Notes under the pieces: model-generated | Databases searched by the model: none | What the model was told of the DNA's origin: nothing | Seen by the model: the letters and a program-made list of their open reading frames with translations, nothing else | Made by a program: the position numbers and the translations under genes | Shown here: in pieces, positions 1 through 42,773 of the stretch | How positions within the stretch are numbered: the first letter of the stretch is position 1 | How the letters are laid out: each line of letters opens with the position of its first letter | Assembly (NCBI GenBank): GCA_021787985.1 | Contig: JAJYLG010000022.1 | Span: forward strand, 1-42,773 | Source of the DNA: Chloroflexota bacterium | Lineage (GTDB): Bacteria; Chloroflexota; Dehalococcoidia; DSGV01 | Reading direction: 5' to 3' | Length of the DNA stretch: 42,773 nucleotides

Positions 1-120
1 ATGGGCTGCTTCCAGAACATGGACAGCGCCGAGCGGGTGATGTACGCCATCGCCACCCGGCTCAACGCAAAATGGGAGGGCCGCCCGCTCCCTCACTTCA
101 AAAGTCCACACTCATCTTGA
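1..120 (+). pseudogene. Possible transposase C-terminal fragment (mutator/IS256-like)
   Basis: An open frame runs from the window edge to a TGA at 118-120. It encodes about 39 residues, beginning MGCFQNMDSAERVMYAIATR and containing KWEGRPLP. The pattern (an FxN-S-RV-A-LN core followed by W-RPL and a short basic tail) resembles the C-terminal end of mutator/IS256-type transposases, but this is recalled similarity, not a search. Nothing of the catalytic DDE domain is inside the window, so I cannot tell whether this is the end of an intact gene or a remnant. No terminal inverted repeat is evident between its stop and the next gene. It could also be the tail of an unrelated protein. Confidence 0.4.
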
Positions 121-147
121 CGTTACCGCTGTGCGGGTTAGCAGTTG

Positions 148-174
148 TTAGCACCCCTTGACGGAGAGTGCTAA
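148..174. promoter_or_regulatory. CIRCE operator (HrcA-binding site)
   Basis: The sequence reads TTAGCACCC, nine bases, then GAGTGCTAA. It matches the CIRCE consensus (TTAGCACTC-N9-GAGTGCTAA) at 17 of 18 arm positions with exact 9-9-9 spacing. CIRCE is the operator of the heat-shock repressor HrcA. An extra TTAGCA half-site lies ten bases upstream at 138-143. The operator overlaps the -35 element of the promoter that reads into the zinc-ribbon gene starting at 221, so that gene is predicted to be heat-inducible. Confidence 0.88.
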
Positions 175-187
175 CGGACCCTAGGAT
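158..187 (+). promoter_or_regulatory. Promoter of the zinc-ribbon gene, overlapping CIRCE
   Basis: The -35 element is TTGACG at 158-163 and the -10 element is TAGGAT at 182-187, with an 18-base spacer. The -35 lies in the CIRCE spacer and the right arm of CIRCE fills the -35/-10 interval, so bound HrcA would exclude RNA polymerase. Transcription would start near 194. Confidence 0.6.
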
Positions 188-220
188 CTGAAGCGACCGC
201 AGGAGCGGGGAGGGCGAACG

Positions 221-538
221 GTGCCGCGCTACGACTACCGCTGCGAACAGTGTGACGAAGTGTATGAGAAGGTCGAGGGCTTCGACGCGCCTTCGCTGCA
301 GGAATGCATCCACTGCGGCGCGACGGCCCGGCGCGTGCTGACGCCTCCGCCGATCATCTTCAAGGGTCGCGGCTGGTACATCACCGACAGCCGTGGGGCG
401 TCCTCGGCCGTCAACGGCGCCAGCTCGACGAGCAAGGACGAGCAAGGTCACGGACACAGCCACGGACACGATCACGGCCATGGGCACGAGCACGCATCGG
501 GCGGCAACGACCTAACCGCGGCGAGCGCGGCCGAGTAG
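221..538 (+). CDS. FmdB-type zinc-ribbon protein with histidine-rich tail
   Basis: This 105-residue protein belongs to the FmdB/CxxC_CxxC_SSSS putative regulatory family. It starts MPRYDYRCEQCDEVYE, and two CxxC pairs (Cys8/Cys11 and Cys29/Cys32) form the usual zinc ribbon. Residues about 76-91 are a run of alternating His and Gly (GHGHSHGHDHGHGHEH), a metal-binding tail beyond the core domain. The start is GTG at 221, with a GGGAGG ribosome site at 208-213. The family has no firmly established biochemical role and has been called regulatory by analogy with FmdB of the formamidase operon. Here the upstream CIRCE element suggests a heat-shock or protein-quality role, possibly linked to metal handling; that is inference. 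The gene is monocistronic, with a strong hairpin just after it. Confidence 0.88.
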   Translation: MPRYDYRCEQCDEVYEKVEGFDAPSLQECIHCGATARRVLTPPPIIFKGRGWYITDSRGASSAVNGASSTSKDEQGHGHSHGHDHGHGHEHASGGNDLTAASAAE

Positions 539-563
539 CGTCGGCCTGCGCCACCGTGTGAAC

Positions 564-593
564 GGGACCCCGTCCCCCGGCGGACGGGGTCCC
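564..593 (+). terminator. Terminator-like hairpin after the zinc-ribbon gene
   Basis: Perfect 11-bp arms GGGACCCCGTC (564-574) and GACGGGGTCCC (583-593) enclose an 8-base loop, 25 bases past the stop codon. No T-run follows, as is common in very GC-rich genomes, so the termination role is inferred from position and stem strength. Confidence 0.6.
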
Positions 594-627
594 GCGTATG
601 CTGGCTCGCCTGCGGGGGCGGGCGCCG

Positions 628-648
628 GCCCAGGATCGCATCCTGGGC
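628..648. repeat. Perfect inverted repeat between convergent genes
   Basis: The arms GCCCAGGAT (628-636) and ATCCTGGGC (640-648) are perfect 9-mers around a 3-base centre. It sits in the 255-base gene-free interval between the zinc-ribbon gene and the minus-strand gene ending at 794. It could act as the terminator of that minus-strand gene or as a protein-binding palindrome. I see no gene in 594-793. Confidence 0.5.
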
Positions 649-793
649 GGAGCCGCACAGGTTGACAACCCGTGCAGCCAACACACCTCGGCCGCGCCTC
701 TCGGCCGAAGTCGCCGGGGCGGGCGCAGTGGGCCAGCGCGCCGACACGCCCGAGCTCGCTGCGGCGCTCGCCAGCAGGGCAGCCGAGCCGCGA

Positions 794-1426
794 CTAGCGC
801 TTGCGCCGGTATCGGCGCCTCTGGGCCACGGCGGTGACGCTCCCGGCGACCAGAGATGCGACCGCGAGAGCCGCGAGTATCCATACCCATGGACCAGCCT
901 GCCTCGGCTGGGAAGCGGGCGAGCCGAATCCAGTGGTTGGTGCCGCCGTAACGTGCACCTCCGCCGTGAGTACGACGTTGACGAGATCCCCGAGACGTAG
1001 TGGACGTCCCGCGGTTAGCGGTACGGGTTGCCCGCCCCCGCCCGCAGGGATGTACGACACGAGAACGGGTGCTCCTATTGCCAACGGAGACGGGCAGCTC
1101 AGCGCCTGGAGAAAACGACCATCCTGGCCGACGGGAATGCTGATCGTCGAGCCGGAGGAGGACGGTCCTACGCCGATCAGGATGCGAACCGAACCGCCTG
1201 CCGCCGGTCCGCCTGGCAACTGTACGCGGCCCGAGAGGAGAATCGCCGGGCAGGGCGTCGGTGGGGGTGGTGTGGCGGTTTGTGTCAGTGGCGTGACGGT
1301 CGTGGTCGGGCCCTGGGCGAGCAACACCTGGCCATCGTTGAGGAGGATCGCAAGCAGGGACGCTAGTATTGCGGCAACGACCGGCCATCGGCCCAAGCTC
1401 CGGGAGAGGCAGGAGATCCAGCGCAT
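794..1426 (-). CDS. Secreted, membrane-anchored protein of unknown function
   Basis: A 210-residue protein with no family I recognise. From the ATG at 1426 (GGGAGG site about 8 bases upstream) it has a basic N-terminus and a hydrophobic signal segment (about residues 14-30). A Thr/Pro-rich linker follows (about 40-57), then a roughly 90-residue domain rich in short alternating strands (SGRVQLPGG ... VGQDGRF), reminiscent of transthyretin-like/carboxypeptidase regulatory folds. A second hydrophobic segment (about 180-200) precedes an Arg/Lys tail (RRRYRRKR). This is the layout of an exported protein anchored at its C-terminus with a cytoplasmic basic stop-transfer. There is no LPXTG motif. The upstream secreted gene is on the same strand, so the two may form a surface-protein pair. 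The fold assignment is tentative. Confidence 0.72.
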   Translation of the reverse strand: MRWISCLSRSLGRWPVVAAILASLLAILLNDGQVLLAQGPTTTVTPLTQTATPPPPTPCPAILLSGRVQLPGGPAAGGSVRILIGVGPSSSGSTISIPVGQDGRFLQALSCPSPLAIGAPVLVSYIPAGGGGQPVPLTAGRPLRLGDLVNVVLTAEVHVTAAPTTGFGSPASQPRQAGPWVWILAALAVASLVAGSVTAVAQRRRYRRKR

Positions 1427-1534
1427 ATCTAGTGGCCTCCCGGCGGAATTGTACCTGGTGGCCGATGGCGACGGGCGGCTAAGCGAACCCAACGCCCGGC
1501 CCGGCCCTGGCTCGCCGAAGCAGCCAGCCGGGGG

Positions 1535-2627
1535 TCAGTCCATCTGGGCGCCATACGAATAGCACGCTCCGGAATAGTTGCCTGCGACGCTCCAATCAGA
1601 GACGCTGAATATACCTGCGGCTTGGTACCACGGTGGGCAAGCGACGTTACCAAGCTGCGTGGGCTGTCCAGCCGCGGCCAACCAGTCGTTGGCGTACATG
1701 TGTGATACGTCTACCCAGGTGTTCGACTGCAGGGAGTACCACTGAAGACTCGGGTAGTTCCCCTTGACCACTGACGTCTGGGCAGCCTGGAACGAGGGAC
1801 CGCCGGTCGGCGAAGCGAGCTCTGCCGCGTCATAGCCCCAGGTCAGTCCGTTCGGCGCGGGATCGTCGATCTCGAGGATGCTCGTTCCATTGATACCAAG
1901 GTATACTCCACCTTGGCACATGTTGATGGTGAACTCATAAGTGTTTCCGGTGCTCAGGCCGATCGAGGACAGAGATCCGCCGCAGCCAAGGGGCGTACCA
2001 TCGGATGCCGTCCACCACACGCTGCCTGCCAGGCAGGTTCTCGCGTGCAGCGTATCGTTCGTGTATGTGAAGAACGTGAAAGCGCCGCCGCTCACCTGGT
2101 ATCCGACTTGGATGAAGTCCTGCCCGCTCGGATTGCCGATGATGTTCGCTCCGATCCATAGGACATCCGATATGCCGTTGATTGGGCTGTTGGCGGCGTC
2201 GACCAGTATCCTGCTCTGCGTTGCCATCGTATTGGCCCCGGGTGGTGGGTTCGGAGCGTTGACGAGCTGATACCACCACGGCGTGGTGTCCGCCACCGAG
2301 ATGCGCCCCGCGGCAGGCAGGTACGGTGGGGAGCCCAGTGGTGCCGGTCCGGGAACCGTCCTGACGCCCGTCGCCCAGGCAGCGCACGTGACGTCTACGC
2401 GCCCGGACCTCCATGGGGGCGCCCACGCTGGCTGGAGGGGCAGCAAACGCCGGCGCAGCACCGCATACAGGGCTACTGGGAATCGCTGATGCGCGGGTCC
2501 CTGCTTGTACGCGCGAAAGATCGCTGGCGCAAGCCGGCGCCAGCAACGCAGCGAGCAGCATGGCAGTGCCCGCCGCTCGTCCCGCTGCGGCGATAGCCGA
2601 GTTTCGGCCGGATGGTCGTCGACGCAC
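1535..2627 (-). CDS. Secreted Cys-containing protein with an apparent frameshift
   Basis: The C-terminal frame (stop at 1535, coding-like down from about 2420) encodes about 290 residues rich in Gly, Ser, Thr, Trp and Tyr. It has at least five Cys (TCAAW, ARTCLAG, PLGCGG, NMCQGG, VACPPW) and ends CYSYGAQMD, typical of an extracellular beta-rich protein. That frame has no credible N-terminus. The neighbouring frame has one: GTG at 2627 behind an AAGGAA site, then MRRRPSGRNS, a hydrophobic stretch ending LLAPACA, and an Ala/Pro-rich mature start. Joining the two needs removal of one base, most simply in the five-base homopolymer at 2415-2419. This is either a natural frameshift or a sequencing error. 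I cannot name the family; a peptidase or lectin-like sandwich is possible but unsupported. Confidence 0.6.
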
Positions 2628-2834
2628 TCCGTTCCTTGACCATGCTTCTGGGCCGCTGCGAGAAGACGCATCAACCGCCGCTCCGCCTCCACCCGGCAAA
2701 GTGCTTCGCATATGGCGTACGCGGGGGCAGCTAAGCACGTGCGGGGGGGCAAGCGCTCGCGACGGATCTTGATGATACGCTGATGCTCCTAAGGGTCGCG
2801 GCCTGTAGCGGACCCGCGCCGCCGGCGAGTACGG

Positions 2835-3719
2835 TCAAGCGTCTCCGCTCTCCGGCCGCACCTCCAGGCCGAGGTCGAGGGCGCGGGCGGAGTGCGTCAG
2901 CGCGCCGAGCGAGATGATGTCCACGCCCGACTCGGCGACCGCGCGGATGTTCTCCAGCGTGATGCCGCCGGACGCCTCGAGCAGCGCGCGTCCGCGGACG
3001 GCCGCGGCCACTCGCGCCATCTCCTCGGTGGGCATGTTGTCCAACAGCACGGCCTCCGCGCCCGCGTCGACCGCCTCGAGCGCCTCCGCGGCCGTCTCGC
3101 ACTCGACCTCGATGCGCACCGTGTGTGGCGCACGTGCGCGCGCCTGCTCTATCACCGTGCGCAGCGAGAGGCCTCGCGCCCGCGCGGCCGCCAGGTGGTT
3201 GTCTTTGATGAGCACGCCGTCGCGCAGGCCGTCCCGGTGGTTGAAGCCGCCCCCCGCGCGCACGGCGTAGCGCTCGAGGACGCGCAGGCCGGGCGTGGTC
3301 TTGCGCGTGTCGGCGATGCGCACCTTGATGCCCTCCACCGCGGTCACACAGGCGCGCGTGAGCGTGGCGATGCCGCACAGCCGCTGCAGGAAATTGAGGG
3401 CGGTCCGCTCGGCCGAGAGGATCGCGCCCAGATCGCCCGCCACCGACGCCAGCACATCGCCCGCCGCGAATGGCTCGCCGTCGTGGAGGCGCGCCTCCCA
3501 CCGCAGCTCTGGGTCAAGCAGCTTGAAGGCAACCTCGGCCGCGGGCAGCCCGGCGCAGACGCCCGGCGCGCGCGCGACGATCTCGGCGCGGCCGGTCTGG
3601 CCGGGCGACACGGTGATGCGGGTGGTCAGGTCCTCGAAGGCGTGGTCCTCGTCGAGCGCGCGCAGCAGGATCGCGCGCGCGAGGTGCGCCGGGGGCGGAT
3701 GGAGCCGCTCAGCAGCCAC
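2835..3719 (-). CDS. nadC: Nicotinate-nucleotide pyrophosphorylase (carboxylating), quinolinate phosphoribosyltransferase
   Basis: NadC converts quinolinate and PRPP to nicotinate mononucleotide, CO2 and pyrophosphate, the third step of de novo NAD synthesis from aspartate. The sequence carries family signatures: AERTALNFLQRLCGIAT, the DTRKTTPGLR motif, GGGFNHRDGL, LIKDNH, the late EASGGI and the closing ISLGALTHS barrel segment. The GTG start at 3719 gives 294 residues, near the usual 280-290. An in-frame ATG at 3752 would add 11 residues inside nadB. Either way the start overlaps the end of nadB, so translation is probably coupled. It is the last gene of the nadA-orf-nadB-nadC operon. Confidence 0.95.
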   Translation of the reverse strand: MAAERLHPPPAHLARAILLRALDEDHAFEDLTTRITVSPGQTGRAEIVARAPGVCAGLPAAEVAFKLLDPELRWEARLHDGEPFAAGDVLASVAGDLGAILSAERTALNFLQRLCGIATLTRACVTAVEGIKVRIADTRKTTPGLRVLERYAVRAGGGFNHRDGLRDGVLIKDNHLAAARARGLSLRTVIEQARARAPHTVRIEVECETAAEALEAVDAGAEAVLLDNMPTEEMARVAAAVRGRALLEASGGITLENIRAVAESGVDIISLGALTHSARALDLGLEVRPESGDA

Positions 3720-5256
3720 GGTAGTAGGCCAGGTGGCGTAGCCAGCCGTCATCCGCCGCGGGGTAGTCGGTGCGGAAGTGAGCGCCGCGGCTCTCGGTGC
3801 GCCGCAGCGCCGCCTCGACGACCAGGCGCGCGCAGGTGAGCAGGTTGCGGTCCTCGTGCGCGGTCAGGTCCGTCGGAGGGGGAAACGCGCGTTCCCAGGC
3901 GGCGAGCAGCTCGGCGGCGCGGCCGAGGCGCTCGCCGTCGCGCACGATGCCGGCCGCGTCCCACATCAGCCGCTGAAGCGCCTCGCGCGAGAACGGCCGC
4001 TCGGCCGTGGCGGCGGGACGCGCGGGCAGATCGGTGGCGCCGGGCGCGGGCGGAAGGCCAGCCGCGCTGGGCGGAAGGTCCCCGGCGACGCGGCGGACGA
4101 TCCGGTCGGCGAAGACGACCGTCTCGAGCAGGGAGTTGGAGGCGAGGCGGTTGGCGCCGTGAACGCCGGTGCAGGCGACTTCGCCGCAGGCGAAGAGCCC
4201 GGCAAGCGTCGTCTCGCCCCAGATGCTGGTATGGATGCCGCCCATGGTGTAATGCGCGGCCGGTGCGACCGGCACGGGCTGGCGCGTGATGTCGAGCCCG
4301 TACTCCAGGCAGGTGCGGTAGATGTGCGGGAACCGGGCGACCACGTGGGCGGCCGGCAGGTGGGTGACGTCGAGCAGGACGTGGTCGTGGCCGCCGTCCC
4401 GCATCTCGCGCGCGATCGCGCGGGCGACGACGTCGCGCGGGGCGAGCTCGGCGTCGGGGTGGCGGTCGGGCATGAAGCGTCGGCCGTCGGGAGTGCGAAG
4501 GAACGCGCCCTCGCCGCGGACCGCCTCGCTGATCAGGAAGCTGGGCGCACCCGGCAGGCGCAGCGCCGTGGGGTGGAACTGGATGAACTCCATATCCGTC
4601 AGCACTGCGCCGGCGCGGAAAGCGACCGCGATCCCGTCGCCCGTGGCGACCACGGGGTTGGTGGTGTAGCGGTAGAGCTGCCCCGCCCCGCCCGAGGCGA
4701 GCACGATCGGACTGCCGCGTAGCGTGCGGCGCGCGCCGGTGCGCGTGTCCAGCACCGCGACGCCGGCAGCGCGTCCGTCCTCGACGAGCAGCGCGGTGAC
4801 GAGCGTGTACTCGTGCACGTCGACGCCAGCGGCGCGCGCGGCGCCGGCGAGTGCGGTCTCGACACTCAAGCCGGTAGCATCGCCGCCGGCGTGGACGATG
4901 CGCGCGGCGCTGTGGGCGGCCTCGCGGCCGAGGGCGATGCGACCCTCGAGCGCGTCGAACGGGACGCCGAGCGCGACCAGGTCGGCGATGCGCTCTGGCG
5001 CGTCGGTCACCAGGATCTCGGCCGCTTGCTTGTCGACGAGGCCGGCGCCGGCGGCGATCGTGTCGCGCAGGTGGAGAGACGGGCTGTCGTCCGGGCCGAT
5101 GGCGGCGGCGATGCCGCCCTGGGCGTAGCGCGTGTTGCTCTCCTGGATGCTGCTCTTGGTCAGCACGACCACCCGATGGCCGCGGCGACGCGCCATCACC
5201 GCCGTGTACAGGCCGGCGATGCCCGAGCCGACAATGAGCCAGGGGTCAGCGGGCAC
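3709..5256 (-). CDS. nadB: L-aspartate oxidase
   Basis: NadB is a flavoprotein that oxidises L-aspartate to iminoaspartate, the substrate NadA condenses with dihydroxyacetone phosphate. The 515-residue product opens with an FAD-binding Rossmann motif (VGSGIAGLYTA, near residues 9-19). It has the fumarate reductase-family elements SNTRYAQGGIAAA and the later HYTMGGI and GEVACTGVHGANRLASNSLLE, all standard for NadB. The GTG start at 5256 has a GGAGG site 8 bases upstream. The start overlaps the end of the small membrane gene by 11 bases and the stop overlaps nadC, so the operon is tightly coupled. Confidence 0.96.
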   Translation of the reverse strand: MPADPWLIVGSGIAGLYTAVMARRRGHRVVVLTKSSIQESNTRYAQGGIAAAIGPDDSPSLHLRDTIAAGAGLVDKQAAEILVTDAPERIADLVALGVPFDALEGRIALGREAAHSAARIVHAGGDATGLSVETALAGAARAAGVDVHEYTLVTALLVEDGRAAGVAVLDTRTGARRTLRGSPIVLASGGAGQLYRYTTNPVVATGDGIAVAFRAGAVLTDMEFIQFHPTALRLPGAPSFLISEAVRGEGAFLRTPDGRRFMPDRHPDAELAPRDVVARAIAREMRDGGHDHVLLDVTHLPAAHVVARFPHIYRTCLEYGLDITRQPVPVAPAAHYTMGGIHTSIWGETTLAGLFACGEVACTGVHGANRLASNSLLETVVFADRIVRRVAGDLPPSAAGLPPAPGATDLPARPAATAERPFSREALQRLMWDAAGIVRDGERLGRAAELLAAWERAFPPPTDLTAHEDRNLLTCARLVVEAALRRTESRGAHFRTDYPAADDGWLRHLAYYRGC

Positions 5257-5596
5257 GGCGCAGCCTCCGGGTGACGCTCACCGCGGCGCCGGAGGCTGCC
5301 GCGGCCACGGCCGCCCCCGGCAGGGCGAGCGCGGCGCCCAGGGCGAGCCAGAAGAGGACGTAGAGCGAGGCCACCGGCCGTGAGACGTAGCCGGTGGCCC
5401 CGCCGGCGGCGTCACGCACGGCCAGCGAGAAGTGGAAAGCGAGCAGGCCGGCGACGGCGTACGCCCACGCGAGCCATCCGCGGCCCCGCCCCGCCAGCGC
5501 GCCGGCCAGCGTCGGTAGGGCGTAGCCGACCAGGTACTGCACCACGCCGTAGCCGGGCGGCTCGGCGAGCGCGGCCAGCACGCCCACCAACGCCAC
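5246..5596 (-). CDS. Small membrane protein inside the nadA-nadB operon
   Basis: A predicted integral membrane protein of about 116 residues from a GTG start at 5596. At least three hydrophobic segments are visible (ALVGVLAALA; AWAYAVAGLLAFHFSLAV; ASLYVLFWLALGAALALPGAAVAAAA), ending in a basic RRLRRAR tail. It lies 23 bases after nadA and overlaps nadB by 11 bases, so it is certainly co-transcribed with both. I do not recognise a family. Its position suggests a link to NAD metabolism, for example transport of a precursor, but nothing in the sequence proves this. The open frame extends further upstream inside nadA, but that part looks non-coding and the only usable start after nadA is the GTG. 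Confidence 0.65.
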   Translation of the reverse strand: MALVGVLAALAEPPGYGVVQYLVGYALPTLAGALAGRGRGWLAWAYAVAGLLAFHFSLAVRDAAGGATGYVSRPVASLYVLFWLALGAALALPGAAVAAAASGAAVSVTRRLRRAR

Positions 5597-5619
5597 AAGC
5601 GCGCCGGCCTGCCAGCGCG

Positions 5620-6813
5620 CTACGCGCTCGCGAGCATGCGCTCGAGCGCCACGCGCGCCCAGTGCGCCGTCTCCTCGGGCACGATGATGCGGTTGACCGC
5701 GTTGCCGCGCACCAGCTCCTCCAGCACCCACGCCAGGTAGGCGGGGTGGATCCGATACATGGTGCTGCATGGGCACACCACCGGGTCAAGGCAGAAGACC
5801 GTCTTGTCCGGGTTCTCATGCGCCAGGCGACTCACCAGGTTGATCTCGGTCCCGACGCCGATGACACTGCCGGCCGGCGCCTCGTGGACGTAGCGCGCGA
5901 TGAGCTCGGTCGAGCCGTACGCGTCGGCGGCCTGCACGACCTCGAGCTCGCATTCCGGATGGACGACCACGCGCACGCCTGGGTGCCGTGCGCGCGCCTG
6001 GCGCACCTGCTCCACCGTGAAGCGGCCGTGGACCGAGCAGTAGCCCTTCCAGAGGATCACGCGCGCGCGCTCGAGCTGCTCCAGCGTCAGCCCGCCGAGT
6101 GAGCCGAAGGGCAACGTGTAGTCCCACACGACCATCTGGTCGAGAGGGATGCCCATGGCGTGGGCGGTGTTGCGCCCCAGGTGCTGGTCGGGGAAGAAGA
6201 AGACGCGCTCCCCCCGTTCCGACGCCCAGCGCAGGACCTTCGCCGCGTTGGTCGAGGTGCAGACGCTCCCGTCGTGTCGACCGACGAACGCCTTGAGGCT
6301 CGCCGCGGAGTTGATGTAGGTGACCGGAACGACGCCGCCGATCCCGGCCTCCACCAGCTCCTCCCAGGCCGACTCGACATCGCGCGTGGCGGCCATGTCG
6401 GCCATCGAGCAGCCGGCAGCCAGGTTCGGCAGGATCACCGCCCGATGGGGCGGCGTGAGGATGTCGGCAGCTTCCGCCATGAAGTGCACGCCGCAGAAGA
6501 CGATGTCCTCGGCCTGGGGCTGCGCGGCCGCCCACTGTGCCAGCTTGAGCGAGTCACCGCGCACGTCGGCGAACTGGATGATGTCCTCGCGCTGGTAGTG
6601 ATGGCCCAGCACCACGCAGCGGTCGCCGAGCGTCCGCCGAGCAGCAGCGATGCGCTCGCGGAGGGCGGCCGCGTCGAGCTGGAAGTACTCGCGTGGGATG
6701 TCGCGCTGCCAGGTGGGGAAGGCCCGCTCCTGCGACAGCGGCACGGTCATCAGGCCGACGTCGGTCTCGCACGCGGAGTCGGGCGGAACCAGGACCTGCT
6801 CCCTCATGGGCAC
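5620..6813 (-). CDS. nadA: Quinolinate synthase
   Basis: NadA is a [4Fe-4S] enzyme that condenses iminoaspartate with dihydroxyacetone phosphate to quinolinate. The 397-residue protein has VVLGHHYQREDI, GDSLKLA, the three expected cluster cysteines (in VFCGVHFM, SVCTSTNA and VVCPCSTMYRI), and PDQHLGRNTA. A GTG at 6813 sits 4-6 bases after an AGGGGAA site; an ATG at 6807 is an equally possible start. It is the first gene after the NrtR-type operator and the TTGACA promoter at 6847-6875, so it heads the regulated operon. The N-terminal 25 residues before the conserved core are poorly conserved-looking. Confidence 0.96.
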   Translation of the reverse strand: MPMREQVLVPPDSACETDVGLMTVPLSQERAFPTWQRDIPREYFQLDAAALRERIAAARRTLGDRCVVLGHHYQREDIIQFADVRGDSLKLAQWAAAQPQAEDIVFCGVHFMAEAADILTPPHRAVILPNLAAGCSMADMAATRDVESAWEELVEAGIGGVVPVTYINSAASLKAFVGRHDGSVCTSTNAAKVLRWASERGERVFFFPDQHLGRNTAHAMGIPLDQMVVWDYTLPFGSLGGLTLEQLERARVILWKGYCSVHGRFTVEQVRQARARHPGVRVVVHPECELEVVQAADAYGSTELIARYVHEAPAGSVIGVGTEINLVSRLAHENPDKTVFCLDPVVCPCSTMYRIHPAYLAWVLEELVRGNAVNRIIVPEETAHWARVALERMLASA

Positions 6814-6824
6814 TTCATTCCCCT

Positions 6825-6849
6825 AGTTCGTGTTATCTCTACACGAACT
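6825..6849. promoter_or_regulatory. Palindromic operator upstream of nadA, probable NrtR site
   Basis: Perfect 9-bp arms AGTTCGTGT (6825-6833) and ACACGAACT (6841-6849) flank a 7-base AT-rich centre (TATCTCT). It lies between nrtR and nadA, touching the -10 box of the nadA promoter and covering the probable transcription start. NrtR repressors are known to bind palindromes of about this size before NAD genes, so adjacent NrtR is the obvious candidate. Confidence 0.8.
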
Positions 6850-6875
6850 CTACGTTCGCCCGTCGGCGGTGTCAA
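6847..6875 (-). promoter_or_regulatory. Promoter of the nadA operon
   Basis: On the minus strand a perfect TTGACA -35 (6870-6875) is followed, after 17 bases, by a TAGAGT -10 (6847-6852). The -35 begins immediately after the nrtR stop codon at 6876. The -10 overlaps the right arm of the palindrome at 6825-6849, giving a simple steric repression layout. Confidence 0.75.
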
Positions 6876-7538
6876 TCAACGTGGCGACAAGAATTCGGCC
6901 TGCCGCCGGCGGAAGCGGAAGAGGGCGGCCGGACGGTGCGCACCCACCTTCAGATGCTCGTCCAGCGGCTCGATAAGCCCGAGCGAAAGGATGCGCCGGT
7001 AGAAGTTGCGCTTGTCCAGGGGGCGGCCCAGGATCGCCTCATAGGTGCGCTGAAGCTGAGCGAAGGTGAACTTCTCGGGCAGCAGGCTGTAGGCGGCGTT
7101 GGTGTACTCGAGCTTGCCGCGAAGGCGCGCAACCGCCACGCGCACCACCTCGTCGTTGGTGAACGCGAGCGGCGGATGGTCAGCCACGGGCCACCAGCGA
7201 GTAGGCCACTCGCCGGCCCGCAGCGTCGCCACGCCGTGTTCGACGAGCGCGAAGTACGCCACGGTCGCGGCCGGCGGCGCGGTGGGCTCGGGCGGCTCGG
7301 TGAAGGTGTAGAGCTGTTCGAGGAAGACCTCGCGCACGCCCGTCTCCCCGGCGAGCTTGCCGGCGGCGAACTCATCGAGCGTGACGCCCGCGGGCAGCAG
7401 TCCTCCGGGGAGCGCCCACCAGCCGTCGAAGGGCGGCGCACCGCGACGGAGCAGCAGCACCTGCAGCGTTCCCTCGTGAACGGTCAGGATGGTGACGGCC
7501 ACCGCCACCCGCGCGCCGGTGGCCTTCCGCTCAGCCAC
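6876..7538 (-). CDS. nrtR: NrtR-type Nudix-related transcriptional repressor of NAD synthesis
   Basis: A 220-residue protein with an N-terminal Nudix-like domain (about 1-140) and a C-terminal winged helix (about 150-210; FTFAQLQRTYEAILGRPLD then KRNFYRRIL). This is the NrtR arrangement. NrtR repressors bind operators before NAD genes and are released by ADP-ribose. The Nudix box (GX5EX7REUXEEXGU) is degenerate here: G-LLPAG-V in place of the first Glu, and GKLAGETGV in place of REUXEEXGU, so hydrolysis is not expected. The GTG start at 7538 has a GGAGGG site 8 bases upstream and overlaps the preceding lipoprotein gene by 8 bases. It sits directly before the nadA promoter on the same strand. 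Confidence 0.9.
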   Translation of the reverse strand: MAERKATGARVAVAVTILTVHEGTLQVLLLRRGAPPFDGWWALPGGLLPAGVTLDEFAAGKLAGETGVREVFLEQLYTFTEPPEPTAPPAATVAYFALVEHGVATLRAGEWPTRWWPVADHPPLAFTNDEVVRVAVARLRGKLEYTNAAYSLLPEKFTFAQLQRTYEAILGRPLDKRNFYRRILSLGLIEPLDEHLKVGAHRPAALFRFRRRQAEFLSPR

Positions 7539-8208
7539 GGTCGCTGCCCTCCATGCGCCGGTCAACCCGCTGGGCAAGCTCGACCACCTGGTCGAGCGTG
7601 ATGCGGCCCTCGGTCGCGCTGATGGCCACCAGGGCGAGGCCACGGCCGCGGCGCCAGACGACCGCCACGGCGGTGGTGGTCGTCCCGTCCGCCGCCCGGC
7701 CGCTGGTCTGGCGAGCGACGGCCTCGTCACCCAGTTTGGGCGAGGGCAGCTCCGTCCACTGAGCGGGGGCGCCGGGCATGCCCGCCCGGCGCAGGTCGCG
7801 CACTCCTGCCACGAAGGCATCGTGCGCCCCGCCCGGCTCCTGGAAGAGCGCGATGTCGCTCTCCACGAGCAGCCAGCCGTTGGGTGCCGGCCCGTCATCG
7901 GAGAACGTCACCCGGTAGCCGTCGAGCCGCCGCCACTTGCGGAAGTCCGCCCGCGCGGCCCGCGGGTCCGGGCTGCTACTGGCCGCATCGTCATTCGAGA
8001 CCGCGGCCGCGTCGGAAGGCGGCAGCCCGGGCACCTCGGCCGGACGCAGGACGAATTCGCTCGGGCGACGCAGGCGATGCGGGTCCGGCTGGGCGCTGCC
8101 CCGGCCGCAAGCAGCGAACGCGGCGGCCAGCGCCAAGAGCAGGACGAGGGCGCTAGACGGCCGCGCCCACCATCGCCGCGCCGCGGAGGGACCAGGCCGT
8201 CGTCTCAT
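7531..8208 (-). CDS. Predicted lipoprotein of unknown function
   Basis: A 225-residue protein with an Arg-rich N-terminus, a hydrophobic stretch (ALVLLLALAAAFAAC) and a lipobox-like FAAC ending at Cys34, so it is probably exported and lipid-anchored. The mature part contains RLDGYRVTFSDDG, LVESDIALFQEPGGAHDAF and a C-terminal VVWRRGRGLALVAISA ... TLDQVVELAQRVDRRM. This resembles sensor-like or substrate-binding lipoproteins that carry a 'DUF/sporulation-like' alpha-beta fold, but I do not recognise a named family. The ATG at 8208 lies 56 bases inside the end of miaB and the stop overlaps nrtR, so the gene is co-transcribed between them. The start could be slightly different, because no strong ribosome site is seen. 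Confidence 0.72.
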   Translation of the reverse strand: MRRRPGPSAARRWWARPSSALVLLLALAAAFAACGRGSAQPDPHRLRRPSEFVLRPAEVPGLPPSDAAAVSNDDAASSSPDPRAARADFRKWRRLDGYRVTFSDDGPAPNGWLLVESDIALFQEPGGAHDAFVAGVRDLRRAGMPGAPAQWTELPSPKLGDEAVARQTSGRAADGTTTTAVAVVWRRGRGLALVAISATEGRITLDQVVELAQRVDRRMEGSDRG

Positions 8209-9439
8209 CGATGCGCACCGGCACGGTCTCGCCCACCCGCGCCGGGCCGGTGAAGTGCACGAGCTTGCCCGTGCGCGTGCGGCCGAACCATCTCCCGTCC
8301 TTGCTGCCCTCGACGAGCACGTCACGCACCTGGCCGCGCAGCGCCGCGTTGATCTCGGCGGCGATGCGTTCCTGAAGCGCCTCGACTCGGAGCAGGCGCT
8401 CGTGCTTGACCGCGTCGAGGACGTCGTCCTCCATCTTGCGCGCGGCGATGGTGCCAGGTCGCGGCGAGTACGCGGCCACGTGGACCTTGTCGAAGCGGGC
8501 CTCTTCGAGCAGACGCAGCGTGCCGCGGAACTCCTCGTCCGTCTCGCCGCAGAAGCCCACGATCACGTCGGTGGTGATGCCGACCTCGGGCATGGCGCGC
8601 CGCACCTGGTCCAGCCGCTGGCGGAACTCGGCCAGCGTGTACCCGCGGCGCATGCGTTCGAGCACGCGATCGTCGCCGGCCTGAACGGGCAGGCTGAAGC
8701 ACTCGCAGACCTTCGGCAGCTCCGCAACCGCCTCGATGATGCGGGGCGTCATGTCGCGCGGGTAGGAGGTGAGGAAGCGGACGCGGTCGAGGCCGGGGAT
8801 GTCGTGCAAGGCGCGCATGAGGTCTCCCAGGTCCGCTCGGACGGGCAGGTCATGGCCGTACGCCTCGACCGTCTGGCCCAGCAGCGTTACCTCCCGCACG
8901 CCAAAGCGCACGTGCCCGGCAACTTCGTGGAGGATCTCCTCGACGGGGCGGCTGCGCTCACGTCCGCGGCGGTAGGGGACGATGCAGTAGGTGCAGAACT
9001 TGTCGCAGCCTTCGACGACGGGGACGAAGGCGGTGGGCCCCTCCTGGCGGCCGACCGTCTCGGGCCAGAACTCCCCGCCGAGATCGGCCGGGTCGACGCC
9101 GAGGGCGGCCAGGACGTCGTCGAAGTGCTGCGGCTGGGCGAACACGTCGACGAAGGGGAAGCGCCGAACCAGGTCGTCGTGACGCCGGCCGACCATGCAG
9201 CCCATGAGGGCGATCCGCAGCTCCGGACGCTGCTGCTTCAGGCGGCGCAGGACGCCGAGCTTGCCGAAGGTGCGCTCCTCGGCGCCGGCGCGCACCGCGC
9301 AGGTATTGAGCACCACGAGGTCTGCGTCGCCCGGCCGCTCGGTCTCTTCCCAGCCGAGGCGGCTCAGGCCACCGGCGAGCTTGGCGGAGTCGGCCCTGTT
9401 CATCTGGCAGCCCACGGTCCAGATGTGATAGCGCAGCAC
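8153..9439 (-). CDS. miaB: tRNA-2-methylthio-N6-dimethylallyladenosine synthase
   Basis: A radical-SAM methylthiotransferase that adds a methylthio group to i6A37 in tRNAs reading UNN codons. The 428-residue protein has the UPF0004 domain first, with three cluster cysteines (TVGCQMN, LNTCAVR, LMGCMVG). Next comes the radical-SAM motif CxxxCxxC in EGCDKFCTYCIVPYRRGRE, then YPRDM, LPVQAGDD and TDVIVGFCGETDEEF, and finally a C-terminal TRAM domain. The length and order match MiaB rather than RimO. The GTG start at 9439 has a GGAGG site 6 bases upstream. The larger open frame continues through the tRNA gene and is not coding there. Confidence 0.94.
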   Translation of the reverse strand: MLRYHIWTVGCQMNRADSAKLAGGLSRLGWEETERPGDADLVVLNTCAVRAGAEERTFGKLGVLRRLKQQRPELRIALMGCMVGRRHDDLVRRFPFVDVFAQPQHFDDVLAALGVDPADLGGEFWPETVGRQEGPTAFVPVVEGCDKFCTYCIVPYRRGRERSRPVEEILHEVAGHVRFGVREVTLLGQTVEAYGHDLPVRADLGDLMRALHDIPGLDRVRFLTSYPRDMTPRIIEAVAELPKVCECFSLPVQAGDDRVLERMRRGYTLAEFRQRLDQVRRAMPEVGITTDVIVGFCGETDEEFRGTLRLLEEARFDKVHVAAYSPRPGTIAARKMEDDVLDAVKHERLLRVEALQERIAAEINAALRGQVRDVLVEGSKDGRWFGRTRTGKLVHFTGPARVGETVPVRIDETTAWSLRGAAMVGAAV

Positions 9440-9465
9440 AGACGACCTCCGGGAGGTGTGGCCGG

Positions 9466-9557
9466 TGGCGGAGGGAGTGGGATTCGAACCCACGACACCG
9501 GTTTCCCGGTGTAACCGCTTAGCAGGCGGCCGCACTAGACCACTATGCGATCCCTCC
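9466..9557 (-). tRNA. tRNA-Ser (anticodon GCU), CCA encoded
   Basis: On the minus strand the gene folds as a class II tRNA. The acceptor stem GGAGGGA pairs with TCCCTCC. The D arm follows, then an anticodon stem with loop CTGCTAA (anticodon GCT, A37 and A38 present), a long variable arm with a 7-bp stem (ACACCGG/CCGGTGT), a T arm GTGGG-TTCGAAT-CCCAC, discriminator G and a genomic CCA at 9466-9468. It reads AGC/AGU serine codons. It ends 26 bases before the miaB start codon on the same strand. Confidence 0.96.
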
Positions 9558-9608
9558 GGCCGAGAACGCACACATGCCGATCCACCTCCGGCGGACCGGC
9601 ACGCCGAC

Positions 9609-9617
9609 AGTGTAGCA
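9609..9617 (-). promoter_or_regulatory. Extended -10 promoter for tRNA-Ser
   Basis: TGCTACACT on the minus strand (TACACT at 9609-9614 with a TG dinucleotide one base upstream) lies about 52 bases before the tRNA 5' end. No TTGACA-like -35 is seen at the expected distance, so this relies on the extended -10. It may also serve miaB by read-through. Confidence 0.4.
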
Positions 9618-9653
9618 TGCGGCCCGTCCCCGGAAGGACGGCCGGCCGGCGCT

Positions 9654-11204
9654 ATGCTGGGATCGATGTCGGTGAGCAGCGTCCCGGTACCCTCGGCCGC
9701 CGGCGCGCGCAGGCGCTGGCGGCAGGCAGTAGCCGTCGCTGCGCTGGTGCTGGTCGCGTGGTACGCCTTCGTCTGCGGGGCCGCCTACGCGACCGGCGTG
9801 ATCGCGGCCGGCGACCGCTTCAGCGTCGTGGCCTGGGAGATCCAGCACCTGCCCGAGCGGCCGCTACAGACAGTCGGGGAGTGGTTCCGGGGCGCTCCGC
9901 CACAGAGCCAGCAGCTCGACGCGGTGCGACGCTTCTTCGCGCTGGCGAGCGAGATCGCACAGGTACGCTATCAGGCCGACCAGCCGGGCGACCAGGCGAC
10001 CGCCCGTGCGAAGCTGGCCGAGCTGCTCCGGGAACGGAACGGCCTGCGGCTCCAAGTGCAGGCCACCATCGAGGGTTGGGTGACCGACGTGCTCCGCCGT
10101 GAGGGGGTAGTCACCCAGATGCCGCTGTTCCCGGGCTGGTCCACGCTGTGGCCGCCGGTGAACGTGGTGGTCGGCGAGCCGCCCGACATCCTCAGCCGCT
10201 CACCGCGCACCACCATCGAGCTGGCGGGCCAGCGGCTGCTCGTGCCTGGGCTTTCGCTGGACCGCATCGAGCAGATCGAACGGCAGCAGGAACGACGCCC
10301 GAACACCTCGGCCTACATCGAGCAGCTCGGCGGCTACTCCACCTATCCGGCGATCGTCAACGCGGACGAGTCGTACTTCAACGTGGTCTCGACGATCGCC
10401 CATGAGTGGACCCACAACTACTTGTTCTTCCACCCGCTGGGCAGGGCGTACGGCGCGAGCAGCGACATGGCGCTGGTGAACGAGACGGTGGCAGACCTGG
10501 TGGGGAACGGCGTGGCGACGATCGTGACACGGGAGCACCCGCTGCAACCGCCTTCGCCTGCGAAGCCGGCGAGCACGCCGACCAGCGGGGCGTATCTCGG
10601 CGTGTCCGTCGAAGACAGCGCGGTGTCCGGGCCGGGAGGCGCCGTCCCCGGGGTGAAGGTGCTCTCGGTCGAGCGGGACGGCCCGGCCGAACGCGCGGGG
10701 TTGCGGCCGGGCGACGTCATCACGAACCTCGGCGGGGCGCCTGTGCGCCAGGTCCAGGATCTGGTGCGGGCGCTCGGCATGCAGCAGCCGGGCAAGCCGA
10801 TCACGGTCGAGCTGTACCGTGACGGCGTAGCGCGGGACGTCGCGGTGACGCCGGAGAAGCGCCCGCCGTCGCCGCCGGCCTTTGATTACGCCCAGGAGAT
10901 GCGGCAGCTACGGACGCAGGTCGACGCGTTGCTGAAGCAGGGCAAGGTGACCGAGGCCGAGCAGCTCATGGACAAGACCCGGCTGGTGTTCGTGGCGCAC
11001 GGCTACGCCATTCGTGAGATCAACCAGGCCTTCTTCGCTTTCCGCGGCACCTACGGCGACACGCCCGAGTCGAGCAACCCGTTGGGGCCGCTGCTCCAGC
11101 AGCTCTTCCGCAAGGAGGGCTCGGTCGGTGCATTCCTCCACGCGATGCAGAATGTGACTCGCCCGGGCCAGGTGCGGGCGCTCGAGGGCGGCGGTCAGCC
11201 CTGA
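9654..11204 (+). CDS. Membrane-anchored HExxH metalloprotease with inserted PDZ domain
   Basis: A 516-residue protein. A single hydrophobic segment near the N-terminus (AVAVAALVLVAWYAFVCGAA) anchors the chain, so the rest is probably extracytoplasmic. Zinc ligands are visible as H250-E-W-T-H254 (in IAHEWTHNYLFFHP) and a downstream glutamate near residue 277 in the helix VNETVADLVG, a gluzincin-type arrangement. A PDZ domain follows directly (about 312-404; YLGVSV, ERAGLRPGDVITNLGG, ITVELYRDG). A C-terminal helical part (ATG to QP) resumes the fold with MRQLRTQVDALLKQGKVTEAE. The likely role is regulated cleavage of exported proteins. The start could be ATG 9654 or ATG 9666. It is divergent from tRNA-Ser/miaB. 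Confidence 0.8.
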   Translation: MLGSMSVSSVPVPSAAGARRRWRQAVAVAALVLVAWYAFVCGAAYATGVIAAGDRFSVVAWEIQHLPERPLQTVGEWFRGAPPQSQQLDAVRRFFALASEIAQVRYQADQPGDQATARAKLAELLRERNGLRLQVQATIEGWVTDVLRREGVVTQMPLFPGWSTLWPPVNVVVGEPPDILSRSPRTTIELAGQRLLVPGLSLDRIEQIERQQERRPNTSAYIEQLGGYSTYPAIVNADESYFNVVSTIAHEWTHNYLFFHPLGRAYGASSDMALVNETVADLVGNGVATIVTREHPLQPPSPAKPASTPTSGAYLGVSVEDSAVSGPGGAVPGVKVLSVERDGPAERAGLRPGDVITNLGGAPVRQVQDLVRALGMQQPGKPITVELYRDGVARDVAVTPEKRPPSPPAFDYAQEMRQLRTQVDALLKQGKVTEAEQLMDKTRLVFVAHGYAIREINQAFFAFRGTYGDTPESSNPLGPLLQQLFRKEGSVGAFLHAMQNVTRPGQVRALEGGGQP

Positions 11205-11251
11205 GACCCGGCCGGTCCTCGATCTGGATCCGGCGCACCGTATCGGCGGGC

Positions 11252-13732
11252 TCAGCGGCCGTAGCCGGGCGGCAGGGGCGGCACGGTCGGCCCGAAGTAC
11301 GGAGGCCGCTGCGTGGGTGAGGTCCCGGGTCCGGGCGTCGCGGTCGCGCCTGGAGGGAGCGTCGGCGAGGGCGTGGCGGTGGTGCTCGGCGGGGTGCCGG
11401 TCGGGATCCCGAGGTCGCCCGCGTTCTGCTGCTCATCGGGCGGTACCTGCAGGTAGTAGCGCTCCTCGACGAACTGCGGCGGCGTGTCGGACGTGGCCAG
11501 CAAGCCGGTGCGCTTGTCGATCTTGACCACGCTGCAGAAGTTGGTGGACTGTGGCACGTTCTCGCTGGCGAAGACCTCGACGGGCGAGTAGCAGCTCTTG
11601 CCGCCGATCTGCGGCACCACCACCGTGCGCTTGATGACCCCCGGCGGCATCGGGAACGGCTTGCGTGGGATCTTCAGGTAGTCGACCGCTGCTTGGAAGA
11701 TGTCGTGCCACATCGGCAGGGCGGTGTTGATCGAGATCACCGACGGCGCCATGTCGTAGCTGTTGTGCTGGTCGGTGTTGCCGACCCACACCCCGACGCT
11801 GATGTCGGGAATGAACCCGAACGTCCAGGTGTACAGGATCTGCTTGTCCGATTGGCGGCCCTGCTGCGTGCCGGTCTTGCCGGCGATCGGCTGGCCGTTG
11901 CTCAGCACGAAGTTGGACGTCGTGGGACCGTAGAGTGGCTTCTTGGCCTCGACGTCCTGCAGGATGTTCGAGACCAGGTAGACGTAGTTCGCCGGCTCGG
12001 CCTGGAAGCTGCTGGGCTCCTTGAACTCGTACACCACTTTCCCGAAGGGGTCCTCGACCTTGAGGATCGAGACGGGCGCGAGCGTGGGGTGACCGGGCGC
12101 GGGGTTCTTCACCGGCTGGCCGCGCAGCTCTCCGTTGTTGGCCAGCGCCGTGTAGCCGAAGGCCAGGTCGAGCAGCGAGATGCGCGAACCGCCGGTGGCG
12201 ATCGACGGGCCGTAGTTGCCGGGGTCGTACATCGAATCGATGCCCACGCGGTGGGCCACCGTCAGGATGTTCTCGACGCCGGCGAACGCGGCCGTCTTCA
12301 CGGCCGGGGCGTTGATGGAGTTGGCGAGCGCCGCGCGAGCGATCAGCGGGCCCAGGTAGGGTCCCGGACCGCTGGGGATGAAGGGCGGCTGGCCGGGACC
12401 GTTCTTGAACGCCTTGGGCGTGTCCCAAACGACGGACGCGGGGAACATGCCGCGGAGGAAGGCGGAGAGGTAGACGAATGGCTTGAACGCCGAGCCCGGC
12501 TGCATGTCCTGGGCGGTCGCGTAGTTGAACTGGCCGCCGATGTCCCGATTGGTGAAGTCCCGGCTGCCGACCATCGCCAGGACCTCGCCCGTGTGGTTGT
12601 CGAGAATGACCGCGGCGCCGTTGTTGCAGCGGCAGCCACGCGCGGCGAACTTGGTGACGCTGTCACGAACGATCTGCTCGGCCTTCTGCTGCAGACCGAG
12701 GTCCAGCGTGGTGTAGACGCGCAGCCCGCGGATGAAAAGCGCGTCGCACTTCGCGCTGGGGTCCGCGCTGCAGCCCAGCATCTGCTTGAGCTGCTGCTCC
12801 ACGTAGAAGACGAAGTGCGGGGCGTAGATGTCGAGCGGTGACTGGTGGAACACGAGCTTCTCTGCCTTGGCCGCGGCAGCCCGCTCGGGAGTGATGTCGC
12901 CCTGGCGGACCATCAGGTCCAGGACCTGCTCCTGACGCGCCTTCGCGTCCGTGAAGTGCGCCAGCGGGTCGTACGCGAGCGGCTGCTGCGGAATGCCCGC
13001 GAGCAGCGCCGACTCGGCGATGTCCAGGTCCGCGGCCGACTTGTCGAAATAGAAGCGCGCCGCGGCGCCGATGCCGTAGGTGTTGTTGCCGTAGAAGATG
13101 GTGTTGAGGTAGCGGTCCAGGATTTCCTGCTTCGGCAGCCGCCGCGTCAGCTCGAGTGCGCAGACGGTCTCCTTCAGCTTGCGGTCCACGCTGCGCTGGT
13201 AGCGCTCCTCGACCGGGAAGATGAAGACGTTCTTGCAGAGCTGCTGCGTGATCGACGAGCCGCCCGACCCCGCGAAGAGGGTGCCACTGCCGACGCCGAT
13301 GTTCTGCAGGGCGGCCCGGAAGAGCCCCTTCATGTTGAGGCCGTTGTTCGTCCAGAAGGTGTTGTCCTCGGTGTCCACGGTCGCCTTGACGACCCACGGC
13401 GAGATCTTGTCGAGCGGCAGCGGGTCACGCAGGCCCTTGTTCGGGTCCTGGAACTGGTAGAGCAGGTTCCCGTGGCGGTCGTAGATCTTGGCCGGCCCGG
13501 CATTCTCGCTCAGCACCTGGTTGACGTCGCCGAGCCCCTTCACGGTGTGCACGTAGTGGCGGTACGCCGCCACGCCGGTCGCCGCGGCGGCGATCCCCGA
13601 GCCCACGAACAGCCCAACGAGCGCCAGCACGATCACCGGTAGCCAGCGCCGTCCGCCGCCCCGCCGCGGCAGCCGCGTCGAGTGGAGATGGCGCAGTCGG
13701 GCGTTGCGCGCGGCGCGCGTGCGGGCCGTCAT
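11252..13732 (-). CDS. Class A penicillin-binding protein (glycosyltransferase/transpeptidase)
   Basis: A bifunctional peptidoglycan synthase of 826 residues. A basic cytoplasmic N-terminus and one membrane segment (LPVIVLALVGLFVGSGIAAA) are followed by a GT51 glycosyltransferase domain with the catalytic-Glu motif TVDTEDNTFW, GGSSITQQLCKN, RKLKETVCALELT and LNTIFYGNNTYGIGAAA. The usual His of EDxxFxxHxG is Asn here. The transpeptidase domain has SxxK (PGSAFKPF), SxN (NSINAP) and KTG (AGKTGTQQ). The C-terminus is a Thr/Pro-rich tail of about 60 residues. The ATG at 13732 overlaps the stop of the methyltransferase gene by four bases (ATGA), which fixes the start. This is a PBP1A-like enzyme, so the cell makes peptidoglycan. 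Confidence 0.95.
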   Translation of the reverse strand: MTARTRAARNARLRHLHSTRLPRRGGGRRWLPVIVLALVGLFVGSGIAAAATGVAAYRHYVHTVKGLGDVNQVLSENAGPAKIYDRHGNLLYQFQDPNKGLRDPLPLDKISPWVVKATVDTEDNTFWTNNGLNMKGLFRAALQNIGVGSGTLFAGSGGSSITQQLCKNVFIFPVEERYQRSVDRKLKETVCALELTRRLPKQEILDRYLNTIFYGNNTYGIGAAARFYFDKSAADLDIAESALLAGIPQQPLAYDPLAHFTDAKARQEQVLDLMVRQGDITPERAAAAKAEKLVFHQSPLDIYAPHFVFYVEQQLKQMLGCSADPSAKCDALFIRGLRVYTTLDLGLQQKAEQIVRDSVTKFAARGCRCNNGAAVILDNHTGEVLAMVGSRDFTNRDIGGQFNYATAQDMQPGSAFKPFVYLSAFLRGMFPASVVWDTPKAFKNGPGQPPFIPSGPGPYLGPLIARAALANSINAPAVKTAAFAGVENILTVAHRVGIDSMYDPGNYGPSIATGGSRISLLDLAFGYTALANNGELRGQPVKNPAPGHPTLAPVSILKVEDPFGKVVYEFKEPSSFQAEPANYVYLVSNILQDVEAKKPLYGPTTSNFVLSNGQPIAGKTGTQQGRQSDKQILYTWTFGFIPDISVGVWVGNTDQHNSYDMAPSVISINTALPMWHDIFQAAVDYLKIPRKPFPMPPGVIKRTVVVPQIGGKSCYSPVEVFASENVPQSTNFCSVVKIDKRTGLLATSDTPPQFVEERYYLQVPPDEQQNAGDLGIPTGTPPSTTATPSPTLPPGATATPGPGTSPTQRPPYFGPTVPPLPPGYGR

Positions 13733-14511
13733 CGCGCCTCGGTCCGCCGCAGCACGAGGAAATGGGAGAGGCCCATGCACCGCAGCGGAGTGTGCTCGGC
13801 GCGGTAGCAGGCCGCGCGCAGCATCCGGGCCAGGCGTGGCCAGCGCGCGTGGACATTGTCGAACCCGGGGTAGACGTAGGAGTGCACCACGAGCCGAGCC
13901 GGAAGGCCCCGGGCCAGCCGTCGAATGCCAGCGCTCGTGTAGACGCGCGCATGGGGCACAAGGCGGTTTCTCACGGGGTCGGGCAGCCAGTTGACGAGCG
14001 GGATGTTGCCGAAGACGTATCGCTTCCCCAAGTAGACGCCGTGCGTCTCGAACGGGTAGCCGCGGTTGGGCGCGAAGACGACCACCTGACCGCCCGGACG
14101 GACCACGCGCAGGGCCTCGCGCAGCGTCGCTCGGTCGTCACGAACGTGCTCGATGACCTCATTCAGGAGCACGACGTCGAACGCCCCATCGCGAAACGGC
14201 AGCGACTCAGCCACCGCGAGCGACAGGTTCGAGACTCCCGACGCGGCACCGCGGGCGACTCGGGCGCGGTCGATGTCGACGCCGGCGGCCAGCGCGGCGA
14301 CCTCGGCGATGTGGCGCACATAGGTGCCGATCCCGCAGCCGAGGTCCAGCACCCGCGCGCCGCTCAGCGTCGCGCAGCGGTCGACGAGGGCCAGGCGGCG
14401 GTCCTGTCCGAAGCGCCAGACAAAGCTCGGGTTGCCGAGCGCGACCTGATCGAGCGGTGGTGCGCTCGGTGACTGCGGCAGCGCCATTGCGCTTAGCGTA
14501 GCAGGTGCCAT
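13729..14511 (-). CDS. Class I SAM-dependent methyltransferase
   Basis: About 260 residues with a standard Rossmann methyltransferase fold. Motif I is VLDLGCGIGTYVRHIA, motif II is VDIDRAR, the PFRDGAFDVVLLNEVIEH segment holds motif IV, and the motif VI region is LRVVRPGGQVVVFAPN. The C-terminal part (NRGYPFETHGVYLGKRY, PHARVYT) resembles enzymes acting on lipids, quinones or glycan carriers, but the substrate cannot be read from the sequence. Starts are possible at 14532, 14523, 14511 and 14487; I chose 14511 for its GGAG at a good distance. It is translationally coupled to the penicillin-binding protein downstream, which hints at a cell-envelope role. Confidence 0.85.
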   Translation of the reverse strand: MAPATLSAMALPQSPSAPPLDQVALGNPSFVWRFGQDRRLALVDRCATLSGARVLDLGCGIGTYVRHIAEVAALAAGVDIDRARVARGAASGVSNLSLAVAESLPFRDGAFDVVLLNEVIEHVRDDRATLREALRVVRPGGQVVVFAPNRGYPFETHGVYLGKRYVFGNIPLVNWLPDPVRNRLVPHARVYTSAGIRRLARGLPARLVVHSYVYPGFDNVHARWPRLARMLRAACYRAEHTPLRCMGLSHFLVLRRTEAR

Positions 14512-14549
14512 GTGTCGCTCCATATTCTCCAACGCCGCGGCGGGGTAAC

Positions 14550-14579
14550 TTGGTACGTCGGGCGCCGCGGCACTACGCT
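14550..14579 (+). promoter_or_regulatory. Probable promoter of gatCA
   Basis: TTGGTA at 14550-14555 and TACGCT at 14574-14579 are separated by 18 bases; each matches four of six consensus bases. It lies 44 bases before the gatC ATG and just upstream of the hairpin at 14592-14609. Confidence 0.4.
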
Positions 14580-14591
14580 AGGCGCAGGAAC

Positions 14592-14609
14592 GCGCGCCAC
14601 ACGGCGCGC
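14592..14609 (+). repeat. Hairpin in the gatC leader
   Basis: Perfect 7-bp GC arms GCGCGCC and GGCGCGC enclose an ACAC loop, ending 14 bases before the gatC start. If transcribed, it would sit directly beside the ribosome site and may affect gatC translation; no T-run follows. Confidence 0.45.
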
Positions 14610-14622
14610 CTCGGGGGTGGCC

Positions 14623-14910
14623 ATGGCGCTGACACGCGACGAAGTGCTGCACATCGCGGCTCTGGCCCGACTCGGGCTGAGCGACGACGAAGTCGCACGC
14701 TTGCAGGGCCAGCTCAGCGCGATCCTCGACTACTTCGAGCGCTTGAAGTCCGTTGACACCGAGGGGCTCGCGCCGACCTCGCACTCGGTGCCGCTCGTCA
14801 ATGTGCTGCGGGAAGACGAGCCGCATCCGTCTCTGTCGTGCGAGGCGGTGCTGGGCAACGCGCCGCGGCACGAGGACGGTTTCATCAAGGTGCGGAAGGT
14901 GCTCGAGTGA
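14623..14910 (+). CDS. gatC: Asp/Glu-tRNA amidotransferase subunit C
   Basis: GatC is the small stabilising subunit of the GatCAB complex, which converts mischarged Glu-tRNA(Gln) and Asp-tRNA(Asn) to the correct amides. The 95-residue product shows the family pattern: [20 protein letters not shown], then [19 protein letters not shown], then the C-terminal [10 protein letters not shown] and [17 protein letters not shown]. The start is ATG 14623; a GTG six bases upstream is less likely. Its stop overlaps the gatA start by four bases (GTGA). The presence of GatCA suggests that this organism uses the indirect route for Gln- or Asn-tRNA. Confidence 0.96.
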
Positions 14911-16370
14911 GCCGCCCGCTGCACGAGCTCGGAGTTGTGGAGGCGCGCGAGCTGCTGCAGCGGCGGGAGGTGAACGCCCGCGAGCTGGCCGCGGCGGTCC
15001 TGCGGCGGGTCGAGGAGGTCGAGCCGCGCGTACGCGCCTACATCACCGTGACCGCGGACCTTGCCCTGCAGCAGGCAGCGGAAGCCGACGCCCGCCTGGC
15101 GCGCGCCGAGGGCGGGCTGCTGACCGGCGTGCCAGTCTGCGTGAAGGACGTGCTCTGCACCGCGGGCGTCCGCACCACGGCCGGGTCGCGCATCCTCGAG
15201 GGGTTCGTTCCGCCGTACGACGCGCACGTGTACCGGCGGCTGCGCGCCGAGGGCGCGGTCATGGTGGGGAAAGGCAACATGGACGAGTTCGCCATGGGCT
15301 CGTCCACCGAGAACTCCGCCTACTTCCCCACGCGCAATCCATGGGATCTGGATCGGGTTCCCGGCGGATCGTCGGGCGGGTCCGCCGCGTCGATCGTCGC
15401 CGGCGAGGCGCTGGCCTCCGTCGGCAGCGACACGGGCGGGTCGATCCGGCAGCCCGCCAGCCTGTGCGGGCTGGTGGGGTTGAAGCCGACCTACGGCCGC
15501 GTCAGCCGCTTCGGGCTGATCGCATTCGCTTCCTCGCTCGACCAGGTCGGCCCCTTCGCGATGACGGTGCGCGACGCCGCGCGCATGCTGCGCGTGATCG
15601 CCGGGTACGACCCACGGGATTCGACCAGCATCGACAGGCCGGTGCCGGATTACGAGGCCGCCCTCGGCGACGACCTCCGCGGCTTGCGGATGGGCGTCCC
15701 TCGGGAGTACTTCGTGGAAGGCATGGAGCCGGGCGTGCGTGAGGCCGTGCTGCGCGCCGTCGGCATGTCGGGCGAGCTCGGCGCCGTGGTGGACCGTGAG
15801 GTGAGCCTGCCGAGCACGGACCACGCGCTGGCCGTCTATTACATCTTGGCGCCGAGCGAGGCGTCGTCGAACCTGGCGCGCTACGACGGCGTCAAGTACG
15901 GCTACTCCTTCCAGGCCGGCGGCAGCATGTGGGAGGAGATGGAGCAGACGCGCGGCCGGGGCTTCGGCGATGAGGTGAAGCGCCGCATCATGCTGGGGAC
16001 CTACGCGCTGAGCGCCGGCTACTACGATGCCTATTACCTCAAGGCCCAGAAGGTGCGGACGCGTATCCGCCACGAGTTCGAGGCGGCGTTTGAGCGCTGT
16101 GATGTGCTGGTGGCGCCGACGTCGCCGACCGTCGCGTTCCCCATCGGCTCGCGCGTGGACGACCCGCTGGCGATGTACCTGTCGGACGTGTGCACGATCC
16201 CGGTGAACATCGCCGGCCTGCCGGGAGTCTCGATCCCGTGTGGCTTCAGCGACGGGCTGCCCGTGGGACTGCAGGTGATCGGCAGACCGTTCGACGAGGC
16301 GACGGTGCTGCGCGTGGCGTACGCGCTGGAGCAGGCGCTCGGGGTCGCCGGCCGCCGGCCGGCGCTGTAG
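14907..16370 (+). CDS. gatA: Asp/Glu-tRNA amidotransferase subunit A
   Basis: GatA is the amidase subunit that releases ammonia from glutamine for transamidation. The 487-residue protein carries the amidase-signature triad: Lys in VCVKDVLCT, cis-Ser in the [11 protein letters not shown] loop, and the nucleophilic Ser in [12 protein letters not shown]. It also has [14 protein letters not shown] and, near the end, [16 protein letters not shown] and [10 protein letters not shown], all characteristic of GatA. The GTG start at 14907 overlaps the gatC stop. The usual third gene, gatB, is not next to it; an aminotransferase follows after 125 bases. Confidence 0.96.
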
Positions 16371-16495
16371 ACACGTCGGGCACGTTCCGGCGCATGCTGT
16401 GGCGAGCTGGATTGGATGGGCTGGCTGCCCCCGGCGGGCGTGACCGGCCTCCCGCGCGGTAGCATGAGGCAAGGTTTTCGCGTGGGAGTGATCTC

Positions 16496-17689
16496 ATGAC
16501 CCGACGATCCGCGGCGTCGCCCGAGTCTCAACGCATATCCGAGCGTGTGCAGGGCATCCCCGCATCCGGTATCCGACGTTTCTTCGACTTGCTGGCGTCG
16601 ATGGAGGGCGTCATCTCGCTCGGCGTCGGCGAGCCGGATTTCGTGACGCCGGAGGTGATCCGGCGGGCGGCAATCCGTTCCATCGAGGACGGGAAGACGC
16701 ACTACACCTCGAACTTCGGGCTGCCGGAGCTACGGGAGCGCATCTCGGCGCACCTCGAGCGGCTCTACGGCGTCCACTACGACCCGCGCACCGAGGTCCT
16801 GGTCACGACCGGCGTGAGCGAGGGGCTCAACCTGGCCTGCCAGGCGGTGCTCAACGAGGGCGACGAGGTGCTGGTGCCGGACCCCTCCTACGTCGCGTAT
16901 CCCCCCAACGCCACCCTCGCGGGCGGCGTGGTGGTGCACGTTCCGACGCACGCCAGCGAGGGCTTCCGCCTGCATGCGGAGGACCTGGAACAGTGCGCGA
17001 CAGCACGCAGCCGGGCGCTGGTGCTCGGCTACCCGGCGAACCCCACGGGCGCCGAGATGCGCCGGGCGGAGTGGGACGCGGTGGCTGATGTCTGCGTGCG
17101 TCACGACCTGACGGTCATCTCGGACGAGATCTACGACCGGCTCACCTACGGCGTGACGCACACGTGTGCGGCTGCGCTGCCGGGCATGCGCGAGCGCACG
17201 ATCCTGCTCGGCGGCTTCAGCAAGGCGTACGCGATGACCGGCTGGCGGCTCGGTTGGCTGTGTGCGCCGGTGCCGCTGCTCGAGGCGGCGATGAAGGTGC
17301 ACCAGTATGTGATGATGTCGGCGCCGACCGTCTCGCAGTACGCCGGCATCGCCGCGCTCGACCACGGCGAGCCGTCTGTCCAGGAGATGCTAACCGAGTA
17401 CACGCGCCGGCGGAGGTTGATCGTTGATGGCCTCAACGGCCTCGGGCTGCAGTGCGGCGAGCCGGAGGGGGCGTTCTACGCCTTCCCGGATATCAGCCCG
17501 ACCGGCATGACCGACGAAGCGTTCGCGGAGACACTGCTACGTGAAGAGCGTATCGCGGTGGTCCCCGGCTCGGCCTTCGGCCCGGGCGGCGCGGGGCATG
17601 TGCGCGCCTGCTACGCGACCGCGTACGAGCAGATCGAGCAGTCGCTCGAGCGGCTGACGCGCTTCGTGCAGCGCCACCGGGCAGCGTGA
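16496..17689 (+). CDS. Pyridoxal-phosphate aminotransferase, class I/II
   Basis: A 397-residue fold-type I aminotransferase. It has the N-terminal SLGVGEPDFVTP segment, the GVSEGLNLA cofactor loop, the YPANPTGA motif with the conserved Asn, VISDEIYDRLTY (Asp binding the pyridine nitrogen), and the Schiff-base lysine in GGFSKAYAMTGWRLGW, with the C-terminal Arg region (VRACYA). This is the aspartate/aromatic/alanine aminotransferase subgroup (AspC/AlaT/PatA-like). The true amino acid preference cannot be read from the sequence. The ATG at 16496 has a GGGAG site 7 bases upstream. The stop overlaps the next gene's GTG by four bases, so the two are co-translated. Confidence 0.9.
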   Translation: MTRRSAASPESQRISERVQGIPASGIRRFFDLLASMEGVISLGVGEPDFVTPEVIRRAAIRSIEDGKTHYTSNFGLPELRERISAHLERLYGVHYDPRTEVLVTTGVSEGLNLACQAVLNEGDEVLVPDPSYVAYPPNATLAGGVVVHVPTHASEGFRLHAEDLEQCATARSRALVLGYPANPTGAEMRRAEWDAVADVCVRHDLTVISDEIYDRLTYGVTHTCAAALPGMRERTILLGGFSKAYAMTGWRLGWLCAPVPLLEAAMKVHQYVMMSAPTVSQYAGIAALDHGEPSVQEMLTEYTRRRRLIVDGLNGLGLQCGEPEGAFYAFPDISPTGMTDEAFAETLLREERIAVVPGSAFGPGGAGHVRACYATAYEQIEQSLERLTRFVQRHRAA

Positions 17690-18420
17690 CCGCGGACGAC
17701 AAGAGTAAGGGACAGGGGCACGCCGCCCCGGGGGCGGCCGGCGCACCGTTTCCCATGCCTGACGAGGACTACGAGCTGGCAATCCGATCGGTGCGCTTGC
17801 GCGAGGCCGAGGGCGGCTACGAGGCGGTCATCGGCACGAGTCGCGGTGAGCTGCCCAGTCGCTTCCTGGTGGCGGAGGGCCAGCCGGGCGCGGCCGTGTT
17901 CCTGAGCGGCGCACTGGGCGGGACGCTGGGACCCGCTCGCGGGTTATGGCCCGAGTTGGGTGAAGCGCTGGTGGCGCTGGGGGTGTCGGCGTTCATCATC
18001 GGGTATCGCTGCCCCGGCGAGTTCGCTGAGTGCGTCCTCGACGCGCTCACCGCCGTCAGCTTCCTGCGGGCCGTCGGCGCGCGACGCATCGCGCTGGTCG
18101 GTCACTCGTTCGGCGGCGCGGTCGCCATCAAGGCGGGCGTCTTGCAGCCGGCGGTGGCTGCCGTGGCAGCGCTCAGCAGCCAGATGTATGGCACGTCCGA
18201 GGTGGCCGAGCTGGCGCCGCGGCCACTGCTGCTGGTCCACGGCACCGAGGACGCGGTGATCGAGCACGTTGCCAGCGAGATGGTCTACGCGCTGGCCCGC
18301 GAGCCGAAGCGACTGGTGTTGCTGCCCGCGGCCGGCCACTCGCTCGAGTCGAGCCGGGAGGAGCTGCGCGATCTGCTGCGCGGTTGGCTGGTCGAGCAGC
18401 TCGTGACGCCGCGCGCCTGA
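17686..18420 (+). CDS. Alpha/beta-hydrolase fold protein
   Basis: A 244-residue alpha/beta hydrolase. The nucleophile elbow is ALVGHSFGGAVAI (GxSxG, with Ser near residue 145), followed by LLLVHGTEDAVI with the acid and LPAAGHSLE with the catalytic His, so the triad is complete. The fold is of the dienelactone-hydrolase or acyl-hydrolase type; no signal peptide is present, so it is cytoplasmic. The GTG start at 17686 overlaps the aminotransferase stop (GTGA), indicating one operon. The substrate is unknown. It ends one base from the convergent inositol-phosphatase gene. Confidence 0.85.
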   Translation: MTADDKSKGQGHAAPGAAGAPFPMPDEDYELAIRSVRLREAEGGYEAVIGTSRGELPSRFLVAEGQPGAAVFLSGALGGTLGPARGLWPELGEALVALGVSAFIIGYRCPGEFAECVLDALTAVSFLRAVGARRIALVGHSFGGAVAIKAGVLQPAVAAVAALSSQMYGTSEVAELAPRPLLLVHGTEDAVIEHVASEMVYALAREPKRLVLLPAAGHSLESSREELRDLLRGWLVEQLVTPRA

Positions 18421-18421
18421 G

Positions 18422-19228
18422 TCAGTCTCGCCAGGGCAGCCCGCGCACGCGTTCGAGCAGCCGGGCGGCGGCGCGCGGCGCCCCGGCGATGACGCTTTCG
18501 CCGGTGATCGTTGCCCGGTTGCCGTCGCGGTCCCAGGCCGTGGCGCCGGCCTCCTGCAGGATGCAGAGTCCCGCCGCCAGGTCCCAGGGGTAAAGCAGAT
18601 GGTGGACGAACAGGTCGTAGCGCCCGCAGGCGGCGTAGACCAGCCCGAGGCAGGCCGACCCCGGGATGCGGAACGCCTGCACGTCGGGCCAGAGCGCCGT
18701 CGCCAGGTCGAGCATGAAGCCGGCGCGTACCGGGCTGTAGCCGAGGTCGACGCCGACGATGCAGGTGTCCAGGCGGTCCGCCGTGCTGGCGCGCACCGGA
18801 TCGCCGTTGAGGCTCGCGCCCGCTCCCCGCACGGCCTGCCACGTCTCGTCCTGCATGGGGGCGTGCACGACGCCGACGACCGGTCCGTGGTCGACGACGA
18901 GGCCGATGGAGACAGCGAAGAAGGGGATGCCGGCCGTGAAGTTGCGCGTGCCGTCGAGCGGGTCGACCACCCAGGTCGGGCCGTCACCCAGCTCGCCGCC
19001 GTCCTCCTCGCCGAGCAGCCCGTAGCCGGGGAACGCCGCGGCGAGCTCGGCACGCAGGTACTCCTCGATGGCACGGTCGGTGTCCGTCACCAGGTTGCCG
19101 CGCCCCTTGACAGCCACGCGCTTCGGACGGGCGAAGGCGGCGCGGGCGCGGCGGCCCGCCTCCAGCGCGAGGGCGCGTGCGATGGTGGCGGCGCGCTCCA
19201 GCTCGCCGCGGTCGAGCGCCTCGGTCAC
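18422..19228 (-). CDS. Inositol monophosphatase family protein
   Basis: A 268-residue member of the Mg-dependent phosphatase family that includes inositol monophosphatase and CysQ/fructose-1,6-bisphosphatase paralogues. The metal-binding motifs are readable: GRGNLVTDTDRAIEEYL, EEDGGELG, the signature WVVDPLDGTRNFTAGIPFFAVSIGL, and the C-terminal WDLAAGLCILQEAG. It hydrolyses phosphate monoesters such as myo-inositol 1-phosphate or related sugar phosphates. The GTG start at 19228 overlaps the DUF4236 stop by four bases, so the two are coupled. I cannot decide the physiological substrate. Confidence 0.92.
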   Translation of the reverse strand: MTEALDRGELERAATIARALALEAGRRARAAFARPKRVAVKGRGNLVTDTDRAIEEYLRAELAAAFPGYGLLGEEDGGELGDGPTWVVDPLDGTRNFTAGIPFFAVSIGLVVDHGPVVGVVHAPMQDETWQAVRGAGASLNGDPVRASTADRLDTCIVGVDLGYSPVRAGFMLDLATALWPDVQAFRIPGSACLGLVYAACGRYDLFVHHLLYPWDLAAGLCILQEAGATAWDRDGNRATITGESVIAGAPRAAARLLERVRGLPWRD

Positions 19229-19515
19229 CGGCGGCCCGCAAGCGGCAGCGCGAGGGCGAGCAGCGCCAGCAGGCAGCCTCCGCCCGCGGCCGCGCCGGCG
19301 TGGCGGTGCGCGCTGTGGACTCCTGTGTGGCGGCCGCCGCGCGACGTGTAGAAGACGCCGCTTCCCGGGATGCCCAGCGTGCGGGTGACGCCCCGTCGGC
19401 CGGCGGTAACGTGCGCGCCGCGAACGCCGAAGGTGAAGCTGGGGCCGCTCTTGCTCAGGTTGACGCGCACCCCGGGCAGTAGCTGGGCGCGCCGGTAGTA
19501 GCGAAAGTAGCCCAT
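19225..19515 (-). CDS. DUF4236 protein with C-terminal membrane segment
   Basis: A 96-residue protein that starts MGYFRYYRRAQLLPGVRVNL and continues with LSKSGPSFTFGVRGAHVT and TLGIPGSGVFYTSRG. This is the compact beta-hairpin motif of DUF4236 (VRxNLSKSGxSxSFG ... GIPGTGxxYT). DUF4236 has no established function. Here the domain is followed by a Gly/Ala-rich hydrophobic stretch (CLLALLALALPLA) ending in RR, so the protein is probably tethered to the membrane. It sits 9 bases after argS and overlaps the phosphatase gene, but a functional link is not evident. Confidence 0.8.
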   Translation of the reverse strand: MGYFRYYRRAQLLPGVRVNLSKSGPSFTFGVRGAHVTAGRRGVTRTLGIPGSGVFYTSRGGRHTGVHSAHRHAGAAAGGGCLLALLALALPLAGRR

Positions 19516-19524
19516 GCCCGGACC

Positions 19525-21198
19525 TTACATGCGCTCCGGCGCGCTCATGCCCATCAGACCGAGCACCCGCGCCAGCGCGATGCGCGCGGCAAGCGTGAGG
19601 CGCAGCCGCGCCGAGCTGAGCGCCGCGTCCTCGCTGACGACGCGGCACTCGGTGTAGAAGGCGTGAAACGCGGTCGCGAGCTCCATCGCGTAGTGGGGGA
19701 GGAGATGCGGCTCGAGCGTCTGAGTGACGCGCTCGACCAGCTCCGGGAGGGTGAGCATCTCCCGTACAAGGGCCAGCTCGGCCGGGTGGCGCAGCAACTG
19801 GACGTCGCCACGGTCGGGCGTGGCGCCACGCTCGGCGGCCGTGCGCAGGATACCGGCGATGCGCGCGTGGGCGTACTGGACGTAATAGACGGGGTTCTCG
19901 TTGCTCTGCCGTTTCGCCAGCTCGAGGTCGAAGTCCATCTGCGAGTCCATCGATCGGGAGAGGAAAAAGAAGCGGCAGGCGTCGGCGCCGACCTCGTCGA
20001 GCACCTCCCGCAGGGTGATGATGTCGCCGGCGCGCTTGGACAGCCGGACGACCTCCTGGCCGCGCTTGAGCGTGACAAGCTGGTAGATGAGGACGCGCAG
20101 CCGCTCCGGGTCGACTCCCAGCGCGTCGACGGCGGCCCGCATGCGCGAGACGTGTCCCTGGTGGTCGGCCCCCCAGATGTCGACCACCGTGTCGAAGCCA
20201 CGCACGAGGAACTTGTCGTAGTGGTAGGCGATGTCCGCGGCGAAGTAGGTGGGCGAGCCGTCACGGCGCACGAGGACGTTGTCCTTGTCCTCGCCGAGCT
20301 GGGTTGAAGCGAGCCAGGTAGCGCCCTCGCGCTCGGTCACATAGCCGCGCTCGTGCAGCAGGCGCATCGCCTGCTCGTAGCGGCCCTCCGGCGCGTAGAG
20401 GGAGCGCTCTGAGTACCACGAGTCGTAGCGGACGCGCAGCTCGGCCAAATCGGACCGGATCTGATCGACCAGCGTGCGCACGCCTCGCAGCCCGATCTCG
20501 TCGGGCGGGGAGGCGCCCGGTGGCGCGAGGAGCTGCGCGCCCTGCTCGGCGTGGATGCGTGCGGCGAGCTCGCGCATGTACTCGCCGGCATAGCCTTCCG
20601 CCGGCGGCTCGGCCTCGCGACCGCACAGCCGCTGGTAGTGGGCGTAGAGCGTGGCGGTGAAGAGCGCGATCTGAGAGCCGCCGTCGTTGACGTAATACTC
20701 CGTCTCCACGCGGTAGCCGGCCGCCCGCAGCACCGCCGCGATCGTCGAGCCGAAGACCGCCCCCCGGCCGTTGCCCACGTGGATCGGGCCGGTCGGGTTG
20801 GCCGACACGAACTCGACCTGCACGCGACGCCCCCGGCCGAGGTCCTGGTCGCCGAAGCGCTCGCCGGCGGCAATGATCGCGTCCACCTGCGAGGCGAGCC
20901 ACGGCTCGGCGAGCCGAACATTGATGAAGCCAGGACCGGCGATCTCGACGGCCCCCACCGCCGGATGTGCCGGGAGGTGGTCGACGATGGCGCGGGCGAG
21001 CGCTTGCGGGTTGGCGCCTCGGCCGGCAGCTCGGGCGAGTCGCAACGCCAGGCTGGAGGCGTAGTCGCCGTGCTCCGGGCGCTGGGGCCGCTCGAGCTGC
21101 GGCGGCGGCGCGGCGACGGGCGGGACTACGCCCCCTTCCTGCGCGCGCCGCACCGCTTCGGTCAGCAGCGCCTCCAGCTCGTCACGGACTCCGGCCAT
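19525..21198 (-). CDS. argS: Arginyl-tRNA synthetase
   Basis: A class I synthetase charging tRNA-Arg with arginine. The 557-residue protein has an N-terminal Add-1 domain, then FVSANPTGPIHVGNGRGAVF with the HIGH-type HVGN sequence, DGGSQIALF, RRDGSPTYFAADIAYHYDKF, VWGADHQGHVSRM and a KMSKS-equivalent VRLSKRAGDI. The C-terminal anticodon-binding domain ends HAFYTECRV ... LGLMGMSAPERM, the conserved DALRD-type tail. The ATG at 21198 has a GGAGG site 4 bases upstream. A hairpin followed by T residues lies just before it, and a TGCTATACT promoter about 60 bases upstream. Confidence 0.96.
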   Translation of the reverse strand: MAGVRDELEALLTEAVRRAQEGGVVPPVAAPPPQLERPQRPEHGDYASSLALRLARAAGRGANPQALARAIVDHLPAHPAVGAVEIAGPGFINVRLAEPWLASQVDAIIAAGERFGDQDLGRGRRVQVEFVSANPTGPIHVGNGRGAVFGSTIAAVLRAAGYRVETEYYVNDGGSQIALFTATLYAHYQRLCGREAEPPAEGYAGEYMRELAARIHAEQGAQLLAPPGASPPDEIGLRGVRTLVDQIRSDLAELRVRYDSWYSERSLYAPEGRYEQAMRLLHERGYVTEREGATWLASTQLGEDKDNVLVRRDGSPTYFAADIAYHYDKFLVRGFDTVVDIWGADHQGHVSRMRAAVDALGVDPERLRVLIYQLVTLKRGQEVVRLSKRAGDIITLREVLDEVGADACRFFFLSRSMDSQMDFDLELAKRQSNENPVYYVQYAHARIAGILRTAAERGATPDRGDVQLLRHPAELALVREMLTLPELVERVTQTLEPHLLPHYAMELATAFHAFYTECRVVSEDAALSSARLRLTLAARIALARVLGLMGMSAPERM

Positions 21199-21214
21199 TG
21201 GACCTCCAAGGAAA

Positions 21215-21233
21215 ACGGCCCGTGGAGGGCCGT
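21215..21233 (-). promoter_or_regulatory. T-tailed hairpin in the argS leader (possible attenuator)
   Basis: On the minus strand, 7-bp arms ACGGCCC and GGGCCGT enclose a 5-base TCCAC loop and are followed by TTTCC, giving a short intrinsic-terminator shape. It ends 16 bases before the argS ATG and well inside the predicted transcript. It may be an attenuation structure or may only affect initiation. No T-box specifier loop or TGGNACCGCG element is seen upstream. Confidence 0.45.
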
Positions 21234-21258
21234 ACGAGGAAAGAATAGTCCCGGTCGC

Positions 21259-21267
21259 AGTATAGCA
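21259..21267 (-). promoter_or_regulatory. Extended -10 promoter of argS
   Basis: TGCTATACT on the minus strand (TATACT at 21259-21264, TG at 21266-21267) is a good extended -10. No clear -35 lies 17 bases upstream, where the AATCTGAGATT palindrome (21279-21289) is found instead. The predicted leader is about 54 bases. Confidence 0.55.
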
Positions 21268-21278
21268 GCGGGCGAACG

Positions 21279-21289
21279 AATCTGAGATT
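21279..21289. repeat. Palindrome AATCTGAGATT upstream of argS
   Basis: A perfect 5-1-5 palindrome over the -35 side of the argS promoter. It shares its ATCTGAGAT core with the larger palindrome at 21418-21432 about 140 bases away. It is a candidate operator or a short dispersed intergenic repeat. Confidence 0.5.
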
Positions 21290-21417
21290 GGGAATCGGGC
21301 ATTCGAAGAGCGCAGGCCCGCTGCCGTCCGCGCGCCTTCGGCGAAGCGTGTGTCCGGCCAACGGCCGCGCGGCCATGGCGAGCGTTCACGCGCCGGACGC
21401 CCGCCATCGCCCGCTCC

Positions 21418-21432
21418 CCGATCTGAGATCGG
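21418..21432. repeat. Palindrome CCGATCTGAGATCGG after recG
   Basis: A perfect 7-1-7 palindrome 20 bases below the recG stop, carrying the same ATCTGAGAT core as the copy at 21279-21289. The 254 bases between recG and argS hold these two elements, the argS promoter and the leader hairpin, and no gene. Confidence 0.5.
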
Positions 21433-21452
21433 CTGCCGCGGAAGGTTGCGGG

Positions 21453-23909
21453 CTAGTGCCGCTCGTCGAACGCTTCGACGCGCGACACGGCTCCGGCGAG
21501 CGCCGCGTGCGACGGTTGCTCGAGCCCTGGGTCGATGGCCAGCAGGCGTTCCGCGTCCTCTCGCGCCCAGTCGAGCAGGTCGCGGTCCTGCAGACCGAGG
21601 GACCACACCACGTCCGTGCCGCCGCTCTGGCGCGTGCCGAAGTACTCGCCGGGCCCGCGCATCCAGAAGTCCTGCTCGGCAAGCTCCAGGCCATCGTTGG
21701 TCGCGACCAACGCCTCCAGGCGGCGCAAGGCCTCGTCCGACGGGTCGTCCACGAGGAGGTAGCAGGCCGCCGGCCCGCTGCCGCGTCCCACGCGTCCGCG
21801 CATCTGGTGGAGCTGGGCGAGGCCAAAGCGGTCCGCCCCCTCGATCGCGGTCACGGTGGCGTTGGGCACATCCACACCCACCTCGACCACGCTGGTGCTC
21901 ACGAGCACGTCGTGCTGGCCGGCGGCGAAGGCGCGCATCACGGCGTCCTTGTCCACGCCCTTCATGCGGCCGTGCAGCAGCGCCAGTCGCAGTCGCGGGA
22001 GCTCCTCATGCTGCAGCCGCTTGAACTCGGCGACCGCCGCGCGTGCCTCCACGGCGTCGCTCTCCTCGACGAGTGGGCAGATGACGAACGCCTGCCGCCC
22101 GCGCGCGGCCTCATCGCGGATACGCTGGTAGGCCCGCGCGCGCCCCTCGCCCTCGAGGACGTGCGTTTCCACGGGCGTGCGCCCCGGCGGCAGCTCGTCC
22201 AACAGCGAGACGTCCAGGTCGCCGTACATGGTGATGAGCAGCGTGCGCGGGATCGGCGTTGCCGTCATCACCAGCACGTGCGGCATGCCCCCCTTGGCGC
22301 GGAGCGCGGCGCGCTGCAACACGCCGAACCGGTGCTGCTCATCGACCACGGCCAGTGCCAGGCGGGCGAAGGCGACGCGTTCCTGGATCAAGGCGTGCGT
22401 GCCGACGACGATGTCCGCCTCGCCGGACTCGATGCTGCGCAGCACCACGGTGCGCTCCCGCTGTCCGAGCGCGCCGGTGAGGAAGGCGATGCGCACGTCG
22501 CGGTCGACGGCCTGCGCGCGGACCTGTTGCAGCGGCACCTCGGAGGGCCGGCCGCCGAGCAGGTCCACGAGCGTGCGCAGGTGCTGGCCGGCCAGCACCT
22601 CAGACGGCGCCATCAGCGCCGCCTGCCGCCCTTCGGCCACGGCCGCGAGCATGGCGGCCAGCGCGACGGCTGTCTTGCCGCTGCCGACATCACCCTGCAA
22701 GAGGCGCGCCATCGGCCGGGTCCGCCGGAGGTCGGCGAACACCTCGCCGGTCACGCGCCGCTGCGCGGCCGTGAGGCGGAACGGCAGGCTTGCCGCGTAG
22801 CGCCCGGCCAGCGCCTCTTCGGCCACCAGGGCAGGAGCCTCGCCCTCCTCGCCGCGCTCCTGCTTCCGCTGCACCGCGGCGACACTCAACGTCAGCAGCG
22901 TGTCATACGCCAGGCGGCGGCGGGCGAGCCGGACCTGCGCATGGTCGTCGGGACAGTGCAGCCAGCGGACCGCGGCGGGCGCACCCGGCAGCCCGCGCGC
23001 TCCCGCCAGGCCCGGCGCGATGTCGGTCATCCGGTCGGCGGCCAGCTCAACCGCCGAGGCGACGAGCTGGCGCAGTCGGCGCTGACTCACGCCTTCGACG
23101 AGCCGGTACATGGGGAGGACGGGGGGCACGGCGGCGTCTGACGGCAGCGTCTCCCACAGCGGCGACTCCATCTGCCGCCGTCCGCCGTACCAGCGCACGC
23201 GGCCGTGCACCACGACTCGGTCGCCGGGGTGGAGCAGGCCGGCGATGAACGGCTGGTTGAACCAGAGCACGCGCAGGAAATCGGTACCGTCGGTGACCAT
23301 CGCCTCGGCGGCGCGCATGCGGCGGCCGAGGCGCAGCTCGCGCGTCTGGTACACGCGGGCGATCACCGTCTGCCCAGTCCCCGGCTCGAGGCGGACGATC
23401 GGCACTGGCCGGGAGAGGTCCAGGTAGCGCCGCGGCGCGAGCGCGAGCAGCTCGGCGACGGTGGTCAGGCTCGACCGAGCGAGCGCCCGCGCGGTCGTTG
23501 GCCCGACGCCGGGCAGGTCGGCGACCGGCGACGCCGGCGTGATGGTCGGCGCGTCATAGCGCGCGCGCGCCTCGCCCACGATGGAGCCGCGGGCGCCCCC
23601 GCGCGGATGGGCCGCGCGTCCGTTGCGCGTGGGCGGGTGGCCGGCGGCGGCAACCGTGGGCAGCTTCGGCGGGGCGGCAGGCGCGGCGGTAGGAATCTCG
23701 GCGGCCAGCGCGGCCAGGGCGCGGTCGCACCAGGCGCGGCGCGTGGGCGGGTCGAGCGCCGCGTAGCCGCCGAAGGGCAGCTCGGGCAGACGCAGCGGCG
23801 CGCGGATGCCCCGCAGCCAGCGGTCGATGCCGCCGGCCGCGGCGGTATTCAGGCAACCGCCAGCTATCTCGCGCTCGATGACCGACGTGATGAAGCCTGT
23901 CGCTGCCAT
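21453..23909 (-). CDS. recG: ATP-dependent DNA helicase RecG
   Basis: RecG remodels stalled replication forks and Holliday junctions. The 818-residue protein has an N-terminal extension of about 120 residues, then the wedge/OB domain (LPGVGPTTARALAR, LAPRRYLDLS, RVLWFNQPFI), and SF2 helicase motifs: Walker A GDVGSGKT, DEQHRFGVLQR (motif II variant DEQH), MTATPIPRTL, VVEVGVDVPNAT and LHQMRGRVGRG. It is 4 bases from the upstream DegV gene and so in the same operon. The typical length is about 690, so the extension is lineage-specific, rich in Pro and Ala. Confidence 0.96.
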   Translation of the reverse strand: MAATGFITSVIEREIAGGCLNTAAAGGIDRWLRGIRAPLRLPELPFGGYAALDPPTRRAWCDRALAALAAEIPTAAPAAPPKLPTVAAAGHPPTRNGRAAHPRGGARGSIVGEARARYDAPTITPASPVADLPGVGPTTARALARSSLTTVAELLALAPRRYLDLSRPVPIVRLEPGTGQTVIARVYQTRELRLGRRMRAAEAMVTDGTDFLRVLWFNQPFIAGLLHPGDRVVVHGRVRWYGGRRQMESPLWETLPSDAAVPPVLPMYRLVEGVSQRRLRQLVASAVELAADRMTDIAPGLAGARGLPGAPAAVRWLHCPDDHAQVRLARRRLAYDTLLTLSVAAVQRKQERGEEGEAPALVAEEALAGRYAASLPFRLTAAQRRVTGEVFADLRRTRPMARLLQGDVGSGKTAVALAAMLAAVAEGRQAALMAPSEVLAGQHLRTLVDLLGGRPSEVPLQQVRAQAVDRDVRIAFLTGALGQRERTVVLRSIESGEADIVVGTHALIQERVAFARLALAVVDEQHRFGVLQRAALRAKGGMPHVLVMTATPIPRTLLITMYGDLDVSLLDELPPGRTPVETHVLEGEGRARAYQRIRDEAARGRQAFVICPLVEESDAVEARAAVAEFKRLQHEELPRLRLALLHGRMKGVDKDAVMRAFAAGQHDVLVSTSVVEVGVDVPNATVTAIEGADRFGLAQLHQMRGRVGRGSGPAACYLLVDDPSDEALRRLEALVATNDGLELAEQDFWMRGPGEYFGTRQSGGTDVVWSLGLQDRDLLDWAREDAERLLAIDPGLEQPSHAALAGAVSRVEAFDERH

Positions 23910-23912
23910 GGC

Positions 23913-24752
23913 TCAGGGCGCGGTGAGGACGACGGCTCCGAGCGACCCCGGCCCGGTGTAGACGCCGACGACCGGACCGATCCAGGTAACGCTGATCTCG
24001 GCCTTCGGCAGGACTACGGCCAGCCGATCGGCCAGGCGCTGGGCCTCCTGCGGCAAAGCGGAATGGATGATCCGGATCGCGGCGGCGTTCTGGTAGCGCG
24101 AGGCCAGCTCGAACAGCCGTTCAATGGCCCGAGGCCGGGTACGCACGCGCTCCAGGGGAGCGACCTCGCCGTCGTGCAGGGTGATGATCGGTTTGATCGC
24201 CAGCAGGCCGCCCAGCAGCGAGCGAGCCCGGCCGATGCGGCCGCCCCGGCGCAGGTACTCGAGCGTGTCCACGACGATCTGCACGTGCTCGCGCTGCAGC
24301 GCGTTTCGCGCGGCATCGGCCGTATCGCGTCGCGCGCAGCCGGCCGCCGCCGCCTTCGCCGCGGCCTGGACGGCGAGCGCCAGCCCGGCTGTCACGGAAA
24401 GACTGTCCACCAGGGTGACGCGGTCCTGGGCGGTGAGCGTCTCGACCGCGGCGCGAGCCGAGTTGAGCGTGCCGCTGAGCCGCGACGAGATGTGCACCGA
24501 GACGACCTCGTGCCCCGCATCGAGCAGCCGTCGGTAGACCTCGACGAATTGGGCAGCCGTCGGCTGCGAGGTGCGCGGCAGTGGGTTCGCCTGCGGCAGG
24601 CGGGCGAAGAACTCCTCCGACGTGACCTGGACCCCGTCCAGCAGCGCCTCCTCGCCAAAGAAGACGGTCAACGGGACGACGTCGACCCCCCAGCGTTCGC
24701 GCTCGGCAGGGGTGAGGTCGGCGGTGCTGTCGGTGACGACGCAGACGGCCAT
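23913..24752 (-). CDS. DegV family fatty-acid-binding protein (FakB-like)
   Basis: A 279-residue DegV protein. It shows the family's N-terminal VTDSTADLTPAERERWGVDVVPLTV, the lipid-pocket TSQPTAAQF and SSRLSGTLNSA motifs, DSLSVTAGLAL, VDTLEYLRRGGRIGRA with KPIITLHDGEV, and the C-terminal GPVVGVYTGPGSLGAV. Proteins of this family bind a fatty acid and present it to the kinase FakA, which phosphorylates it for membrane lipid synthesis. Here a DAK2/FakA-like gene lies directly upstream on the same strand, so a FakA/FakB pair is likely. The ATG at 24752 has a GGAGG site 7 bases upstream; a TATACT box stands just before it. Confidence 0.92.
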   Translation of the reverse strand: MAVCVVTDSTADLTPAERERWGVDVVPLTVFFGEEALLDGVQVTSEEFFARLPQANPLPRTSQPTAAQFVEVYRRLLDAGHEVVSVHISSRLSGTLNSARAAVETLTAQDRVTLVDSLSVTAGLALAVQAAAKAAAAGCARRDTADAARNALQREHVQIVVDTLEYLRRGGRIGRARSLLGGLLAIKPIITLHDGEVAPLERVRTRPRAIERLFELASRYQNAAAIRIIHSALPQEAQRLADRLAVVLPKAEISVTWIGPVVGVYTGPGSLGAVVLTAP

Positions 24753-24795
24753 GGTCGTGCCTCCAGTATAGGCTCAGCCGGCTACGCGGATTGCA

Positions 24796-26409
24796 CTATT
24801 CGAGGCTCAGCAGGTAGGGGTAATGGGGCTGCCCACCCTCCAGCACACTCACCTCGATCTCCGAGAAGCGCCGCTGCAGCCGAGTACCCAGGGCCTCCGC
24901 TCGCGGGCGGTCCGTTCCGTCGCCCCAGTAGATGGTGAGGAGCGAGTGTTCCTCACGGAGGGCGCGGGCCACGGCCTCCTCGGCCGCTCCCTCCAGCGTG
25001 TCGGCGCTCACTTCCAGCCGGCCGTCGATCAGCGCGATGGGCGTGCCGGGCGCGACGGTGCGGTCACCGACGTGCGCCGTGCGTGCGGCGTGCGTGACCT
25101 CGATGCTGCTGACGCTGGCCGCGGCCTCGGCCGCGGCGGCGGCGGCCTCGGCGGGGAGCGCCGAGCGGTCGACCGCCAGAGCGGCGGCGACGCCGGCCGG
25201 CAGGCTGGCCGTTGGCACTACGTGAACCTCGCGCTCGGTCATCGACGCGGCCTGCTCGGCAGCCAGTCGGATGTTGGGGTTGTTGGGCAGCACGATCACC
25301 GCCGGAGCACCGGTCTGGTCGATAGCGTCAAGCAGCTCGCCGGCCGAAGGGTTCATCGTCTGTCCCCCCGGCACGACGACGTTTGCGCCGGCCTCGCGCA
25401 GCACGCGCGCGAGCGGCTCGCTCGGCGCTACGGAGACGACCGCGAGCGGCGGCGCGCCCACCGGCGCATGCGTCTGTGCGTCGATGTCATCGACCTTGAC
25501 GCTACCGATACGGCCGTGGCGCTGGCCGACCTGGATCGCGGCGCCCGGGTCCGGTGTGTGGATGTGGACGTGAAACGCCTCCGGCTCGCCGACGACCAGC
25601 AGCGAATCGCCCAGCGGTGCGAGCGCGGCGCGCAGCTCCTCGGCCGCGCAGCCGGCGTGGCGGACCAGGAACTCGGTGCAGTAGCCGTACTCCCGGCCGG
25701 CGGAATGCGCCTCGGCGGCGACCCGCGCGAGCGGTGATTCCTTCGGCACATACGCCGGGGCGAGGTCTGACGTCGTGCCGAGGCAGGCATTGACCATGCC
25801 TTCGAGCAGCACGGTGAGGCCGAGGCCCCCGCTGTCGACCACGCCGGCCTCGCGGAGCGCCGGCAGCAGCTCGGGCGTGCGGTCCAGCATCGCGCGTGCC
25901 GCCGTGAACGCGGCGAGCAGCGCGTCGCCGGCGCGCGCGCCGCCCTCCCCGTCGACCGCCTGTCGCGCGCCGGCGCCGGCGGCTCGCGCCACGGAGAGGA
26001 TCGTGCCCTCCACCGGGTCGGCGAGCGCGCGGTAGGCCGTGCGGGCGCCTTCCTCGATCGCCGTGGCCAGGGCCGGGCCGTCGAGCGTCTCGAGGCCGGC
26101 GACGCCGGCGGCGAAGCCGCGCAGGATCTGGGAAAGGATCACGCCCGAGTTGCCTCGCGCCCCGACCAGCGCGCCGTGGGCCGCCGCGCCGGCAACCTCG
26201 CCGACGCTCGGTGCGGGTGCGCCGCTGGCCGCCTCGAGGGCAGCGCGCATGGTGAGCGTCATGTTGGTGCCGGTGTCGCCGTCAGGGACGGGAAAGACGT
26301 TGATCGCGTTCACCTCGGCCTGGTGGCGGGAGAGCCAGTCGAGCGCTTGCTGGAAGAGGCGGCGGAGCTCGGTCCCGTCGAGTGTGGCCGGGGGGGCCGT
26401 CCTGGTCAC
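24796..26409 (-). CDS. DAK2 domain fatty acid kinase, FakA/YloV-like
   Basis: A 537-residue protein of the FakA/YloV family. The N-terminal DAK2 domain (about 1-200) contains NAINVFPVPDGDTGTNM, the ATP/Mg site shared with dihydroxyacetone kinases, and GARGNSGVILSQILRGF. The middle part holds GYCTEFLVRH and the HVHIHTPDPG pair of histidines, and the C-terminal part has PGGQTMNPSAGEL and VLPNNPNI, as in FakA. It would use ATP to phosphorylate a fatty acid bound to the FakB-like protein encoded next. GTG 26409 with a GGGAGG site 6 bases upstream is preferred to GTG 26415. The neighbours rpmB (divergent), fakB and recG match the order around yloV in other Gram-positives. Confidence 0.92.
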   Translation of the reverse strand: MTRTAPPATLDGTELRRLFQQALDWLSRHQAEVNAINVFPVPDGDTGTNMTLTMRAALEAASGAPAPSVGEVAGAAAHGALVGARGNSGVILSQILRGFAAGVAGLETLDGPALATAIEEGARTAYRALADPVEGTILSVARAAGAGARQAVDGEGGARAGDALLAAFTAARAMLDRTPELLPALREAGVVDSGGLGLTVLLEGMVNACLGTTSDLAPAYVPKESPLARVAAEAHSAGREYGYCTEFLVRHAGCAAEELRAALAPLGDSLLVVGEPEAFHVHIHTPDPGAAIQVGQRHGRIGSVKVDDIDAQTHAPVGAPPLAVVSVAPSEPLARVLREAGANVVVPGGQTMNPSAGELLDAIDQTGAPAVIVLPNNPNIRLAAEQAASMTEREVHVVPTASLPAGVAAALAVDRSALPAEAAAAAAEAAASVSSIEVTHAARTAHVGDRTVAPGTPIALIDGRLEVSADTLEGAAEEAVARALREEHSLLTIYWGDGTDRPRAEALGTRLQRRFSEIEVSVLEGGQPHYPYLLSLE

Positions 26410-26472
26410 GCGCACCTCCCGTTGTGGCACGCCGGCGGTGGTACGAAGGGGGCGTGCATGGTAGGCTGTGGA

Positions 26473-26481
26473 ATTGTAACA
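26473..26481 (-). promoter_or_regulatory. Extended -10 promoter for the fakA operon
   Basis: TGTTACAAT on the minus strand (TACAAT at 26473-26478 with TG one base upstream) matches the extended -10 pattern at five of six positions. It stands about 65 bases before the fakA start, in the 108-base gap shared with divergent rpmB. No good -35 for either gene is obvious. Confidence 0.5.
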
Positions 26482-26517
26482 GTGCTTGTCGCGTGCAGGC
26501 AGTAAGGGAGCGTCGAA

Positions 26518-26739
26518 GTGGCAGCGGGACTTTGTGAGGCATGCGGCAAGGCGACGGTGTTCGGTCGGAACATCCGTCACCGCCATTCCGGCCGCTGGGA
26601 GCGGAAGGCACCGCGGACGAACCGCAGCTTCCGTCCCAACGTGCACAAGAAGACGGTGTCCATCAACGGGCGGCCGGTGCGGATGAACATCTGCTCGCGT
26701 TGCCTCCGATCGCAACTCCGGGCGACGACCACCGTCTAA
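26518..26739 (+). CDS. rpmB: 50S ribosomal protein L28 (bL28)
   Basis: A 73-residue bL28 with the zinc-binding (C+) form: CEACGKAT at the start and CSRCLR near the end, so CxxC pairs at Cys6/Cys9 and near residue 59. The core GRNIRHRHSGRWERKAPRTN and PNVHKKTVSINGRPVRM is typical. It is a basic structural protein of the large subunit. The GTG start at 26518 has an AAGGGAG site 7 bases upstream. It is divergent from fakA and its TAA stop interlocks by four bases with the TAG stop of rpe on the other strand. No terminator is possible between the two. Confidence 0.96.
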   Translation: MAAGLCEACGKATVFGRNIRHRHSGRWERKAPRTNRSFRPNVHKKTVSINGRPVRMNICSRCLRSQLRATTTV

Positions 26740-27431
26740 ATCGGGCCGACGGAGAGCGCGGTTTCCACCTGCTCGCGCAGCCGCGCGATGGCGGCCTCGA
26801 TCCCGTCCGGGTGCTCGAAGACGTATGAGCCGGCGACCAGCACGTCGGCGCCGGCGCGCACGACCTCCGCGGTGGTGTCGCCGTTCACACCGCCGTCGAT
26901 CTCGATCAGCGTCGACAGGCGGCGTGCGTCGAGCAGCCGTCGCAGCTCGCGGGTGCGCCCCGCGGTGGCAGCGATGAACGGCTGACCGCCCCAGCCTGGG
27001 TTCACGGCCATCAGCACGATCAGGTCGGCCACGTCGAGCACCGGCTCGATGGCCGTGAGCGGCGTGCCGGGATTGACCGCCACCCCGGCCATCACGCCCA
27101 GCCGCTGGATCGAGCCGAGCACACGGTGGATGTGTACCGTGGCCTCGACGTGAACGGACATCGAGCGTGCGCCCGCGGCGACGAACGCCTCCACGTGCCG
27201 CTCCGGATTCTCCACCATCAGGTGCACGTCCATCGGCAGGTCGCAGGAGCGGCGCACCGCGTCGGCCACCAGTGGCCCCAGGGTGATATTGGGGACGAAG
27301 TGCCCGTCCATCACATCGACGTGGATCCATCCCGCGCCGGCGTCCTGGGCGGCACGCACCTCCGTGCCCAGGCGCGCGAAGTCGGCGCTGAGGATCGAGG
27401 GCGCGATGACCACCGGCCGGCGTGCGCTCAT
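26736..27431 (-). CDS. rpe: Ribulose-phosphate 3-epimerase
   Basis: Rpe interconverts ribulose 5-phosphate and xylulose 5-phosphate in the pentose phosphate pathway. The 231-residue barrel protein has APSILSADFARLG, HVDVMDGHFVPNITLGP, MDVHLMVENPERHV, a VAVNPGTPL turn, VLMAVNPGWGGQPFI and EIDGGVN with the expected Asp, and the closing DVLVAGSYVF. The ATG at 27431 overlaps the argH stop by four bases (ATGA), so it is the last gene of the argG-HAD-HAD-argH-rpe operon. Confidence 0.96.
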   Translation of the reverse strand: MSARRPVVIAPSILSADFARLGTEVRAAQDAGAGWIHVDVMDGHFVPNITLGPLVADAVRRSCDLPMDVHLMVENPERHVEAFVAAGARSMSVHVEATVHIHRVLGSIQRLGVMAGVAVNPGTPLTAIEPVLDVADLIVLMAVNPGWGGQPFIAATAGRTRELRRLLDARRLSTLIEIDGGVNGDTTAEVVRAGADVLVAGSYVFEHPDGIEAAIARLREQVETALSVGPI

Positions 27432-28930
27432 CGTCGCTTGGACTTCCTGCGTGGTTTCGGGGTGGCAGGCACTTCCTCGCCGCCGGTTTGCAGCTCGCGC
27501 AGACGCTGGCGCACGGTCTGGCGCGCGTCGCGCAGCGCCGCCTCGACCTGCCGGCGCGCGGTCCCGCCGGGCACGTCGCGTGAGGCGATGCTGCGCTCCA
27601 CCGTCATGCCGGCCGCGTCCTCGGCGAAGAGCGGGGAGTACGCCTGGAGCTCCGCCAGCGAGAGATCGGTAAGGTCCACTGCCCGCGCCTCGCAGTCGCG
27701 CACCATTCGACCGACGAGCTCGTGAGCGTGGCGGAAAGGCATTCCGCGGCGCGCCAGGTAGTCGGCGTAGTCCGTGGCCAGGGCGAAGCTTCCCGATGCG
27801 GCGGCGCGCATCCGCTCGCGGTCGAACTCGAGGGCGGGGAGCATCTCGGCCAATGCGACGAGCGTAAGCATCACGGCATCTTCGGCCGCGTAGAGCGTTC
27901 CTTTGTCCTGCTGCAGGTCGCGGTTGTAGGCGAGCGGCAGCCCCTTGAGGAGTGTCGCGAGCTCGACGAAGGCGGCGACCGGCCTGCCGGTGCGTCCGCG
28001 GGCCAGCTCGGCGATGTCCGGGTTCTTCTTCTGAGGCATGATGCTCGATCCGGTGGCCCAGGCATCGGGCAGGCGCACGAAGCCGAACTCGGCCGTCGAC
28101 CAGAGCACCAGCTCCTCGGCCAGCCGGGAGCAGTGCACGCCGATGATGGCCAGGGTGGCCAGCAGCTCCAGGAGGTAGTCGCGGTCCGACACGGCGTCGA
28201 TGCTGTTGCGCGTGATCTTGGGGAAGCCGAGCTGCTGCGCCACGAACCGGCGGTCCACCGGGTAGGGCACGCCGGCCAGGGCTCCCGATCCAAGCGGCGA
28301 GACGATGACGCGCGCCATGCATTCGTCGAGCCGGTCGGTGTCGCGGTCGAACATCTCGTAGTAGGCCAGCAGATGGTGGGCCAAGAGTACGGGCTGGGCG
28401 CGCTGCAGGTGCGTGTAGCCGGGCATGACCGTGTCGGTCTCACGCTCGGCGACGCGCACGAGGGCGTCCTGCAGGGCGAGAAGGGACTCGAATATGCGGT
28501 AGACGGCCTGGGCGGTGTACAGGCGGAAGTCGGCCGCCACCTGGTCGTTGCGCGAGCGCGCGGTGTGCAATCGATAGCCGATCTCACCCACGCGCTGGAC
28601 GAGGAGCTGCTCCACGGCGCTGTGCACGTCCTCGGCGTCTTCGGGCAGCTCGAGCCGGTCCTCGTCCGCCTCGGTGGCCATTTGATCGAGCGCCTGCACG
28701 ATGTGGTCGGCCTCGCCGCGGTCGATGATTCCCTGGCGGCCAAGCATGCGCGCGTGGGCGATGGAGCAGAGGAGGTCCTCGAGCAGGAAGCGGCTGTCTT
28801 GCGCCAGGCTGCTGGTCGTGAGGAAGGCGATCGGGTGCACGCTCTCCTTGAAGCGGCCGCCCCACATGGCGGCGGCATGCGTCTCCTCGGGCGGCGGCCC
28901 GGCCGCGCGCTTCGCCTTGTCCTGTGCCAT
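27428..28930 (-). CDS. argH: Argininosuccinate lyase
   Basis: ArgH splits argininosuccinate into arginine and fumarate, the last step of arginine synthesis. The 500-residue protein has MWGGRFKE, HTARSRNDQVAADFRL, PGYTHLQRAQPVLLAHH, the Ser-containing signature GSSIMPQKKNPD, and GLPLAYNRDLQQDK. The ATG at 28930 overlaps the stop of the upstream HAD gene by one base (TGATG). The N-terminal 20 residues and a C-terminal Arg/Lys tail of about 35 residues extend past the family core. It lies in one operon with argG, separated by two HAD phosphatase genes. Confidence 0.96.
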   Translation of the reverse strand: MAQDKAKRAAGPPPEETHAAAMWGGRFKESVHPIAFLTTSSLAQDSRFLLEDLLCSIAHARMLGRQGIIDRGEADHIVQALDQMATEADEDRLELPEDAEDVHSAVEQLLVQRVGEIGYRLHTARSRNDQVAADFRLYTAQAVYRIFESLLALQDALVRVAERETDTVMPGYTHLQRAQPVLLAHHLLAYYEMFDRDTDRLDECMARVIVSPLGSGALAGVPYPVDRRFVAQQLGFPKITRNSIDAVSDRDYLLELLATLAIIGVHCSRLAEELVLWSTAEFGFVRLPDAWATGSSIMPQKKNPDIAELARGRTGRPVAAFVELATLLKGLPLAYNRDLQQDKGTLYAAEDAVMLTLVALAEMLPALEFDRERMRAAASGSFALATDYADYLARRGMPFRHAHELVGRMVRDCEARAVDLTDLSLAELQAYSPLFAEDAAGMTVERSIASRDVPGGTARRQVEAALRDARQTVRQRLRELQTGGEEVPATPKPRRKSKRR

Positions 28931-29742
28931 CAGCGTCGCTCCTCTGCGGTCTCGTCCGGGACAGCGGACGCTGCGGGCAGCGCTCCGGCCTCGCGGCGCG
29001 CGAAGAAGTAGGGCAACCAGCGGATCTCGCGCAGGTCGTCGATGCGGTGATCGGGATGCAGTCCCGGCGGCAACGGGTGGAGGCGCGAGCCGTTGCGCTT
29101 CCAGCAGGTGCGCATGCCCAGCATCGCGGCAGGCTGGAGGTCCGCCAGCGGGCTGTCGCCGACCAGGAGGGCATCGCCGGCGGGCACGTCGAGCGCCGCG
29201 AGGGCACGCGCGAAGATCTCCGGATGCGGCTTCAGCCAGCCGCAGTCGCAGGAGCAGACGGCCGCGGTCACGTACGCCGCCAGTCCCGCGGACTGGAGCT
29301 CCGCGGCGAGCAAGGGCCCGCCGAACCAGCGGTTGGAGACCACCCCGACGGCGTACCCGTGACCGCGGAGCCAGGCCAGGGTCTCCGCCGCGTCCGGATA
29401 CACCTGTCGGCCCAGCGAGTCCGGGTGGATGAACGCGGCCTGCCACAGCGCGTCGCGAAGGTCCGGGTCAAGGGTCAGCCCATGGCGGGACGCAACGCGT
29501 TCGAGGATTGCCGGGCCATCGGGTGCGGCCAGATTGCCGTGGTGCGCCGACTCGAGCGCCGCCTCCATGGCGGTGTGCAGGTCGGCGGCGAAGCACACGG
29601 CGTCCCAGCCAGCGGGCAGGCCGTGTCCATCGAGCGTGCGTGTCACGGCCCGCGCGACGAGGGTGTGTAGGTGCCCGCGCTCGATGGGGATCGGCATCTG
29701 CCAGAGCGTGTCGCCGAGGTCGAAGAGCACGGCCCGCAGCAT
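28930..29742 (-). CDS. HAD superfamily phosphatase, first of a tandem pair
   Basis: A 270-residue HAD hydrolase (subfamily IA). Motif I is MLRAVLFDLGDTLW (Asp nucleophile near residue 8 and the second Asp two on), motif II is VGVVSNRWFGG, motif III is the lysine in GWLKPHPEIF, and motif IV is LVGDSPLADLQPA (GDSxxxD). The cap lies between residues about 20 and 115. These enzymes hydrolyse phosphoesters. It shares clear sequence elements with its downstream-coordinate neighbour (29743-30519), consistent with tandem duplication. The ATG directly follows the other gene's stop, and it lies before argH. The substrate is unknown. Confidence 0.88.
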   Translation of the reverse strand: MLRAVLFDLGDTLWQMPIPIERGHLHTLVARAVTRTLDGHGLPAGWDAVCFAADLHTAMEAALESAHHGNLAAPDGPAILERVASRHGLTLDPDLRDALWQAAFIHPDSLGRQVYPDAAETLAWLRGHGYAVGVVSNRWFGGPLLAAELQSAGLAAYVTAAVCSCDCGWLKPHPEIFARALAALDVPAGDALLVGDSPLADLQPAAMLGMRTCWKRNGSRLHPLPPGLHPDHRIDDLREIRWLPYFFARREAGALPAASAVPDETAEERR

Positions 29743-30515
29743 TCAGGCGCCTCCGAACGCCGGGTGGGTCAGCAGATCCGCGACCGACCCGACCACGAGG
29801 TCCGGGCGAGCGGAGGGGTCGCCCTCGGCGACCGGCCAGACGCGGTCCTCCTCGGCCGGGGAGGACGGTTGCCGCCATACGGCCCACATGCCGGCGCGGT
29901 GCGCGCCCCACACGTCGGCCCGCAGCGAGTCGCCCACCACGGCCGTCTGCTCGGGTGCGACGCCGAGATCGGCGGCGGCTCGCAGGAAGATGGCCGGCTG
30001 TGGCTTGCGCAAACCGGCATCGCAGGACACCTGGAGCGTGGCGAAGTAGCGAGACAAACCGCACTCCTCGAGCTCCGCGCGAAACCGTGGACCGCCATAG
30101 GCGCGGTTGGTCACACAACCGAGGAAGAGCCCGCGGGCGGTGAGCTGTTCGAGCGTGGGTAGGGCTTCCGCCAGCAGCTCGCGACCATACGCGGCGCCGC
30201 CCAGGTTCCAGGCGCCCCACGCGGCTTCGGCCAGCGCGCGATCGCCCGGCAGGCCGGCGGTGGCGAGCGCAGCGCGGACCATCTCGACGTAGTCGAGGCT
30301 GAGCGCGTCGTCCAGAATGGCGCGCCGGGTCAGCGCGCGCAGCCGGTCGCGGACGTCCGCCCACAGTGCGGCCGGGTCTTCGACCGCGAGGCCGTGCTCC
30401 GCGAAGCAGCGGGCCAGACGCTCGCCGCCCAACCGGCGCAGCTCCTCGCCCGACGGGCGGCGCGGGAAGTGCCAGAGCGTGTCGCCGAGGTCGAAGAGCA
30501 CGGCGCGGAGGGGAT

Positions 30516-30519
<4 letters not shown>
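29743..30519 (-). CDS. HAD superfamily phosphatase, second of a tandem pair
   Basis: A 258-residue HAD hydrolase with motif I MNPLRAVLFDLGDTLWHF, motif II GCVTNRAYGGPRF, motif III LRKPQPAIF and motif IV VVGDSLRADVWGA. It resembles the 28930-29742 product in motifs and in flanking segments (for example NR-GGP-AEL with YF or YV), so the two are tandem paralogues. The ATG at 30519 overlaps the argG stop by four bases (ATGA). The stop is next to the first HAD start, so all are translated together. A role in removing a phosphorylated by-product of nearby metabolism is possible, but inferred only from position. Confidence 0.88.
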
Positions 30520-31748
<1,229 letters not shown>

Positions 31749-31865
31749 GGCATCGCCAGTATCGCAGGTCGGATCGCTACAGGCAGCCGTGCGGTTGGCT
31801 GTTGGCAGGCGCCAGCGTGGCGGGGGGCGACCCGGTGGCAACGACGGCACGGTGCGCCGGCTATC

Positions 31866-32408
31866 ATGGACGGCGAGGTTCGAGCTCGGATGGCCGTGCC
31901 GCAGAAACGACCTACCCCGCAGCCGTCGCGTGGCGCCGCCCGTCGCGCGCCGTTGCCGTGGCACTTCAAGCTGATGCTGGGCGCCGCCGGCGTGTACGTC
32001 GCGGCGCGCGTCGTGCAGGTCCTGGGCTGGTTGGGGGTGAGCCTGGCGCAGGTGCACCTGGCCTGGGGCGTGGTCGTCTGCGCGCTGAACGTGGTGGTGG
32101 CGGCCTGGGGGCTGCTGATGTGGCGGCGGGGGCGTCCGGCGATCGTCGGGTTCTGGTGGTTAACCGCGACCGCGTGGGCGTCAGTGGTGCCGCAGGTGCT
32201 GCTCGGCGTGTGGCTCTACGCCGAGGGCCATCGCGCGCCGCTCGGTTGGCAGCACTACGTCTACGGCCCGGCGCTGCTGGTCCTGGCGGCCTTCGGTCTG
32301 CTCGAGCGCAAGCACATGCCGGGACGTGAGGGGCTGCTGTTCGGCGTGGTCTCGCTGCTGATCGCGCTGGCGGCGGCGCGCGGTCTCTGGACGGGGCTGA
32401 GCGCTTAG
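31866..32408 (+). CDS. Small integral membrane protein of unknown function
   Basis: A protein of about 180 residues (or 172 from ATG 31890) with a basic N-terminus (RPTPQPSRGAARRAPLPW) and four hydrophobic segments: LMLGAAGVYVAARVVQVLGWLGV, LAWGVVVCALNVVVAAWGLLMW, PAIVGFWWLTATAWASVVPQVLLGVWLYA plus HYVYGPALLVLAAFGLL, and LLFGVVSLLIALAAARGLW. I do not recognise a family. It is the only plus-strand gene between argG and argD, and its TAG stop interlocks by four bases with the argD TAA stop. There is no sign of a metabolic link to arginine genes. Confidence 0.75.
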   Translation: MDGEVRARMAVPQKRPTPQPSRGAARRAPLPWHFKLMLGAAGVYVAARVVQVLGWLGVSLAQVHLAWGVVVCALNVVVAAWGLLMWRRGRPAIVGFWWLTATAWASVVPQVLLGVWLYAEGHRAPLGWQHYVYGPALLVLAAFGLLERKHMPGREGLLFGVVSLLIALAAARGLWTGLSA

Positions 32409-33610
32409 CCGCGTTTCGCGCGCGCGTGCAGCGCGTCCTCGATGATCCCCAGCGCGCGGTCCAGCTCGCGCTCGGTCACCGTGAGCGGCGGCAGGAAACG
32501 GACGGTCGTTGGTCGGATGGCGTTGGCGATCAACCCGCGGCCCAGTAGGTCCGACGACAGCTCGTCGGCGACCTCGCTGTCGAGCTCCATCGCCACCATC
32601 AGGCCGCGACCGCGCACCTCGCTGATACCGGGATGCCGGTCCTCGATCGACCGCAATCCGGAGATGAAGCGCCGGCCCTTGCTCGCCGCTTCATCGGGCA
32701 AGTCGTGCTCGATGACGTGGCTCAGGACGGCGAAGCCGACGGCGGTGGCGAGGGGGTTGCCGCCGAAGGTGGTGCCGTGGTCGCCGGGGTCGAAGGCGGA
32801 CGCAACCTCCTCGCGGGCGAGGAACGCGCCGATGGGCACGCCACCACCCAGGCCCTTGGCCACGGTCATGATGTCCGGCCGGGCGCCGGTGAGCTGCCAG
32901 CCGAAGAGCCGGCCGGTTCGGCCGACCCCGGTCTGAACCTCGTCCACGATGAGCAGGATGCCGTTCCGGTCGCACCATTGCCGCAGGCCGGGCAGGTAGT
33001 CGTCGTCCGGCACGATCACGCCGGCCTCGCCCTGGACGGCCTCGACGATGATGGCGCAGGTCCGGGGCGTCGTGGCCGCCTTGATGGCGTCCAGGTCGTT
33101 GTACGGCACGTGGAAGAAGCCCGGGGGCAGTGGTTCGAAGGGCGTGCGGTACTTGACGGTGCCGGTCGCGGCGAGCGCGCCCATCGTGCGCCCGTGGAAC
33201 CCGCCGACCGTGGCGATGACCTCGAATGCGCCGCCCTTGCGCACCTTGCCCCACTTGCGCGCCAGCTTGAGCGCGCCCTCCACTGCCTCGGCCCCGCTGT
33301 TGCAGAAGAAGACGCGGTCCAGGCCGGTCGACTCGGTCAGGAGCTCGGCGAGCTCGATCTGCGGCGTGGTGTAGAAGTAGTTGCTGACGTGGATCAGCTT
33401 ACGGGCCTGGTCCTCGAGCGCGTGCACGACGACGGGATGCGAGTGCCCGAGCACGTTGACCGCGATCCCGGCCAGGAAATCCAGGTACTCGTTGCCGTTC
33501 GCATCCCACACGCGGGTGCCTTCGCCGCGCACGAGGACGATGGGCAAGCGCTTGCCCGTCTGCATGTAGAGGTGCTTCTCCAGGGTTTGCCAGTCGCGGT
33601 CGATCGCCAT
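32405..33610 (-). CDS. argD: Acetylornithine aminotransferase
   Basis: ArgD transfers an amino group from glutamate to N-acetylglutamate semialdehyde, giving N-acetylornithine. The 401-residue class III aminotransferase has YLDFLAGIAVNVLGHSHP, FCNSGAEAVEGALKLAR, GGFHGRTMGALAATG, IIVEAVQGEAGV, LIVDEVQTGVGRTG and the Schiff-base lysine in TVAKGLGGGVPIGA, then GTTFGGNPLA. The ATG at 33610 has a GGAG site 8 bases upstream; an ATG at 33625 is an alternative. It is 237 bases after argB on the same strand. Succinyl-diaminopimelate or lysine-pathway activity cannot be excluded, as ArgD is often bifunctional. Confidence 0.94.
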   Translation of the reverse strand: MAIDRDWQTLEKHLYMQTGKRLPIVLVRGEGTRVWDANGNEYLDFLAGIAVNVLGHSHPVVVHALEDQARKLIHVSNYFYTTPQIELAELLTESTGLDRVFFCNSGAEAVEGALKLARKWGKVRKGGAFEVIATVGGFHGRTMGALAATGTVKYRTPFEPLPPGFFHVPYNDLDAIKAATTPRTCAIIVEAVQGEAGVIVPDDDYLPGLRQWCDRNGILLIVDEVQTGVGRTGRLFGWQLTGARPDIMTVAKGLGGGVPIGAFLAREEVASAFDPGDHGTTFGGNPLATAVGFAVLSHVIEHDLPDEAASKGRRFISGLRSIEDRHPGISEVRGRGLMVAMELDSEVADELSSDLLGRGLIANAIRPTTVRFLPPLTVTERELDRALGIIEDALHARAKRG

Positions 33611-33739
33611 GGCACACTCCGTCATGGGGCGGGCATCGGCGGCATCGACTCCGGTAGCCGGGCGAGCCTGGGCGTCATCGTCGGCAGCCTCTGTGCCATG
33701 CCCCGCGAGGCCTCGGGCGCGAGGGAAGTCCTGCGCGCG

Positions 33740-33769
33740 ATCGTACGCGGCGGACGACTCCGGTCGCAA
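33740..33769 (-). promoter_or_regulatory. Weak promoter candidate before argD
   Basis: On the minus strand TTGCGA (33764-33769) and TACGAT (33740-33745) are 18 bases apart, each matching four of six consensus bases. This 237-base gene-free interval (33611-33847) separates argB from argD, and I find no ARG box or coding sequence in it. Confidence 0.25.
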
Positions 33770-33847
33770 GCTCGCGCACGGGGCCGCCACCGGGACGAGC
33801 GTCGATCATCTCGGGCAGTCGAGCGGCCGCGAGCGCGAGCCGATCGG

Positions 33848-34651
33848 TTAGCGGCCGGGGACGACGCGCGTGCCGAGCGGCCGTCCGCGCAGGGCCGCCA
33901 CCAGCGCGCGGGGGGCCCGCGCGTCCAGGATCACGGCGCGGCATCCGGCGGCGGCGGCGACCATGGCCCCGTCGACCTTCGGCAGCATGCCGCCGGCGAT
34001 CACCTTGCGGCGGACGAGGGTGCGCACGTCGGAGGGGCCGAGGCGGGCGAGGCGCTGGCCGTCGCGATCGCGTACGCCGTCGACGTCGGTGGCGAACACG
34101 AGCCATCCGGCGCGCAGGGCGGCCGCGAGCGCGCCCGCTGCCGCGTCGGCGTTCACGTTCAACAGCTCACCTCGGGGGCCCAGGCCGATCGGGGCGACGA
34201 CCGGCGTCGTGCCCAGGTCGAGTAGCTCCTCCAGCAGCTCGCCACGGACGGCAACGACGCTGCCGACCAAGCCCAGCTTGGGGTCTTCGAGCTCGCAGCG
34301 CAGCAGGCCGCCGTCGGCACCGCTCAGGCCGAATGCGTCGGCGCCCCGCCGACGCAGCCCGGCGACGAGGCTCTTGTTGACGAGGCCGGCCAGCGCGGCG
34401 GCGGCAACGTCGAGCACGTCCGATGTCGTGACGCGCAGCCCGCGCTCGAACTGCGATGGGATGCCGAGCCGGTCGAGCCACTGGGAGATGAGCGGCCCGC
34501 CGCCGTGCACGAGCACCACGCGCCAGCCGGCGACCGCGAGCGCCGCCACGTCGTCGAGCGTGGTGTCGGCCTCGCCGAGCGTGCTGCCGCCGATCTTGAC
34601 GACGAGCGCGCCGGACGGTGGGGGCAGCTCGTCAGGTGGTGTAGTCAGCAT
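33848..34651 (-). CDS. argB: Acetylglutamate kinase
   Basis: ArgB phosphorylates N-acetylglutamate with ATP. The 267-residue amino acid kinase has VVKIGGSTL at the start, VVLVHGGGPLISQWL, LSGADGGLL, VAPIGLGPRGELLNVNADAAAGALA, FATDVDGV, KVIAGGMLPKVDGAMVAAAAG and a short C-terminus. This is the classical ArgB pattern. The ATG at 34651 overlaps the end of argJ by 20 bases, so translation is coupled. The C-terminal sequence lacks the N-terminal helix of arginine-inhibited hexameric forms, so feedback control is uncertain. Confidence 0.94.
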   Translation of the reverse strand: MLTTPPDELPPPSGALVVKIGGSTLGEADTTLDDVAALAVAGWRVVLVHGGGPLISQWLDRLGIPSQFERGLRVTTSDVLDVAAAALAGLVNKSLVAGLRRRGADAFGLSGADGGLLRCELEDPKLGLVGSVVAVRGELLEELLDLGTTPVVAPIGLGPRGELLNVNADAAAGALAAALRAGWLVFATDVDGVRDRDGQRLARLGPSDVRTLVRRKVIAGGMLPKVDGAMVAAAAGCRAVILDARAPRALVAALRGRPLGTRVVPGR

Positions 34652-35867
34652 TGATGTGCACGTACTCAGGAGTGAGGTCGCAGCCCCAGGCCGTCGCGGC
34701 CGCCTCGCCCAGCCCGAGATCGACGCTGATGCTGACCTCCGGCGCGGCCAGCGCCTGGCGCAGGGCGGGCTCGTCGATCGGTAGCGGGCGGCCGCAGTCG
34801 AACACGCGGACGCCGGCGAAGTCGACCGACATTCGCTCCTCGACCAGCGGCACGCCGGCACGACCCGCCGCCGCCACGACGCGGCCCCAGTTCGGGTCGC
34901 GCCCGTGGATGGCCGACTTGACCAGCATCGAGCCGGCGATCGTCCGGGCGACGCGGCGTGCGGCCTCGCGGTCGGGAGCGCGGACGGTGCGGACCTCGAT
35001 CAGGTGGCCCGCGCCCTCGCCGTCGGCCGCGATCGAGCGGGCCAGGTGGCGGCAGACCGCCTCCAGCGCGTCGCGGAAGGCTGCGGCCACGTCCGGCTCG
35101 GAGCTGCTCAGCCCGCTGGCCCCGTTCGCGAAGCACAGCAGCGTGTCGCTCGGGCTGGTATCGCCGTCGACCGTGACCATGTTGAAGGTGTCGTCCGCCG
35201 TCTCGGTGAGCCAGCGTCGCAGGTCGTTCGCGGGCACGGCCACATCCGTCGTGATGAACGCGAGCGTCGTGCCGAGGTCGGGGTGGATCATGCCGCTCCC
35301 CTTGGCGCAGCCGGCCACGCGGGCGGAGGCGTCGCCCAGGCTGAACTCGACGGCCACCTGCTTCGGCCGCGTGTCGGTGGTCATGATTGCCTGGGCGAAA
35401 CGGGCACCGCCGACGCGCGAGAGCTTCATGCCGGGCACCACGGTGGCGATCCGCTCGATCGGCAGCGGACGGCCGATCACGCCCGTGGAGGCCACGCCCA
35501 CCTCGCGGGGGTCGAGCCCGAGGGTGGCTGCCACGACCTCGGTCATGCGGCGGGCATCGGCCAGCCCCTGCGGTCCGGTGGAGGCGTTGGCGTTGCCGCT
35601 GTTGACGATTACCGCGCGCAGGCCGCTCGGGGCGGGCCGCTGCGCATGCTCGACACAGACCTGGACCGTGGCGCTGCGCACCGCACTGCGCGTGAAGAGT
35701 GCGGCCGAGGCGCACGGCTCCCGGGAGTAGAGAATGGCGACGTCGAGGCGCGCGTCGCCGTGCCCGCGTACGTCGGCGCTGCCCGCGCCCGCGACGAACC
35801 CGAGCGGCACGGTGACATGGCCGGCCGGGTCCACGACCAGCGGCGCCGCCGGACGCGCGGCGGTCAT
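34632..35867 (-). CDS. argJ: Bifunctional ornithine acetyltransferase/N-acetylglutamate synthase
   Basis: ArgJ recycles the acetyl group from N-acetylornithine to glutamate, the cyclic route of arginine synthesis, and may also make N-acetylglutamate from acetyl-CoA. The 411-residue precursor self-cleaves at a conserved Thr. The region KGSGMIHPDLGTTLAFI corresponds to the usual MATML site, with Thr kept but Gly replacing the preceding Ala. Other signatures are VNSGNANASTG, IGRPLPIERI, VTVDGDTSPSDTLL, HGRDPNWGRVVAAAGRAGV and EYVHINADYT at the end. The ATG at 35867 overlaps the argC stop (ATGA). Confidence 0.95.
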   Translation of the reverse strand: MTAARPAAPLVVDPAGHVTVPLGFVAGAGSADVRGHGDARLDVAILYSREPCASAALFTRSAVRSATVQVCVEHAQRPAPSGLRAVIVNSGNANASTGPQGLADARRMTEVVAATLGLDPREVGVASTGVIGRPLPIERIATVVPGMKLSRVGGARFAQAIMTTDTRPKQVAVEFSLGDASARVAGCAKGSGMIHPDLGTTLAFITTDVAVPANDLRRWLTETADDTFNMVTVDGDTSPSDTLLCFANGASGLSSSEPDVAAAFRDALEAVCRHLARSIAADGEGAGHLIEVRTVRAPDREAARRVARTIAGSMLVKSAIHGRDPNWGRVVAAAGRAGVPLVEERMSVDFAGVRVFDCGRPLPIDEPALRQALAAPEVSISVDLGLGEAAATAWGCDLTPEYVHINADYTT

Positions 35868-36895
35868 GGGTAGAGGGCCGCTGCCTCGAGCCCGCGCGTC
35901 TCCGGTAGGCCGAGGCGGATGTTCATGCACTGCACGCCCTGGCCGGCGGCTCCCTTGACCAGGTTATCGACGGCAGCCACGGCCACCATGCGGCGGCGCT
36001 CCGGGTCGACGGTGACGTGGACCAGGCAATCGTTGGTGCCGAGGGTGTGCTTGGTGGCGGGCGGCGTCTCCACGAGGTGGGTGAAGGGCTCGGCGGTGTA
36101 CGCACGCTCATAGGCGGCCCGCAGCACAGAGGCGGCGTCGTCGCGGCCGCGCAGGCCGTCCGCCAAGGGGGCGTAGCAGGTGGCGAGGATGCCGCGCGTC
36201 ATGGGCACGAGGTGCGGCACGAACGTCACCGCGGGCGCGACGCCCTCGCGCAGGGCGGCCAGCTCCTGGCTGATCTCGGGCAGGTGGCGATGACCGTCAA
36301 GGGCGTAGGCGGAGACGCTCTCGTTCGCCTCGGCGAAGTGATAGGTGAGGCCGAGGCCGCGCCCGGCGCCGCTGATGCCGCTCTTCGCGTCCACGATCAC
36401 GTCGCCATTCACGAGGCCGGCGCGCACGGCCGGCGCCACCGCCAGGATGGCCGCCGTTGGGTAGCAGCCGGGACACGCGATGATCCCCGCGGTGCGGATG
36501 GCGTCGCGGTGCAGCTCCGGCATGCCGTAGACGGCGCGGTCGAGCAGCTCAGGTGCGACATGGGCATGGCGGTACCAGCGCTCGTAAACGGCGGCATCGC
36601 GCAGACGGAAGTCGGCCGAGAGGTCGATGACCGGCACGCCGCGACGGACGAACGGGAGCAGCGTCTCGGCCGCGGCGGCATGCGGCAGAGCCGAGAAGGC
36701 CAGGTCGCCGCGCTCCGTCTCCGTCTCAATCGCCAGGTCGAGGCGCGCGAGGTGTGGGAAGACCTCGCCCAGCCGCTTGCCGGCCGCGCTGCGGCCCGTC
36801 ACCGCGACGATGCGCACGTCGGGATGGTGGGACAGCAGCCGCGCCAGCTCCGCTCCGGCGTACCCGGTCACGTTCAGGATCGCGACGTCTATCAT
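35864..36895 (-). CDS. argC: N-acetyl-gamma-glutamyl-phosphate reductase
   Basis: ArgC reduces N-acetylglutamyl phosphate to the semialdehyde with NADPH. The 343-residue protein has MIDVAILNVTGYAGAELARLL (here TGYAGAEL rather than GASGY), the catalytic Cys in IACPGCYPTAAIL, AKSGISGAG, and EISQELAAL with FVPHLVPMTRGIL. The ATG at 36895 is 37 bases below nth; the short gap contains no strong promoter, so argC may be co-transcribed with nth. It heads the argC-argJ-argB group. Confidence 0.95.
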   Translation of the reverse strand: MIDVAILNVTGYAGAELARLLSHHPDVRIVAVTGRSAAGKRLGEVFPHLARLDLAIETETERGDLAFSALPHAAAAETLLPFVRRGVPVIDLSADFRLRDAAVYERWYRHAHVAPELLDRAVYGMPELHRDAIRTAGIIACPGCYPTAAILAVAPAVRAGLVNGDVIVDAKSGISGAGRGLGLTYHFAEANESVSAYALDGHRHLPEISQELAALREGVAPAVTFVPHLVPMTRGILATCYAPLADGLRGRDDAASVLRAAYERAYTAEPFTHLVETPPATKHTLGTNDCLVHVTVDPERRRMVAVAAVDNLVKGAAGQGVQCMNIRLGLPETRGLEAAALYP

Positions 36896-36932
36896 CTTGC
36901 GCGTTCACGATACGCGCGCCGAGCGGCACGGC

Positions 36933-37607
36933 TCAAGCGGGGAGCTCGCTGGGCTCCCGCGGCGGCAGGCCGACGCGCGGACAGCCCTCCAGCAGCGGGC
37001 AGTGGTCGCAGCGCGGGCCGCGGGCCGTGCACGTGCGGCGGCCGTGCTTGATGAGCAGCACGTGGAAGTCGTACACGCGCTCCGGCGGGACGAGCGCCTC
37101 CAGCAGCACGTGAGCCTTCACCTCGCTCGTCTTCGGTTCGATGATGCCCAGGCGCCGTGCCACCCGGTGGACGTGCGTGTCCACCGGCAGGGCGGGCCGG
37201 CCGCAGGCGAACAGCAGCACGCAGGCCGCCGTCTTCGGACCGACGCCCGGAAGCCCGGTCAGCCAGGCCCGCGCTTCGTCCAATGGCAGCGGGTCCAGCC
37301 AGCCGAGATCCCAGCCGGCCGCGGCCTCGCGCACGCGGTGCAAGACCGCCTGGATGCGTGGCGCCTTCTGCAGCGCCAGGCCGCCGACGCGGATCGTGTC
37401 GACCAGCTCGTTGGTGGGGGCGTCGACGACCGCGTCCCACGAGCCGTAGCGGTCCATCAGGGTGGCGAAGGCACGGCCGGAGTTTCGGTCGCTGGTGTTC
37501 TGGCTGAGAATGGTGAGCACGAGCTCGGCGACGGCGTCGCCGTGGGGTCGCCACTGTCGCTGGCCGTAGAGCGGCCGCAGGCGCTCCACGATCTCGGCCG
37601 GGGTCAC
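36933..37607 (-). CDS. nth: Endonuclease III-type DNA glycosylase
   Basis: A 224-residue HhH-GPD glycosylase. It has LVLTILSQNTSDRNSGRAF, the helix-hairpin-helix LPGVGPKTAACVLLF with the catalytic Lys, PVDTHVHRVARRLG with the catalytic Asp, and a C-terminal [4Fe-4S] loop CTARGPRCDHCPLLEGC (Cys spacing 6-2-5). It excises oxidised pyrimidines in base excision repair. The GTG at 37607 is the best start; residues before it in the same frame look non-coding. It is divergent from selD with 136 bases between. Being slightly different from canonical Nth (GVGPK for GVGRK), it may be an Nth-like paralogue. Confidence 0.9.
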   Translation of the reverse strand: MTPAEIVERLRPLYGQRQWRPHGDAVAELVLTILSQNTSDRNSGRAFATLMDRYGSWDAVVDAPTNELVDTIRVGGLALQKAPRIQAVLHRVREAAAGWDLGWLDPLPLDEARAWLTGLPGVGPKTAACVLLFACGRPALPVDTHVHRVARRLGIIEPKTSEVKAHVLLEALVPPERVYDFHVLLIKHGRRTCTARGPRCDHCPLLEGCPRVGLPPREPSELPA

Positions 37608-37743
37608 GAGCGGAGAAGGGCCGCGGCGCCGGTTCGCGTGGCGCCGCCCACGGGGGCGTTCCAGGGCCTCATCATCTGGAAGCGTAACGCAGGCCCGGCG
37701 TACGGTAGATGCAAGGCGCGCCAAGGGCGCACGAGGAGGTCGC

Positions 37744-38796
37744 GTGACGCGGGAAGAGGTGCGGATGACCGCCCTGACCGCTTGCGGCGGCTGAGCGTCG
37801 AAGCTGGGCCCTGAGGCCCTGGCGCAGGTACTGCGCCGGATCGCTCCGCTGGTCGCGCAGGCGAATCGTCCCGAGGTCGTCGTTGGGCTGAACGAGCCCG
37901 ACGATGCCGCTATCGTGCGCCTTGCTCCCGACCTGGCGTTGGTCCAGACGGTCGACTTCTTCCCGCCGGTCCACGACGATCCCGTAACGTGGGGCGAGAT
38001 CGGCGCTGCCAACGCCATGAACGACGTGTTCGCCATGGGCGGCGAGGTGCTGGTGGCGCTCAACGTCGGCGCCTTCCCCGATGACCTCGACCCGGAGATC
38101 ATCGCGGACGTCTTCCGCGGCGGCATCATCAAGGTGCATGAGGCGGGGGGCGCGATTGTCGGGGGGCACACGATGACGGACCGTGAGCCGAAGTACGGAC
38201 TGGCGGTCACCGGCTTGGTCCACCCGGACCGGGTGGTGCGCAAACGCGGTGCGCAACCGGGGGATGTGGTGTTCCTGTCGAAGCCGCTCGGCACCGGCGT
38301 GGTCGTGTCGTCAGTGCGCAGCGACGTGGTGAGCGCAGAGACGTACGCCGGCGCGACCGCGTCCATGCGCCGCCTGGGACGTCACGCGATGCACCTGGCG
38401 CTGGCGCACGACGTCCACGCCATGACGGACATCACTGGCTTTGGGCTGGTGGGTCATGCGGCCGAGATGGCGCAGGCGGGCGGCGTACGGCTGGTGATCG
38501 GGGCGGGGAGGGTGCCGCAGCTCCCGGGCGTGCTCGACCTGTACCGGCGCGGGTACGGCACGGCCGGCACGACGCGCAACGAGGAGTACTATCGGCGCTG
38601 GCTGGACCTACGCGGCGACGTGGAGCCTTCGCTGCTGCGGCTGCTCCACGATCCGCAGACCTCGGGCGGCCTGCTGATGGCCGTCCCGGCCGAGCGGGCC
38701 GAGGCGCTCGACCATGCGGCGACGGCCGAGCATGGGCCGCTCTGGCGGATCGGCGTGGTGGAGGCCGGGGAGCCCGCGGTCGAGGTGCGGCCCTAG
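37744..38796 (+). CDS. selD: Selenide, water dikinase, a selenoprotein with in-frame UGA (Sec17)
   Basis: SelD makes selenophosphate from selenide and ATP for selenocysteine and selenouridine synthesis. From the GTG at 37744 (AGGAGG at 37734-37739) the frame reads MTREEVRMTALTACGG, then TGA at 37792-37794, then ASKLGPEALAQVL, and stays open for 350 residues. The CGGxASKLGP context is the SelD active site, where the x is Cys or Sec, and Lys20 is the conserved catalytic Lys. Thus TGA must be read as Sec. Later motifs NDVFAMGG, GGHTMTDREPKYGLAVTG, DITGFGLVGHA and HDPQTSGGLL are typical. A downstream-only call from the ATG at 37915 would lose the active site. selA, selB and tRNA-Sec are not in this window. 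Confidence 0.93.
37795..37825 (+). promoter_or_regulatory. SECIS-like hairpin after the selD UGA codon
   Basis: The stem GGGCC (37806-37810) pairs with GGCCC (37815-37819) across a CTGA loop. The stem begins exactly 11 bases after the UGA, the spacing of the E. coli fdhF SECIS. Outer GCG/CGC (37795-37797 with 37823-37825) lengthen an imperfect stem. Bacterial SECIS elements vary a lot, so the fold is only suggestive. Confidence 0.55.
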
Positions 38797-38814
38797 CTGC
38801 TGGGGGGGTGGTTG

Positions 38815-39519
38815 GTGCGCAAGTTGCTGCTTGCTGGGATGACGCTGGCGCTCGCGGCGGGCCTGCTGGCCTGCGGCAGCAAGGGCGGGAAGACCAGCGT
38901 GAACCCGGCCGCGCTGTTGAGCGAGGCGGCGGACACGATGGACGCGCTGCCGGGCTTTCACTTCCTCCTGACCCACAAGAACGGCGCCAGCGCCATCGCG
39001 CTCGGGCTGGCGATGACCCGCGCCGAGGGCGACTTCGTGCGGCCGGACAAGTTCCGGGCTGACGTTTCGGCGCGCGTCCAGGGCGGCTTCGTGGTCAACG
39101 TGACGGTGGTGAACGTGGGCGACAAGACCTGGATCAGCAACCCGTTCGCCAGCGGCCAGTACCAGCTCCTGCCCGAAGGCACGAAGACGGGCCAGATCTT
39201 CGATCCCCAGAACGGCCTCATCGCGGCGGTACGCAAAGTCGAGGACCCGAAGGTGACGGGGGCGGAGAAGGTGAGCGGCGTCGAGACCGTGGTGATCGGG
39301 GGGAAGGTCGATGCCGCGGCGCTGAGCTCCATCGCCACCGCCGCGGAGCCCGGGCGCAAGGTAGACGCGACGGTGTGGATCGGCAAGCAGGATCACCGCA
39401 TCTACCGGATCCGGCTCGTGGGTCCGCTGACGAAGGACGAGCCGAGCAACATCGAGCGCGACGTGGCGCTGTCGGGCTTCGGCAAGACGGTAGAAGTGAC
39501 GCCGCCGGCGGGTCAGTAG
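38815..39519 (+). CDS. LppX/LprAFG-family lipoprotein (LprG-like)
   Basis: A 234-residue lipoprotein. The signal MRKLLLAGMTLALAAGLLAC has a good lipobox (LLAC, Cys20). The mature part holds LLSEAADTMDALPGFHFLLTH, RPDKFRADVSARV, GGFVVNVTVVNVGDKTWISNPF and VWIGKQDHRIYRIRLVGPL, typical of the LppX_LprAFG fold. In mycobacteria that fold has a lipid-binding cavity and shuttles triacylglycerides and lipoglycans in the envelope. The GTG at 38815 is chosen; TTG 38812 is possible. It is 18 bases after selD and 9 bases before an MFS transporter, the same order as mycobacterial lprG-p55. Confidence 0.9.
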   Translation: MRKLLLAGMTLALAAGLLACGSKGGKTSVNPAALLSEAADTMDALPGFHFLLTHKNGASAIALGLAMTRAEGDFVRPDKFRADVSARVQGGFVVNVTVVNVGDKTWISNPFASGQYQLLPEGTKTGQIFDPQNGLIAAVRKVEDPKVTGAEKVSGVETVVIGGKVDAAALSSIATAAEPGRKVDATVWIGKQDHRIYRIRLVGPLTKDEPSNIERDVALSGFGKTVEVTPPAGQ

Positions 39520-39528
39520 CAGGGCGCG

Positions 39529-41022
39529 ATGCTTGGCACACAGGCGGCGGTTGCCGGGGCACAACCGGTCGAGCTACGCACGGCACGGTCGCCGTGGCTG
39601 CTCGTGCTCGCGCTGGGAGTGGGCATCTTCGTCGGCGGGTTCGACCAGACCTTCGTGGTGACGATCCTGCCGGACATCCTCAAGGACATCCAGCTACCGG
39701 TGTCGCGTTTCGGCGACGCCTCCTGGATCATCAGCGGCTACCTGCTCGGTTACACCGTGGCGATGCCGCTGATGGGCCGGATCGCCGATGTGTTCGGCCA
39801 CGTCCGGCTCTACTGCCTCTCGCTGCTGCTGTTCATGCTCGGCTCGGTGGCGGTCGCGCTTTCGCCAAGCCTGTGGTGGATCGTGGTCTTCCGCGGGATG
39901 CAGGCGATCGGTGGCGGGGCGCTGGTGCCGATCTCGATGGCGATGGCCGTGAGCATCTTGCCGCGCCGGCGGCGGCCGCTGGCCATCGGCAGCATGACGG
40001 CGCTCGACGACGCGTCGAGCCTGCTCGGTCCACTCTGGGGCGCGTGGTGGGCGAGCCACATCGGCTGGCGCGGCCTCTTCTGGCTCAACCTCCCGCTCGC
40101 CATGCCGATCCTCGTGCTGGTGCCGCTGCTGGCGCGCGAGGTGCCGCGGCAGGAGCGTGTGCCGGTGGACTGGACGGGCGGGTTCATGCTGACGCTCGGC
40201 CTGACGCTGGGCACCGTGGCGTTGACGGATAACGGAGCGGCTCCGCGGCCCCTCTGGATGAGCGTCCTCCTGGGCGCGGCCGGCCTGGCGTTGCTGGCGG
40301 CGTTCACCTGGCGCGAGTTGCGCATCCCCGCGCCGATGCTGGACCTGCGCTACTTCCGCCAGGTGCGGTATCTGGCGGCGAACGCGCTGTACTTCGTCGT
40401 CGGCGCCGGCCTCATCACGGCCATGGTCTGCGTGCCGCTGATCAGCGACACGCTGTACGAGGAGTCGGCCCTGACCGGCGGGCTGAACCTGATGCGGATG
40501 ATGCTGTTCATGCCGCTGGGAGGGGTGATCGGCGGGCTGCTCGCCACGCGCCTCGGGTACCGTACGACGGCCGCGTTGGCGATGGCGATGGCGGGCGTCG
40601 GGTTCCTGCTGATGCGCGGTTGGAGCGTCCCGGCGACGTCAACGGAGCTGTGGCTGACGCTCGGGGTCGCCGGATTCGGCTTCACCCTCGCCGATGCGCC
40701 CGCGGTGGCCACGGTGCTCGACATCGTCAAGGAGCACGAGCGAGCGGCGGCCGCCGCGCTCCTCCAGGTACTGCAGACGACGGGCATGATCGTGGGCATG
40801 GCGCTGCTGGCGACACAGGGCCTTGGCCGCTTCACCGAGCGGGCGGCGGACGTGTTCCGCCGCTTCGGTCTGGAGGGGTCGGAGCAGTACCGCGCCGCGA
40901 TGCAGCAGACGTTCAACGATGTGTTCCTGGTCGCGGGCCTGGCGATGATCGGGGGCGTGGCACTGGCCTGGTTGCTCGAGCGCGGCCGTGCGCGCCGCAT
41001 CCTATGGTGGCGGCCGCTGTAG
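39529..41022 (+). CDS. Major facilitator superfamily transporter, EmrB/P55-like
   Basis: A 497-residue DHA2-type MFS protein with about 14 hydrophobic segments. The proton-coupling motif C region (VVFRGMQAIGGGALVPISMAM) and motif A-like loop (GRIADVFGHVRLY) are visible, with GFDQTFVVTILPDI in the first helix. It ends in a short basic tail. Relatives export drugs, and the mycobacterial relative P55 works with LprG in lipid export. The adjacent LprG-like gene, 9 bases upstream, favours that partnership, although the substrate cannot be read from the sequence. Confidence 0.9.
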   Translation: MLGTQAAVAGAQPVELRTARSPWLLVLALGVGIFVGGFDQTFVVTILPDILKDIQLPVSRFGDASWIISGYLLGYTVAMPLMGRIADVFGHVRLYCLSLLLFMLGSVAVALSPSLWWIVVFRGMQAIGGGALVPISMAMAVSILPRRRRPLAIGSMTALDDASSLLGPLWGAWWASHIGWRGLFWLNLPLAMPILVLVPLLAREVPRQERVPVDWTGGFMLTLGLTLGTVALTDNGAAPRPLWMSVLLGAAGLALLAAFTWRELRIPAPMLDLRYFRQVRYLAANALYFVVGAGLITAMVCVPLISDTLYEESALTGGLNLMRMMLFMPLGGVIGGLLATRLGYRTTAALAMAMAGVGFLLMRGWSVPATSTELWLTLGVAGFGFTLADAPAVATVLDIVKEHERAAAAALLQVLQTTGMIVGMALLATQGLGRFTERAADVFRRFGLEGSEQYRAAMQQTFNDVFLVAGLAMIGGVALAWLLERGRARRILWWRPL

Positions 41023-41051
41023 CAGGCCCGTCCTACAGGGCTGCACCCCCG

Positions 41052-41103
41052 CCTGCCCGCTGCAGGCAGGAGCTCGCCGCCGTCCCACGCCAGGTGGGGC
41101 GTG
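41052..41103. terminator. Two hairpins between convergent MFS and gltA genes
   Basis: CCTGCC (41052-41057) pairs with GGCAGG (41065-41070), and CACGCC (41086-41091) pairs with GGCGTG (41098-41103); each stem is 6 bp. They lie in the 111-base gap between two convergent genes, so a bidirectional terminator is plausible, but there are no T-runs. Confidence 0.4.
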
Positions 41104-41133
41104 CCCGCGCTCTCGCCGCGCGGCCTGCCTGCG

Positions 41134-42438
41134 CTACGCCACCGCCACCTTCCCGCGCTCCTCGATCGGCACGAAGTCGCGCCGGCGAAGGCCCGTGTAC
41201 ACCTGCCGCGGCCGCGCGATCTTCTGCTCCGGGTCGGTGATCATCTCGCGCCACTGTGCGAGCCAGCCGGCCGTGCGCGCGATCGCAAACAACACCGGGA
41301 ACATCTCCATGCTGAAGCCCAGCGCCTGGTAGATGATCCCCGAGTAGAAGTCGACGTTCGGATAGAGCTTGCGCTCGATGAAGTACTCGTCCTCGAGCGC
41401 GGCCCGCTCGAGCTCCAGCGCGACATCGATCAGCGGGTTGCGACCGGCGATCTCGAAGACCTCGTAGGCCGTACGCTTGATGATCTTCGCGCGGGGGTCG
41501 TAGCTCTTGTAGATCCGGTGGCCGAAGCCCATCAGCTTCCGTTCGCCGGCCTTCACGTGCCTGATGAACTCGGGCACGTTCTTCTTGTCGCCGATCTGCA
41601 GCAGCATGCGGATGACGGCCTCGTTGGCGCCGCCGTGGAGCGGGCCATACAGCGCGGCCGTGGCGGCGGCGGTGGCCGAGTACGGGTCTGGTCGCGAGCT
41701 ACCCACCGAGCGCATGGCGTTGGCGCTGCAATTCTGCTCGTGGTCCGCATGGAGGATGAAGAGGACGTCGAGCGCGTGCTCGAGGACGGGGTTGGGCTTG
41801 TACTGTGGTTCGGACATCTTCCAGAGCATGGAGAGGAAGTTCCCCGTGTAGCTCAGGTCGTTGTCCGGGTAGACGTACGGCAGACCGTGGCTGTGGCGGA
41901 AGGCGTAGGCGGCGATGGTCGGCATCTTGGCGAGCAGGCGCCAGGTCTGCATCTCACGGGACTGGGGGTCGTCCACGTCTTTCGCGTCGGGGTAGAAGGT
42001 CGACAGGGCCGCGGTGGTGCCGACCAGGATCCCCATCGGGTGGGCGTCGTAGTTGTAGCCTGCCATGAAGCGCTTGATGTTCTCGTGCACGTAGGTGTGG
42101 TAGGTGATGTTGCGCGTCCACTGGTCGAGCTGGGCGCGGGTGGGAAGCTCGCCGTAGATGACCAGGTAGGCCGCCTCGAGGAACGTGCTGTGCTCCGCGA
42201 GCTGGTCGATCGGATAGCCGCGGTACTCGAGGATGCCGCGCTCTCCGTCGATGTACGTAATCGAGCTGCGGCAACTGGCGGTGTTGGTGAATGCCGGGTC
42301 ATAGACCATCAGACCGAAGTCGTCGCTGGAGACCTTGATCTGGCGGAAGTCCATCGCGCGGACTGTGCCATCGACGATCGGGATCTCGTAGGAGCGGCCG
42401 GTGCGGTTGTCGATGACCGTCACGCTGTCCTGGGCCAT
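41134..42438 (-). CDS. gltA: Citrate synthase
   Basis: Citrate synthase condenses acetyl-CoA and oxaloacetate, the entry step of the TCA cycle. The 434-residue protein is the hexameric (type II, Gram-negative-like) form. It has the strand-rich N-terminus MAQDSVTVIDNRTGRSYEIP, then DPAFTNTASCRSSITYIDGERGILEYRGYPIDQLAE, HADHEQNCSANAMR (catalytic His), LYGPLHGGANEAV (His), MGFGHRIYKSYDPRAKI, and DFYSGIIYQALGF (Asp). The ATG at 42438 has an AGGAGAGG site just upstream. Allosteric NADH inhibition is common in this type but not shown here. Confidence 0.97.
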   Translation of the reverse strand: MAQDSVTVIDNRTGRSYEIPIVDGTVRAMDFRQIKVSSDDFGLMVYDPAFTNTASCRSSITYIDGERGILEYRGYPIDQLAEHSTFLEAAYLVIYGELPTRAQLDQWTRNITYHTYVHENIKRFMAGYNYDAHPMGILVGTTAALSTFYPDAKDVDDPQSREMQTWRLLAKMPTIAAYAFRHSHGLPYVYPDNDLSYTGNFLSMLWKMSEPQYKPNPVLEHALDVLFILHADHEQNCSANAMRSVGSSRPDPYSATAAATAALYGPLHGGANEAVIRMLLQIGDKKNVPEFIRHVKAGERKLMGFGHRIYKSYDPRAKIIKRTAYEVFEIAGRNPLIDVALELERAALEDEYFIERKLYPNVDFYSGIIYQALGFSMEMFPVLFAIARTAGWLAQWREMITDPEQKIARPRQVYTGLRRRDFVPIEERGKVAVA

Positions 42439-42506
42439 AACACCTCTCCTTCACGCTGGAGCGTGATCGGCCGTACCGACCGCCCGCGGTCCGGGCAGCG
42501 TCGCAG

Positions 42507-42528
42507 GGCGCGCGCACTGGCGCGCGCC
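42507..42528 (-). repeat. Strong hairpin in the gltA upstream region
   Basis: Perfect 9-bp arms GGCGCGCGC (42507-42515) and GCGCGCGCC (42520-42528) enclose a 4-base loop. It is about 70 bases before the gltA start. It may be a leader structure, or a terminator for a transcript crossing the region. The 335 bases to the window edge otherwise hold an operator-like repeat and a weak partial frame. Confidence 0.5.
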
Positions 42529-42615
42529 TATGGCCGACTGCATCGCGCGGTCGGACGGCGCGGTCATTCACCATCACCCTACGTCGAACCATCACGGAGC
42601 GCGACCGGTGAGTAC

Positions 42616-42645
42616 CTGACTTCGTGTCAGCTTTTGCCTGACACG
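42616..42645. promoter_or_regulatory. Operator-like repeat upstream of gltA
   Basis: The 8-bp arms CGTGTCAG (42623-42630) and CTGACACG (42638-42645) flank a 7-base T-rich centre. A further CTGAC half-site at 42616-42620 makes a second 5-5-5 palindrome with the left arm. The tandem half-sites and the position, between gltA and a possible divergent gene, suggest a repressor site. Confidence 0.5.
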
Positions 42646-42720
42646 CGCGGCGGCCAGGCGTGACCGCGTGTCCACCCGGTACTCTGAATCACGCAGGACC
42701 GCGGTGAGGGGGGCAACACA

Positions 42721-42773
42721 CTGGCAGCGCACGACGACACGACGGGACGCGCGGGGCGCCCTCTGCGGAACGG
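42721..42773 (+). other. Possible start of a plus-strand gene, cut by the window edge
   Basis: A purine-rich GAGGGGG (42706-42712) is followed 8 bases later by CTG GCA GCG ..., opening a frame that reads LAAHDDTTGRAGRPLRN without a stop up to the edge. The start codon would have to be CTG, or GTG at 42703 in another frame, and too little is visible to judge. This is weak and could be non-coding. Confidence 0.2.

Follow-up and report, generated by a model that had tools for sequence, protein, structure and literature searches.

A Chloroflexota selD gene in which an in-frame UGA very probably encodes selenocysteine

Results

An in-frame TGA at the catalytic position of SelD

Is the TGA that interrupts a selD reading frame in this Chloroflexota genome a stop, an error, or a codon for selenocysteine (Sec)? 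The gene lies in the window, i.e. the whole stretch of 42,773 nucleotides that was analysed, which is one contig (C22) of a 3.5-Mb assembly that comprises 189 contigs and is 95.6% complete. On re-reading the sequence we recovered what the original prediction had described, an AGGAGG-GTG start followed by a TGA in frame with a 350-residue SelD:

37734-37739, + strand: ribosome-binding site of selD, AGGAGG, read from the sequence
37744-38796, + strand: selD, selenide, water dikinase, 350 aa with the UGA taken as Sec17; GTG start, TAG stop at 38794-38796
37783-37794, + strand: CxxU active-site motif C-G-G-U, residues 14-17, from the translation
37792-37794, + strand: predicted Sec codon, in-frame TGA, residue 17, at the position of E. 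coli Cys17; from sequence, alignment and relatives

The read-through product matches the SelD equivalog model TIGR00476 over its full length, with 337.9 bits (E = 5e-101) against a cut-off of 125 bits, and contains both the AIRS and the AIRS_C domains. PDB 3u0o, which we take to be E. coli SelD, could be aligned over residues 4-337 and places residue 17 on its Cys17. Lys20 is kept in this alignment (U17-A-S-K20), and the DDAA, NAMNDVFAMGG and TDITGFG motifs align as well: all of the features by which we judged membership in the SelD family (the catalytic Sec/Cys position, Lys20 and the conserved Asp motifs) are found.

We considered whether selD could be a pseudogene, or could be translated only from a start beyond the TGA. 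The next ATG had been placed at 37915, which proved wrong: the codon there is GTG (residue 58), and the first in-frame ATG lies at 38017 (residue 92). Although a 293-codon open frame does begin at GTG 37915, its product would be without both Sec17 and Lys20, the downstream catalytic motifs are intact, and in relatives the residues that precede and flank the TGA are conserved (RLTxLxxCxGUAxK). The start context is likewise orthologous in relatives. We therefore regard a decayed or N-terminally shortened gene as extremely improbable, and favor a full-length SelD translated through the TGA.

Upstream of selD, on the minus strand, lie arginine biosynthesis genes (27428-36895): argJ and argC were assigned by Pfam, argH, argG, argD and argB-like frames were judged by eye, and two tandem HAD-like genes sit between argG and argH. 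Directly after selD (38812-41022) come a gene for an LppX_LprAFG-family lipoprotein (PF07161, TTG start) and then one for an MFS transporter, an arrangement that we take to resemble the LprG-Rv1410c (P55) pair of mycobacteria. When the entire window was scanned for further in-frame TGA bridges, none but that of selD was convincing; the remaining hits look like neighboring genes that share a frame or like non-coding upstream extensions.

Codon 17 in related genomes

The claim that the TGA falls at the conserved Sec/Cys position of SelD, already in agreement with the alignment to 3u0o, could also be checked against relatives. Among 73 SelD loci read at codon 17 (a set that takes in our own gene, a few more distant Cys-SelDs from outside the Chloroflexota and some genomes that are closely related), 58 have TGA, 15 have a Cys codon (TGC or TGT) and none has anything else. 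Because all 73 loci carry one or the other, a chance origin of the TGA can be taken as excluded on this comparison. The nearest named relatives of this SelD are Chloroflexota MAGs with 49-52% identity, all of them with TGA. Within the same class (60 genomes sampled, including our own), 33 of 34 SelD-bearing relatives have one in-frame TGA in SelD; the sole Cys form, with TGC, is that of genome G030, and the remaining genomes gave only fold paralogues or no match. A broader phylum sample of 301 genomes yielded SelD at E <= 1e-40 in 240, and a hand count that includes our own genome found TGA in 127 of 150 SelD matches, among the matches listed. UGA-SelD is the prevailing form in the phylum sample. 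UAG recoding, considered for the SelDs of G191 and G222, was rejected: their TAGs, ~331-334 codons downstream, are the usual stops at the 3' end of the gene, and codon 17 encodes Cys in G191 and is TGA in G222.

These counts bear directly on the possibility that a TGC or TGT was turned into TGA by a mistake in sequencing or assembly, which would make the protein an ordinary Cys-SelD. Only one base separates a Cys codon from TGA, 15 relatives do have Cys codons here, and ours is a single metagenome-type assembly in 189 contigs. However, the TGA recurs at codon 17 in 58 of the 73 loci, nearly all assembled independently, and in 127 of the 150 phylum matches among those listed, and the genome encodes a full Sec machinery (below). 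We consider an error refuted for practical purposes, with a probability close to nil, and continue with the TGA as a genuine codon.

Sec machinery and other selenoprotein genes

The original prediction implied a full Sec machinery and had proposed a search for its genes. None of the three is missing from this assembly: contig C72 encodes SelA (TIGR00474, 490 bits), C8 encodes SelB (TIGR00475, 364 bits) and C86 the tRNA-Sec, with anticodon tca (UCA; 78.7 bits). An apparent second copy of selA on C24 was discarded; the first 602 bases of that contig repeat, in reverse complement and at 98% identity, the first 602 bases of C72, and it is therefore a contig overlap rather than a second gene.

Our check for selenoprotein genes across the genome covered SelD and the molybdopterin oxidoreductases, and two of the nine matches to the latter (FdhA) contain one in-frame TGA:

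L058:1729 and L061:1768 (contigs C112 and C181): FdhA genes with in-frame TGA; strong SECIS-like hairpins of -25.8 and -23.3 kcal/mol

The contexts of these TGAs are CNRT-U-HAPSVVGLATVFG and QARV-U-HGPTVVSLATTFG (...RTUHAPSVV... and ...RVUHGPTVV...), and both correspond to the classical Sec site of formate dehydrogenase. Judged by eye, the QARV-U protein has a twin-arginine-type leader and its gene lies downstream of an FdhD-like frame. Ordinary annotation would cut both genes into pieces. Since no TIGR03167 match (MnmH/YbbB, selenouridine synthase) was found in this genome, its selenium use, of the Sec and selenouridine traits examined, appears to be selenocysteine.

Co-occurrence of UGA-SelD with the Sec machinery

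Among the 60 same-class genomes, tRNA-Sec was found in 31 of the 34 with UGA-SelD vs 2 of the 26 without (Fisher p = 2e-11), SelB above cut-off in 30/34 vs 1/26 (p = 1e-11), SelA in 26/34 vs 2/26 (p = 7e-8), and any of selA, selB and selC in 34/34 vs 3/26 (p = 1e-13); these p-values ignore shared ancestry and overstate certainty because the genomes are not independent draws, and most of the genomes come from different families. The three exceptions without SelD (G002, G045 and G056) are 54-63% complete. In G030, the Cys-SelD genome, selA, selB and selC were looked for and none was detected. SelA had no strong match in 8 of the 34 UGA-SelD genomes (G009, G015, G018, G022, G028, G036, G040 and G054); SelB and/or tRNA-Sec accompany UGA-SelD in each of them, and the missing SelA probably reflects incomplete assemblies or assembly gaps (G018 is 95% complete).

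In three relatives, selA, selD and selB lie on one contig within ~8 kb (G019:C68, G051:C65 and G025:C55), with tRNA-Sec also on that contig in G019 and G025. Our own genome, unlike these, has selA, selD and selB on separate contigs.

That a reassigned or near-cognate tRNA might instead put tryptophan or cysteine at the UGA is hardly credible in a genome that has a tRNA-Sec with anticodon tca and where TGA is the normal stop that ends selA, selB, argC, argJ, argG and argH, and given that UGA-SelD tracks selA, selB and selC, whereas Cys-SelD was found in a genome without them.

Candidate SECIS hairpins downstream of the UGA

If the UGA is decoded as Sec, a SECIS element would be expected nearby. 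The bSECIS model calls for a stem of 4-16 bp, a loop of 3-9 nt with a G in its first two positions, a distance of 16-37 nt from the UGA and a folding energy of at most -7.5 kcal/mol (PMC13188914). Two hairpins come into question:

37806-37819, + strand: first hairpin, GGGCC-CUGA-GGCCC, -8.7 kcal/mol, 11 nt after the UGA
37819-37839, + strand: second hairpin, CUGGCGCAG-GUA-CUGCGCCGG, 9 bp, -14.8 kcal/mol, loop GUA 33 nt after the UGA

The first is the 5-bp GGGCC/GGCCC hairpin of the original prediction, and it does start 11 bases after the UGA as described; it departs from the model only in having no G in the first two loop positions. It is not the best candidate, however: the second hairpin is stronger and agrees with the model in every respect (shuffle z -4.6). 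We thus favor 37819-37839 as the better SECIS candidate on the strength of this modeling, and make no claim as to which hairpin SelB actually binds.

A model-fitting hairpin follows the UGA in 31 of 33 UGA-SelDs, our own included, but also the Cys codon in 2 of 6 Cys-SelDs (L023 and L024), so that a fit to the model is unspecific and, taken alone, weak. Shuffling of synonymous codons separated the two groups: the mean z was -1.06 (loop at +15..24) and -1.22 (loop at +29..40) for the 33 UGA-SelDs vs 0.02 and 0.02, i.e. no excess structure, for the 6 Cys-SelDs. For our selD by itself the excess is weak (z -0.86 and -1.37; p 0.19 and 0.07) because, at 71% GC, the codons for its Gly-Pro and Leu-Ala-Gln-Val-Leu-Arg are prone to pairing. 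We conclude that the region downstream of the selD UGA carries a predicted SECIS.

The CxxU active site

The C-G-G-U at residues 14-17 makes this a CxxU-type SelD as described in PMC2398784. There, in the GOS marine set, the motif is rare (~5.6% of single-domain Sec-SelDs), whereas we found it in 21 of the 33 UGA-SelDs examined. It is the one less usual trait of this SelD, and it is common in the lineage. One might speculate that a reversible Cys14-Sec17 selenenylsulfide gates or protects SelD in this lineage, placing the first step of selenium use under redox control, but we think this rather unlikely.

Discussion

We are highly confident that the gene encodes a Sec-containing selenophosphate synthetase (SelD) in which the UGA would be read as Sec17. 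The central claim of the original prediction, that selD is a selenoprotein gene read through its UGA, is borne out at the level of sequence by selA, selB, tRNA-Sec, the two FdhA genes and the conserved TGA.

From the same data we infer Sec insertion at codon 17, enzyme activity and a SelB-bound hairpin, which could be combined as follows. Translation would start at GTG 37744 and read through codon 17 to the TAG at 38794: SelB, bringing Sec-tRNA-Sec and bound to a hairpin shortly after the codon, would insert Sec at the UGA in place of termination. Sec17, on a mobile N-terminal loop, would then act with Lys20 and the Asp residues of the AIRS fold to convert selenide and ATP to selenophosphate, which SelA would use to turn Ser-tRNA-Sec into Sec-tRNA-Sec. 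This in turn would serve the synthesis of SelD itself and of two or more formate dehydrogenases. Such self-dependence of Sec-SelD, which needs Sec and makes its precursor, is a known circuit, and the present case leaves the understanding of it unchanged.

The practical meaning of the locus is that UGA apparently stands for selenocysteine in an uncultured Chloroflexota lineage, and that selD and the two fdhA genes will be truncated or missed by gene callers for which UGA is always a stop. What the survey adds is that UGA-SelD prevails in the phylum sample and that the sole same-class Cys form comes from a genome in which no Sec machinery was detected.

Comparison with known systems

Sec-containing SelD had been described from the outset as established in other organisms, and PMC1794560 agrees, giving Sec-SelD and FdhA as the two most widespread bacterial selenoproteins. 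Because of this we regard our selD as a well-supported but ordinary selenoprotein gene of a long-known kind. PMC4959059 reports Sec-FdhA in Chloroflexi single cells, and the portions of the literature searched held no explicit treatment of Sec-SelD in Chloroflexota; this lack of explicit mention is a gap in listing, not a sign of a new phenomenon.

Like the bacterial Sec-SelDs of PMC1794560, ours is a single-domain protein whose N-terminal catalytic loop bears the predicted Sec, at the place of Cys17 in E. coli, and it belongs to a genome with selA, selB, selC and Sec-FdhA; it differs from them only in sequence and in its Chloroflexota host lineage, and we found no mechanistic difference. With the Cys-SelD of E. 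coli (3u0o) it shares the fold, the ATP-binding residues and the other catalytic residues, whereas position 17 is Cys there and would be Sec here, which makes recoding necessary.
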